This document shows positions 1-46,815 of a stretch of 46,815 bases of DNA, one piece after another (the first letter of the stretch is position 1; the number at the start of each line of letters is the position of its first letter). The DNA is from Bacteroidaceae bacterium (GTDB lineage: Bacteria > Bacteroidota > Bacteroidia > Bacteroidales > Bacteroidaceae). The position numbers and the translations under genes are program-made. The stretch covers positions 1-46,815 of the forward strand of contig JAFZDY010000042.1 in assembly GCA_017560945.1 (NCBI GenBank). Reading direction: 5' to 3'. The notes beneath the pieces were generated by a model. That model saw only the letters and a list, made by a program, of their open reading frames with translations, was not told the origin of the DNA and did no database searches.

Positions 1-2051
1 ATGAGGTCGTGCAGCAGATCGGGCACCTCGAAACGGCGGGCGTGACGGTTCAGTCGTTCTATCTCCTCGCCCTCGAACCAGTAGGGGACTCCCTCGCGCC
101 ACAGGTGCAGCGCCTGGGCATACAGCCCTTCGTAGGGCAACGGATGGTCGTGCGGATTGGCAATCTGTTTCACCTCAAAGGGGAGCCACCGACGCTCCCC
201 ACTGGGGTCGTTCAGGAAATGGAGGTTGTTGCTCGTGCCACAGAACGAGGCGATGTGCACGCGTTCCTCCTTGTAACGGGCATAGGCGGGACGTTCGTTG
301 ATATACTTGTCGGTGGTGAGTGACTTCAACTGGTTCAGCTCACCGGGGCGCAGTGCCTCCAGCTCCTCTAAGCAGATAAGGGCGAACTCGGCCAGTGCCA
401 GTTTGTCGTCCTTGTCGAAATGGCGACTGTCGGTCTTGATGCGGAAGTAGCTCTGCAACTGTGGCGGCAGCAGGCGGGCCAGCCACGTGGTCTTGTAGGT
501 GCCCTGCTTGCCCACTAATACCAGTATCTCCTCGTTCACTTTGTCGCAGAGGAAGAGTCCTGCCACCAGTCCCACTATCCACTTGCGGAATGCCCATTCA
601 AAGGTGATGTCATCGGGGATGTCAGGGTCATCCACAGTGGTGACGGTGGTTGCCACCTGTGCAATGTAGTCGGTCTTGCCATCCCATGCGGGCAGACTGT
701 CAAAATACTCCTCGAAGGGGTTGAAGGGTGGGACGAACTCCGACATCAGCAGTTGGTGTATGTCCTGCACACGTACGACCTTGAACCGTGCAGCCAGTCC
801 CTTCCACAGGGTGTGTATGAATCGGTTGTCGATGGGGTTCCATTTTTTCAGTTGACGAGTTGACGAGTTGACAAGTTGACGAGGGGATGAAGGACATGCG
901 TTGTTCCCTGTAGGGGCATCCCTTGTGGATGCCCTATGATGAAGGAAATCCGTTTTATTCGGGTACCCACAAGGGGCACCCCTACGGGTATCTTCAAGTC
1001 CTCCCTCACAGGGAGGATTTAGGTGGGTCCGTGTCATATATTCCCCCTTTCCCGTAATCACATTGTAGCGGAACTCTGCCTGTTCACGCAGGTACCGTTC
1101 CATCTCTTCCATGGTGGGATAGGTCGGGCGATCGTCGTTGTCGCCCTCGTCCGTTCCCTTCTTTCGGCCGGGCAGGCGGCGGGTGTGGAACTCATCGGTG
1201 TGGGTGTAGCACGAGCGGAGGATGGCGGGTACATCGCCGTCATAGTCATCGAACTCCTCCACCGCCCAGTGGGTCAGCTCCTCTAAATCCACCCCGTAGA
1301 GGTTCATCAGGTATCCCAAGCGGCTGATGTACTCGTTGTGGTGGCCTGCACAGTATTCGATACCCGCCTGTGCCAACTCCTCCTGCACGACGGCAAGGAC
1401 ACGTGACAGGCCGACGGCTTTGCGGTGGGACTTGTTCACCGACTTCGGGGGAGCGATTACGAAGGGTACAGCCTTGGGATTGTAGTATGCCTGTGGGTCA
1501 TGTGCCAGTCCGCACAGACGGGTGGGGTTCTTGCACTGGCGGTCGGTCTCCACTCCTAAGGCATGGGCATAGTGGTCGTTTCCCATGCAGAAGGCCTCAG
1601 CATAGCGCATCGTATTGCCCTTGCCATGTGGCTGTTGTCTGTCCATGGCATCCCCCTCGGGCAGTGTCCAGCGATACAGTATGCGTATACCCCTTCCGCT
1701 GATGGTGGTATAAGCAAGCAGAGTATGTACATCGGTGCGTATGCGTTCCATCAATGCAGGAACCTCCTGCTCCTCCACATGGTCGATATCCACTAAGGAG
1801 AGTCCCGTCCACTCCACAATATGCTCCTTCCGTTTCCCTCCGTCGAAACGTACGGCTATGGCGAGGCAGGGGGAGGCTCGCTTCAGCGATGTGGAGGCAT
1901 TCGGGTCACCACTCTGTTGCAGACTGATGCGATGTTGACGGGTACGCTGTTCCAACTGAGTATCGCATCGGATGATTTCTACAACACGTTCCATTGTCAC
2001 GCTCTCGGGGTGACATTCCATATAGCCATTGAAGATTTGCAATTCGGTCAT
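1..2051 (-). CDS. VirE-family (BT4734-like) primase/helicase, 3' end cut by window
   Basis: The frame is open from ATG at 2051 to the window edge (683 codons), so the C-terminus is missing. Residues 1-200 resemble the BT4734-like VirE N-terminal domain: a VDIDHV stretch, an YTTISGRGIRILYR strand, and a CKNPTRLCGLAHDPQ motif. The second half has a Walker A-like loop, GKQGTYKTT, near residue 510, and a downstream segment ending SGERRWLPFEV, as in VirE-type P-loop ATPases. The family is thought to pair primase and helicase functions, but its biological role in Bacteroidetes is not settled. Residues about 340-402 do not look like the family: they are the in-frame translation of three kinds of intergenic repeat (850-1030). 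The gene diverges from the small ORF at 2195 and has a promoter at 2081-2112. Family call confident; function inferred. Confidence 0.88.
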   Translation of the reverse strand, partial: MTELQIFNGYMECHPESVTMERVVEIIRCDTQLEQRTRQHRISLQQSGDPNASTSLKRASPCLAIAVRFDGGKRKEHIVEWTGLSLVDIDHVEEQEVPALMERIRTDVHTLLAYTTISGRGIRILYRWTLPEGDAMDRQQPHGKGNTMRYAEAFCMGNDHYAHALGVETDRQCKNPTRLCGLAHDPQAYYNPKAVPFVIAPPKSVNKSHRKAVGLSRVLAVVQEELAQAGIEYCAGHHNEYISRLGYLMNLYGVDLEELTHWAVEEFDDYDGDVPAILRSCYTHTDEFHTRRLPGRKKGTDEGDNDDRPTYPTMEEMERYLREQAEFRYNVITGKGEYMTRTHLNPPCEGGLEDTRRGAPCGYPNKTDFLHHRASTRDAPTGNNACPSSPRQLVNSSTRQLKKWNPIDNRFIHTLWKGLAARFKVVRVQDIHQLLMSEFVPPFNPFEEYFDSLPAWDGKTDYIAQVATTVTTVDDPDIPDDITFEWAFRKWIVGLVAGLFLCDKVNEEILVLVGKQGTYKTTWLARLLPPQLQSYFRIKTDSRHFDKDDKLALAEFALICLEELEALRPGELNQLKSLTTDKYINERPAYARYKEERVHIASFCGTSNNLHFLNDPSGERRWLPFEVKQIANPHDHPLPYEGLYAQALHLWREGVPYWFEGEEIERLNRHARRFEVPDLLHDL
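850..1030. repeat. three nested intergenic repeats carried inside the VirE-family gene
   Basis: From left to right there are four 9-base units of the GTTGACGAG type (851-884), a TIR-like element at 909-986 whose ends are TGTAGGGGCATCCCTTG and its near complement CACAAGGGGCACCCCTAC, and a CTCCCTCACAGGGAG hairpin followed by GATTTAGGTGGGTCC. Each resembles material seen in true intergenic DNA of this window (5414-5482, 5673-5760). The reading frame of the host gene stays open through all of it. Confidence 0.75.
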
Positions 2052-2080
2052 AATATATGCTTTTGGGTCGTTTACTGTTG

Positions 2081-2112
2081 CAAATATCAGGATAAATCAC
2101 GGAGTTTACAAA
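2081..2112 (-). promoter_or_regulatory. Bacteroidetes-type promoter of the VirE-family gene
   Basis: On the minus strand TTTG (2109-2112) is followed after 20 bases by GATATTTG (2081-2088), close to the TTTG/TAnnTTTG consensus. The start codon at 2051 lies about 30 bases downstream. Confidence 0.6.
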
Positions 2113-2116
2113 TTAG

Positions 2117-2144
2117 TGCGTCACACATAGGTGACGCATTTTTT
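2117..2144 (+). promoter_or_regulatory. perfect 8-bp hairpin with T6 tail in the divergent intergenic region
   Basis: TGCGTCAC (2117-2124), loop ACATAG, GTGACGCA (2131-2138), then TTTTTT. It has the form of an intrinsic terminator or attenuator on the plus strand, yet it lies just before the plus-strand start codon at 2166 rather than after a gene. It could equally be a dyad operator for a regulator of the divergent genes. Confidence 0.5.
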
Positions 2145-2194
2145 AATAATTTAACAGTTTTAGATATGAGAAAGAACAAAAAAACTACCCGAAC

Positions 2195-2458
2195 TTGGGT
2201 TTGTGGGCGGACAAGCTCCGCTGTGGTGTGAGTGTAAACAGAGGTTGTGGACGGGTTGAAAGCACGGTATCCGTGCGAATGCTCTGCCGGGAAATAGGTA
2301 TGTCCGAACGCATCTACCGCCAATTGGTGGCAGGTGAGAGTCCGAACTTGCGCAACTACCTGCGCATCATCTTCTGGTGTATCGACCAATATCCCTCCAG
2401 CAGGCGAGAACGGCTGATGTGTGAACTGGCCAACAGACTGAAGCAGGAGTTTGAATGA
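2195..2458 (+). CDS. small hypothetical protein, helix-turn-helix-like
   Basis: The ORF has 87 codons. Residues 27-70 read like a compact helix-turn-helix followed by a basic helix (REIGMSERIYRQLVAGES, then NLRNYLRII), and this part looks like a real protein. The N-terminus is unclear. ATG at 2195 has no good leader, while ATG at 2166 has the A/T-rich leader usual here but is in another frame and stops at 2231. One extra A in the seven-A run at 2178-2184 would join the two into a protein of about 97 residues. Internal starts at 2228 (GTG) or 2279 (ATG) are also possible. It diverges from the VirE-family gene, so a regulatory role is a guess. I do not recognise the family. Confidence 0.45.
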   Translation: MGLWADKLRCGVSVNRGCGRVESTVSVRMLCREIGMSERIYRQLVAGESPNLRNYLRIIFWCIDQYPSSRRERLMCELANRLKQEFE

Positions 2459-2468
2459 CGCCCCTTCC

Positions 2469-2601
2469 CGCCACCGAGCCGCCTATATACGTGAATATTT
2501 ATAATGCGTGTGTGCGCACGCATAAGTTAAAATCGTTTAACCTATGCATGCACACACACGCGCGTATATATACTTTACGCGTTATAGGTGGCTTGGTGGC
2601 G
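2469..2601. repeat. 133-base imperfect inverted repeat
   Basis: The outer arms are CGCCACCGAGCCGCCTATA (from 2469) and, on the complement of the right side ending at 2601, CGCCACCAAGCCACCTATA. The inner arms at 2506-2524 and 2543-2561 pair over 19 bases with two G-T changes, and the tip GTTAAA-ATCG-TTTAAC pairs as well. The whole could fold as one long hairpin with a tetraloop. Confidence 0.75.
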
Positions 2602-2626
2602 AGGATGTGAAATTTCGTTCCTTTTA

Positions 2627-2658
2627 TTTGGGAATATGATGAGGAAGGACTATCTTTG
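2627..2658 (+). promoter_or_regulatory. promoter of the toxin-antitoxin pair
   Basis: TTTG (2627-2630), 20 bases, TATCTTTG (2651-2658): a near-perfect Bacteroidetes promoter. The antitoxin start codon at 2682 lies about 20 bases downstream, giving a very short leader. Confidence 0.75.
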
Positions 2659-2681
2659 CAACATGTAATAAAATAGCACTT

Positions 2682-2900
2682 ATGAATACCCATAAACCAT
2701 TCGACATCGAACCTTCTGAAATGCTGAAAGCCGCTGAGCCGATGGCAGCTTATGGACATACTACCACTACGGAGGAATGCCTGTATCGTCCCACACCTTA
2801 TGAAATGGAGGTGATAAGAAAGTCGGAAGAAGACATAAAAGCTGGACGTGTCTATACCCAAGAAGAGGTCGATAAAATGGTGGAGGAATGGCTAAGCTGA
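2682..2900 (+). CDS. putative type II antitoxin
   Basis: A 72-residue, mostly acidic protein whose 3' end overlaps the start of the RelE/ParE-like toxin by 13 bases, the usual translational coupling of type II toxin-antitoxin pairs. The N-terminal part (residues 1-40) is polar and probably flexible. The C-terminal helix (KSEEDIKAGRVYTQEEVDKM, then EEWLS) is typical of the toxin-wrapping segment of small antitoxins. In this class the antitoxin neutralises the toxin and often represses its own promoter; here the promoter lies only about 20 bases upstream and a long inverted repeat lies before it. No obvious ribbon-helix-helix or Phd motif is visible, so the DNA-binding class is open. Confidence 0.75.
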   Translation: MNTHKPFDIEPSEMLKAAEPMAAYGHTTTTEECLYRPTPYEMEVIRKSEEDIKAGRVYTQEEVDKMVEEWLS

Positions 2901-3232
2901 AAGTCAGGTGGTCAGAAACTGCAGTTGCAGAGTTTGGTCGTATGTTGACATTCTATCGCGTCAGAAATGGAAACGACAAATATGGTCGTTCCATTGTCAG
3001 AATGGTCAATGAATCGTTGAAACTGATTGCGAAATTCCCTCGGATGTATCGTTTGGTTAATGCTGATGAATACCAAAACATCCGTATGTTTCATTGTGAT
3101 TATTTTGCAATCTATTATAAAGTTCAAGAACAAGACAACGAAATCATTGTTGAAGTCGTCTCTGACTCCCGCAGGAATCCTGACGAATCCCCCTATGGTT
3201 CCCCCAATGCATCGACAATGAGCCGCACCTGA
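2888..3232 (+). CDS. type II toxin of the RelE/ParE family
   Basis: The 114-residue protein opens with the ParE-like pattern KLKVRWSETAVAEFGRML and carries conserved core elements YRLVN, IRMFHCDYFAIYYKV and VVSDSRRNP. Members of the fold either cleave mRNA at the ribosome (RelE) or poison gyrase (ParE); the sequence does not decide which. The usual length is 95-100 residues. Here the last 15 or so residues (after SRRNPDE) come from DNA that is also the 3' end of the convergent DUF4248 gene, an overlap of 40 bases, so this tail may be a recent acquisition. It is cotranscribed with the antitoxin at 2682. Confidence 0.85.
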   Translation: MAKLKVRWSETAVAEFGRMLTFYRVRNGNDKYGRSIVRMVNESLKLIAKFPRMYRLVNADEYQNIRMFHCDYFAIYYKVQEQDNEIIVEVVSDSRRNPDESPYGSPNASTMSRT

Positions 3233-3411
3233 TAGGGGGTGAAGGTCTTGCTGTGCGGAGTAAGGCCGCTGCGCAGCAGGGCATCGTGCAGTTCCGCGTT
3301 GCGCTTAATCCATGTCAACAGTTTCTTGCAGGCGGCACGTTCCCCTATCGCGGGGGCATACAGTTGTGCCAATTCTCCTTTCCCATAGGTGCGGTAAACA
3401 AATTCTTCCAT
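3193..3411 (-). CDS. DUF4248 family protein
   Basis: The 72-residue protein has the family's recognisable opening (FVYRTYGKGELAQLYAP), a central WIKRNAELHDAL helix and the characteristic ending YTPYQVRLIVDALGEP-like (here FTPYQVRLIVDALGEP). The length fits the family. These small proteins usually sit in VirE/HU/amidase loci of Bacteroidetes; their function is unknown. The tail residues suggest a helix-turn-helix, which is inference. A promoter lies at 3427-3458. Its 3' end overlaps the convergent toxin gene by 40 bases. Confidence 0.82.
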   Translation of the reverse strand: MEEFVYRTYGKGELAQLYAPAIGERAACKKLLTWIKRNAELHDALLRSGLTPHSKTFTPYQVRLIVDALGEP

Positions 3412-3426
3412 CGTCGTAATTTTCTG

Positions 3427-3458
3427 TAAAGATAGTGAAAATTAACGAGATAGACAAG
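3427..3458 (-). promoter_or_regulatory. promoter of the DUF4248 gene
   Basis: Minus strand: CTTG (3455-3458), 20 bases, TATCTTTA (3427-3434). The last base departs from the TAnnTTTG consensus. The start codon at 3411 is about 15 bases downstream. Confidence 0.55.
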
Positions 3459-3501
3459 GGATTAAGGGGGAATATTTATGGATATGGGTAACGCGGAACC
3501 G

Positions 3502-4203
3502 TTATTCGGTTCTCGGATTATCAGAGGGCGGAGGATTCTGAATATTCTGAGTTTTCTGATTACTCGGAAAACTTAGATAACTCGGAGGATTCTGGTTAAT
3601 TTGAAGATTTTGATTTCTTTGGCTATTCCGATAGTCTACTCTGGCTTGGAACATGCGTTCTTTGATACCTCCTTCAGTGACAAAACGCTGTTGCATAGTG
3701 ATGAGAAGTTTGTGGAGCATATAAATGGCTTGATGAATGAGGGTAATGCTGAGGTTGGCAATCTCTTCATCGTTCATTCGGTATATGTTTTGAGTATATG
3801 TACTCTTTATTTGCTCGCCACGGGCATATTGTCTCATCTTTTCATAACGTGGATGCAGAGTTCCCCATTGCTCAAGATTTCGTACGCGCAGATAGTCCTC
3901 ATAGTCATCCAGTAATTCTTCGAGACTTGCCTTGGCTACATTGGTCAGTTTAATCTCAGTTTCACTGGAGGTTGCGGCAGCCTGATTTCCCTCGGCGATG
4001 TTTTGTTTACCGCTACGTGCCGCCTGCACCATTTGATCGATTGTGCGATCTCCCTTGGCAAGGTACTTGTGAGCAAAATAGTATGTGATATCGTATATTA
4101 TTTCTGTCACTTGATAAACGCGCAAGTTGCGGTAATGGCCATGTTGGGGAAGAAAAGTATGAGGGGACTGAAAGTTCTTATTATTCTGACATTTGTCTTT
4201 CAT
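3502..4203 (-). CDS. four-helix-bundle (S23-like) protein with low-complexity tail
   Basis: The 233-residue protein contains a four-helix-bundle core of the 23S-rRNA-intervening-sequence type (S23-like), residues about 25-165: LRVYQVTEIIYDITYYFAH, then the family signature QMVQAARSGKQNIAEGNQAA, then LTNVAKASLEELLDDYEDYL. Members outside rRNA inserts have no established function. After residue 180 the sequence becomes a Gln/Asn/Pro/Ser-rich tail with repeated QNPP and NQN units, encoded by degenerate repeats of CAGAATCCTCCG and TCCGAG type near 3505-3600. It stands alone between DUF4248 (same strand) and the divergent HU gene, with its own promoter at 4226-4257 and a very short leader. Confidence 0.82.
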   Translation of the reverse strand: MKDKCQNNKNFQSPHTFLPQHGHYRNLRVYQVTEIIYDITYYFAHKYLAKGDRTIDQMVQAARSGKQNIAEGNQAAATSSETEIKLTNVAKASLEELLDDYEDYLRVRNLEQWGTLHPRYEKMRQYARGEQIKSTYTQNIYRMNDEEIANLSITLIHQAIYMLHKLLITMQQRFVTEGGIKERMFQARVDYRNSQRNQNLQINQNPPSYLSFPSNQKTQNIQNPPPSDNPRTE

Positions 4204-4225
4204 GGCAGTTCATTAAGTCTTTATG

Positions 4226-4257
4226 CAAAAATAGTTCATTTCTTCTAATTCTCCAAT
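4226..4257 (-). promoter_or_regulatory. promoter of the four-helix-bundle gene
   Basis: Minus strand: ATTG (4254-4257), 20 bases, TATTTTTG (4226-4233). The start codon at 4203 is about 20 bases downstream. Confidence 0.6.
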
Positions 4258-4320
4258 AAATAAAGGAGATTATTTACAGATGAAAGCAATAAAAGAAAAG
4301 GAGTCTGTGCCCATCCGCGT

Positions 4321-4402
4321 GTTCCGTGTGTTCCGTGATCAGAAGAACAAATCGGAACTTTTCGGAACCATGCGGAACGATGCGGAACCGTGCGGGTATT
4401 TC
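4321..4402 (+). promoter_or_regulatory. 10-base-period CGGAAC array upstream of the HU promoter
   Basis: CGGAAC occurs at 4353, 4363, 4373 and 4383, exactly 10 bases apart, and a fifth unit begins CGGGTATTTC at 4393. Two inverted copies (GTTCCG) lie at 4321 and 4330. All copies fall on one face of the helix and end at the -33 region of the promoter at 4419. This looks like a cooperative protein-binding site; the binding protein is unknown. Confidence 0.6.
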
Positions 4403-4426
4403 CGCATGGCCCGTGTCGTATCTTTG
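4399..4426 (+). promoter_or_regulatory. promoter of the HU-HIG gene
   Basis: TATCTTTG at 4419-4426 matches the -7 consensus exactly. The -33 box is weak (TTTC near 4399). It leaves a leader of about 155 bases before ATG at 4588; this leader holds two A/T palindromes. Confidence 0.6.
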
Positions 4427-4487
4427 CATTGTCTTTCAACGATAGGTACATACGTCGGTGCACAGGCGAACGTTCCATCAGCGAGGA

Positions 4488-4545
4488 TACTATATAGTAC
4501 GAAGGCTTAAGCTTTGAAGGATGAAGCCCCGAACTATATAGTTCG
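4488..4545 (+). promoter_or_regulatory. paired ACTATATAGT palindromes in the HU leader
   Basis: TACTATATAGTA (4488-4499) and CGAACTATATAGTTCG (4530-4545) share the core ACTATATAGT. They lie 43-50 bases before the HU start codon, inside the presumed 5' untranslated region. They may form alternative hairpins or bind a repressor. Confidence 0.45.
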
Positions 4546-4587
4546 AGAAAAACCAACTTTTAATTATTAATTTTTAATTTACAAAGT

Positions 4588-5127
4588 ATGATTAATTACA
4601 GTATCTATCTTCGCACCAATCCGATGGACAAAGAAGAGGCTCCCAAAGCCTATGGAGTGGCCCAGTACAACAGTGTGATGACCATCGACAAGTTTGCGGC
4701 ACACATCGCCTCGCACGGTTGTGTATATAGCCGTGCAGACATTGCGGCGGTGTTGACCTTGGCGGTCGATTGCCTTTACGAACAACTCTTAGCGGGTCAG
4801 AAAATCGAGTTGGGCGACTTGGGTGCGTTCTGCATCAGCCTGAACTGCAAGGGTGCCAAGACGGCCGAGGATTTCAACCCCAGTGTACACATCAAGCGTG
4901 TGAAAGCCCGTTGGGAGATGGGCGACAAGTTCCAGAACCTGACGGAGGAGGCGGTGTTCCACCTCGTAGCCAACCGCAAGCAACAGGCTGCCGTGCTGAA
5001 GGCGGTGAAGTCGGGCGACACCACCGTTGATCTCAATACGGGTACTTCGTCCGGTGGCGGATCGATACCTACCGACCCCGACACGGGTGGTGATGGAGGT
5101 AGCGGAACAGGGGGAAATCCGCTTTAA
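4588..5127 (+). CDS. HU-HIG type DNA-binding protein with Gly-rich tail
   Basis: The 179-residue protein starts with an HU/IHF-like domain (residues about 1-125): the helical pair around MTIDKFAAHIASHGCVYSRA, the segment KIELGDLGAFCISLNCKGAK typical of the family, and a short arm. Residues 150-179 form a Gly/Ser/Thr-rich tail with the repeated pattern GTSSGGGS, GGDGGSGTGG. This is the HU, histone, Ig or glycine-rich architecture common in Bacteroidetes, usually next to VirE, smalltalk and amidase genes, as here. It probably binds DNA without strong sequence preference. A long leader with palindromes precedes it and a 13-bp hairpin follows the stop codon. Confidence 0.88.
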   Translation: MINYSIYLRTNPMDKEEAPKAYGVAQYNSVMTIDKFAAHIASHGCVYSRADIAAVLTLAVDCLYEQLLAGQKIELGDLGAFCISLNCKGAKTAEDFNPSVHIKRVKARWEMGDKFQNLTEEAVFHLVANRKQQAAVLKAVKSGDTTVDLNTGTSSGGGSIPTDPDTGGDGGSGTGGNPL

Positions 5128-5132
5128 CCTCA

Positions 5133-5162
5133 CTTTTTCTTCTCTGTGAAGAGAAGAAAAAG
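5133..5162 (+). terminator. 13-bp hairpin after the HU gene
   Basis: CTTTTTCTTCTCT, loop GTGA, AGAGAAGAAAAAG: a perfect 13-bp stem starting 6 bases after the stop codon. It is A/T-rich without a T-tail, so termination efficiency is uncertain. Confidence 0.55.
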
Positions 5163-5211
5163 ATGACAAAAAGAAGAGTCACCGACTACGCCAGAAAGTC
5201 TACTCGTCGGC

Positions 5212-5275
5212 AAAAAATCCTAAGCGGGAAGAACGCGCTGCGCTTGAACGGGCTTCCCGCTCTTCACGGATTTTT
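5212..5275. repeat. hairpin-forming intergenic repeat
   Basis: AAAAAATCC and AGCGGGAAG (5212-5231) are matched by CTTCCCGCT and GGATTTTT (5253-5275). The 5128-5556 gap between HU and smalltalk holds only this hairpin, a CCCTCTATAGAGGG palindrome near 5357 and the TIR element at 5414; I see no other gene in it. Confidence 0.55.
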
Positions 5276-5413
5276 CACCTCCTCGCTTAACGCCTTTCTG
5301 CCTAATGTCGGGAACCATGCGGTGCGTAAGCGGACCCCATCCCAACCTTCCCCTCTCCCTCTATAGAGGGGGAAACCATGCGGCACGTGACAATTTCTTA
5401 GACGCGGATGCTC

Positions 5414-5482
5414 TGTAGGGACACGGCATGCCGTGTCCGTGTGAAAAATGCGGATGCGGACACGGCGTGCCGTGTCCCTACA
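5414..5482. repeat. TIR-like palindromic element, copy 2
   Basis: The ends are TGTAGGGACACGGCATGCCG and its near-exact reverse complement, CGGCGTGCCGTGTCCCTACA. Each end is itself palindromic (GGACACGGCATGCCGTGTCC). It is homologous to 12758-12834, including the flank CAAGCAAnGAATAA, and more distantly to 909-986. No transposase is present. It resembles REP- or MITE-type dispersed repeats. Confidence 0.75.
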
Positions 5483-5556
5483 AGCAATGAATAATAAAAA
5501 TCTGCCCAATCTGCGTCATCTGCGTGCTAACTATAAACCAAAAATAAATAACCACT

Positions 5557-5670
5557 ATGACCAATCAGACAGAAAATCAGAAAGACTCAATTTGGGCCAC
5601 CGTGCTCCGTGTAGTAATCACCATATTGACCGCTCTTGCAACGACGTTGGGGGTGCAGAGTTGTATATGA
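5557..5670 (+). CDS. smalltalk protein (37-residue membrane peptide)
   Basis: ATG at 5557 opens a 37-codon ORF too short for most ORF callers. It has a polar N-terminus (MTNQTENQKDSIWATVLR), a single hydrophobic helix (VVITILTALATTLGV) and the ending QSCI. The pattern of charged start, TALATTLGV helix and a final SC-type end matches the smalltalk family, which recurs beside HU and amidase genes in Bacteroidetes. Position fits exactly: HU upstream, amidase downstream. The start is preceded by the A-rich leader AAAAATAAATAACC. The function is unknown; a lytic or membrane-signalling role with the amidase is only a guess. Confidence 0.85.
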   Translation: MTNQTENQKDSIWATVLRVVITILTALATTLGVQSCI

Positions 5671-5672
5671 TT

Positions 5673-5760
5673 CAGTTGACAAGTTGACAAGATACGAGTT
5701 GACAAGGCCGTGCGGCACTAATCCCTCGTCAACTTGTTAACTTGTCAACTCGTCAACTAA
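5673..5760. repeat. inverted arrays of a 9-base repeat (GTTGACAAG type)
   Basis: Left arm: GTTGACAAGTTGACAAG plus a further unit. Right arm: CGTCAACTTGTTAACTTG, then more units of GTCAACTCG. The two face each other around CCGTGCGGCACTAAT. The same unit appears inside the VirE-family gene at 851-884. Confidence 0.7.
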
Positions 5761-5769
5761 TAAAAAACT

Positions 5770-6324
5770 ATGTTTGAAAAACTCACACTTAATGACAAAG
5801 CATTCAATGTGCAAGGCTATCCACTCCCCTCCATAGAGGGCGATTGCGAGCTGGCACAGCAATCGGGGAGCTTCAGCGACGGAGGGCAGGTTGGGGGTGG
5901 GTCTGGACGGGTTAGGGTTACTCTCCTCATCATCCACTGCTCCGCCACCCTGCCCGACCAGCGGGTGACGGTGCAGGACATCGACCGTTGGCACCGCCAG
6001 CGGGGATTCGACTGCATAGGCTATCACTTCTACATCACCGTGGATGGGACAATTTGGACAGGACGTCCGTTGTCACGGGTGGGTGCGCACTGCAAGGGGT
6101 ACAATGCCCATTCGATAGGCATCTGTTACGAAGGGGGACTGGACGAGGAAGGGAACCCGTGTGACACGCGTACACTCCTTCAAAAGGCCGCCTTAGTGGC
6201 ACTTATCAACAAACTGCGCGAGATTTATCCCACCGCCGATGTAGTGGGACACAATGACCTCGACCTGCACAAGGCTTGTCCCTGCTTCAGTGCGGTGGGG
6301 GAGTATAATGGGGACGAGAGATGA
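5770..6324 (+). CDS. N-acetylmuramoyl-L-alanine amidase, PGRP/AmpD-like
   Basis: Residues 51-180 form a type-2 amidase domain that cleaves the bond between N-acetylmuramate and L-alanine in peptidoglycan. Visible zinc-site elements are His56 in LLIIHCSAT, His161 in DVVGHNDLD and the KACPCF motif with Cys170. The DRWHRQRGF and IGYHFYI segments are typical. Bacteroidetes members of this locus usually start directly before the IIHCSAT strand. Here 50 extra residues precede it, including a Gly-rich stretch encoded by DNA resembling intergenic CCCCTCCATAGAGGG and GGGTGGGTC repeats (5826-5915). ATG at 5770 has the expected A-rich leader and is kept. No signal peptide is visible, so export would need a partner such as a holin-like peptide. 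Confidence 0.9.
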   Translation: MFEKLTLNDKAFNVQGYPLPSIEGDCELAQQSGSFSDGGQVGGGSGRVRVTLLIIHCSATLPDQRVTVQDIDRWHRQRGFDCIGYHFYITVDGTIWTGRPLSRVGAHCKGYNAHSIGICYEGGLDEEGNPCDTRTLLQKAALVALINKLREIYPTADVVGHNDLDLHKACPCFSAVGEYNGDER

Positions 6325-6329
6325 GGATT

Positions 6330-6520
6330 AAGATTTAAAATTCAAAGATCAAGGTTCAAGGGTCAAGGTTCAAGATTCAAAGTTTAAGGTTCAAGATTCA
6401 AAGATCAAGGTTCAAAGTTCAAGGTTCAAGGATCAAGGTTCAAAGTTCAAGGTTCAAGGATCAAGGTTCAAAATTATTCGAGCAAAACTCTCATCAAGCT
6501 GCGCAAGTCAAGGATCAAAG
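6330..6520. repeat. 7-base tandem repeat array with conserved core, copy A
   Basis: About 20 degenerate 7-base units (CAAGGTT, CAAAGTT, CAAGGAT) are followed by a unique core whose complement reads GACTTGCGCAGCTTGATGAG. The core recurs at 7524-7550 and 25441-25470, each time next to the same 7-base array. Copies A and B are in opposite orientation and flank rsmE. Confidence 0.75.
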
Positions 6521-6572
6521 AAGTGAATAGTTATTAGTGAATCGTCACCCCCCCCCTCTGACCTATGGATAC

Positions 6573-6637
6573 AAAAAAAGGGTCAACGCTTTGACCCAAC
6601 CTTTATTAACCTTAAATCTAATACCATGAAAAACTTG
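6573..6637 (-). ncRNA. candidate small RNA, copy 1
   Basis: On the minus strand a promoter (6641-6671) is followed by about 65 bases ending in an intrinsic terminator: GGGTCAA, loop AGCG, TTGACCC, then T7 (6573-6597). The body contains a block of 29-30 bases beginning GTTTTTCATGGTATTAG and ending TTAAGGTTAAT that is identical in the second copy at 8392-8460, while the terminator stems differ in sequence. That pattern favours a functional RNA over a plain repeat. A 14-codon ORF starting MVLDLRL lies inside. It is placed between the end of rsmE (same strand) and the convergent amidase, so it cannot be the leader of a downstream gene. Confidence 0.6.
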
Positions 6638-6640
6638 ATG

Positions 6641-6671
6641 CAAAGGTACGGCTAAAATTTGATTCTGCAAG
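6641..6671 (-). promoter_or_regulatory. promoter of small RNA copy 1
   Basis: Minus strand: CTTG (6668-6671), 19 bases, TACCTTTG (6641-6648). The -7 box is the same as in copy 2. Confidence 0.65.
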
Positions 6672-6729
6672 AGAATCGCCCAAGATTTTATGTTTTATAA
6701 CATATTTCTTGATTTAAATCAAGTGAAAC

Positions 6730-7437
6730 TCACTCGCACATATTTACCAAGTGGAGGATGTGGCAAGCGACAAGAGCGGCCGTCTCGGTACGAAGACGCG
6801 AACGACCAAGGCTGATGGGTTGGAAGCCATGCTCGATGGCAAGTTGTACCTCCTCGCGACTGAAGTCCCCCTCGGGGCCTATCATCACCAGGGCATCTTC
6901 ACCAGGCTTCACCACATTCTTCAACAGAGGTTTCTCGCCTCCCAGGTCATCGTAGCAATGGGCAATGAACTTCTGACCAGGACGCTCTTGCTTGACAAAA
7001 CGGGCAAAGTCCGTCATATCGTTCAAGATGGGTTTAGTCGGCTTAAGGGATTGCTTGACGGCCGACACCAGTATCTTGTCCACGCGCTCAGGCTTGATGA
7101 CCTTGCGCTCGGAGAAACGGCAATTCAAGAATGTAAGCTCGTCGAAGCCTATCTCGGTGGCTTTTTCGGCAAACCACTCCACCCTATCCATTATCTTGGT
7201 GGGCGCCATGGCTATGTGCAGGTGACCTGTCCATTGAGGAGCAGGTGTCTCCTTGCTAAGAATGCGGAAAAGACAACGCTTGGGAGAGACTAACGTGAGT
7301 TCGGCTTCGTAGAAACTTCCACGACCGTCGGTTATCTGTATGTGTTCACCCTCGGTCATGCGAAGTACACGAGCGCAATGACCTGCCTCTTCAGAGGGAA
7401 GTTCTTGGGTGATTTCTATTTCGGGAACGTAAAACAC
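6730..7437 (-). CDS. rsmE: 16S rRNA (uracil(1498)-N(3))-methyltransferase RsmE
   Basis: The 235-residue protein methylates N3 of U1498 in 16S rRNA using S-adenosylmethionine. An N-terminal PUA-like part (HCARVLRMTEGEHIQITDGRG) leads into a SPOUT domain with the knot motifs MIGPEGDFSREEV and ISLGRSRLRTETAALVA near the C-terminus. Length is normal. The start is GTG at 7437; an in-frame TAG lies 9 bases upstream, so no longer N-terminus is possible, and FYVPEI follows directly as in relatives. The gene stands alone between two inverted 7-base repeat arrays, with small-RNA copy 1 downstream. Confidence 0.95.
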   Translation of the reverse strand: MFYVPEIEITQELPSEEAGHCARVLRMTEGEHIQITDGRGSFYEAELTLVSPKRCLFRILSKETPAPQWTGHLHIAMAPTKIMDRVEWFAEKATEIGFDELTFLNCRFSERKVIKPERVDKILVSAVKQSLKPTKPILNDMTDFARFVKQERPGQKFIAHCYDDLGGEKPLLKNVVKPGEDALVMIGPEGDFSREEVQLAIEHGFQPISLGRSRLRTETAALVACHILHLVNMCE

Positions 7438-7503
7438 GGGAGACTAATTTTGAAATTTAAATGTGGAACCTTTGTAATAGGGCAGGCAAACCCTGCCCCT
7501 ACG

Positions 7504-7614
7504 ATTTTTGAACCTTGAATTTTGACTTGCGCAGCTTGATGAGCGATAGCGAACTAATCTTGAACTTTGATCCTTGAACCTTAAACCTTAAACCTTGAAT
7601 CTTGACCCTTAATC
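7504..7614. repeat. 7-base tandem repeat array with conserved core, copy B
   Basis: Units of TTGAACC and TTGAATC flank the core GACTTGCGCAGCTTGATGAG. It fills the gap between rsmE and the DUF151 gene, preceded by a GGGCAGG...CCTGCCC hairpin near 7480. It is inverted with respect to copy A. Confidence 0.75.
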
Positions 7615-7615
7615 C

Positions 7616-8170
7616 TCACACTCTCCTCTCACGACGTGATATTTCATCACGAAGTTGGGCGGCCAATTCGTAGTTTTCCTCTTGTATGGCGCGTGAAAGG
7701 GCCTCGCGCAACACCTCTATATCGACCGATGAGACGGGTATGGAGATGGAGCCATGACCATCCTCGAAGATGTGTTCACGAGCGAGCAGTGACTCGGATG
7801 TATAGATGGGGGCACCAAAGCGCAGGGCAAGGGCAATGGCATCGCTGGTGCGCACATCCACATGTTGTATGTTGCCATCCTGCTCAAGTTCGAGCAAGGA
7901 GTAATACACACCATCCAAAACCTTATATATGTATACCTCGCGCAGGACGACACCAAAGGATTGCAACGATTGCAAATAGACATCGGACAACAGGGGACGA
8001 GGAACCTTCACACCGCGCATCACCACCAGGATGCTTTGCGCCTCGAAAGGGCCTACCATCACAGAAAGTTTGCGGAGACCTGTCGCTTCGCTCAACATCA
8101 GGAAGAAGGGACTCTTCCCCGATGCTCCCTGGGTCACATCCAACACCTTCATCAACACTTTTTCTTCCAT
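7616..8170 (-). CDS. DUF151 bifunctional-nuclease-like protein with C-terminal UVR motif
   Basis: The 184-residue protein has a DUF151 (bifunctional nuclease) domain at residues about 5-135, with KVLDVTQG, an LPIxVGPFEAQSI-like segment (here LSVMVGPFEAQSI) and DVRTSDAIALALRFGAPIY. A UvrB/UvrC interaction motif follows at the C-terminus (LSRAIQEENYELAAQLRDEI). The domain was described as a nuclease in plants; the bacterial role is unclear. I chose ATG at 8170 rather than 8323. The family starts MEEKVLMKV, and a promoter lies at 8280-8310, which would put a start at 8323 upstream of the transcript. Confidence 0.9.
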   Translation of the reverse strand: MEEKVLMKVLDVTQGASGKSPFFLMLSEATGLRKLSVMVGPFEAQSILVVMRGVKVPRPLLSDVYLQSLQSFGVVLREVYIYKVLDGVYYSLLELEQDGNIQHVDVRTSDAIALALRFGAPIYTSESLLAREHIFEDGHGSISIPVSSVDIEVLREALSRAIQEENYELAAQLRDEISRRERRV

Positions 8171-8279
8171 ACACTCTTCTTTATTTCTTTTTTCCAAAAA
8201 TGTGGAAAAGACCTTTTCCTTCCCATACAACACACGCACAAAACGGATGTTCATACGAGGGCGGAGAGGTTTCTGTCTG

Positions 8280-8310
8280 CAAAAATAATGCAAAGGAAGA
8301 GAAGTACAAA
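8280..8310 (-). promoter_or_regulatory. promoter of the DUF151 gene
   Basis: Minus strand: TTTG (8307-8310), 19 bases, TATTTTTG (8280-8287). It lies downstream of the small-RNA terminator, so the two transcripts are separate. Confidence 0.6.
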
Positions 8311-8339
8311 GAAATAGAGGCAAAAAAAACTTTCTGCAC

Positions 8340-8367
8340 TACCTGCAAAAAGTTTCTTCCTTACCTG
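8340..8367 (-). repeat. two 22-base-spaced CAGGTA units
   Basis: Read on the minus strand, CAGGTAAGGAAGAAAC (from 8367) and CAGGTAGTGCAGAAAG (from 8345) are spaced by exactly 22 bases. The same motif with the same spacing occurs three times at 20787-20852 on the plus strand. Confidence 0.6.
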
Positions 8368-8391
8368 AAAAAATTATCTTCTCTATAGGGT

Positions 8392-8460
8392 AAAAAAAAG
8401 AAGGTTGTCTCCCGACAACCAATCTTTCATTAACCTTAAATCTAATACCATGAAAAACAC
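8392..8460 (-). ncRNA. candidate small RNA, copy 2
   Basis: This is the second copy of the element at 6573-6637, with the same 29-30-base block starting GTTTTTCATGGTATTAG and its own promoter (8465-8495). The terminator is different in sequence but equal in form: GGTTGTC, loop GGGA, GACAACC, then TTCTTTTTTTT (8392-8420). The enclosed ORF again begins MVLDLRL. It lies between the GH43 gene and the DUF151 gene, all on the minus strand; since DUF151 has its own promoter downstream of this terminator, the element appears free-standing. It may match an RNA motif already named in Bacteroidales, which I cannot check. Confidence 0.6.
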
Positions 8461-8464
8461 GGTG

Positions 8465-8495
8465 CAAAGGTAAGGCTTTTTGTTGTGTTTACAAT
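8465..8495 (-). promoter_or_regulatory. promoter of small RNA copy 2
   Basis: Minus strand: ATTG (8492-8495), 19 bases, TACCTTTG (8465-8472). Confidence 0.65.
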
Positions 8496-8573
8496 AACAC
8501 AAACGAAAACTATTCGATTATTTAATCTTTATTAACCATATCTGGGGTAAACATCTCTATTTCTACACTACCA

Positions 8574-10286
8574 TTAACGACTTGTAGCGTGCAAAGCTAT
8601 GGTAGTACCTGTGAAACCTCCGGCCTCAGCAGTGGAGAGGTGATTAGCACTGACACCTACCGCAAGAGAAGTCCAGTTGTTACCCTTGTCAAGTGAATAA
8701 GCAAACTCGTAAGAGGTGCCTTCAGAGTACACAAGAAGGTCGAAGCAAACGGCATCCTGCGGAAGTTTGTTGGTTGAAATCACTCTTTCTTCGTCTCCAT
8801 TAACCTTTATCAAGGAGATGATGCGTCCCTCCTCTGATTGGCTCACCGCCATGAAGTACTGGTGAGTTTCGTCCTTGAAGAGCATGAGACCAGCCTTCTC
8901 GTTGCTATTAGCGGGATCGAAGTACATACGTGTAGAGGTTGTAAAGTTGTGGTGTTGCATACGACGGCAAACCAAGGCGGGTACTCCGCGCTCCTTCGCA
9001 CTCTTCTCAGCACACTTCAAGGTGAGGTATCCAGGTGTCTGAGTCAATGAGTAAAGGTTGGTTGCAGGGCCTCTGAGGGTCATCCATTGCATACCCAATA
9101 CAGAGTCGTTGAACTCTTCGCTCACGGTGAAGTTACCAAAGGTCACCTCTTCGCCACGCACTACACCTTCGCGACGTCCAATCATAGGAATCTCTTCGTC
9201 ACCTTGAGTGAAATAGGGGAAGCCATCTTCGCTCCACTGAACGGGCATCAAGAAGGTTTCGCGACCCAAGTTCTCGAACTTGTTGTCAATGGGTCGGCAA
9301 GCCAAGAATACGCCCCACCAGTCACCTTCGGGAGTCTGCAAAATGTCGGCGTGTCCGGCACAAGTGATAGGATTCGGACGATTGGGGTCGAGGTGGCGCT
9401 GAGTCAAGATGGGGTTCTTATCCCAAGGCACGAAAGGTCCCCAAGGTGAATCGCTACGGAAGATAACCTCTGAGTGATTCTCGCTGGTTCCTCCCTCGGC
9501 ATCCATCAAGTAGTACTTGCCATTGATCTTATACATGTGAGGTCCTTCAATCCAGATGGGCTTCTCCTCGGGGTGTACACCCTTGTTCACGAGGATCTTG
9601 CGCGGGCCTACCATCTTGTCGTTCTTCCAGTCAAACTCTTGTACACGGATGGTGCGGTGTCCATCGTATTCAGCCTTGAAGTCGGGCGCGTCGTCGTTGT
9701 TAACCACGTACGCCTTGCCATCCTCGTCGAAGAAGAAGCTGGGGTCGATACCTCCCACCTGAGGCACACGGATGGGATCGCTCCATTCACCGAACGGATC
9801 CTTTGTCTTCACATAGAAGTTGCCTGCACCTACGTTGGTGGTAATCATATAGTAGGTCTCGTTATGAGGATTGTAGCTGATGGCGGGGGCAAATATACCT
9901 CCACTCACGTGCTGGTTCTCCATGTTCACCAACTGGGAAGGACGGCTGAGTACGTGTCCCACCTGCTTCCAGTTTACAAGGTCGCGGCTATGGAAAATGG
10001 GCACACCAGGGAAATAGGTAAAGGTAGAAGTCACCAAGAAATAGTCTCCCTTGCCATTGGTACAGATGCTGGGATCGGAATACCAACCAGGAAGGATGGG
10101 TGTGTAGAAACTCTGCTCATCGGGCAACGGATTTTCTTTGTAGTAACTATCCATGCCCTCATAGTAGAAGCTATCAAACATGGCTGTACCCTGAGCAATC
10201 TCGGGTGCATCGTTGCCAGAAAAACATCCGGCGAGCACACCGCCAGTAGCAGCACATAACAAAATTTTGGTCAATACTTTGTTCAT
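8574..10286 (-). CDS. GH43 family beta-xylosidase/arabinofuranosidase-like lipoprotein
   Basis: The 570-residue protein has a lipoprotein signal (MNKVLTKILLCAATGGVLAG before Cys21), so it is probably anchored in the outer or inner membrane facing out of the cytoplasm. The five-bladed GH43 domain spans about 60-360 with the expected catalytic set: Asp71 in GWYSDPS (base), Asp181 in GGIDPSFFFDEDG (pKa modulator) and Glu247 in IEGPHMYKINGKYYL (acid). A C-terminal beta-sandwich (about 385-570) matches the DUF1349/xylosidase C2 type. Likely substrates are xylo- or arabino-oligosaccharides; the exact linkage cannot be read. There are no SusC/SusD genes nearby, so it is not in a classical utilisation locus. 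A -7 box lies at 10333-10340. Confidence 0.92.
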   Translation of the reverse strand: MNKVLTKILLCAATGGVLAGCFSGNDAPEIAQGTAMFDSFYYEGMDSYYKENPLPDEQSFYTPILPGWYSDPSICTNGKGDYFLVTSTFTYFPGVPIFHSRDLVNWKQVGHVLSRPSQLVNMENQHVSGGIFAPAISYNPHNETYYMITTNVGAGNFYVKTKDPFGEWSDPIRVPQVGGIDPSFFFDEDGKAYVVNNDDAPDFKAEYDGHRTIRVQEFDWKNDKMVGPRKILVNKGVHPEEKPIWIEGPHMYKINGKYYLMDAEGGTSENHSEVIFRSDSPWGPFVPWDKNPILTQRHLDPNRPNPITCAGHADILQTPEGDWWGVFLACRPIDNKFENLGRETFLMPVQWSEDGFPYFTQGDEEIPMIGRREGVVRGEEVTFGNFTVSEEFNDSVLGMQWMTLRGPATNLYSLTQTPGYLTLKCAEKSAKERGVPALVCRRMQHHNFTTSTRMYFDPANSNEKAGLMLFKDETHQYFMAVSQSEEGRIISLIKVNGDEERVISTNKLPQDAVCFDLLVYSEGTSYEFAYSLDKGNNWTSLAVGVSANHLSTAEAGGFTGTTIALHATSR

Positions 10287-10332
10287 AACTCTTGAGTGTT
10301 TACTGAATTTTTTAAATGAATTTAATGATGCG

Positions 10333-10340
10333 CAAAGATA
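10333..10340 (-). promoter_or_regulatory. -7 element of the GH43 gene
   Basis: TATCTTTG on the minus strand, about 45 bases before the start codon at 10286. No convincing -33 box. Confidence 0.5.
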
Positions 10341-10535
10341 CTCAACCTTATTTATAATGTACGCTACAAATATTTCACATTGTTTTGTTTTTGTTTCATA
10401 TCTCTTTTGATGTTTCGGCTACACTATATAAACGATTCATCGGAGATTTATAACATCATCAAATGGCAATGATTCTTTTCCATCGAAAAATCACCTTTTG
10501 ACCGCACAGATGGTACAATATTGCCAAAAAATCGT

Positions 10536-10543
10536 TATCTTTG
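10536..10543 (+). promoter_or_regulatory. -7 element of the LuxR-type gene
   Basis: TATCTTTG, followed by C. It lies inside the longest possible ORF (ATG 10521), which argues for the start at 10578. Confidence 0.55.
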
Positions 10544-10577
10544 CCCACAAATTCACAAGACTCAAGGAAGAAGCAGC

Positions 10578-11174
10578 ATGCAACACACCCATCACCCTCA
10601 CGAAATAGCCATCGTCGACCCCAACTCATTTAGTCAAATGGGGTTGAAGAGTCTGTTGCAGAACCTCATTCCACAAGTGACGGTGCGATGCTTCGGGTCA
10701 TTCACCCAACTGATGGACGACACGCCTGACATGTTTGCCCACTACTTTGTGGCAGCACCCATCCTGTTGGAGCACACCACCTTCTTCCTTGACCGAAAGG
10801 AGAAATGCTTTGTGATGGTCAGCGGAGTGAGCAACACCTTCAACGCCTTCCGCACACTGGACACCTCGTTGCCCGAGGAGGAGTTGGTACGTTCGCTCCT
10901 ACGCCTCCACGAGGGAGGACACAAGCAACACCCCCACCCCATGCCCGATGGGAAGGAGAGGGACAACTTCCGCCTGTCGCCACGCGAAGTGGAGGTGTTG
11001 GTACTCATCGTACGCGGCCTCATCAACAAGGAGATAGCCGACCGGCTGAACATAAGCCTCACCACGGTCATCAGCCATCGAAAAAACATCACCGAGAAAC
11101 TCGGCATACGCTCTGTATCGGGCCTTACCGTCTATGCCGTGATGAACGGACTGATAGAGGCAAACCAGATATAG
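10578..11174 (+). CDS. LuxR-type regulator with degenerate receiver domain
   Basis: The 198-residue protein ends in a LuxR/NarL helix-turn-helix (residues about 135-195): LSPREVEVLVLIVRGLINKE, then IADRLNISLTTVISHRKNI and EKLGI. The N-terminal 110 residues resemble a receiver fold (EIAIVDPNSFSQMGLKSLL), but the strand that should carry the phospho-acceptor Asp reads HYFVAAPILLEH without one, so classical phosphorylation is unlikely. I chose ATG 10578 because the -7 element at 10536 lies inside the longer frame from 10521. It diverges from the GH43 gene and is followed 35 bases later by a clostripain-like peptidase, a possible target. The regulated genes are unknown. Confidence 0.85.
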   Translation: MQHTHHPHEIAIVDPNSFSQMGLKSLLQNLIPQVTVRCFGSFTQLMDDTPDMFAHYFVAAPILLEHTTFFLDRKEKCFVMVSGVSNTFNAFRTLDTSLPEEELVRSLLRLHEGGHKQHPHPMPDGKERDNFRLSPREVEVLVLIVRGLINKEIADRLNISLTTVISHRKNITEKLGIRSVSGLTVYAVMNGLIEANQI

Positions 11175-11209
11175 GTGAATGAAAAGTAAAGAATGAAAGA
11201 ACAAAGAAA

Positions 11210-12475
11210 ATGAATCATATAAGCAGAAAATATAGCAATTATTTCCTCCCTGTCTGGAAAATATTTTTCTTAGGTACGGTAGCCATTTTGTCAAGCCTAT
11301 GTATGGCTTGCGACGACGATGACAAGTTCGAAGAGCCAGACCCTGAGCCTGGGATTGAAGAAAAGAACGCTCAGACACTGCTAATGTATATGCCATGGTC
11401 GAACGACCTCACCAGTTACTTCAAGATAAATATTGCCGACATGGAAGATGCCATAGCCGAGGGAATACTCAAGAATGAGCGGGTACTCGTATTCTTTGCC
11501 ACCACGGCCAAGCAGGCATCGCTTTTCGAATTGGTATACAACGCAGCCGATGGATCGTGTGAACGAAAAACCTTGAAAGAGTACACCGACCACCCCTGCA
11601 CCACGGCCGAGGGCATTGCCTCCATCTTGAACGATGTGAAAACATTTGCACCTGCCACCACCTACTCGATGACCATCGGTGGACATGGATTGGGATGGAT
11701 ACCTGTACAGGAGACGAAGGCACTGTATCCACAAGCCTCCACAAGCACCTCATCGGCACCCATCTACCACTGGGATGCAAAGGGGACACACTTGACCCGA
11801 TACTTCGGAGGAAAGAACAGTGCTTACCAAACGAACATCTCCACTTTGGCTCAAGCCATTACGAATGTGGGCATTACCATGGAATACATTCTCTTCGACG
11901 ATTGCTATATGTCGAACGTCGAGGTAGCGTATGACCTGCGTCACGTCACCCGCCACCTCATCGCCTCCACCAGCGAGGTGATGGCTTACGGAATGCCATA
12001 CAAAGACATGGCCCGCCACCTGTTGGGCAACATCAGTTACGAAGGCATCAGCCAGACCTTCTATGACTTCTACATGAACTACTCGATGCCCTGTGGCACC
12101 ATCGCCACCACGGTAACGGCCGAGTTGGACAGCCTTGCCACACTGATGCAGGAAATCAACGCCAACCACACTTGGGACACGAAGAAGAACTACTCGTTGC
12201 AATACCTCGACGGATACTCTCCTCACATATTCTACGACCTGTCCGACTATACCACCGCCCTGTGCACCGACTCCCTCCTGCTTACACGTTTCCACGAGCA
12301 ACTGGAGCGAGTAGCACCCGCCAATTCACATGCTCACACCCCCACCTTCTACTCGATGTACACGGGGCGACAAACGACCATAAAAACCTTTTGCGGATTG
12401 ACCATTTCCGACCCAAGTACGCACAATCTGGCCTCACCCAAAACAGAAACAAACTGGTATAAGGCCACACATTGA
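11210..12475 (+). CDS. clostripain-like (C11 family) cysteine peptidase, lipoprotein
   Basis: The 421-residue protein has a basic start and hydrophobic segment (FLGTVAILSSLCMA) before Cys34, a probable lipoprotein signal followed by an acidic linker (DDDDKFEEPDPEPG). The C11 domain begins at TLLMYMPWSNDL and carries the expected His159 (SMTIGGHGLGW) and Cys232 (ILFDDCYMSNVEVAYDL), the dyad of clostripain-type endopeptidases that cut after Arg or Lys. Extracytoplasmic location is inferred. It follows the LuxR-type gene by 35 bases and may be cotranscribed with it. A hairpin at 12558-12579 could end the transcript. Confidence 0.88.
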   Translation: MNHISRKYSNYFLPVWKIFFLGTVAILSSLCMACDDDDKFEEPDPEPGIEEKNAQTLLMYMPWSNDLTSYFKINIADMEDAIAEGILKNERVLVFFATTAKQASLFELVYNAADGSCERKTLKEYTDHPCTTAEGIASILNDVKTFAPATTYSMTIGGHGLGWIPVQETKALYPQASTSTSSAPIYHWDAKGTHLTRYFGGKNSAYQTNISTLAQAITNVGITMEYILFDDCYMSNVEVAYDLRHVTRHLIASTSEVMAYGMPYKDMARHLLGNISYEGISQTFYDFYMNYSMPCGTIATTVTAELDSLATLMQEINANHTWDTKKNYSLQYLDGYSPHIFYDLSDYTTALCTDSLLLTRFHEQLERVAPANSHAHTPTFYSMYTGRQTTIKTFCGLTISDPSTHNLASPKTETNWYKATH

Positions 12476-12557
12476 GGAACCATATAGCGCACCGTCGGAA
12501 GCTGTATGGTATAAGACCCCAAACTATATATGTGAACACAGAAGATATAGGGGGGGG

Positions 12558-12579
12558 AGGTGTGTCATAATTCACACCT
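12558..12579 (+). terminator. hairpin downstream of the C11 peptidase gene
   Basis: AGGTGTG, loop TCATAATT, CACACCT, followed by TCCTCATTATTTT. The T-tail is interrupted, so this is a weak terminator call. Confidence 0.4.
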
Positions 12580-12586
12580 TCCTCAT

Positions 12587-12887
12587 TATTTTAGGCACGG
12601 ATGACACGGATTACGCGGATTTATTTTTAATCAATGTGAGTTCGACATAATAAATTGTGAGCAGAAGTAACCAAAACTCTTCCCAAACTTAGGGGAGGAG
12701 TTGTAGATACCACGTCCCTTATATCGAACTCGCATCATCTAAAGAATACGGATGTACTGTAGGGACACGGCATGCCGTGTCCGTTTCGTGTGTTACAAAT
12801 CTATCTGGCGGACACGGCATGCCGTGTCCCTACAAGCAACGAATAACAAAATAAATCCGCGTAATCCGTGTAATCCGTGCCTAAAAA
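12587..12887. repeat. composite intergenic repeat, nested inverted arms
   Basis: The outer arms are TTTTAGGCACGGATGACACG plus a further 9-base unit (12589-12627) and its reverse complement built from AATCCGCGT, AATCCGTGT, AATCCGTGC (12851-12887). Inside lies the TIR element 12758-12834. The 9-base arms recur at 15039-15070 and 15101-15133 around a shorter spacer. The 12476-13050 gap holds no gene that I can support. Confidence 0.7.
12758..12834. repeat. TIR-like palindromic element, copy 3
   Basis: The ends are TGTAGGGACACGGCATGCCG and the exact reverse complement, and the flank CAAGCAACGAATAAC is shared with the copy at 5414-5482. The interior differs between copies while the ends are conserved. 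Confidence 0.75.
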
Positions 12888-12988
12888 GTCAATTATAAAA
12901 CAGCTATTGTTCCACCAAGTTAGACGTGAGTTCACTAAAAAAACAACAATATTGACAGATAAATCACGAATAATCAAGTTTTTTTCAC

Positions 12989-12996
12989 TATCTTTG
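12989..12996 (+). promoter_or_regulatory. -7 element of the dsbD-like gene
   Basis: TATCTTTG followed by C, about 55 bases before the start codon at 13051. The upstream region is A/T-rich; no clear -33 box. Confidence 0.55.
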
Positions 12997-13050
12997 CACG
13001 GATTTATGTAATCGAACGAAATAAATATTAAAAATCACATAATCAAAAGA

Positions 13051-15033
13051 ATGAAGAAAACGATTGTTTTGACGTATCTGTTTGCGCTCATCGGCATGTT
13101 GCCCATGCTTGCGCAAATGCAGGAACCAGTCAAGTTCCAGACAGAACTGAAAAAGATTTCCGACACAGAAGCGGAATTGGTATTCAACGCCACCATCGAT
13201 GCCGGATGGCACCTCTACTCTACCGATTTACCCGAGGATGGCCCCATATCAGCCACCATCAATTTTGACCAATTGGAAGGTGCTGAATTGGTAGGTTCAT
13301 TGACTCCTCAAGGCAAAGTGGTTGAACATTTCGACAGTATGTTTGAAATGGAACTCCGCTACTTCGAGAACAAAGGTTCTTTCGTACAAAAGGTAAAGTT
13401 CACTGGCGAAAACTACACATTGAAGGGTTATCTGCAATATGGTGCCTGCAACGACGAGAACTGCTTGCCTCCGACCGACGTAGAATTCAACTACACCGGC
13501 AATGCGAATGGTGCGACATCAGTAGCAACCACCGAGGTGGAAGCACCTGCTCCTGTAGCCACCAAATCGATTGTAAATGAAATGATTGCCAACAACCTAT
13601 GGACTCCTGTCATCGATGAGTTGGCCTCATATGGACAAGTTGAAGAGAGCACTCCAGCGAACCAATCGCTCTGGATTATCTTCATCACAGGTTTCATCGG
13701 TGGATTGGTAGCCTTGTTTACCCCTTGTGTATGGCCCATCATCCCCATGACCGTCAGCTTCTTCCTGAAGCGTTCAAAGAATGACAAGAAGAAGGGTATC
13801 CGCGATGCTTGGCTCTATGGGGCATCCATCGTTGTCATCTACGTGATTCTCGGTCTGGCCGTTACCCTCATCTTCGGTGCAAGTGCATTGAATGCCCTTT
13901 CAACCAATGCGGTATTCAACATTCTCTTCTTCCTGATGTTGGTGGTGTTTGCCGCTTCGTTCTTCGGAGCATTTGAAATTACCCTGCCCTCTTCCTGGAG
14001 CAATGCGGTGGACAACAAGGCCGAAAACACAACTGGTCTTCTCAGCATCTTCCTGATGGCCTTCACCCTGACATTGGTTTCTTTCTCATGCACAGGTCCC
14101 ATCATCGGCTTCCTGTTGGTAGAGGTTTCTACCTCTGGAAACATTGTAGGTCCCGCCATCGGAATGTTGGGCTTTGCCTTTGCCCTGGCTCTTCCGTTCA
14201 CATTGTTTGCCATGTTCCCCTCATGGTTGAAATCAATGCCTAAGAGTGGAAACTGGATGAATGTCATCAAGGTAACACTCGGATTCCTCGAGTTGGCCTT
14301 TGCATTGAAGTTCCTCTCTGTAGCCGACCTCGCCTATGGATGGCACATCCTTGACCGTGAGACATTCCTGGCCTTGTGGATTGTAATCTTTGCCCTGCTC
14401 GGTTTCTATCTGTTGGGTAAAATCAAGTTCCCTCACGACGAAGAAGAAGACGACAAGGTGAGCGTACCCCGTTTCTTCCTGGCTATGTTCTCATTGGCTT
14501 TTGCGGTGTATATGGTACCCGGACTTTGGGGAGCACCCCTCCGTGCCATCAGTGCTTTTGCACCACCGGCTCATACACAAGATTTCGTATTGAACAAAAA
14601 CGAAATGAAGACTCACTTCCTCGACTATGAAGAGGGTATGGCTTATGCCAAGAAGGCAGGAATGCCTGTATTGCTTGACTTCACTGGACACGGTTGTGTA
14701 AATTGCCGTAAGATGGAAAATGCGGTATGGATTGACCAGGATGTGAAGCAGATTATCGACAACGACTATGTACTCATCTCTCTCTATGTAGACGAAAAAG
14801 CACCCCTCCCCGAGCAAATTGTTGTAAATGAGAATGGCAAGGAACGCACACTCCGTTCAGTAGGTGACAAGTGGAGTTATCTGCAACGCGTGAAGTTCGG
14901 AGCCAATGCACAACCCTTCTATGTATTGGTTGACAACGAAGGAAACCCCTTGAACAAATCCTACTCTTATGACGAGGATGTGAACAAGTTCCTTGACTTC
15001 TTGAAGACCGGTTTGAAGAATTATAAGAAGTAA
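13051..15033 (+). CDS. DsbD-type protein-disulfide reductase (CcdA plus thioredoxin domain)
   Basis: The 660-residue protein moves reducing equivalents from cytoplasmic thioredoxin across the inner membrane. Domains in order are: signal peptide (1-21), a periplasmic DsbD-alpha-like beta domain (25-150, with the Cys pair near YGACNDENCLPP), a CcdA membrane domain (about 205-500) with the paired cysteine motifs FTPCVWPIIPM and SFSCTGPIIG, and a C-terminal thioredoxin domain with GHGCVNCRKME (CxxC). All three redox centres are intact, so this is a complete DsbD rather than a CcdA fragment. It is transcribed from its own -7 box at 12989 and followed by a 9-base repeat pair (15039-15133). Confidence 0.92.
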   Translation: MKKTIVLTYLFALIGMLPMLAQMQEPVKFQTELKKISDTEAELVFNATIDAGWHLYSTDLPEDGPISATINFDQLEGAELVGSLTPQGKVVEHFDSMFEMELRYFENKGSFVQKVKFTGENYTLKGYLQYGACNDENCLPPTDVEFNYTGNANGATSVATTEVEAPAPVATKSIVNEMIANNLWTPVIDELASYGQVEESTPANQSLWIIFITGFIGGLVALFTPCVWPIIPMTVSFFLKRSKNDKKKGIRDAWLYGASIVVIYVILGLAVTLIFGASALNALSTNAVFNILFFLMLVVFAASFFGAFEITLPSSWSNAVDNKAENTTGLLSIFLMAFTLTLVSFSCTGPIIGFLLVEVSTSGNIVGPAIGMLGFAFALALPFTLFAMFPSWLKSMPKSGNWMNVIKVTLGFLELAFALKFLSVADLAYGWHILDRETFLALWIVIFALLGFYLLGKIKFPHDEEEDDKVSVPRFFLAMFSLAFAVYMVPGLWGAPLRAISAFAPPAHTQDFVLNKNEMKTHFLDYEEGMAYAKKAGMPVLLDFTGHGCVNCRKMENAVWIDQDVKQIIDNDYVLISLYVDEKAPLPEQIVVNENGKERTLRSVGDKWSYLQRVKFGANAQPFYVLVDNEGNPLNKSYSYDEDVNKFLDFLKTGLKNYKK

Positions 15034-15038
15034 TCATT

Positions 15039-15133
15039 TAGGCACGGATTACACAGGTTACACGGAGTTTAGATAATGCAATAGAGTATTGATCAGAAAG
15101 AACCGTGTTCATCCGTGTTATCCGTGCCTAAAA
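15039..15133. repeat. inverted pair of 9-base arrays after the dsbD-like gene
   Basis: TTTAGGCACGGATTACACAG (from 15040) faces CCGTGTTATCCGTGCCTAAA (to about 15133). Same family as the arms at 12589 and 12851. It could act as a terminator. Confidence 0.65.
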
Positions 15134-15179
15134 TTTATGATGTATATATAACAAATACATCTAAAAAAAGTCCAATGAT

Positions 15180-16499
15180 ATGATGACCAAAGACGAACGC
15201 CAAAGCATCATCAACTTAATAAAGCGTGAAGTGGTGCCTGCCATCGGATGTACAGAACCCATAGCCGTAGCCCTGTGTGTGGCACGTGCCACAGAATTGT
15301 TGGAATGTACTCCCGAAAAGATATCCTTGCAACTGAGTGCCAATATTCTGAAAAATGCAATGGGAGTAGGAATACCTGGTACTGGAATGATAGGATTGCC
15401 CATAGCCATCGCATTGGGTGCGCTCATAGGAAAATCGGAATATCAGTTGGAGGTTCTGCGCGATTGTACTCCCGAGGCCGTGAAGCAAGGCAAACAATTC
15501 ATGGACGAAGGACGCATCACCATCGCACTGAAAGAGAATATCAGCGAAAAGCTCTACATCGAAGTGCTTTGTGAAGCCGAAGGAAGACAAGCAGAAGCCA
15601 TCATAGCCACTGGACACACCAACTTCATTTACCTACGAAAGGGAGATGAAGTACTCACTGATATGCGAACAGTGACTGATGGAACATCCACGAGTCAATC
15701 AGTCAATTCCTCCACCGAGGGAGACGTGCCTCTTACCCTGCGAAAAGTGTTCGACTTTGCAACGACTGCACCCATCGAAGAGATAGACTTCATACTGGAA
15801 GCACGCCGGCTGAACAAAGCCGCGGCCGAGGAATCGTTCAAAATGGACTATGGCCACGGATTAGGACGCGCTATCCGCGAACCTATGGAGACTCCCGTAG
15901 TGGGTGATAGCATCTTTGCACACATCCTTGCCTATACCAGCGGAGCCTGCGATGCCCGTATGGCAGGAGCCATGATACCGGTAATGAGCAATTCAGGAAG
16001 CGGCAATCAAGGAATCAGTGCTACTATGCCTGTAGTCATTTATGCCGAGGAGACACACCGAAGCGAGGAACAACTTGTACGTGCCCTCATCCTCAGCCAC
16101 CTTACCGTCATTTACATCAAACAAAGTTTGGGACGCCTGTCCGCCTTGTGTGGATGCGTAGTAGCGGCCACAGGTAGTAGTTGTGGCATTACCTACTTGA
16201 TGGGAGGAGGCTATGAGCAGGTTTCGCATGCCGTAAAGAATATGATAGCCAACATCACCGGTATGATTTGCGACGGGGCCAAACCCAGTTGTGCCATGAA
16301 GGTAACAAGCGGTGTAGCCACCGCGGTATTTTCCGCCCTGTTGGCAATGCAACAGAAGTGTGTGACTGCCTGCGAAGGTATCATTGATGACGATGTGGAT
16401 CAGTGTATCCGAAACCTCACACGCATCGGTTCACAAGGTATGAACGAAACCGACCGATTGGTATTGGACATCATGACAAACAAGACCGGAAGGTGCTGA
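15180..16499 (+). CDS. cyuA: UPF0597/CyuA-like L-serine dehydratase alpha-type protein (L-cysteine desulfidase)
   Basis: The 439-residue protein belongs to the UPF0597 family, related to the catalytic alpha domain of Fe-S L-serine dehydratases and to the cysteine desulfidase CyuA, which releases pyruvate, ammonia and sulfide. Visible marks are VVPAIGCTEPIAVALCVA at the N-terminus, SNSGSGNQGISATMPV in the middle, and the cysteine-rich segments GCVVAATGSSCG and GMICDGAKPSCAMKV, likely cluster ligands. Length is normal. Either of two adjacent ATG codons (15180, 15183) could start it. The substrate (cysteine or serine) cannot be decided from sequence alone. The radical SAM gene follows after 26 bases. 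Confidence 0.85.
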   Translation: MMTKDERQSIINLIKREVVPAIGCTEPIAVALCVARATELLECTPEKISLQLSANILKNAMGVGIPGTGMIGLPIAIALGALIGKSEYQLEVLRDCTPEAVKQGKQFMDEGRITIALKENISEKLYIEVLCEAEGRQAEAIIATGHTNFIYLRKGDEVLTDMRTVTDGTSTSQSVNSSTEGDVPLTLRKVFDFATTAPIEEIDFILEARRLNKAAAEESFKMDYGHGLGRAIREPMETPVVGDSIFAHILAYTSGACDARMAGAMIPVMSNSGSGNQGISATMPVVIYAEETHRSEEQLVRALILSHLTVIYIKQSLGRLSALCGCVVAATGSSCGITYLMGGGYEQVSHAVKNMIANITGMICDGAKPSCAMKVTSGVATAVFSALLAMQQKCVTACEGIIDDDVDQCIRNLTRIGSQGMNETDRLVLDIMTNKTGRC

Positions 16500-16525
16500 A
16501 CAACTAAAAAAACAGATACATAGGA

Positions 16526-17209
16526 GTGAAACGATATTCACTGATACACGACAAGATGCAGCGCGAATTCGTGCTACTCCAAGGTACAGGTTGCCGTTGG
16601 AAGCAGTGTACCTTTTGTGACTATCATACCGACACAAGCCCCACCCCATTTGAAACAAACCGTCCCGTACTCGAACAAGTGACAGGGCAATATGGTGTGC
16701 TCGACATCATCAATTCCGGATCTGCAATGGAACTGGACGAACAGACCTTGACTCTGATAGCCGAAGTCGTTCGTGAGAAGGGTATTCACACCCTCTGGTT
16801 CGAGGCACACTATATGTATCGTCACCAATTGGCAAGTTTTGCCGCCCGCTTTGCACCTGCCACCGTCAAGTTTCGTTGTGGTGTAGAGAGTTTCGACTCC
16901 AACCTGCGCACCCTGTGGCACAAGGGCATTCCTGCAAACGTAACCCCAAGCGACATTGCACACTATTTCCAAGGGTTGTGTCTGCTTGTAGGTACTGAAG
17001 GTGACTCGCGCGAACGCATATTGAACGACATAGAGACAGCACGAACACATTTCGAATATTTCAGTATCAATCTATTCTGCCACAATAGTACCCCCGTTCG
17101 TCAAGACAAGTCTATCGCCCATTGGTTTATCCACGAAGTAGCCCCTACCTTGAAGGATATACCAGGTATAGAAGTACTGATAGAAAACACCGATTTGGGT
17201 GTCGGATAA
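16526..17209 (+). CDS. radical SAM protein of unknown substrate
   Basis: The 227-residue protein carries a cluster motif GCRWKQCTFCDY. The spacing is C-x4-C-x2-C instead of the canonical C-x3-C-x2-C, but with the aromatic-rich setting seen in some Bacteroidetes and Clostridia radical SAM proteins. Downstream elements are plausible for the partial TIM barrel: IINSGSAMEL, HTLWFEAHYMYR and VKFRCGVESFDSNLR. No C-terminal accessory domain is present. The start is GTG at 16526 with TAGGAG directly in front; ATG at 16556 is a possible alternative. It follows cyuA closely and may be in the same transcript. The substrate is unknown. Confidence 0.8.
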   Translation: MKRYSLIHDKMQREFVLLQGTGCRWKQCTFCDYHTDTSPTPFETNRPVLEQVTGQYGVLDIINSGSAMELDEQTLTLIAEVVREKGIHTLWFEAHYMYRHQLASFAARFAPATVKFRCGVESFDSNLRTLWHKGIPANVTPSDIAHYFQGLCLLVGTEGDSRERILNDIETARTHFEYFSINLFCHNSTPVRQDKSIAHWFIHEVAPTLKDIPGIEVLIENTDLGVG

Positions 17210-17226
17210 AATCCGACATACGAATA

Positions 17227-17258
17227 TTTCTTCAATTCAATATTTATCCGTACATTTG
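17227..17258 (+). promoter_or_regulatory. promoter of fhs
   Basis: TTTC (17227-17230), 20 bases, TACATTTG (17251-17258). Confidence 0.55.
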
Positions 17259-17270
17259 CCAATGAAAATT

Positions 17271-17321
17271 GCTTCTTTTGGAGAAGCACTCGCAACGAGT
17301 ATGTTTCTAAATGTACATTTA
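17271..17321 (+). promoter_or_regulatory. structured leader of fhs: two hairpins and a 14-bp palindrome
   Basis: GCTTCT pairs with AGAAGC (17271-17287), ACTCG pairs with CGAGT around CAA (17288-17300), and TAAATGTACATTTA (17308-17321) is a perfect palindrome ending three bases before the fhs start codon. The last could hide the ribosome entry site. No known riboswitch consensus is recognised. Confidence 0.5.
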
Positions 17322-17323
17322 TA

Positions 17324-18994
17324 ATGAAATCAGACATTGAAATAGCAAGAAGTGTTCAGCTGAAAAAGATCAAATTGGTGGCTGACGAGACAGGCATTCC
17401 CCGTGAAGGCATTGAGAACTATGGTCGCTATATAGCCAAAGTAGATGGCAGACTGATTGATGAGGATAGGGTAAACAAAAGTAATCTGATACTTGTCACC
17501 GCCATCACTCCCACCAAAGCCGGAATCGGAAAGACCACGGTATCCATTGGTTTGGCACTCGGATTGAAGAAAATAGGGAAACAAGCCATCGTAGCATTGC
17601 GCGAGCCCTCATTAGGTCCCTGTTTCGGTATGAAAGGAGGAGCAGCCGGCGGAGGTTATGCTCAGGTACTTCCCATGGAGAAGATCAATCTTCACTTCAC
17701 AGGAGACTTCCATGCCATCACTTCTGCACACAACATGATTTCGGCTCTATTGGACAACTATTTGTACCAACAGAGAGACAATGGCTTCGGATTAAAGGAG
17801 ATTCTTTGGCGAAGAGTACTGGATGTAAACGACCGTTCACTCCGCTACATTGTCACAGGACTTGGTCCTAAGAGCAATGGACTGACTCAGGAGTCAGGTT
17901 TCGACATTACCCCTGCCTCTGAAATCATGGCCATCCTTTGCCTGGCAAAAGATGAAGCAGACCTGCGTCGTCGAATCGAAAACATATTATTAGGTATTAC
18001 CCTGGACGATAAACCATTCACCGTAAAGGACTTGGGTGTTGCAGGTGCCATTACCGCCCTTCTGAAGGATGCTCTTCACCCCAACCTGGTACAGACGACC
18101 GAGGGAGGAGCCGCATTTGTACACGGAGGACCCTTTGCCAACATTGCCCACGGATGCAACTCAGTATTGGCCACCAAGTTGGCTATGACTTTCGGTGAAT
18201 ATGTCATTACCGAAGCTGGTTTCGGTGCCGACCTCGGAGCAGAGAAGTTCTACGACATCAAGTGCCGCAAGGCCGGATTGCAACCCCGTCTTACCATCAT
18301 AGTGGCTACTGCCCAAGGCTTGAAGATGCACGGTGGAGTGAGCCTCGACAAGATAAAAGAACCCGATGTAGAAGGACTCAAGAAGGGATTCTGCAATATA
18401 GACAAGCACATCAAGAACCTTCAATCCTTTGGCCAAACGGTGATTGTAGCCTTCAACCGCTACAATACTGATACAGACGAAGAGGTAGAGTTGGTTCGTC
18501 ACCATTGCGAGAAGGAATTGGGTATAGGATTTGCCATCAACGATGCCTTTGCCAAGGGAGGTGAAGGAGCCATCGAGTTGGCACAATTGGTAGTAAATAC
18601 CATTCAGACATCACCCTCTGCTCCCCTGCAATTTGCTTATCAGTCGGAGGATTCAGTGGAAGGAAAGATAGAAAAGGTAGCCACCAAGATTTACAACTCC
18701 AGCATGGTAACATACAGCTCTGTGGCCAGAAAGATGATAAAGAAGATTCAACAATTAGGTGTGGAGCACTTCCCCATCTGTATAGCAAAGACACAGTACT
18801 CCTTCTCCACCGACCCCAAGATGTACGGAGTGGCAGATGGTATGGAGTTCCATGTGCGCGACATTGTCATCAATCAAGGTGCCGAAATGTTGGTGGTGAT
18901 TGCAGGTGACATCCTGCGTATGCCAGGACTTCCCAAAGAGCCTCAAGCATTGCACATCGATATTAAAAACGGACAAATCGACGGATTGTCGTAA
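17324..18994 (+). CDS. fhs: formate--tetrahydrofolate ligase
   Basis: The 556-residue enzyme makes 10-formyltetrahydrofolate from formate, ATP and tetrahydrofolate. Visible are the ATP-binding loop [20 protein letters not shown] near residue 65, the [19 protein letters not shown] segment, [13 protein letters not shown], and the C-terminal [12 protein letters not shown] and [15 protein letters not shown] motifs. Length matches the family. It is a complete, highly typical gene in the cytoplasm. With purU nearby, which runs the reverse hydrolysis to formate, the pair sets the one-carbon pool. It has its own promoter and structured leader, and a strong terminator follows at 19063-19095. Confidence 0.97.
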
Positions 18995-19062
18995 TGTACT
19001 GAACGACTTTTGACAAAAGAGGGAAACAAATGATTGTTTCGACCTGATTCTATAACTCCTTT

Positions 19063-19095
19063 AAGCCCTTTGGACACCCAAAGGGCTTATTTTTT
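19063..19095 (+). terminator. intrinsic terminator after fhs
   Basis: AAGCCCTTTGG, loop ACAC, CCAAAGGGCTT, then ATTTTTTT: an 11-bp stem. A second small hairpin (GAAACAA, ATGA, TTGTTTC, 19023-19040) precedes it. Confidence 0.85.
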
Positions 19096-19127
19096 ACCCA
19101 AATCACAAACTAATTGTCACAATATTC

Positions 19128-19156
19128 TTTGTTTTTATAATAAATTGCTATCTTTG
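19128..19156 (+). promoter_or_regulatory. promoter of purU and probably hisH
   Basis: TTTG (19128-19131), 17 bases, TATCTTTG (19149-19156), about 48 bases before the purU start codon. Confidence 0.65.
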
Positions 19157-19203
19157 CGACTTAAATCATAACAAAGATAACAAATAAGAAAAAAGATAAG
19201 AAC

Positions 19204-20055
19204 ATGACCGCGAAATTGTTACTTCATTGCCCTGACCGACAAGGAATATTGGCAGAAATAACCAACTTTATCACCATCAACGGAGGAAACATCGTTTACA
19301 TCGACCAGTTTGTGGATCGTATGGAGAATGTCTTCTTCGGGCGTATAGAGTGGGAGTTGGATGGTTTCATGATTCCGCGCGACAAGATATTGGATTACTT
19401 CAACACATTGTATGTCAAGAAGTACGACATGAATCTTCGTCTTTATTTCAGCGACGAAAAACCTCGCATGGCCATTTTTGTTAGTAAGATGAGCCATTGC
19501 CTCTACGATATGTTAGCCCGATACACGGCTGGCGAGTGGGATGTGGAGATACCTATTATAATAAGTAACCACCCCGATATGCAACACGCGGCAGAGCGAT
19601 TCGGCATACCCTATCGTGTATTCCCCATCACCAAGGAGAATAAGGAGGAGCAGGAGCGAGCAGAAATGGAGTTGTTGCGCGAACTGAATGTGGACTTCAT
19701 CGTGCTGGCACGATACATGCAGGTGATTTCGGAACAAATGATAGCCGAGTACCCCAACCGTATCATCAACATCCACCACTCGTTCCTACCCGCTTTCGTA
19801 GGAGCCAAGCCCTACCATGCGGCTTTTGAGCGAGGTGTAAAGATCATAGGTGCCACCAGCCACTATGTCACCAACGAGTTGGATGCAGGTCCTATCATCG
19901 AGCAGGACGTGGTGCGCATCACCCACAAGGACACTCCTCAAGACCTGGTCAACAAGGGCAAGGACTTGGAAAAGATTGTCCTCTCGCGTGCCGTGCAGAA
20001 GCATATCGAACGTAAAGTATTGGCTTACAAGAATAAGACCGTACTTTTCAGTTAA
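19204..20055 (+). CDS. purU: formyltetrahydrofolate deformylase
   Basis: The 283-residue enzyme hydrolyses 10-formyltetrahydrofolate to formate and tetrahydrofolate. An N-terminal ACT domain (KLLLHCPDRQGILAEITNFI, residues 4-80) is followed by a formyltransferase-type catalytic domain with SNHPDM, the IHHSFLPAFVGAKPYHAAF motif and ATSHYVTNELDAGPII, which contain the Asn, His and Asp of the active site. The length is normal. The formate released can feed formate-dependent purine synthesis or balance fhs activity. hisH starts 39 bases downstream on the same strand, so the two may share a transcript, linking one-carbon metabolism with histidine synthesis. Confidence 0.96.
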   Translation: MTAKLLLHCPDRQGILAEITNFITINGGNIVYIDQFVDRMENVFFGRIEWELDGFMIPRDKILDYFNTLYVKKYDMNLRLYFSDEKPRMAIFVSKMSHCLYDMLARYTAGEWDVEIPIIISNHPDMQHAAERFGIPYRVFPITKENKEEQERAEMELLRELNVDFIVLARYMQVISEQMIAEYPNRIINIHHSFLPAFVGAKPYHAAFERGVKIIGATSHYVTNELDAGPIIEQDVVRITHKDTPQDLVNKGKDLEKIVLSRAVQKHIERKVLAYKNKTVLFS

Positions 20056-20094
20056 TAAGAAGAAGGCAAACAACTTGAGTATAACGTTAAGGAA

Positions 20095-20691
20095 ATGAAC
20101 ATCGCTATCGTAAAATACAATGCAGGCAACATCTGTTCAGTTGTCAATGCCATGCGCCGATTGGGAGTAGAACCATTGGTGACGGACAATCCAGAGTTGT
20201 TGATGGCCGCCGACCGTGTCATCTTCCCTGGGCAAGGCGAAGCCAGTAGCACCATGCAATATTTGCGCGAAAGGAAGTTGGACGAGGTGATATGCTCCTT
20301 GAAGCAACCAGTACTGGGCATTTGCATAGGCATGCAACTCATGTGCCGTCACTCGGAGGAGGGCGACACCGATTGCTTGGGAATATTTGATGCCAACGTC
20401 AAGCGTTTCCAACCCCAGTGTCACGAGGAGAAGGTTCCTCAGATGGGATGGAATACCATAGTCGACACCCGTAGCCAATTGTTCAAGGGTTTCCATCAAC
20501 CCGAGTTCGTATATTTCGTGCATAGTTACTATGTGCCAATGAACGAGCATACGGCTGCCTGCACCGAGTACATCCGCCCCTATAGTTCGGCCCTTCACAA
20601 GGACAACTTCTATGCCACCCAATTCCATCCTGAAAAGAGTGGCAAGGTGGGCGAACGGATATTGCAAAACTTCCTTGACCTCAACCCTTGA
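20095..20691 (+). CDS. hisH: imidazole glycerol phosphate synthase, glutaminase subunit HisH
   Basis: The 198-residue class I glutamine amidotransferase supplies ammonia to HisF for the fifth step of histidine synthesis. The catalytic triad is complete: Cys77 in VLGICIGMQLM, His178 and Glu180 in ATQFHPEKSG. The oxyanion-strand segment PQMGWNTI is present. It forms a complex with HisF, encoded downstream after hisA. Length is normal. About 230 bases separate it from hisA, and this gap holds a small GGGACA/TGTCCC hairpin and three 22-base tandem units, so hisA may have its own regulation. Confidence 0.96.
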   Translation: MNIAIVKYNAGNICSVVNAMRRLGVEPLVTDNPELLMAADRVIFPGQGEASSTMQYLRERKLDEVICSLKQPVLGICIGMQLMCRHSEEGDTDCLGIFDANVKRFQPQCHEEKVPQMGWNTIVDTRSQLFKGFHQPEFVYFVHSYYVPMNEHTAACTEYIRPYSSALHKDNFYATQFHPEKSGKVGERILQNFLDLNP

Positions 20692-20786
20692 CCCTAATTA
20701 TTTAAGGAGAGAAAGCACATTGGGACAGAGACAGATTGTCCCCCCAAATATGAGAATGGAAAAGCCCAGGCATGAGAGTAAAAATA

Positions 20787-20852
20787 CTCAGGTTAGGCAG
20801 AAAATTTTCTCAGGTAAGGAAAATAAATTTCTCAGGTAAGGAAAAAAAACAG
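20787..20852 (+). repeat. 22-base tandem array (CTCAGGTAAGG type) before hisA
   Basis: Units start at 20787, 20809 and 20831, exactly 22 bases apart: CTCAGGTTAGGCAGAAAATT, CTCAGGTAAGGAAAATAAAT, CTCAGGTAAGGAAAAAAAAC. A related pair lies at 8340-8367 before the DUF151 gene. Confidence 0.7.
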
Positions 20853-20919
20853 GTATTAAGGGAGTATAGAAAATCCTCTGGTATACAACGATAGAAAATA
20901 AAGAAAAAGAACATAGAGT

Positions 20920-21651
20920 ATGATAGAACTGATACCCGCCATTGACCTCATCGACGGAAAATGCGTACGCCTGACAAAAGGTGACTACTCCACCACGAAA
21001 GTCTATAATGAAGACCCGTTGGAAGTGGCCTTGGAGATAGAGTCGTACGGATTGAAACGCCTGCATCTGGTGGACCTCGACGGAGCGAAGTCGAAGCACG
21101 TGGTAAACCACCGTATATTGCAACGGATAGCCAGCCGCACCTCCCTGGTCATCGATTTCGGAGGAGGCATCAAGAGTGACGAAGACCTGTCAATCGCCTT
21201 CGACAATGGTGCCCAAATGGTGACCGTGGGAAGCGTAGCGAGCCAAAATCCTGCACTCTTCCTCAAATGGTTGGAGGAATTTGGAGGCGAAAGGATGATT
21301 CTCGGAGCCGACACACGCGATGGTCTCATCTCGGTGAACGGATGGCAGGAAGAGAGCACACAAGAGTTGCTCCCCTACTTGGGCGAATACATCCAGCATG
21401 GAGTGAAGAACGTACTCTGCACCGACATCCACAAGGACGGCATGTTGCAAGGCCCCTCCGTTGCACTCTACAAGGAGATAATGGCCGCCTACCCCACCCT
21501 GCACCTGATAGCCAGCGGAGGAGTCAGTTCATTGGACGACATCTGCCAACTGGACGAGGCGGGCATCCCCGCCGTGGTATTCGGCAAAGCCCTCTACGAA
21601 GGACGCTTCACCCTGAAAGAGTTAAGTGAGTTCATAATTCATAAATCGTAA
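20920..21651 (+). CDS. hisA: 1-(5-phosphoribosyl)-5-[(5-phosphoribosylamino)methylideneamino]imidazole-4-carboxamide isomerase
   Basis: The 243-residue TIM-barrel enzyme performs the Amadori rearrangement before the HisHF step. The N-terminus IELIPAIDLIDGKCVRL carries the first catalytic Asp (residue 9), the second lies in ILGADTRDGLISVNGW, and the two phosphate-binding loops FGGGIKSDED and ASGGVSSLDD are visible. hisF follows after 17 bases in the same direction, so translation is likely coupled. The three 22-base repeat units upstream end about 65 bases before the start. Confidence 0.96.
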   Translation: MIELIPAIDLIDGKCVRLTKGDYSTTKVYNEDPLEVALEIESYGLKRLHLVDLDGAKSKHVVNHRILQRIASRTSLVIDFGGGIKSDEDLSIAFDNGAQMVTVGSVASQNPALFLKWLEEFGGERMILGADTRDGLISVNGWQEESTQELLPYLGEYIQHGVKNVLCTDIHKDGMLQGPSVALYKEIMAAYPTLHLIASGGVSSLDDICQLDEAGIPAVVFGKALYEGRFTLKELSEFIIHKS

Positions 21652-21668
21652 ATCATAAATCGTAACTT

Positions 21669-22424
21669 GTGTTAGCAAAAAGAATAGTACCCTGTTTAGA
21701 CATCAAGGACGGACAGACGGTCAAGGGAACCAACTTCGTAAACCTGCGTCAGGCGGGCGACCCTGTAGAACTGGGGCAAGCATATAGCCTACAAGGTGCG
21801 GATGAACTGGTGTACCTCGACATCACCGCCAGTCACGAGGGGCGCAAGACCTTCACCGACCTGGTGGGTCGCATAGCCGCCACCATCAACATCCCCTTCA
21901 CCGTAGGAGGAGGCATCAATGAGCTGAGCGATGTCGACCGCTTGTTGAATGCGGGTGCCGACAAGGTGAGCATCAACTCCGCTGCCCTGCGCCGCCCCGA
22001 ACTTATTGACGAAATAGCACGCAACTTCGGAAGCCAGGTGTGTGTGGTGGCCATCGATGCCAAGGAGACCGAGGCCGGATGGCACTGCTACATGAATGGT
22101 GGACGCATCCCCACCGAGCGAAGCCTGTTTGACTGGGCACGCGAGGTGAACGACCGAGGAGCCGGAGAGATACTATTCACCAGTATGAATCACGACGGAG
22201 TGAAAACAGGATTTGCCAACGAAGCTCTGGCACGATTGGCCGATGAGGTCTCCATCCCCGTCATTGCATCGGGCGGAGCAGGCACCATGGAGCACTTCCG
22301 CGACGCATTTCTTCAAGGAAAAGCCGATGCCGCACTGGCCGCAAGTGTTTTTCACTTCGGAGAAATAGGGATTCCCGAATTAAAATCGTACCTTTGCACC
22401 CAAGGAATCAATGTGAGGAGATAA
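21669..22424 (+). CDS. hisF: imidazole glycerol phosphate synthase, cyclase subunit HisF
   Basis: The 251-residue TIM barrel closes the imidazole ring with ammonia from HisH. Both catalytic aspartates are in place: Asp11 ([10 protein letters not shown]) and Asp130 (CVVAIDAKE). Phosphate loops TVGGGINEL and [11 protein letters not shown] are present. The start is GTG at 21669, which gives the family N-terminus (M)[14 protein letters not shown]; there is no ATG that would serve. hisA ends 17 bases upstream and hisIE starts 52 bases downstream. Ordinary member of the his operon. Confidence 0.96.
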
Positions 22425-22476
22425 AAGCCACACAGATTCTCACTTTTTAATTGATAATTTAGCATATCTAAGATAT

Positions 22477-23070
22477 ATGGAATTGGACTTTGAAAAAATG
22501 GGCGGCCTTGTACCCGCCATCATTCAAGATAACTACACCAAGAAAGTACTGATGCTTGGTTTCATGAATCAGGAGGCTCTGGACAAGACCATCGAGACTG
22601 GTAAGGTCACCTTCTTCAGCCGTACCAAGAATCGTTTGTGGACAAAGGGTGAAGAGAGTGGCAACTTCCTGAACGTGGTTTCCATCAAGGAGGATTGTGA
22701 CAAGGATACCCTGCTCATCATGGTCAACCCCGTAGGCCCCGTATGCCACACTGGCACCGACACATGTTGGGGCGAGGTGAACGACGAGCCCATCATGTTC
22801 CTCAGTTATTTGCAGGACTTCATCTCCAAGCGCTATCAGGAGATGCCCGAAAAGTCATACACCACCTCACTCTTCCAGTCGGGCATCAACCGCATGGCTC
22901 AGAAGGTGGGCGAGGAGGCCGTAGAGACCGTCATCGAAGCCACCAATGGCACCGACGACCGACTCATCTACGAGGCTTCGGACATGATTTATCACCTCAT
23001 CGTACTGCTCACCAGCAAGGGTATGCGCATCGAGGACTTAGCCAATGAGTTGAAGAAGAGACACAAGTAA
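22477..23070 (+). CDS. hisIE: bifunctional phosphoribosyl-AMP cyclohydrolase/phosphoribosyl-ATP pyrophosphatase
   Basis: The 197-residue fusion performs steps two and three of histidine synthesis. Residues 1-110 are the cyclohydrolase with the metal-site motifs VMLGFMN-like (VLMLGFMNQEALDKT), FFSRTKNRLWTKGE and CHTGTDTCW. Residues 115-197 are the pyrophosphohydrolase with YTTSLFQSGINRMAQKVGEE and the acidic helix EAVETVIEA. It ends the his gene run; the FtsE-like gene starts 55 bases later and may be cotranscribed. The remaining his genes (G, D, C, B) are not in this window. Confidence 0.96.
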   Translation: MELDFEKMGGLVPAIIQDNYTKKVLMLGFMNQEALDKTIETGKVTFFSRTKNRLWTKGEESGNFLNVVSIKEDCDKDTLLIMVNPVGPVCHTGTDTCWGEVNDEPIMFLSYLQDFISKRYQEMPEKSYTTSLFQSGINRMAQKVGEEAVETVIEATNGTDDRLIYEASDMIYHLIVLLTSKGMRIEDLANELKKRHK

Positions 23071-23124
23071 GAGATTTTTGTACAGGAATAGAAAGAGAGA
23101 CAGGGAGGGAAAGACTAAGGATCT

Positions 23125-23949
23125 ATGAAAGGAGAACACTTGATCGACTATCGCCACGTAAGCGTTTACCAACAGGAACTCTGCATTTTGGATGAAATTG
23201 ACTTTCACCTGGATGCCGGAGAGTTCGTGTACCTCATCGGTAAGGTAGGTTCAGGAAAGACATCATTGTTGAAGACCTTCTACGGCGAGCTGAACATACA
23301 AGACGGCGATGCAGAGGTGCTCGGCTACAATATGCGTACCATCAAGCGCAAACACATCCCCACCCTGCGACGCAAGTTGGGCATCGTCTTTCAGGACTTC
23401 CAGTTATTGATAGACCGTACGGTCACCGAGAATCTCGACTTCGTATTGCGCGCCACAGGATGGAAGAACAAGCAGGCTCGCATCAACCGCATCCACGAGG
23501 TGCTCGAACTGGTAGGCATGTCCACCAAGGGATACAAACTCCCCCACCAACTCTCTGGAGGCGAACAACAACGCATCGTCATTGCACGCGCCATCCTGAA
23601 CAATCCCCAAATCATCCTCGCCGACGAGCCCACAGGTAACCTTGATGCCGAGACGGGTAAGCACATTGTAGAGTTGTTGCGCGACATCTCATCCCGAGGT
23701 ACGGCCGTAGTCATGACCACCCACAACAAACAATTGCTCTACGACTATCCAGGCATAGTCTATCAGTGCGAGAAGCACAAGATTGAGGACATCACACGCG
23801 AGTACAACCTCATCGCACACGACGTGGAAGAACACACTCCACAAGAAGAAGAGGAAGAAGAAGTTCTCACTCCTCAAGGGGAGGAAATCACACCACAGGA
23901 GACGGATGGCTCTCCGATGAAGGATCACTCGGCCACTGAGGCACAATGA
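23125..23949 (+). CDS. ftsE: FtsE-like ABC transporter ATP-binding protein with acidic C-terminal tail
   Basis: Residues 1-225 are an ABC ATPase of the FtsE/LolD group: Walker A at 39-46 (GKVGSGKT), Q-loop FQDFQLL, signature LSGGEQQR, Walker B IILADEPTGNLD, and switch His in TTHNKQ. FtsE works with FtsX in septal peptidoglycan control; no ftsX is adjacent, as is common in Bacteroidetes. Residues about 230-274 form an unusual acidic tail with a run of six glutamates and two EE(I/V)xTPQ repeats, absent from standard FtsE. The tail could mediate partner binding; this is inference. It lies between hisIE and lysC. Confidence 0.85.
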   Translation: MKGEHLIDYRHVSVYQQELCILDEIDFHLDAGEFVYLIGKVGSGKTSLLKTFYGELNIQDGDAEVLGYNMRTIKRKHIPTLRRKLGIVFQDFQLLIDRTVTENLDFVLRATGWKNKQARINRIHEVLELVGMSTKGYKLPHQLSGGEQQRIVIARAILNNPQIILADEPTGNLDAETGKHIVELLRDISSRGTAVVMTTHNKQLLYDYPGIVYQCEKHKIEDITREYNLIAHDVEEHTPQEEEEEEVLTPQGEEITPQETDGSPMKDHSATEAQ

Positions 23950-24018
23950 TTCGCCCTCTCATCTCCACCCCGTCATCATATATAGAATAATAACACATAA
24001 AAATATAGAAAATAACAC

Positions 24019-25338
24019 ATGAAAGTATTAAAGTTTGGAGGAACATCCGTAGGCTCTCCCGATCGGATGAAGAGTGTAGCCAAGTTGATCACCGACGGCG
24101 AAAAGAAGATTGTCGTACTCTCCGCTATGTCGGGCACCACCAACACATTGGTTGAAATCTCGGACTATCTGTACAAGAAAAACCCCGATGGTGCAAACGA
24201 TGTGATAAACAAGTTGGAACAGAAGTACAAGCAACACTTGAACGAACTGTTCGCCACCGACGAATATCGTCAAAAGACCCAATCCATCCTCGACGAAGTA
24301 TTCGGTACCATCCGTGCCTATACCAAGGACCTCTTCACCTTGTTCGAAGAGAAAGTCGTGTTGGCACAGGGCGAACTCATGTCTACCAACATGGTCACCA
24401 ACTACCTTCAGGAACAGGGTGTGAAGGCTGTACTCATCCCCGCGTTGGAGTACATGCGCACCGACAAGAATGCCGAGCCCGACCCCGTGTACATCCGCGA
24501 GAAGTTGGCCCTCCAACTACAGAAATACCCCGATGCAGACATCTACATCACCCAGGGATTCATCTGCCGCAATGCCTATGGTGAGATTGACAACCTCCAG
24601 CGTGGTGGTAGCGACTACACCGCATCACTCATCGGAGCAGCTGTCGAAGCCCAGGAGATACAGATATGGACCGATATCGATGGAATGCACGACAATGATC
24701 CCCGCGTGGTAGACCACACTTCACCCGTACGTCAACTCAATTTCGACGAAGCAGCCGAGTTGGCATATTTCGGTGCCAAGATTCTCCACCCCACCTGCAT
24801 CCAACCTGCCAAGTACGCCAACATCCCCGTGCGCTTGCTCAACACCATGGATCCTACCGCCCCTGGCACCATGATTTCCAACGACACCGAGTTCGGAAAA
24901 ATCAAAGCCGTAGCAGCAAAGGAAAACATCACCGCCATCAAGATCAAGTCAAGCCGCATGCTATTGGCACACGGATTCCTCCGCAAGGTATTCGAAATAT
25001 TCGAGAGTTACCAGACCTCGATCGATATGGTATGTACCTCCGAGGTAGGAGTCAGCATGTCCATCGACAACACCAAGCACCTGAGCGAAATCATTGCCGA
25101 CCTCAAGAAGTACGGCACCGTCACCGTGGACGAGGGCATGTGCATCATCTGCGTAGTGGGTGACCTCACTTGGGAAAACATCGGATTCGAGGCACTCGCC
25201 ATGAAGGCCATGAAGGACATCCCCGTGCGTATGGTTTCCTACGGAGGTAGCAACTACAACATCTCCTTCCTCATCCGCGAAGCAGACAAGAAGCGCGCAC
25301 TCCAAAGCTTGAGCGACACCTTGTTCAATAACAAATAA
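24019..25338 (+). CDS. lysC: aspartate kinase (monofunctional)
   Basis: The 439-residue enzyme phosphorylates aspartate, the entry to lysine, threonine and methionine synthesis. The kinase domain starts KVLKFGGTSVGSPDRM; substrate-binding motifs GFICRNAYGEI and RGGSDYTASLIGAA are present. The C-terminal third has two ACT domains (ITAIKIKSSRMLLAHGFL and ICVVGDLTWENIG) which in the family bind inhibitory amino acids. No homoserine dehydrogenase is fused. lysA lies 210 bases downstream on the same strand, so this stretch serves lysine and diaminopimelate production. A GC-rich hairpin and repeat array C separate them. Confidence 0.95.
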   Translation: MKVLKFGGTSVGSPDRMKSVAKLITDGEKKIVVLSAMSGTTNTLVEISDYLYKKNPDGANDVINKLEQKYKQHLNELFATDEYRQKTQSILDEVFGTIRAYTKDLFTLFEEKVVLAQGELMSTNMVTNYLQEQGVKAVLIPALEYMRTDKNAEPDPVYIREKLALQLQKYPDADIYITQGFICRNAYGEIDNLQRGGSDYTASLIGAAVEAQEIQIWTDIDGMHDNDPRVVDHTSPVRQLNFDEAAELAYFGAKILHPTCIQPAKYANIPVRLLNTMDPTAPGTMISNDTEFGKIKAVAAKENITAIKIKSSRMLLAHGFLRKVFEIFESYQTSIDMVCTSEVGVSMSIDNTKHLSEIIADLKKYGTVTVDEGMCIICVVGDLTWENIGFEALAMKAMKDIPVRMVSYGGSNYNISFLIREADKKRALQSLSDTLFNNK

Positions 25339-25362
25339 TGACTGGTTACGAGTGACGAGAAG

Positions 25363-25403
25363 ACCCCATTCTGCTCCTCCCCCCCCTATGGAAAGGGGCA
25401 GAA
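25363..25403 (+). terminator. hairpin after lysC
   Basis: CATTCTGC and CCCC at 25367-25385 face GGGGCAGAATG at about 25395-25404. No clean T-tail follows, so this may be a repeat element rather than a terminator. Confidence 0.4.
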
Positions 25404-25407
25404 TGCC

Positions 25408-25522
25408 TTCCTTGAATTTTGATTCTCGAATTCTTGAACTTTGACTTGCGTAGCTTGATGAGAGCTTGCTCGAACTAATTTTGAACTTTGAATTCTTGAA
25501 CTTTGAATTTTGATTCTTGTCA
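25408..25522. repeat. 7-base tandem repeat array with conserved core, copy C
   Basis: Units of TTGAATT and TTGAACT surround the core GACTTGCGTAGCTTGATGAG, as in copies A (6330) and B (7504). It fills most of the lysC-lysA gap. Confidence 0.75.
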
Positions 25523-25547
25523 CCACATTAACTTTCTTAATATTTAG

Positions 25548-26708
25548 ATGAAAGGAACATTCCCCATAGAACAGTTCAGTGCCCTGCGCACCCCGTTCTA
25601 TTACTACGATACCACCCTACTTCGCGACACGTTGGACACCATCAATCGCGAGGCAGGCAGGTATCCCAACTTCTGTGTACACTATGCCGTCAAGGCCAAT
25701 GCCAATCCCAAGGTTCTTCGCATCATCAAAGAGAGTGGCCTTGGAGCCGATTGCGTGAGCGGAGGCGAGGTACGTGCCGCCCTGAAGGCAGGTTTCCCCG
25801 CACACAAGGTGGTGTATGCCGGTGTAGGAAAGAGCGACTGGGAAATTGAGTTAGGCCTCGACAACGACATCTTCTGCTTCAACGTAGAGTCCGTGCCCGA
25901 GTTGGAGGTCATCAACCAATTGGCAGCCGCCCGTGGAAAGGTTGCACACGTAGCCTTCCGCATCAACCCCAACGTAGGGGCACATACCCATGCCAACATC
26001 ACTACAGGTTTGGCCGAGAACAAGTTCGGCATAGCCATGGAGGACATGGATCGTGTCATCGACATGGCGCACACCCTCCCCCACGTCAAGTTCGTGGGTC
26101 TGCACTTCCACATCGGTAGTCAGATACTGGACATGAGTGACTTCGTGGCACTGTGCAACCGTGTCAACCAGTTACAGGAGCAATTGGTACAACGCCACAT
26201 CATCGTCGAGCACATCAATGTCGGAGGCGGATTGGGCATCGACTACCAGCACCCCAATCGTCAGCCCATCCCCGACTTTGCCGAGTACTTTGCCACCTAT
26301 CACAAGCACCTGAAGTTGTACCCTGGTCAGACCCTCCACTTCGAGTTGGGCCGTGCCGTGGTAGGCCAGTGCGGCACCCTTGTCACCCGCGTGCTCTACG
26401 TCAAGCAAGGTTCGCACAAGCAGTTTGCCATCGTCGATGCGGGTATGACCGACCTCATCCGTCCCGCCCTCTACCAAGCCTATCACAAGATAGAGAACAT
26501 CACCAGCGAAGCCCCCGCGGAGGCATACGATGTGGTGGGGCCCATCTGCGAATCGTCCGATGTCTTTGGCAAGGCCATCGACCTCAACCGTTGCCAACGA
26601 GGTGACCTCCTGGCCCTTCGTTCAGCCGGAGCCTATGGCGAAATCATGGCCTCAGGATACAATTGCCGCGAGTTGCCCATTGGCTATTTGTCGGAAGAAT
26701 TGAAGTGA
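25548..26708 (+). CDS. lysA: diaminopimelate decarboxylase
   Basis: The 386-residue PLP enzyme makes L-lysine from meso-diaminopimelate. The PLP Lys49 lies in VHYAVKANANP; the phosphate-binding glycines are in NVGGGLGIDY; the second-subunit catalytic Cys lies in GPICESSDVFGK; and the C-terminal GAYGEIMASGYN stretch is typical. Its start at 25548 follows a good A/T-rich leader (CTTTCTTAATATTTAG). Ordinary length for Bacteroidetes. A 22-base tandem array and a nested hairpin follow the gene (26725-26845). Confidence 0.95.
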   Translation: MKGTFPIEQFSALRTPFYYYDTTLLRDTLDTINREAGRYPNFCVHYAVKANANPKVLRIIKESGLGADCVSGGEVRAALKAGFPAHKVVYAGVGKSDWEIELGLDNDIFCFNVESVPELEVINQLAAARGKVAHVAFRINPNVGAHTHANITTGLAENKFGIAMEDMDRVIDMAHTLPHVKFVGLHFHIGSQILDMSDFVALCNRVNQLQEQLVQRHIIVEHINVGGGLGIDYQHPNRQPIPDFAEYFATYHKHLKLYPGQTLHFELGRAVVGQCGTLVTRVLYVKQGSHKQFAIVDAGMTDLIRPALYQAYHKIENITSEAPAEAYDVVGPICESSDVFGKAIDLNRCQRGDLLALRSAGAYGEIMASGYNCRELPIGYLSEELK

Positions 26709-26724
26709 GAAGTCGAGACTTCGT

Positions 26725-26790
26725 AACTATATTCGATTCGGTCTGAAACTATATTCGATTCAACCTGAAACTATATTAGATACATCTAAA
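26725..26790 (+). repeat. 22-base tandem array after lysA
   Basis: Units begin at 26725, 26747 and 26769: AACTATATTCGATTCGGTCT, AACTATATTCGATTCAACCT and AACTATATTAGATACATCTA. The period is exactly 22. Confidence 0.7.
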
Positions 26791-26791
26791 C

Positions 26792-26845
26792 GATACGGAT
26801 GTTAGAGGCGAAAGATTCAAATCTTCAACCTTTAACATCCGTATC
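26792..26845 (+). terminator. nested hairpin downstream of lysA
   Basis: GATACGGATGTTA (26792-26804) and TAACATCCGTATC (26833-26845) form a perfect 13-bp outer stem. Inside, AAGATT-CA-AATCTT forms a second one. TTATTT follows. Rest of the 26709-27075 gap: nothing further except the promoter at 26989. Confidence 0.6.
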
Positions 26846-26988
26846 TTATTTATGGACTTCAAAGCAACATTATATTTAGCTCTTCACAAACCGTCAAAAA
26901 GTATCATCGACCTTGAATATCAACCAATCGCATTCTCATCAGAACAATATCGATAGAGACCCTCCCCTTTTTGACCGACCCAAAAACT

Positions 26989-27020
26989 ATTGACCACATA
27001 AATCGTATTCTTTAACTTTG
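26989..27020 (+). promoter_or_regulatory. promoter of the lamin-tail/CotH gene
   Basis: ATTG (26989-26992), 20 bases, TAACTTTG (27013-27020), about 50 bases before ATG 27076. Confidence 0.6.
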
Positions 27021-27075
27021 TCTCATCAAAACCTAAAAGAGTAGGCTAAAAGAAACAAAAAAAAAAAGAAAACGT

Positions 27076-30000
27076 ATGAATCTAAAAAATAGTTCCAAGT
27101 GTTCAGTGTGGAAGAACGTCTTCCTATTGGGTTTCCTATCCCTGCGAGTTTATACTCCGAAGGAGTTGCACAGAATGTTTACTACGAATCTGATGGTATT
27201 TGCAATGACATTCATCAATGTAGATACCGCATTTTCCACGCCACTGTTCATCAACGAAATTCAAGTTGCCAATATAGACAGGTTTATCGACCCTTCATAC
27301 AATTATGGAGCTTGGATTGAATTGTACAACCCCAGTGACGAGGCAATTCCATTGAATGGATATATTATCCGCCATACGGACTTTGACGGAGACATAGAAC
27401 AAACTCTTCTGAAATCTTCACATGGGACAGTCAAAAGCAAAGGGTATACAGTCCTTTGGTTTGACCACAATAGTAAAGACGGATTTTATGGGTCAAAAGC
27501 AGAAACCCAGATACCATTCAAACTCGATGCAGATGGTGGTATAATTGAATTGCTCGACGCAAAGGGGAGCATTATTGATGCGGTGGATTATCCTCCATGT
27601 ATAGCCCGTTGCTCATGGATAAGAGAAACGGATGGTTCTGATTATTTTGGCTGGACCAATCAAGCGACTCCCAATGGTTCAAACAACAACAGCATGATAA
27701 CCCCCAAAAGGGTTGAAGCTCCTACAGTGAATGTCACAGGAGGAGTCTTTATTGACTACTATTGCTGCAGTGTTTCCATTCCAGAAGGGTCGACATTGTA
27801 TTACACTACAGATGGTTCCACACCCGTGCCAGGTCAATCTCCCAAAAGTATAAATGGAGTATTTACAGGAACCGAAAATACTATCTACAGGTTCATCCTT
27901 GCACGTGAAGGTTTCCTACACAGTCCGGTGGTCACACGCTCTTTCATCAAATACGAAGATGGGGTCAGTCTTCCCGTGCTCAGTGTCAACACCGCTCCCG
28001 ACAATCTCCTTGATGATACCATCGGAGTGTATGTGATAGGGAAAAACGGACGAATTGACAACAATTCCAAAGTAAAAGCTAACCAAAACATGGATTGGGA
28101 ACGTCCTGTGAATGTGGAGTATTTTGTGCCCGATTCAAACATGATATACAGTGAAGTCATCAATCAAGAAATGACATTCAGCATCTTTGGCGGATGGACA
28201 CGCTTCAATGAAGGGAATGAGAACTTTGAGCATAGGTCTTCCTTCAAACTTAAATCAGATAAGATATACGAAGGTATAAACCAATTGAATTATCCCGTCT
28301 TTAACAGTAAACCATATATAAAGCTAAAGAATGTACTGGTCAGAAACGGTGGACAAGACAGCAATGCCAGATTATGGGATGCTGCCATTCAAGAATTGAT
28401 TCGGACGAGCGGAGTATATCTGGATTGTCAGGCATACCAACCCGTACATGTGTATCTGGATGGAAAATACTTGGGAATGATGAACTTTAGGGAGGAGAGC
28501 AACAAGCAGTTTGCTTATAGCAACTATGGTGTCGACACTGACGAAGTTGACCAATGGGAGGGAGACGTAGTGCTGAAAGCAGGTGATTTGGTCAAACTAA
28601 AAGAATGGCACAGCCTGAGTAAGGAACTGACAGGCAATGCATCAGATTCCACAATATGGGAAAATATCTGCGAACTCGTTGATATAGACGAATATTGCAA
28701 CTATATGGCAGCCGAAATATACATGGGAAACAGAGACTGGTTGCGTGGAGGAATCAAGAATATCAAGGGATTCCGAGCAAGGGAAGACAATGGAAAGTTT
28801 CACGTGGTCATGCATGATGTAGATGCAGGATTTGGCGACACGGACATGATATTGCAGATATTCAACAAAGGTACAGGCTCACTTCCCGTCTGTTTCAAAA
28901 ATATGTTGAAATATGAACCATTCAAAAAACAATTTATCGATGCCTATTGCATCATGGACGGAAGCGTATTTGAGGCCAACCGCTGTTTACCAATCATTAC
29001 ATCAATGAAAGATGCAATAAACAAAGCTCTCCAATTAGAAAATCTCTCTGCAAATTCGAGAGCCGAGTCATTGACAAGCCGCTTTACAGATAATGAAACG
29101 AGAAAACCGGCTTTAAAGCAGAGCCTTATGACGGCATTCAACTTGACAGAAGAATATACCGTCCACATAAAATCCAACACCGCACAGAGTAGAATATTAC
29201 TTAACGGGCAAGAGATTCCTACTGGAAATTTCAATGGTTATCTTTTCCCACCTATAACATTGACATCATCCGCTCCCGAAGGTTACCATTTCAAAGGATG
29301 GTTGGTAAATGGGGAAAGTATTTCCTCCGATTCAATCCTATACCTTAGTGAAGAGTACTCGTCAGGAATGTATGACATAGAAGCCATTTATCAATATTCT
29401 GTAACAAAGTCAACTCCTCCTATACGCATCAATGAAGTAAGCTCGGGAAATGACGTGTATATAAACGAGTACGGTAATAAGGCTGATTGGGTGGAATTGT
29501 ATAACACCTCTGACCACAACATCGATTTAGCAGGAATCTATCTGTCTGACAACCCACAAAAACCTCATAAGTACCGGATTCCGTCATCAGAAGACATCAA
29601 CACAATCATACCAGCCTATGGGTATAAAGTAATTTGGTGTGACGGGAAAGACCCTATATCCCAACTGCACGCATCGTTTAAATTAGACAATAGTGATGAT
29701 TCTTTTATTTCTGTGACAGATGAAAACAATTCATGGACAGACTCACTGAGGTATAAAAGTCAATCAAGATGGAACACATACGGACGTTTTCCTGATGGAG
29801 GAAGTACCTTGGCAATGTTTGAACGCCCGACAATTGCCATGGCAAATCGTATTTGCACAACAACAACGCTTGAAGAGTCCAAAAAGGTTGCTGATAGAGT
29901 GGAGCATCATATTGAGGACTCTCCAAATCGCCAAATAGAGGCTATAAGATACTACAATCTAAGAGGTCAACAGATTTCCTCTTTTGAAGGAGAACACATC

Positions 30001-30078
30001 GTAATACAACATATAACATATAAGGATGGCACATCGGCATCAAGGAAAACTACTGTTCGTCATAGTACCATCCCTTAA
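27076..30078 (+). CDS. secreted lamin-tail / CotH-domain protein
   Basis: The 1000-residue protein is exported: a hydrophobic segment lies near residues 34-55 (MFTTNLMVFAMTFINV), so ATG at 27175 is an alternative start. Domains in order are: lamin tail domain 1 (about 57-200, starting LFINEIQVANI), a chitobiase/HexA C-terminal-like domain (about 215-300, with TLYYTTDGSTPV), a CotH kinase-like domain (about 340-680, with QPVHVYLDGKYLGMMNFREE and VVMHDVDAGFGDTD), and lamin tail domain 2 (about 790-915, IRINEVSSGNDVYINEYGNK). The last 45 residues (RYYNLRGQQISSF onwards) resemble a sorting-type tail. In CotH families the kinase phosphorylates spore-coat proteins; here the role is unknown. Base composition is lower in GC than the metabolic block. 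Confidence 0.85.
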   Translation: MNLKNSSKCSVWKNVFLLGFLSLRVYTPKELHRMFTTNLMVFAMTFINVDTAFSTPLFINEIQVANIDRFIDPSYNYGAWIELYNPSDEAIPLNGYIIRHTDFDGDIEQTLLKSSHGTVKSKGYTVLWFDHNSKDGFYGSKAETQIPFKLDADGGIIELLDAKGSIIDAVDYPPCIARCSWIRETDGSDYFGWTNQATPNGSNNNSMITPKRVEAPTVNVTGGVFIDYYCCSVSIPEGSTLYYTTDGSTPVPGQSPKSINGVFTGTENTIYRFILAREGFLHSPVVTRSFIKYEDGVSLPVLSVNTAPDNLLDDTIGVYVIGKNGRIDNNSKVKANQNMDWERPVNVEYFVPDSNMIYSEVINQEMTFSIFGGWTRFNEGNENFEHRSSFKLKSDKIYEGINQLNYPVFNSKPYIKLKNVLVRNGGQDSNARLWDAAIQELIRTSGVYLDCQAYQPVHVYLDGKYLGMMNFREESNKQFAYSNYGVDTDEVDQWEGDVVLKAGDLVKLKEWHSLSKELTGNASDSTIWENICELVDIDEYCNYMAAEIYMGNRDWLRGGIKNIKGFRAREDNGKFHVVMHDVDAGFGDTDMILQIFNKGTGSLPVCFKNMLKYEPFKKQFIDAYCIMDGSVFEANRCLPIITSMKDAINKALQLENLSANSRAESLTSRFTDNETRKPALKQSLMTAFNLTEEYTVHIKSNTAQSRILLNGQEIPTGNFNGYLFPPITLTSSAPEGYHFKGWLVNGESISSDSILYLSEEYSSGMYDIEAIYQYSVTKSTPPIRINEVSSGNDVYINEYGNKADWVELYNTSDHNIDLAGIYLSDNPQKPHKYRIPSSEDINTIIPAYGYKVIWCDGKDPISQLHASFKLDNSDDSFISVTDENNSWTDSLRYKSQSRWNTYGRFPDGGSTLAMFERPTIAMANRICTTTTLEESKKVADRVEHHIEDSPNRQIEAIRYYNLRGQQISSFEGEHIVIQHITYKDGTSASRKTTVRHSTIP

Positions 30079-30087
30079 GTCATCTTT

Positions 30088-31953
30088 CTATAGTAAAGGT
30101 TGACAGTAACTATTCACCACCTCCCTGCATTCCTTGCGATAGGCTTTCACGGAGTTCGGTGCCAAGCAGGCTGCACGCGACATCATGTCGATGTCGTCCA
30201 AACCAAGAGCTATCAGGTAGCACATGGTGAGTTTGTTACGCTCCAACCCACTACCATCCAAAATTGCACTCATTCCAGGACTTTCGCTTTCGAGCAATAC
30301 TCGCAACAAAGGTATATATTCTGACGAACGAATGTCGTACCTCGACTGATACTTCTCACCAAATTTCAGTTGTTGAAGCAAGTCTATAGCTACAGCATCC
30401 TGTCCATTCATTACAAAGTGTTCTATCAGTTGGTCTATCTGCCTTTGATGCTCCATTGCTGCCAACCTATCGCTCTTCTCCTTCAATTCTTTTTGCAAGT
30501 CTTTCAGTTCTTTCTTGTATTGATTAGCCATCTGCACAGAAGTACGGCTATCCTCTTTCAACTTCCGATAGTTTTCTTCTTGTGCATTCATACTTTCGCG
30601 CAAGAGTTTAATCTCATCCTTATGTTCATTCTTACTTTGTTGATACTCTTCCTTCAGTCTATTGATTGCATTGGTTTGATTAGTAACCACTCCCTTCAAT
30701 CCACCCAGACTGACAACTGTTTCTCCAAGTTGTTGCTCTGTTTCAGCAAGTATCTGCTTCACATCGGCCAACTGTGACAGATTGTTTTGTTGTTCTTTAT
30801 GATACCTCTTGCGTAGCCAACGAAAGGAGAGTACAGAAATAAACAGGAATAGCACTCCTACTGAACTCCACATCCATAGTTTGATCTGCCAATTCCGATT
30901 CTCGGCCTTTAATAATTGGTTCTCTTGCTTATGAGGTATAACAGCCACACGTGATGGTTGGCGACGCATAGCCAAGTCATTGTCATACTGACGATACAGG
31001 TCGTGATAATAAACCGCAGTATCCAACATTCCCAACTTACGATATATCTGATAAAGGCGTAAGTATCCGCCACATACTGTCAGGCTATCCCTGCTACCAA
31101 GTATCCTCTTGGCATAATCGAGAGCCGTGTCATACTCCTCCTTTTCGTAGTGGAGCGAAGCCAACGAGGAATAGAGGGTGTAGACATAAGTTGTATCTGT
31201 CATCCCAGTAGCACACTCGTACAACAGTCGTTCGGCTTCAGCGTATTCACCCCCTTCTTTCAGGAAAGTGGCATAGTTCTGTAGCAGAAGATAATAGTTT
31301 CTCGATCTAACTTCCTTTTCATCTGCATACGAAAGACCTTTTTCATAGTAATTGCGAGCACTGTCTTCCATACCCAATACTCCGTACAACATAGCTATTC
31401 TCCGATATGTAGATACTACGTAGTGAGCCGAATCGCCTCGAAGTTCATAGTGAAGTGTCTGTTTGAAATAGTCCAATGCCTCATCATACATCGCTTGATT
31501 GGAAAGTAACATTCCATATTGGTCAAAAAGCAATGCCTTGTATTGGTCGTCATCCACACTCTTGAATAAACGTTCACTTTCAGAAAATGCCTCTACAGCC
31601 TTCTCCACTCTATCATTTTGTTTATACAGAATACCTTTGTATAAGAGTGATTTTGCCAAACGACGTACATCATTGTGCCGACGAAAATAGTCCACCGCCA
31701 CATTTACCAACGAATCATCTTCCAATGGCATACGATTCTTGTGCATGGCCTGTGTATAGAGCAAGGCATATCTGGCCTGTTGGTTATCAGTCATATCCTT
31801 TGGTGAATCAATCTGTTGCAAACACCAATAAGCACGCTTCGGGTCACTCTCCATGCACTCCTCAGCTTTTTCTATCCACAGTTCTTGTTCATCGGTACAA
31901 CCTACCACCGACAACAATACAAATACAAGCGACGTGCACAAAATTATTTTCAT
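30088..31953 (-). CDS. TPR-repeat lipoprotein with transmembrane and coiled-coil segments
   Basis: The 621-residue protein starts with a lipoprotein signal (MKIILCTSLVFVLLSVVG before Cys19). Residues about 40-330 are TPR-like helices (ALDYFKQTLHYELRG, ARNYYEKGLSYADE, ALDYAKRILGSRDS). One membrane helix follows near residue 360 (MWSSVGVLFLFISVLSFRWL), then a coiled coil of about 130 residues, then a compact helical C-terminus. This architecture is common in Bacteroidetes membrane sensors that lack a visible output domain; no DNA-binding part is seen. The true function is unknown. Its promoter is at 31977-32008. It is convergent with the CotH-type gene, leaving only 9 bases between the stop codons. 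Confidence 0.75.
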   Translation of the reverse strand: MKIILCTSLVFVLLSVVGCTDEQELWIEKAEECMESDPKRAYWCLQQIDSPKDMTDNQQARYALLYTQAMHKNRMPLEDDSLVNVAVDYFRRHNDVRRLAKSLLYKGILYKQNDRVEKAVEAFSESERLFKSVDDDQYKALLFDQYGMLLSNQAMYDEALDYFKQTLHYELRGDSAHYVVSTYRRIAMLYGVLGMEDSARNYYEKGLSYADEKEVRSRNYYLLLQNYATFLKEGGEYAEAERLLYECATGMTDTTYVYTLYSSLASLHYEKEEYDTALDYAKRILGSRDSLTVCGGYLRLYQIYRKLGMLDTAVYYHDLYRQYDNDLAMRRQPSRVAVIPHKQENQLLKAENRNWQIKLWMWSSVGVLFLFISVLSFRWLRKRYHKEQQNNLSQLADVKQILAETEQQLGETVVSLGGLKGVVTNQTNAINRLKEEYQQSKNEHKDEIKLLRESMNAQEENYRKLKEDSRTSVQMANQYKKELKDLQKELKEKSDRLAAMEHQRQIDQLIEHFVMNGQDAVAIDLLQQLKFGEKYQSRYDIRSSEYIPLLRVLLESESPGMSAILDGSGLERNKLTMCYLIALGLDDIDMMSRAACLAPNSVKAYRKECREVVNSYCQPLL

Positions 31954-31976
31954 ATTACACTAAAGTTTGTTTAATG

Positions 31977-32008
31977 CAAAGTAACATATAATTTTGTAAA
32001 AGAGCAAA
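31977..32008 (-). promoter_or_regulatory. promoter of the TPR lipoprotein gene
   Basis: Minus strand: TTTG (32005-32008), 20 bases, TTACTTTG (31977-31984). The start codon at 31953 follows within 25 bases. Confidence 0.6.
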
Positions 32009-32201
32009 AACTATCCCTGTTCAACAAGCAATTTAGCCCTTAATTTTAAGTAAAATCGAGGGGTTGAGAGATACATTTGCACACATTATATCCCATACAT
32101 ACAACACTGCAAAAAGAATCATCCTGCTTAGTTTACAAAGAGTTAAAGAGTGGCAGAAACTGGCTCATCAAAAGCCTGAAAAAAATATTATCAAAAAAAG
32201 T

Positions 32202-32233
32202 GTTGACAGTTTGAAAAATACTCTCTACTTTTG
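32202..32233 (+). promoter_or_regulatory. promoter of the lipoprotein gene at 32266
   Basis: GTTG (32202-32205), 20 bases, TACTTTTG (32226-32233). Between this and the minus-strand promoter at 32008 I see no gene; the 93-codon ORF at 32064 runs through the promoter and is rejected. Confidence 0.6.
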
Positions 32234-32265
32234 CAGACACAAAACATTTCCTAATTATTATAATC

Positions 32266-32958
32266 ATGAAAACAAGACATCTCTTTGGACTTTTGGTTTT
32301 GACCTTATGCACATTGGCTGCATGTTCCCTTATCAACACCGATGAGGAAGAACGTATAATCATTATGACTGATAAAGGTCTAAACATCGACGATGACAAG
32401 ACTCATCAGAGACCTGACTCTTCCACCCCTACAACCCCTGGTAGCGGACAAGGTAGCGAACAGGGACAGCAAGGTGAGAGACCTGACACTATCATCAATC
32501 CCAACGACAAGGGAGAGATTGAACCTCCTGTCCAAGCAATGAATACCTTATACGTTACAGACAACCTCCGACTTGAAAATGACAGCACAGCCATCGAACA
32601 ACATATAGTGGTTCGCAAAGGAGGACGTTTAATAATAGCCAATGACAACTGCATCATGTACAACGATGCCACCATCACCATCGAGAACCATGGCACAATG
32701 ATTGTCGACGGAGTCATCAGACAAGCAGACCTTACCATCAAATCTGGAGGAATATTGGACATCTACGATGACGGAGCCATCATTCTGAGAAGCAAAGAGA
32801 GTCTGCACCTTGAGCCGAATGCCATCATTTATTGCAACAGCAGCGGAATGACTAACGAAGGTTTGCATATCTTTGCTCCACCAACGGACCCGCTTGCTTC
32901 CAATTTTGTAAAAATTGACTCCTTGGAAATAGAAGATCTTAGACGTCTAAGACATTAA
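32266..32958 (+). CDS. hypothetical lipoprotein
   Basis: The 230-residue protein has a lipoprotein signal (MKTRHLFGLLVLTLCTLAA before Cys20) followed by a short acidic stretch and a Ser/Thr/Gly-rich linker with repeated GQGSEQGQQGE units (residues 40-75). Residues 95-200 alternate short hydrophobic and polar strands (LIIANDNCIMYNDATITIEN, TMIVDGVIRQADLTIKSGG), which suggests a right-handed beta-helix or similar repeated beta fold. The family is not recognised. The next gene (32993) follows after 34 bases in the same direction, so the two probably form an operon for envelope proteins. Confidence 0.7.
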   Translation: MKTRHLFGLLVLTLCTLAACSLINTDEEERIIIMTDKGLNIDDDKTHQRPDSSTPTTPGSGQGSEQGQQGERPDTIINPNDKGEIEPPVQAMNTLYVTDNLRLENDSTAIEQHIVVRKGGRLIIANDNCIMYNDATITIENHGTMIVDGVIRQADLTIKSGGILDIYDDGAIILRSKESLHLEPNAIIYCNSSGMTNEGLHIFAPPTDPLASNFVKIDSLEIEDLRRLRH

Positions 32959-32992
32959 CCCTTATTAAAAAATCATTAAAACCCACGTTGTT

Positions 32993-34111
32993 ATGAAAAA
33001 GAATTTATTAGCCTTTCTTCTCTGCATCGTTGGCCTACATGGTGCGTATGCAACTGATTTCAGTGCAAGTTATGTATCCGAAACCGATACGGCTGAGCAC
33101 ATTACGTTGATACAATATCTTAAAGTTGACCCTTACAATCCTACTGAAAATGATGAAATCTTTTTAAGATCTCATTTGATGACAAATTCAAGCTACAAAC
33201 AACAGATTAGATTCATAAGGGATACCATTCTCATAAACGGAAGTTTCAGTATTCTGGTCAATTCAGAGATGAAATACACCGTCATTACAGACTCGTTGGG
33301 AAAACTCCCTGCAGGAAGATACTTCGTTGAACATCACGTGGAGATGCTTGGCGACATGAATGAAGTAGTACAAGAGATGACGAAAAACCTACAATTCTCT
33401 GTGGAGAAGTTTGGTGTACAAGTGGTAGATACAAACCTCTTGGACACTGGTACAGTGGTTACTCCTGTCATTCCCAGCAAACCGACGGTCTATGTGCCTA
33501 CCATCCATGAGGGAGACAATGTTACAGAATATCCCCACAACCCAGCCGTGGATGAGATGTTATCATCTGTAAAACCTGCACAACAGGAGTTCACCATGAC
33601 CATCGAAGGAGATTATCTGCGCATCAAGGGTCTTTTGTTTGCCCGTGGTTACGACAAGCATTACATCCATTGTCAAATCATAGGCGACTCGGTACATCTG
33701 GAACGCTTCGACATGGATCCCGAGAGCACCGATATGCTACCTCACTATGTGGACATCCGTATACCAGGATTCACCGAGGATTATTATCATGTGACATTGG
33801 CCGAACAGAACGACGTTCCTTTATACAAACAATATATGGTGATGTCAAGGAGAGTGAAAAGGAATGTCAGCAATATTGAAACCTTTTCAAAAGAATCTCT
33901 CCACATCAAAGCTATAGGCTCTACCCTCCTCTGCACTTCCCCCAATGCCACAAAGTTGGAGGTCTACACCATGGATGCTGTAAAGTTAGGTGAAGCTAAC
34001 TTTGCGAACGGTGAAGCCACGGTGAAAGTGGACAAAATCCCTGCCACGTACCTCTACATCGTGACCTACCCCAATGGTAGTCGCGAAAGTGGAAAGGCGA
34101 TGGTAAAGTAG
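32993..34111 (+). CDS. hypothetical secreted protein with sorting-type C-terminal domain
   Basis: The 372-residue protein has a signal peptide (MKKNLLAFLLCIVGLHGAYA). Residues 22-140 look like a beta-rich domain, residues 140-190 are a Pro/Thr/Val-rich linker, and a second domain spans about 195-295. The last 65 residues (HIKAIGSTLLCTSPNATKLE, then LYIVTYPNGSRESGKAMVK) have the pattern of a type IX secretion or T9SS-like type A tail: strands, an YxYxVxY core and a lysine-rich end. It is downstream of the lipoprotein gene at 32266, with a strong terminator at 34151. Function unknown; family not recognised with confidence. Confidence 0.7.
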   Translation: MKKNLLAFLLCIVGLHGAYATDFSASYVSETDTAEHITLIQYLKVDPYNPTENDEIFLRSHLMTNSSYKQQIRFIRDTILINGSFSILVNSEMKYTVITDSLGKLPAGRYFVEHHVEMLGDMNEVVQEMTKNLQFSVEKFGVQVVDTNLLDTGTVVTPVIPSKPTVYVPTIHEGDNVTEYPHNPAVDEMLSSVKPAQQEFTMTIEGDYLRIKGLLFARGYDKHYIHCQIIGDSVHLERFDMDPESTDMLPHYVDIRIPGFTEDYYHVTLAEQNDVPLYKQYMVMSRRVKRNVSNIETFSKESLHIKAIGSTLLCTSPNATKLEVYTMDAVKLGEANFANGEATVKVDKIPATYLYIVTYPNGSRESGKAMVK

Positions 34112-34150
34112 GAGCGATAGATTGATACTGAGCTCCAAATCAAACACAAT

Positions 34151-34189
34151 AAAGGTACGTCCTATGATATACAGAGGACGTACCTTTTT
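34151..34189 (+). terminator. intrinsic terminator after the secreted-protein gene
   Basis: AAAGGTACGTCCT, 11-base loop, AGGACGTACCTTT, then TT. A 13-bp stem, convincing. Confidence 0.85.
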
Positions 34190-34272
34190 ATGTAAAAGGC
34201 TACACCTTTGATGGGGAGGAGCAAAGAATAATAGAGCCTCGTAAACCATTCACACCTAAGTCCAACTGGACA

Positions 34273-34394
34273 GCCCTTAAGCATGGCTAAACGTCTCTTA
34301 AGCGTAACGAAATAACGCTTAAGAGTAAAGTTGCTAATACTAAAGAGATAATTTGGTAATGCTTAAGAGATACCAAACTAATGCTTAAGAGATA
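34273..34394 (+). repeat. 21-22-base tandem array with CTTAAG cores
   Basis: CTTAAG (once CTAAAG) occurs at 34276, 34297, 34318, 34340, 34362 and 34384, spaced 21, 21, 22, 22 and 22 bases. The second and third units also pair as an 11-bp hairpin (CTCTTAAGCGT/ACGCTTAAGAG). The rest of the 34112-34613 gap is A/T-rich and holds a terminator before and a promoter after. Confidence 0.75.
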
Positions 34395-34563
34395 TTTTAT
34401 ACATCATAACTTATTAAAAATCAATATATTACCATAACGCAACAAGGATTTAACATTTTTTATTGGTGCATATTTCTAACATCATCGTTTTATATGAAAA
34501 GTGGATTTTAACACAAAACATAAAATATTCAATTCCTGAGCATTCACATATAAAAAAAACAAC

Positions 34564-34571
34564 TATCTTTG
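34564..34571 (+). promoter_or_regulatory. -7 element of the gene at 34614
   Basis: TATCTTTG followed by C, 42 bases before the start codon. No clear -33 box. Confidence 0.55.
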
Positions 34572-34613
34572 CATCGTGAAAGAATACATAAAAACCATTA
34601 ATCACATACTATT

Positions 34614-35396
34614 ATGAAATGCTTTAAGTTTATAATCTTATGCACTCTCATTGGTACATTGTCGTGTACAAACCGTGCATACACAGAATCTCCGTATGAG
34701 ACATACAAGAATGTTTTACTAACCAAATACGGCATTTCTTTTTCATTTCCCGAGGAGGTAGCGGAGCATTATCCACAGTTCAACAATCCGGAGACTCAAC
34801 CCTCTATCGTCTTTAATGAACTTGATACAATCTTCGGGTTTCCTTTCTACACATTCGATGCCGTGGTTAAATTGTCTCCTGATGTATGTATTCTCATATC
34901 GAATTTAGATGAAAAAGCCTCCTTCAAATCACAAGAATTTTACATTAATGATTTCAACGTCACCCTCGACGACTTAAGGTCATCTTTTGAAGGTCTATTA
35001 TTTTACAATTGCAACTTGCCTTGGGAAGGGTGGATCGACTACAAGGGTGAGGAGAAACGATTACGTGATGAATGCCGTGCAAATTATGTTCAGAGAAGTA
35101 CCACGGATGCATGGATAAAGAAAAGTAATGCCGAGTTGGGTATTATTACAGAATTTCCAAACTACGAGAAAATAGGATTTCGTCGTACACTCGAGGAGCT
35201 ATTTGAATATACTCCAATAGGTGCTCCCTATAATGCATGTTATGGTGTGGAATTGAGACGCTTGTACAATCCTGAATCGATTCAAATGCTCGTCTTTATC
35301 AATACGGACAAAGAGAAGGATGCAATGAAATGTATCGAAAGAATCTGTAGTTATGTAGCCTTTGACAATTCCCAGGTAGAAGAGTTGAAAAAGTAG
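34614..35396 (+). CDS. hypothetical lipoprotein
   Basis: The 260-residue protein has a lipoprotein-type start (MKCFKFIILCTLIGTLS before Cys18). The remainder is a mixed alpha/beta sequence with many aromatic residues (ISFSFPEEVAEHYPQFNNPE, LLFYNCNLPWEGWIDYKGEE). I do not recognise the family and see no catalytic motif. Low GC and its own promoter with an upstream 22-base array set it apart from the neighbouring genes. It is convergent with the DUF4923 gene, and the terminator at 35408-35451 separates the two. Confidence 0.65.
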   Translation: MKCFKFIILCTLIGTLSCTNRAYTESPYETYKNVLLTKYGISFSFPEEVAEHYPQFNNPETQPSIVFNELDTIFGFPFYTFDAVVKLSPDVCILISNLDEKASFKSQEFYINDFNVTLDDLRSSFEGLLFYNCNLPWEGWIDYKGEEKRLRDECRANYVQRSTTDAWIKKSNAELGIITEFPNYEKIGFRRTLEELFEYTPIGAPYNACYGVELRRLYNPESIQMLVFINTDKEKDAMKCIERICSYVAFDNSQVEELKK

Positions 35397-35407
35397 AAAA
35401 GAAAAAA

Positions 35408-35451
35408 ACACAAGGTGCATCGGCCATAGGGAAAGCTGATGCACCTTGTGT
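35408..35451. terminator. bidirectional terminator between convergent genes
   Basis: ACACAAGGTGCATC, 16-base loop, GATGCACCTTGTGT: a 14-bp stem. On the minus strand it is followed by a T-run, so it most clearly ends the DUF4923 gene. Confidence 0.85.
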
Positions 35452-35479
35452 GTATAGGGGAAGTGTGGGGAGGGATGTT

Positions 35480-36163
35480 TTATTTCTTGAGTTCCAAACC
35501 TATCATCAGTCCATCGTATGACTTGGCAAGTTCGGCAAGAGATTGCAAACCTGTGTTGCCAGACATGGCGGCCATTCGCTGAGCAATGGCCAATAGCTTG
35601 TCGGCTTCGTAGAGGAGGCTGATGGTGTTGCCATTCTTCACTACATTGGGAGTCATGGTAGCAAGGCCCGACAGGTAAGTCATGGTGAGTTTCTTGTTCT
35701 CGGCATCGAGCAGATACTCTCCGTTCACGGGGAAGCCTGAGATGGTGGCTGTATAGGTATTGTCGCTATTGAAGACAAAATTGCAAGTACCTGTCTGAAT
35801 GCCAACCTTGGCCAATGTCTCGTTCAACTTAGCCTCAATCTGAGCAGCAGCTACCTCACCACCGGCCTTCATCAGCAGGTTCTCAGTCTCGAACACGCAA
35901 TCGGCGCTCTGGTAATTCCAAGTACCAACGAGATCCTTCTCGGTCAACTTGTTGGATGTGCCAAGCACAGTGCCCAACACGCTACCCAACAGAGATGCCA
36001 AGTCGGCCGACTCGCTACTGGTATCGGTGGTGGTGGTAGTAGTAGTGGTGGGGACCATGAGGTTGGTAGCCATGGTATTCAACAACGATGTACCAGTGGT
36101 GCCACATCCACTCAACAATGCAGTTGCCGCCAGGGCGGCCATAGTAATCTTAATCTTCTTCAT
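35480..36163 (-). CDS. DUF4923 family lipoprotein
   Basis: The protein (227 residues from ATG 36163) has a lipoprotein signal (KIKITMAALAATALLSG before Cys20) and a run of eight Thr (residues 39-46) after VP. The DUF4923 domain follows (residues about 70-225), with LTEKDLVGTWNYQSADCVFE and the ending DGLMIGLELKK. The role is unknown; the fold is probably a lipocalin-like barrel, which is inference. I prefer ATG 36163 to 36193 because the -7 box at 36191-36198 would overlap the longer start. Confidence 0.82.
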   Translation of the reverse strand: MKKIKITMAALAATALLSGCGTTGTSLLNTMATNLMVPTTTTTTTTDTSSESADLASLLGSVLGTVLGTSNKLTEKDLVGTWNYQSADCVFETENLLMKAGGEVAAAQIEAKLNETLAKVGIQTGTCNFVFNSDNTYTATISGFPVNGEYLLDAENKKLTMTYLSGLATMTPNVVKNGNTISLLYEADKLLAIAQRMAAMSGNTGLQSLAELAKSYDGLMIGLELKK

Positions 36164-36190
36164 GTTTTGTCTTTTATATAATTTTGAGTG

Positions 36191-36198
36191 CAAAAGTA
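36191..36198 (-). promoter_or_regulatory. -7 element of the DUF4923 gene
   Basis: Minus strand TACTTTTG followed by C, 28 bases before the start codon at 36163. Confidence 0.55.
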
Positions 36199-36254
36199 CG
36201 AAAGTTTATTGAATAAACCACGATTGAGGGGGGAAATATTAAAAAAGGTATAAA

Positions 36255-36289
36255 GTTGCACGGCAATGGGTGTTTTATAGTTAACTTTG
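36255..36289 (+). promoter_or_regulatory. promoter of the calcium ATPase gene
   Basis: GTTG (36255-36258), 23 bases, TAACTTTG (36282-36289). Spacing is slightly long. Confidence 0.5.
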
Positions 36290-36376
36290 CACAAGCAAAA
36301 ACCCAATAGGAAGTTGAAGCGTTTCTTATAGAAACATAAGGTAAAAAAACATCATTTACAAAAGATATATACATAA

Positions 36377-39016
36377 ATGTCGAACACACAATCGAAATTG
36401 CAGGGACTCAGCGAGGAAGAGGTCATCCGTAGTCGCGAACAACATGGCGAAAACTTGCTGACTCCACCTGAAAGGGAATCGATATGGAAACTTTATCTGG
36501 AGAAATTCAAAGACCCTGTCATCAAGGTGTTGCTCTTTGCGGCCGTGCTCTCGCTGGGCATTTCCATCATAGAGAATGAGTATGCCGAGACGATAGGCAT
36601 CATCTTTGCCATACTGCTGGCCACGGGCATTGGTTTCTACTTCGAATACGATGCAGGGAAGAAATTTGACCTGCTGAGTGCCGTGGGCGAGGAGACACCA
36701 GTGAAGGTGATACGCGGAGGACAGGTGCACAGCATACCGCGCCGCGAAGTGGTGGTGGGCGACATCGTCATCATAGAAAATGGTGAGGAGATTCCGGCCG
36801 ATGGAGAGTTGGTGGAGGCCACCTCGTTACAGATCAACGAATCGAGCCTGACGGGTGAACTGATGGTGGAGAAGACAACCAACCCCGATGACTTTGACCC
36901 CGAGGCGACATATCCCAGCAACCAGGTGATGCGCGGCACTACGGTGACGGACGGACACGGTATGATGCGTGTGACTCGCGTGGGCGACCACACCGAGATA
37001 GGTAAAGTTGCTCGCCAATCGACCGAGCAGAGCGAGGAGGAGACTCCGCTGAACAAGCAACTCACACGACTGGCCAACCTCATAGGTAAGGTAGGATTCA
37101 CCATTGCAGGAGTCACCTTCGTGGTGTTTGTGGCACGCGACCTGTACACATGGTTTCAATTGCACGACACCGTACAGGGGTGGCACCAGTGGATGGAGGT
37201 GGCGCAAATCGTGCTGAAGTACTTCATGATGGCCGTCACCCTCATAGTGGTGTCAGTGCCCGAGGGACTCCCCATGAGTGTAACCCTGAGTCTGGCACTG
37301 AACATGCGCCGAATGCTGGCAACCAACAACCTGGTGCGCAAGATGCACGCGTGTGAAACAATGGGTGCCGTCACCGTCATCTGCACCGACAAGACGGGTA
37401 CACTGACACAAAACAAGATGCAGGTGCACGAGATGCAGGTGACCTGCGACGAATCGCCCGTGAGAAGCAAACTGGCCGAAAACATGGCCATCAACAGCAC
37501 AGCCTTCCTCGAACAAAAGGGTGAGGAGACAGTGCCCATAGGTAACCCCACAGAGGGTGCCTTACTCCTATGGCTACACCAGCAAGAGTACGATTACGAA
37601 CTGATGCGCGAGGAGGCAAAGGTGATAGACCAACTCCCCTTCTCTACCGAACGGAAGTACATGGCAACGTTGGTGGAAAAGGATGGTAAACGGACATTAT
37701 ACATAAAAGGTGCACCAGAAATTATTCTCAGACACGCAAAATATTTTTTGTCCACAGGAGAAAAAACAGAGCCCATCGAAGGGTATCTTCCCATTGCCGA
37801 AGAACAACTGGCGACATATCAGAACAAGGCTATGCGCACACTGGGATTTGCCATGGCCGAGGTGGAGGCAAGTGCCGGCACCGATTGTGAAGCATTGGTA
37901 GAGGCTATGGACATCACCTTCCTGGGCATAGCCGCCATATCGGACCCCATACGCACCGATGTGCCCGATGCCGTGCGCAAGTGCCAAAATGCAGGCATAG
38001 GCATCAAGATGGTGACAGGTGACACCCCAGGCACAGCCACCGAGATAGCCCGCCAAATAGGACTATGGACCGAAGAGGACACGGAGGCGAACCGTATCAC
38101 AGGTGTGGAGTTTGCCGCACTGACCGACGAGGAGGCGCTCGAACGTGTGAAGGGATTGAAGATAATGTCGCGCGCACGACCCACCGACAAACAACGCCTG
38201 GTACAACTATTGCAACAACATGGAGCGGTAGTGGCCGTTACAGGCGATGGTACAAACGATGCTCCAGCACTGAACCACGCACAAGTGGGACTCTCCATGG
38301 GTACTGGCACATCGGTGGCCAAGGAGGCAAGCGACATCACCCTGCTCGACGACTCGTTCAACAGCATAGGCACGGCCGTGATGTGGGGACGTTCGCTGTA
38401 CAAGAACATACAACGCTTCATCGCCTTCCAGCTGACCATCAACGTGGTGGCACTGGCCATCGTACTATTAGGTGCCGTGATGGGTACATCCATCCCCCTG
38501 ACCGTGACTCAGATGTTGTGGATAAACCTCATCATGGATACCTTTGCCGCTATGGCACTGGCCTCCATTCCACCGAGCGAGAGTGTCATGAAGGAGAAAC
38601 CGCGCAAGAGCACCGACTTCATCATCACCCCCACCATGTATCGCAACATTGGGGGAATGGGCTTGCTCTTTGTGGCCATACTCGTAGGACTATACCTCTA
38701 CATGAACACGCACAATATGCTCGACTTGAAGGGGCTTACTGTATTCTTCACCATCTTCGTGATGATGCAGTTCTGGAACCTCTTCAACGCCCGCGTATTG
38801 GGCACCTATGACTCTGCATTCAAGGGCTTCAGAAAGTCGTACACACTATGGATAGTGGCGGGCATCATCCTGGTTGGGCAATTCATCATCGTACAATGGG
38901 GTGGCGAAGTCTTCCGCACTACTCCACTCGACTGGCAAACGTGGCTGACCATCATAGCCACCACATCACCCATCCTATGGATAGGTGAAATCTATCGCGC
39001 CATCAAACGGAAATAA
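36377..39016 (+). CDS. P-type calcium-transporting ATPase, PMCA-type
   Basis: The 879-residue inner-membrane pump belongs to the P2 group. The phosphorylation site is Asp338 in ICTDKTGTLTQNKM; the actuator motif is SSLTGE (157-161), the M4 ion site VPEGLPM (294-300) and the hinge GDGTNDAPALNHA. Membrane helices appear in pairs at 50-90, 240-300 and in four to six segments after 680. The PEGLP site and overall layout fit Ca2+ export rather than K+ or heavy metals; the metal is inferred from family. Monocistronic, with an inverted repeat TAGGCACGAGG/CCTCGTGCCTA (39068-39146) between it and the convergent DUF4250 gene. Confidence 0.93.
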   Translation: MSNTQSKLQGLSEEEVIRSREQHGENLLTPPERESIWKLYLEKFKDPVIKVLLFAAVLSLGISIIENEYAETIGIIFAILLATGIGFYFEYDAGKKFDLLSAVGEETPVKVIRGGQVHSIPRREVVVGDIVIIENGEEIPADGELVEATSLQINESSLTGELMVEKTTNPDDFDPEATYPSNQVMRGTTVTDGHGMMRVTRVGDHTEIGKVARQSTEQSEEETPLNKQLTRLANLIGKVGFTIAGVTFVVFVARDLYTWFQLHDTVQGWHQWMEVAQIVLKYFMMAVTLIVVSVPEGLPMSVTLSLALNMRRMLATNNLVRKMHACETMGAVTVICTDKTGTLTQNKMQVHEMQVTCDESPVRSKLAENMAINSTAFLEQKGEETVPIGNPTEGALLLWLHQQEYDYELMREEAKVIDQLPFSTERKYMATLVEKDGKRTLYIKGAPEIILRHAKYFLSTGEKTEPIEGYLPIAEEQLATYQNKAMRTLGFAMAEVEASAGTDCEALVEAMDITFLGIAAISDPIRTDVPDAVRKCQNAGIGIKMVTGDTPGTATEIARQIGLWTEEDTEANRITGVEFAALTDEEALERVKGLKIMSRARPTDKQRLVQLLQQHGAVVAVTGDGTNDAPALNHAQVGLSMGTGTSVAKEASDITLLDDSFNSIGTAVMWGRSLYKNIQRFIAFQLTINVVALAIVLLGAVMGTSIPLTVTQMLWINLIMDTFAAMALASIPPSESVMKEKPRKSTDFIITPTMYRNIGGMGLLFVAILVGLYLYMNTHNMLDLKGLTVFFTIFVMMQFWNLFNARVLGTYDSAFKGFRKSYTLWIVAGIILVGQFIIVQWGGEVFRTTPLDWQTWLTIIATTSPILWIGEIYRAIKRK

Positions 39017-39067
39017 GTAAGAAGGTGAAGGTGCCCAAAGTGAAAAGGGCAAGCGTAACAAAGAATA

Positions 39068-39146
39068 TAGGCACGAGGATTCATGCATTTTCTTCTTGAA
39101 CAAACACTTTCAAAGGAAAAAAAGGATGCCTGAAACCTCGTGCCTA
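39068..39146. terminator. long-loop inverted repeat between convergent genes
   Basis: TAGGCACGAGG (39068-39078) and CCTCGTGCCTA (39136-39146), with weaker pairing AGAATA/TATTCT outside. The loop is 57 bases, so a terminator role is only plausible. Confidence 0.45.
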
Positions 39147-39167
39147 ATGTGTATTCTTTTGATGTGA

Positions 39168-39341
39168 TTACCAGAACTTGTTATTCTCCTCGCTATACTC
39201 GAAGCCTACGGATGCAAGTGTGGCAAGGAGTTCGTCCTTATCGATGTCCATATCCTGGCACAACGCATCGAGCGAAGGGTATTGGTCGCGCAACTTCATG
39301 TTGATGAAACTGAAGAGCATCATGGGGTCGGTAGGTATCAT
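39168..39341 (-). CDS. DUF4250 family protein
   Basis: The 57-residue protein from ATG 39341 matches the family in length and sequence: MIPTDPMMLFSFINMKLRDQ at the start and LLATLASVGFEYSEENNKFW at the end. A longer frame from 39413 adds 24 residues with no family support, so the shorter start is used. Probably a small cytoplasmic helical protein, function unknown. It ends the minus-strand run that contains tsaE, porX and porW. Confidence 0.85.
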   Translation of the reverse strand: MIPTDPMMLFSFINMKLRDQYPSLDALCQDMDIDKDELLATLASVGFEYSEENNKFW

Positions 39342-39425
39342 ACAGCAGAAATGATTTTTCCCCCTCTTTCCCACATATAAATGTGGAGAGAGGATGTGTG
39401 AATAGTTCTCCAAAAAAAAACTTTA

Positions 39426-39839
39426 TCAGAATGAAACAAGGCGAGTGCCATCGGGTTGCTCTTCGATGGTGACACGCACGGCATCCTCGGGAAGGAGTTC
39501 CTCAATCAATTCGGGCCACTCGATGAAGCAGAGGGCTCCGCTATAGAGATAGTCCTCGTAACCCATGTCGTAAACCTCCTCGAGACGCTTGATGCGATAG
39601 AAATCGAAGTGGTAGATGAGTTCGCCTGTCTCATCGGCTCTGTACTCGTTAACAATGGCAAAGGTGGGCGAATTGATGACATCCGACACACCCAACTCCT
39701 CGCAGATAGCCTTGACAAAGGTGGTCTTACCGGCTCCCATCTTGCCATAGAAGGCGAAGACAGTATTTTCCTCCATCGCTGATACAAACTGGCGAGCAGC
39801 CTCGTGGATATTTTCCAATGAATCTATTCTTATTTCCAT
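39426..39839 (-). CDS. tsaE: tRNA threonylcarbamoyladenosine biosynthesis ATPase TsaE
   Basis: The 137-residue protein is the small ATPase of the TsaBDE system that makes the t6A modification at position 37 of ANN-decoding tRNAs. Walker A GKMGAGKT occupies 32-39, and the [22 protein letters not shown] and CFIEWPE motifs follow in the family order. Length is normal. The gene lies 129 bases after porX on the same strand and precedes DUF4250. The partners TsaB and TsaD are not in the window. Confidence 0.95.
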
Positions 39840-39968
39840 AATTTATATATAAAAGAGTTGTGGGTTTAGGGCTACACATGAGGTCAAGGAGGATGCACGT
39901 CGGATAGGAATCTATCACACCCCGAACCACCTACGGACACTCAACAAAAGCCTTACACCGTGTATATA

Positions 39969-41522
39969 TTATCTTTTCTTCGGTTGCATGGTGATGAGGG
40001 GGATGAGCATCTCCTCCATGGATATACCTCCGTGTTGGAAAGTGTCCTTGTAATAGGAGACGTAGTAGTTGTAATTGTTGGGATAGGCAAAGAAGTCTTC
40101 GCCCGTGGCAAAGATGTAGGTGGTGCTGATGTTGGGCGAAGGCAGATGCACCTTAGTGGGCTCCTTGATTTCAAAGACATCCTTGAGGTTGTAACTGAGA
40201 TTCTTGCCCAACTTATAACGCAAATTGGAATTGACATTTCGATCGCCCAATACCTTCACGGGCTTGTCCACACGAATGCTTCCGTGGTCGGTGGTGATGA
40301 CTACGGTATAGTCACTATCGGCCAACAATTTCAACAACTCGCGTATGGGGGAATGGCGAAACCACGAAAGAGTGACGCTACGATAGGCGGCCTCGTCCTT
40401 GACCAACTCGCGAACGGTCTTACTCTCGGTGCGAGCATGGCTGAGCATGTCGATGAAATTTATTACCACGACATTGAGATCATATCGGCTGAATTGTGCA
40501 AACTGGTGAACGAGTTTCTCCGCACCTTGCGAATCGTTGACCTTGTGATATGAAAAGGAATCCTTTCGACGAAAACGATCCAACTGAGTCTGTATAAGTG
40601 GGGCTTCATTGATGTTTTTACCCTCGTCCTCATCCTCGTCGACCCACAGGTCGGGAAACATCTGAGCAATCTTGTTAGGCATCAATCCGCTAAAAATGGC
40701 ATTGCGTGCATACTGAGTGGCCGTGGGAAGGATGCTGAGGTACAACTCCTCGTCGATAGAAAAACCTTGTCCCAACTCGACACTCAACTGACGCCATTGG
40801 TCGTAGCGGAAATTGTCCAATACCAACAGGAAGACCTTCTCGCCCTTGTCCAAGAGAGGAAAGACTTTGTTCTTGAATAAGTCAGGACTCATCAACGGAC
40901 GACTATCGGAAGGGGCTGATACCCATTGGTGATAGTTCTTCTTTACGAACTTCGCAAATCCATTGTTGGCCTCGGTCTTCTGCATCTTCAACATCTCGGT
41001 CATGGTGCTATCGGCTTCGGATAGCTGAAGTTCCCACAATACCAACTGGCGATAGACCTCCACCCACTCTTCGTACGAGGAGGCATCATTTATCAACATA
41101 CCCAACTTGGCAAAACTTTGCTGATAGTTAGAGTCGGTCTTTTCCGTAAGAATGTCGCGTTGGTGAATATTTTTCTTGAGTGTCATCAATATCTGACTGG
41201 GATTGACGGGTTTGATGAGAAAATCGGCAATCTTTCCTCCTATTGCCTGATCCATGATGTTCTCCTCCTCGCTCTTGGTCACCATCACCACAGGTACCGA
41301 TGGCATCAACTCCTTCACCCTCGATAATGTCTCCAACCCACTGAGGCCAGGCATATTCTCATCGAGCATGATCAAGTCAAACGTATACTTCCGACACAAG
41401 TCCAATGCGTCCTGACCATTGGTGACGGTCATCACCTCATACCCCTTGCTTTCCAAAAAGAGCACGTGCGGACGGAGCAAATCCATTTCGTCATCGGCCC
41501 AAAGTAACAATCCGTTTTTCAT
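39969..41522 (-). CDS. porX: response regulator PorX (receiver plus PglZ-type domain)
   Basis: The 517-residue protein has an N-terminal receiver domain (1-120) with acidic pocket LLWADDEMD, phospho-acceptor Asp54 in IMLDENMPGLSG and Lys103 in DFLIKPVNP. A helical linker leads to a C-terminal alkaline-phosphatase-superfamily (PglZ) domain (about 205-510), whose metal-site motifs include LLVLDNFRYDQW and VITTDHGSIRV. PorX works with the histidine kinase PorY in control of the type IX secretion system. porW lies directly upstream on the same strand (47 bases). Whether this organism has a full T9SS cannot be judged here. Confidence 0.93.
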   Translation of the reverse strand: MKNGLLLWADDEMDLLRPHVLFLESKGYEVMTVTNGQDALDLCRKYTFDLIMLDENMPGLSGLETLSRVKELMPSVPVVMVTKSEEENIMDQAIGGKIADFLIKPVNPSQILMTLKKNIHQRDILTEKTDSNYQQSFAKLGMLINDASSYEEWVEVYRQLVLWELQLSEADSTMTEMLKMQKTEANNGFAKFVKKNYHQWVSAPSDSRPLMSPDLFKNKVFPLLDKGEKVFLLVLDNFRYDQWRQLSVELGQGFSIDEELYLSILPTATQYARNAIFSGLMPNKIAQMFPDLWVDEDEDEGKNINEAPLIQTQLDRFRRKDSFSYHKVNDSQGAEKLVHQFAQFSRYDLNVVVINFIDMLSHARTESKTVRELVKDEAAYRSVTLSWFRHSPIRELLKLLADSDYTVVITTDHGSIRVDKPVKVLGDRNVNSNLRYKLGKNLSYNLKDVFEIKEPTKVHLPSPNISTTYIFATGEDFFAYPNNYNYYVSYYKDTFQHGGISMEEMLIPLITMQPKKR

Positions 41523-41569
41523 CGTTCACACTTTTATCAAAAAAACATTCACACACACTCTCCCAATGT

Positions 41570-44440
41570 TCAATCTTGCACTTCCTCCCACTCTTCTTCC
41601 AACTTCTCGGCCTCATCGGCATTCAATATGCGCGGCACATCGAACTGATAGCCATCTATCTCGGGCGAAGGCAATCCGCCAAAGTGTTGGTCGTAGAATT
41701 GCTGATAATCATCAAAACTATAGTATCTCTGCAAAAGTTCATAGTTTGACTTCGAAATGAGCACCACGCGCAATCCCTCGAGGCGTTGGCTCAAACGTTC
41801 ATCGGAAAACAGGCGCTTCATGTACTGATAGCACTCGGCATAATTCATAAATTCGCTCACCTGCATCATGCCAACGCCATTGTTCGACACAAACTGAATG
41901 TCGAAATTGCGCACCATGAAGTTAGAGAAATTATAGCGAGCAATCTCAAACAGAAGTTGATTCTCGTTCACTACACCTTCCTCATAAGCAAGTATAAACA
42001 GATAGGGATCGGAAGACTCGCTTGTAAACGAAGGAACTGAGCCTACGGCCAGTGAGTCTCCATTCAAACTTCCCTGACGACGTGTCCATATAGATCCTAC
42101 GGAGAAACTTCCTGATTGCAACAAACGTCCCTCTTGCACTCCCTTCAGAATCAATCCTGCCATCTCGGTAATCTCATTCTCGGGGTATTTTTCAACAATG
42201 GCCTTCAAGTTATCGAGGAAACCTTGCTGATTTTCACTCTCGAGTTGTCCCATTGCGTGTAAGAACATGAACTTGGGACGATGCTTACCCAAGGGATACT
42301 TGGTGGAGGCATACTCGGCATTGGAAGCTACCGTCTGATAATCGCCCTGAAGGTATGCCGCATAGGTGGAGGCGTACAACGAGTCCTCCAAATGCTTGCC
42401 ATATCGGGCATTGGTCGCATAATCGGGATCGGAAAGCATCACGGTATAGTCACCCATGGGGAAATTGCTCTTCAAACTATCGAGATAGGTCGAGGCCTTG
42501 TCCTGTTTTCCCCATCGCGAGTACATCAGGTAGAGGTTGTAGTACACCTCCTCCATCTGCTGATAATCGGGGAACTGGGTGAGCAAACGATTGAATGTCC
42601 CCTCAGCCAACGAGAAGTCTTCGAGCAGATCCTTATATATCAATCCACAATGGTACAACCCATCGGAGAGTAACAGGTTACTCTCGGCCATAGCCTCCTC
42701 GGTCAATGGGATTTGCTGAATGTAGAATTGGGGATTCTTGTTGTCGGTCACCAACGTGTCGGGCATGACACTACCCAAGGCCATCGTGTCGTTGGCAAGG
42801 GAATCGCTCACGGCCATCAGACTATCCTCGGCCTCGTAATCGAATGCAGCAAACTCGTCGGTATTCACCACCGTCTTGTTCTTGCGACGCCAGTTATCCT
42901 CCAACTTGCGACGTCCCCATTTTCGTTGGAAGTCACTCTTTCCCTGAGTTATCAATTGTTGGTTATAGAAGTACCACGAACGGTCGCCACCTGCATTGGT
43001 GGCAGGCGCACGAGACGCAGGACTATTGTTTGGAAGGTTCGACAAGGCTTCCTCACGAGCAGCCATTCGTTCGGCCATCTCGGCCTCTTCCTGAGCCTTC
43101 TTTTCCTCCTCCTTTACACGTTCGATAATCTGCTCGATGATGACCATACGCTCCTCTTCAGACATGGAAGCCAGGCGTTGCAAACTATCCTGAAGTTCTA
43201 CGGTTTGGGCGTGTTCAACCAACTCGTCGAGCACCTCTGAACGACGACTTACAACCTTGTACTCGTCCGACTCCTTGTCCTCGAGCAAGCCTATTACCTC
43301 GGCATAGCATCGTTGCGCATTGGTATAGTCGGTTCTTTCCCAATAAAGGTCTCCCAGACGAAGAAGCAAAACACCCTTTTCCACACCTCCACGCGTGCTC
43401 TTCTCGGCACCCTCCTCGTATTGCTTGATAGCCGTGAGGGTGTCCCTCTTTGCCAAATACATGTTTCCTATGGCGTAGTGCACTTGGTCGAGGTACTCCT
43501 TATTCTTCGGACTACGAGCCATAGCCTTCAGTTGCTTGATGGTGCGATCACTCTCCTTTTCCGAGGCTACCTCCGTCTGCTTGATACGTGCATTGAACTC
43601 CAATTCATAGGGAGGATTGGCCTTTATCACCTTGGAAAATGCCTTGTAGGCCATCTCATTGTTTCCTACATGCTGATACACCTGACCCAACAGGAAGTAA
43701 TGACGGGTGCGTTGAGTACCTGCCTTTTCCCTTTTGATAGCCTGCTCGAGGTATGGCAATGCCTCGGCAAGACGTCCCTGATGCAAGAGGTAATTGGTGT
43801 ACGTAGCATTGAGTTCACCCTCCAACATCTGGGGCATACTATCACGAGACATCTTGTTCAACACGTCTTCCGCATCGTAGTACCACTCCAACTCGGTGTA
43901 GCAACGAGCCATCCACATACGAGCCTCGGCAACCTTGTCGGGGTCATTGACATACAGACGATTGATGTACGAAAAAGTAGATGCGGCTTCCAGGAATTCG
44001 CCCTTCTGAAACTGTGCCTTTGCCATCAAGAACCAGGCGTGGTGGAGGAAGGGGTTGTACTCCTTCTGAGCATACCATTTTATGAGTTTCTCCGTTTTCT
44101 TTTCGCCTGCTTTTCGCTTGGGTTTCTTCTTGATGGAGTGTTGCTTGATGGCTTTTTGCGATTTTTCTATAGCCTTATCAAAGTTTCCGCGTCCACTTCC
44201 TACAGTCTTCTTATTGCCGATGGGGTAATATGGGAGTACCTCCATGTAGTTATCTTTGTTGGCATTTTCTATGGCCAGCAATCCTTCCTTGTAGGCCTCG
44301 TGTCCGTTGTAGTACGTATTGTATCGAGCCGTAAAAGCGTGCCAACGACGTGAGTTGGCGGTGTTCTTCTTAGTAGAACATCCCCCAGCAACCATCGCCA
44401 TCAACAGCGCTATTACTATGTATAAATATTTCTTTCTCAC
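41570..44440 (-). CDS. porW: PorW/SprE-type TPR lipoprotein
   Basis: The protein (956 residues from GTG 44440) has a lipoprotein signal (RKKYLYIVIALLMAMVAGG before Cys21). TPR-like helices fill residues about 50-420 and again about 580-800 (YCHCGLIYKDLLEDFSLAEG-type units, here DGLYHCGLIYKDLLEDFSLA), with a charged coiled-coil in between (IIERVKEEEKKAQEEAEMAE). PorW in Porphyromonas and SprE in Flavobacterium take part in type IX secretion or gliding. I prefer GTG 44440 to ATG 44491, because the shorter form gives a standard lipoprotein signal. Adjacent porX supports the call. Confidence 0.87.
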   Translation of the reverse strand: MRKKYLYIVIALLMAMVAGGCSTKKNTANSRRWHAFTARYNTYYNGHEAYKEGLLAIENANKDNYMEVLPYYPIGNKKTVGSGRGNFDKAIEKSQKAIKQHSIKKKPKRKAGEKKTEKLIKWYAQKEYNPFLHHAWFLMAKAQFQKGEFLEAASTFSYINRLYVNDPDKVAEARMWMARCYTELEWYYDAEDVLNKMSRDSMPQMLEGELNATYTNYLLHQGRLAEALPYLEQAIKREKAGTQRTRHYFLLGQVYQHVGNNEMAYKAFSKVIKANPPYELEFNARIKQTEVASEKESDRTIKQLKAMARSPKNKEYLDQVHYAIGNMYLAKRDTLTAIKQYEEGAEKSTRGGVEKGVLLLRLGDLYWERTDYTNAQRCYAEVIGLLEDKESDEYKVVSRRSEVLDELVEHAQTVELQDSLQRLASMSEEERMVIIEQIIERVKEEEKKAQEEAEMAERMAAREEALSNLPNNSPASRAPATNAGGDRSWYFYNQQLITQGKSDFQRKWGRRKLEDNWRRKNKTVVNTDEFAAFDYEAEDSLMAVSDSLANDTMALGSVMPDTLVTDNKNPQFYIQQIPLTEEAMAESNLLLSDGLYHCGLIYKDLLEDFSLAEGTFNRLLTQFPDYQQMEEVYYNLYLMYSRWGKQDKASTYLDSLKSNFPMGDYTVMLSDPDYATNARYGKHLEDSLYASTYAAYLQGDYQTVASNAEYASTKYPLGKHRPKFMFLHAMGQLESENQQGFLDNLKAIVEKYPENEITEMAGLILKGVQEGRLLQSGSFSVGSIWTRRQGSLNGDSLAVGSVPSFTSESSDPYLFILAYEEGVVNENQLLFEIARYNFSNFMVRNFDIQFVSNNGVGMMQVSEFMNYAECYQYMKRLFSDERLSQRLEGLRVVLISKSNYELLQRYYSFDDYQQFYDQHFGGLPSPEIDGYQFDVPRILNADEAEKLEEEWEEVQD

Positions 44441-44546
44441 CTCTATCAGTTTATGCAGGAGGAGTACACGTAGGAGACTCCCCTTAAACACTATAAACTA
44501 CTTGAGTGCCTTTTTATTGTATAAATGTAGGTACTGAATGTAAAAA

Positions 44547-44972
44547 TCAATGCATCCTGCGCTCTCCAACAATCAGGAAAACCTCGTCCTTCAATTCGTC
44601 AGGCAATTCGATGGCACGCAATTGCAGGCTACGCACCCATCCAGCCACCTCCACCTCCTGCATGGTGTAGAGCACGTCGCGGAATTGCTCCACCTGCTCG
44701 GGTGTGTATTCATGCGAACCCATGCCTCGGTAGGCATCCAGCTCTTCGTCGTCGTAGTACTCTATCTGCTTGCTCACGGCGGCCAGCAAGCTCTCCTTCT
44801 CGCACGTCTGATGCTGACCGCAACATTCCATATCCTCTATCTGCTGGATGTCGGGAAACTTGTCCAACTCGCCTCGCTCAATCTTTTTACGTATCGAGCG
44901 ATTGCGCAAGGCTCCTAACCCCAATGCCACAATCACCAACACTACAAGGCTGGCTACTAATATTACTATCAT
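44547..44972 (-). CDS. conserved membrane-anchored hypothetical protein
   Basis: The 141-residue protein has one N-terminal membrane helix (MIVILVASLVVLVIVALGLG) and a cytoplasmic or periplasmic remainder. Visible features are a cysteine-rich MECCGQHQTCEKESLL, an acidic YYDDEELDAYRG and a helical C-terminus VEVAGWVRSLQLRAIELPDE. Related genes occur at this position (between aroA and the TPR/PglZ genes) in Bacteroidetes, sometimes labelled phospholipase without visible support. No phospholipase motif is seen here. The cysteines could hold a metal. Ends 10 bases after the aroA stop codon region; probably translationally coupled with it. Confidence 0.75.
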   Translation of the reverse strand: MIVILVASLVVLVIVALGLGALRNRSIRKKIERGELDKFPDIQQIEDMECCGQHQTCEKESLLAAVSKQIEYYDDEELDAYRGMGSHEYTPEQVEQFRDVLYTMQEVEVAGWVRSLQLRAIELPDELKDEVFLIVGERRMH

Positions 44973-44982
44973 CCGCTCTTAT

Positions 44983-46224
44983 TTATTGCTCTTTAATGAT
45001 GAAACCTGCTTTTTGTAAATCCTCCCAATAACGGGGATAGGACTTGCTTACCACCTGCGGATTGCGCACACACAACTCGCCCAACACCATACAAGCGGGT
45101 GCAAAAGCCATTGCCATGCGATGGTCCTCGTAAGTATCGATGACCGCATCCTCCTCGGGTTGACAACGCTCGCCCGTCCACTCCAACACACGGTCATCCT
45201 CCTCGCAAAGGACGTAGCCCAACTTGCCCAATTCGCGGATAAGGGCAGCCATGCGGTCCGTCTCCTTTATCTTCAAACTCTGCAAACCTGTGAAACGGAA
45301 GGGGACATTCAGCATACAACATGTCACCACAAACGTCTGCGCCAAGTCGGGCTGATTGATGAAGTCATACTCCATACGCTCTGCCAATCGACCATTCTTG
45401 CGCAATGTCACACGGTGGGTACATTCGTCGTAGTGAGTCGATACGCCCAATTGCTCGAACAAGCGAGCCACGGCACTATCCCCCTGGTAACTACGAGCAT
45501 ACAGGTTGGGCAACACCACCTCAGCATTCGCGTCGGAGGTCAAAGCCACCATCTCATACCAATACGATGCCGCACTCCAGTCGCTCTCCACCGTGAAGGG
45601 GATAGGGTTGTATGGGATGGGACTTACCTTGATTTCGTCATCGGCCACCCAATCGGCCTCCGCACCGAAGTCGCGCATCAGTTGCAGGGTAAGGTTAATA
45701 TATGGACGCGAAATGACCTCTCCCTCCAAGTGCAGTGTCAACCCACTCTTCAGCATAGGACCTATCATCAACAAGGCCGAGATGTATTGCGAACTGACAT
45801 TTCCCAACAATGTCACCCTCTCCTTCTCCAAGGCTCCACCCTTTACCAACAAGGGAGGGAAGCCCTCGTTTTCGGCATACTCCACCCGTGCGCCCAACTG
45901 ACGCAACGCATCCACCAACACCTTGATTGGGCGTTGTCTCATACGCTCGGTACCTGTCATGGTCTTCGTACACCCCTCCACCGTTGCGAAGTAAGCCGTC
46001 AGGAAACGCATGGCCGTACCAGCAGCCATGATGTCCACCACTGGATTATCCTCCGTCAAGGCTCTCACCATCACACGCGTATCGTCGCAATCCGACACAT
46101 TCTCGGGCATACATACCGACCCGCTCAGCGCATTGATGACAAGCACCCTGTTACTAATACTCTTGGACGATGGCAACGCTATGGTAGTGTGCACTCCCCT
46201 CGGAGGTGTCAATGTTATCTGCAT
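44983..46224 (-). CDS. aroA: 3-phosphoshikimate 1-carboxyvinyltransferase (EPSP synthase)
   Basis: The 413-residue enzyme joins shikimate 3-phosphate and PEP in the sixth step of chorismate synthesis. The N-terminal SKSISNRVLVINAL motif, MAAGTAMRFLTAYFATVEG (PEP region), DWSAASYWYEMVALT, and the C-terminal LKIKETDRMAALIREL and YEDHRMAMAFAPA are all as expected. It is shorter than many class I enzymes but normal for Bacteroidetes. First gene of the minus-strand run through DUF4250. A -7 box TAAATTTG (46296-46303, minus strand) lies about 70 bases upstream. Confidence 0.95.
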   Translation of the reverse strand: MQITLTPPRGVHTTIALPSSKSISNRVLVINALSGSVCMPENVSDCDDTRVMVRALTEDNPVVDIMAAGTAMRFLTAYFATVEGCTKTMTGTERMRQRPIKVLVDALRQLGARVEYAENEGFPPLLVKGGALEKERVTLLGNVSSQYISALLMIGPMLKSGLTLHLEGEVISRPYINLTLQLMRDFGAEADWVADDEIKVSPIPYNPIPFTVESDWSAASYWYEMVALTSDANAEVVLPNLYARSYQGDSAVARLFEQLGVSTHYDECTHRVTLRKNGRLAERMEYDFINQPDLAQTFVVTCCMLNVPFRFTGLQSLKIKETDRMAALIRELGKLGYVLCEEDDRVLEWTGERCQPEEDAVIDTYEDHRMAMAFAPACMVLGELCVRNPQVVSKSYPRYWEDLQKAGFIIKEQ

Positions 46225-46295
46225 TTTTATATTATCTGTGGCACTAATAGCACCTGCTTTTTCAATTTCCGTAAAACCTCTCTATTATTACTTCG

Positions 46296-46303
46296 CAAAT
46301 TTA
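46296..46303 (-). promoter_or_regulatory. -7 element of aroA
   Basis: TAAATTTG followed by C on the minus strand. No clear -33 box. Confidence 0.45.
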
Positions 46304-46395
46304 GGAATAAATCCCCTAAAATAGCCACTCATTGACGAAAAAGTAGTCAAAAACGGGTACTTTTTCATCTTTTTACAAAAAAAATGCCCGAAATG

Positions 46396-46426
46396 TTTGC
46401 AGATTCCAAAATAAGCCGTACCTTTG
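46396..46426 (+). promoter_or_regulatory. promoter of tRNA-Pro
   Basis: TTTG (46396-46399), 19 bases, TACCTTTG (46419-46426), about 25 bases before the tRNA. Confidence 0.75.
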
Positions 46427-46451
46427 CAGCGCTTTTAGAGAAAAGCCCAAT

Positions 46452-46526
46452 CGGGATGTAGCTCAGTCCGGTTAGAGTACGCGTCTGGGGGGCGTGTGGT
46501 CGCTGGTTCGAATCCAGTCATCCCGA
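46452..46526 (+). tRNA. tRNA-Pro (anticodon GGG)
   Basis: A full cloverleaf can be drawn. The acceptor is CGGGATG with CATCCCG and discriminator A, the D-stem GCTC with GAGT, the anticodon stem CGCGT with GCGTG around loop CTGGGGG (anticodon GGG), and the T-stem GCTGG with CCAGT around TTCGAAT. CCA is not encoded (ACCG follows). It reads CCC and CCT codons. A promoter precedes and a strong terminator follows, so it is transcribed alone. Confidence 0.95.
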
Positions 46527-46535
46527 CCGATGTAA

Positions 46536-46570
46536 AGCACTGATAATCGAAAGGTTATCGGTGCTTTTTT
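46536..46570 (+). terminator. intrinsic terminator after tRNA-Pro
   Basis: AGCACTGATAA, loop TCGAAAGG, TTATCGGTGCT, then T6. An 11-bp stem with one G-T pair. Confidence 0.9.
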
Positions 46571-46614
46571 CGTTATAGTGAGCCCATAAAATGAGTCCTT
46601 GATTTAAGTACTTT

Positions 46615-46634
46615 GTTTAAACTGAGGTTTAAAC
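46615..46634. repeat. paired GTTTAAAC palindromes
   Basis: GTTTAAAC at 46615-46622 and 46627-46634, separated by TGAG. They could be a dyad operator or one small hairpin. Confidence 0.4.
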
Positions 46635-46678
46635 CAGATTTTTATGGAAAATACAATTCTCTTAATTTCTTACACCCA

Positions 46679-46795
46679 CTAGTAATAATTCTCACATTTC
46701 TGTTTTATCTCTATTTCATCAGAGGAGAAAGCTTCGTAACGGGCACTTTTCTGCATATTTATGCAATACGAAGATAAGGGAATGAGGCAAGACAT
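46679..46795 (-). CDS. possible short ORF at window edge
   Basis: ATG at 46795 opens 38 codons (start MSCLIPLSSYCINM, end KQKCENYY). The frame is also open beyond the ATG to the window edge, so this may be the 3' end of a larger gene or a piece of a repeat. The polar, tyrosine-ended C-terminus looks protein-like. No family recognised and no promoter visible. Weak call. Otherwise the 46571-46815 stretch holds the GTTTAAAC pair and a GGTTAGC-G-GCTAACC palindrome (46801-46815). Confidence 0.2.
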   Translation of the reverse strand: MSCLIPLSSYCINMQKSARYEAFSSDEIEIKQKCENYY

Positions 46796-46815
46796 AAAGT
46801 GGTTAGCGGCTAACC

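Follow-up and report, generated by a model that had tools for sequence, protein, structure and literature searches.

The window, a stretch of 46,815 nt from a Bacteroidaceae bacterium, carries two short elements which, on the whole of the sequence evidence, are very probably both genes of trans-acting small RNAs of the FopS family. A cmscan search assigned the two copies to RF04319 (BTncRNA_FopS, a paralogous sRNA family) with 83.5 and 69.9 bits against a cut-off of 56, and alignment to the family model placed the R1' seed at the 5' end of both (Table 1). The first-pass annotation had guessed that the element might equal a named Bacteroidales RNA motif, and the Rfam search, in which both copies exceeded the gathering score of RF04319, bore this out. 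The family itself was published in 2025, and the window elements are ordinary further members of it. FopS sRNAs were described in Bacteroides thetaiotaomicron, as FopS-01 to FopS-14 (PMC11697453). According to the available passages of that work, the 5' region R1' pairs with susC-type mRNAs at their translation starts, FopS RNAs are induced by bile salts, RbpB relieves FopS repression, and Bacteroides species possess 12–15 FopS copies (PMC11697453). FopS RNAs link the nutrient uptake of dominant gut bacteria to stress.

Both copies lie on the minus strand and are 87% identical over 60 nt, with an identical block of 29 nt (TTTTTCATGGTATTAGATTTAAGGTTAAT, minus strand), a 23-nt part of which occurs exactly twice in the window and not once in 100 shuffles. 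The -33 box is separated from the common -7 box TACCTTTG by 18 nt in both, and by sequence each copy has its own promoter of the canonical sigma-ABfr type. The earlier description of two minus-strand copies with a common -7 box and a block of about 30 bases was accurate, as was that of terminators unlike in sequence and alike in form (GGGTCAA/TTGACCC versus GGTTGTC/GACAACC, each with a T run). The predicted RNA would be about 65–70 nt long; its 5' seed hardly varies, and the stem of its intrinsic terminator is free to differ. The sole helix in the centroid fold of copy 1 is the terminator hairpin (z-score -0.71); copy 2 folds into the terminator hairpin and a helix that pairs the start of the seed with the stretch preceding the terminator (z-score -2.51). 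The seed reads as a complement to start regions. Its reverse complement, AAUACCAUGAAAAA, resembles a translation start, and the seed, by extension from what has been reported for B. thetaiotaomicron (PMC11697453), would pair with the start regions of susC-type outer-membrane transporter mRNAs and thereby block their translation. The 5' seed, predicted length, canonical promoter, terminator hairpin and occurrence in multiple copies are all common to the window copies and the FopS RNAs of B. thetaiotaomicron.

Table 1. Positions in the window of the two FopS-family copies and their associated features
Feature	Position	Strand	Basis
FopS sRNA gene, copy 1	6570..6636	-	RF04319, 69.9 bits, gathering 56, E 2.6e-8
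5' seed block (R1/R1' of the literature), copy 1	6605..6633	-	same letters in copy 2
Intrinsic terminator, copy 1	6573..6597	-	GGGTCAA/TTGACCC + T7
-7 box TACCTTTG, copy 1	6641..6648	-	sequence
-33 box TTGC, copy 1	6667..6670	-	sequence
Palindrome B ATGTTATAAAACAT, candidate operator at -70, copy 1	6690..6703	.	pattern match
Palindrome A CTTGATTTAAATCAAG, candidate operator at -89, copy 1	6708..6723	.	pattern match
FopS sRNA gene, copy 2	8391..8460	-	RF04319, 83.5 bits, E 6e-11
5' seed block, copy 2	8429..8457	-	same letters in copy 1
Intrinsic terminator, copy 2	8392..8420	-	GGTTGTC/GACAACC + T run
-7 box TACCTTTG, copy 2	8465..8472	-	sequence
-33 box TTGT, copy 2	8491..8494	-	sequence

Conservation, genomic setting and competing identities

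FopS was found above the cut-off in 40 of 61 panel genomes, in a scan with stricter filters, the weak matches being those among its listed results. For comparison, 129 distinct elements preceded by 130 nt or more of sequence were collected, 125 of them from the 61-genome panel (38 genomes, 24 genera) and the remaining 4 from contigs related by rsmE. The elements were found via Rfam and then by a 24-nt seed pattern with at most five mismatches, identical ones being collapsed; 16 above-cut-off panel copies were left out (the 14 lowest-scoring, one of G013 and one of G055). Over columns 1–19 of the seed there is hardly any variation outside one column with A in 69 and G in 60 elements, a conservation that is partly built in because the seed pattern was used for picking the elements. 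All 129 elements end in a hairpin and T run, with 39 different stems, which supports the earlier interpretation of a free-standing RNA with a conserved body and swapped stems.

The window genome is a draft of 2.35 Mb that is 82% complete, and contains seven FopS copies above the cut-off and one weak relative, compared with the 12–15 quoted for Bacteroides species in the accessible text of PMC11697453. A 21-mer of the seed is exact in six of the seven and has one mismatch in the seventh. The weak relative (L241 2971; C10:8667-8742) is sub-threshold at 35.5 bits, differs in its body, and has no palindrome match within 250 nt upstream. By rsmE, the nearest records are uncultured Bacteroidaceae of sheep, roe deer and goat gut (L054, 92% protein identity). 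Copy 1 has an amidase gene (5770-6324, plus) on one side and the 3' end of rsmE (6730-7437, minus) on the other; copy 2 is flanked by a GH43 gene (8574-10286, minus) and by a bifunctional-nuclease (BFN) ORF (7616-8323, minus). The FopS copies inspected adjoin differing genes, consistent with the earlier interpretation of a free-standing RNA. The order GH43–FopS–BFN–rsmE recurs in L054 and in L033 (genome G012). The close relatives L056 and L057 have BFN and rsmE and no FopS at the copy-2 place, for which L055 is too short to be judged. FopS is located upstream of rsmE in 5 of 20 rsmE loci scanned, at differing distances, and no copy lies behind rsmE in L054. As the copy-2 place is common to some relatives and L054 has no copy behind rsmE, copy 1 is either the younger of the two or was lost elsewhere. 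Inverted arrays of a 7-nt AAGGTTC/AAGATTC-like unit were also seen flanking rsmE (window 6312-6489 and 7508-7616).

The stem GGGTCAA/TTGACCC is common to copy 1 and five paralogues (C23, C5, C7, C44 and C4). With the paralogues on C23, C5 and C7, the similarity of copy 1 extends over about 160 bp, starting at palindrome A and ending shortly beyond the terminator; with C44 and C4 it covers a shorter part. Copy 1 is thus one of a closer set of paralogues, most of which appear to have been duplicated along with their palindromes. A TetR-type gene followed by an outer-membrane efflux gene (L237 3981-5970) lies 3.9 kb from the C5 copy and is probably a chance neighbour.

Such duplication amid unrelated flanks, together with the location of two of the copies at contig ends, might indicate that the copies are remnants of mobile elements and the RNA a functionless passenger. 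We consider this very improbable, since an alignment of the seven copies of the window genome revealed neither terminal repeats nor target duplications, which tells against a mobile element with ends, and since the seed and terminator are retained as other parts drift and the location of copy 2 is common to two relatives. Even less credence can be given to the proposal of the first-pass annotation that the element encodes, or serves as leader for, a short peptide beginning MVLDLRL. Both window copies contain the frame, and ATG occurs in 60 of the 129 elements; in the other 69, however, ATA stands in its place, and the frame endings are diverse past the first residues. The A/G seed column is the G of this ATG, so that the peptide cannot be a conserved product, and the loss of ATG from 69 elements is our reason for rejecting both the peptide and the leader reading. 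Putative sORFs were likewise excluded in the published FopS work, as far as its available text goes (PMC11697453).

An identity with a GibS-type sRNA or BTnc231 instead of FopS has an equally negligible probability. Both families gave weak matches in the window (GibS 47.5 and 33.9 bits, BTnc231 42.3 bits), but these scores are below gathering (115 and 80.4, respectively) and are exceeded by FopS at each of the places concerned, for which reason this identity was rejected; moreover, with a strong terminator about 70 nt from the start, an RNA of 140 nt would be unlikely. The R1 seed region is common to GibS (RF04182) and FopS according to the published FopS work (PMC11697453), whereas the GibS promoter, in the text available to us, is the non-canonical PM2 (PMC7366714) and that of the window copies is canonical.

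Upstream palindromes as candidate operators

Two palindromes upstream of copy 1 (6690-6703 and 6708-6723) are absent from the first-pass annotation. The accessible passages on published FopS genes do not mention such palindromes, and they leave an 'unknown transcriptional regulator' open (PMC11697453), for which these palindromes are candidate sites. In the lineage of copy 1, a DNA-binding regulator would control transcription via the two palindromes, whose centres precede the start by about 60 and 80 bp, and they would offer a handle on the FopS regulator.

Palindrome A was defined as TTGATN4ATCAA and palindrome B as ATGTTN4AACAT, with distances counted from the first T of TTTTTCAT. In the stretches preceding the 129 elements (250 nt at most), exact palindrome A occurs 17 times, at -89 (15) or -88 (2) and nowhere else, and exact palindrome B 39 times, at -71 to -69 (26) or -40 to -37 (13) and nowhere else, while four permuted half-site controls gave no exact match in the same stretches. 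When one mismatch was allowed, 2 of 27 A matches and 7 of 68 B matches fell at other positions, and at least one palindrome was in place in 72 of the 125 panel elements and in 16 of the 24 genera; palindromes are missing from 57 of the 129 elements, and copy 2 has neither A nor B upstream. In a sequence-free dyad scan, counts peaked at centres -63 and -82, a few dyads being centred at about -30, and most, not all, of the peaks exceeded every re-pairing control.

Records without a role in setting the positions were also inspected, namely 8 taken from 18 matching records of a plasmid collection. A palindrome was in place in six of them, two with one mismatch (Bacteroides finegoldii 3/5, Phocaeicola massiliensis 2/2, Prevotella sp. 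oral taxon 299 1/1), and one of the eight has an extra B match at -224. Among elements on viral contigs, site B was in place in 2 of 22, with one A-like match at -127, and neither of the two elements from the phage collection had a palindrome. In the window genome, three of the four CTTGATN4ATCAAG sites are FopS promoters (backwards control 0), and of the 19 ATGTTN4AACAT sites four belong to FopS and 15 do not (backwards control 5). Seven of these 15 were viewed with wide flanks, and no common theme emerged for a regulon of non-FopS motif B sites. Palindrome B (ATGTTATAAAACAT) was also seen at L229 3023-3036, about 310–320 nt upstream of the 16S rRNA start.

Since the FopS copies are related to each other, the equal positions of their palindromes may reflect descent, and the palindromes might be a legacy of a shared ancestor to which no protein binds. 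This is unlikely in our view, because between genera the palindromes are 83–88% identical, a figure partly explained by selection of the elements, whereas the neighbouring 14-mers on either side are only 27–55% identical; the four central bases, which lie outside that selection, are 57–75% identical. In addition, a second B register at about -38 occurs in 20 of the 125 elements, from 11 genera.

As to the protein that might bind these candidate operators, palindrome A has the form of an FNR/CRP-family operator, whereas the half-site of palindrome B differs from it. The window genome has two HTH_Crp_2 matches above the cut-off, and any connection of these Crp-type proteins with palindromes A or B would be conjectural. 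Works listed by literature searches for the palindrome letters have titles on other organisms, and the listings for the regulator likewise contained nothing on it.

FopS in genomes with and without RRM_1, and a test of pairing with SusC starts

RbpB-type proteins were sought as matches to the RRM_1 domain. Unlike the B. thetaiotaomicron system, the window genome (82% complete) gave no RRM_1 match, as did 27 of the 40 FopS-bearing panel genomes, this one among them, and 15 of the 25 FopS-bearing genomes listed as at least 90% complete. Within the genus of the window, FopS is present in 15 of 15 genomes and RRM_1 in 3 of 15; both are present in the control genome, Bacteroides ihuae. Where FopS occurs without RRM_1, either another protein may serve in its place or FopS may need none, and such genomes permit a test of the RbpB requirement.

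Pairing was assessed by comparing the seed duplex with shuffled seeds at SusC start regions. In this crude test, with a crude rule for picking starts that seems to have chosen a wrong frame in one locus or more (L281), the signal was weak: z was below -2 at 13 of 25 SusC starts of FopS-bearing genomes versus 3 of 12 other genes of the same loci (p = 0.089). For the SusC genes of FopS-less genomes, z was below -2 in 2 of 8, with a median of -0.66 versus -2.12 in FopS-bearing genomes. None of the six SusC genes of the window genome reached z below -2, all being above -1.5, and pairing of FopS with the SusC mRNAs of this genome is not supported.

Copies of the seed in viral contigs

The 19-nt seed TTTTTCATRGTATTAGATT was found in 99 stretches of viral contigs, 80 of which were listed, and its reversed pattern in 11. 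Among 66 distinct elements in 85 viral loci, 14 contain TAnnTTTG within the last 19 nt and resemble host-type genes, and 52 lack it, although some of the copies so classed as promoterless have TTTG-like boxes and could have a weak promoter of their own. Thirty of the 52 box-less copies lie at most 60 nt past the stop codon of an ORF that has 60 or more codons and the same orientation, compared with 9.6% of random positions on the same viral contigs; for the reversed pattern, 6 of 11 lie behind a stop codon, five of the six in one context.

These 30 copies fall into 18 groups by upstream protein and 17 by body (L243-L266, L309-L369). As the viral elements were picked by the exact 19-mer, conservation counts solely outside it, where G at -1 and T at -2 are each found in 14 of the 18 protein groups and T at +19 in 16; counted per body, TG directly precedes the seed in 8 of 17. 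By eye, most viral bodies terminate in a hairpin, which in many is accompanied by a T run, and GTGA occurs in the hairpin region of 14 of the 17. PHROG scans of one upstream protein per group identified an endolysin, a phage lipoprotein and several families with the annotation of unknown function, the rest having no or marginal matches. When 12 viral or phage loci were scanned with cmscan, L243, L256, L267 and L276 reached the FopS cut-off, and L247, L248, L253, L255, L257, L259, L261 and L262 were below it, so that most of the promoterless copies scanned match the seed and not the whole family model. Seed matches in five Cellulophaga phages (E 0.2) were set aside as probably due to chance, the one inspected being antisense over coding sequence.

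FopS-14 of B. thetaiotaomicron is described in the available text as 3'-UTR-derived (PMC11697453), and the viral copies are alike in that a seed behind a stop codon is followed by a hairpin, but they differ in lying behind 18 groups of viral-contig proteins and in having 17 dissimilar bodies. The same text mentions a FopS sequence in one Caudovirales phage (PMC11697453), and nothing on viral FopS seeds was found among the listed matches of a literature search on phage-encoded sRNA. The viral copies suggest that phages use the FopS seed, which would raise the question of phage control of host surface transporters. A joint interpretation of our observations, tentative and with somewhat less than an even chance of being right as a whole, has four parts: Bacteroidota phages would have taken the FopS seed repeatedly, as 3'-UTR small RNAs that have no more than the first ~20 nt in common, follow directly on the stop codon of a phage gene and end in their own hairpins; these mimics would repress host SusC-type transporters or bind host FopS partners during infection; bacterial FopS genes would be run by a dedicated regulator acting on the fixed-distance palindromes; and bacterial FopS could work without RbpB. 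The candidate operators, the RRM_1-less genomes and the viral seeds behind stop codons, all of them computed, appear to go beyond the portion of PMC11697453 available to us.

Some further observations concern the context of the viral copies. Sequence resembling a tRNA 3' half precedes the seed, by eye, in L243, L262 and L311, and ARAGORN predicted no tRNA in L243 and L262. The isolated Bacteroides fragilis phage BF1-TP2 closely resembles one viral group and has a diverged seed (three differences) in the same place, behind gp7. In BF1-TP2 (L396, about 2598) and in L314, the seed–hairpin cassette has after it a sequence that by eye resembles the beginning of a tRNA-Leu, and a closely similar cassette lies behind differing genes in L314, L315, L319 and L335. 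Finally, phage BX-TP2 of B. xylanisolvens has, close to the end of its genome, a FopS match that exceeds the cut-off and possesses a -7 box.
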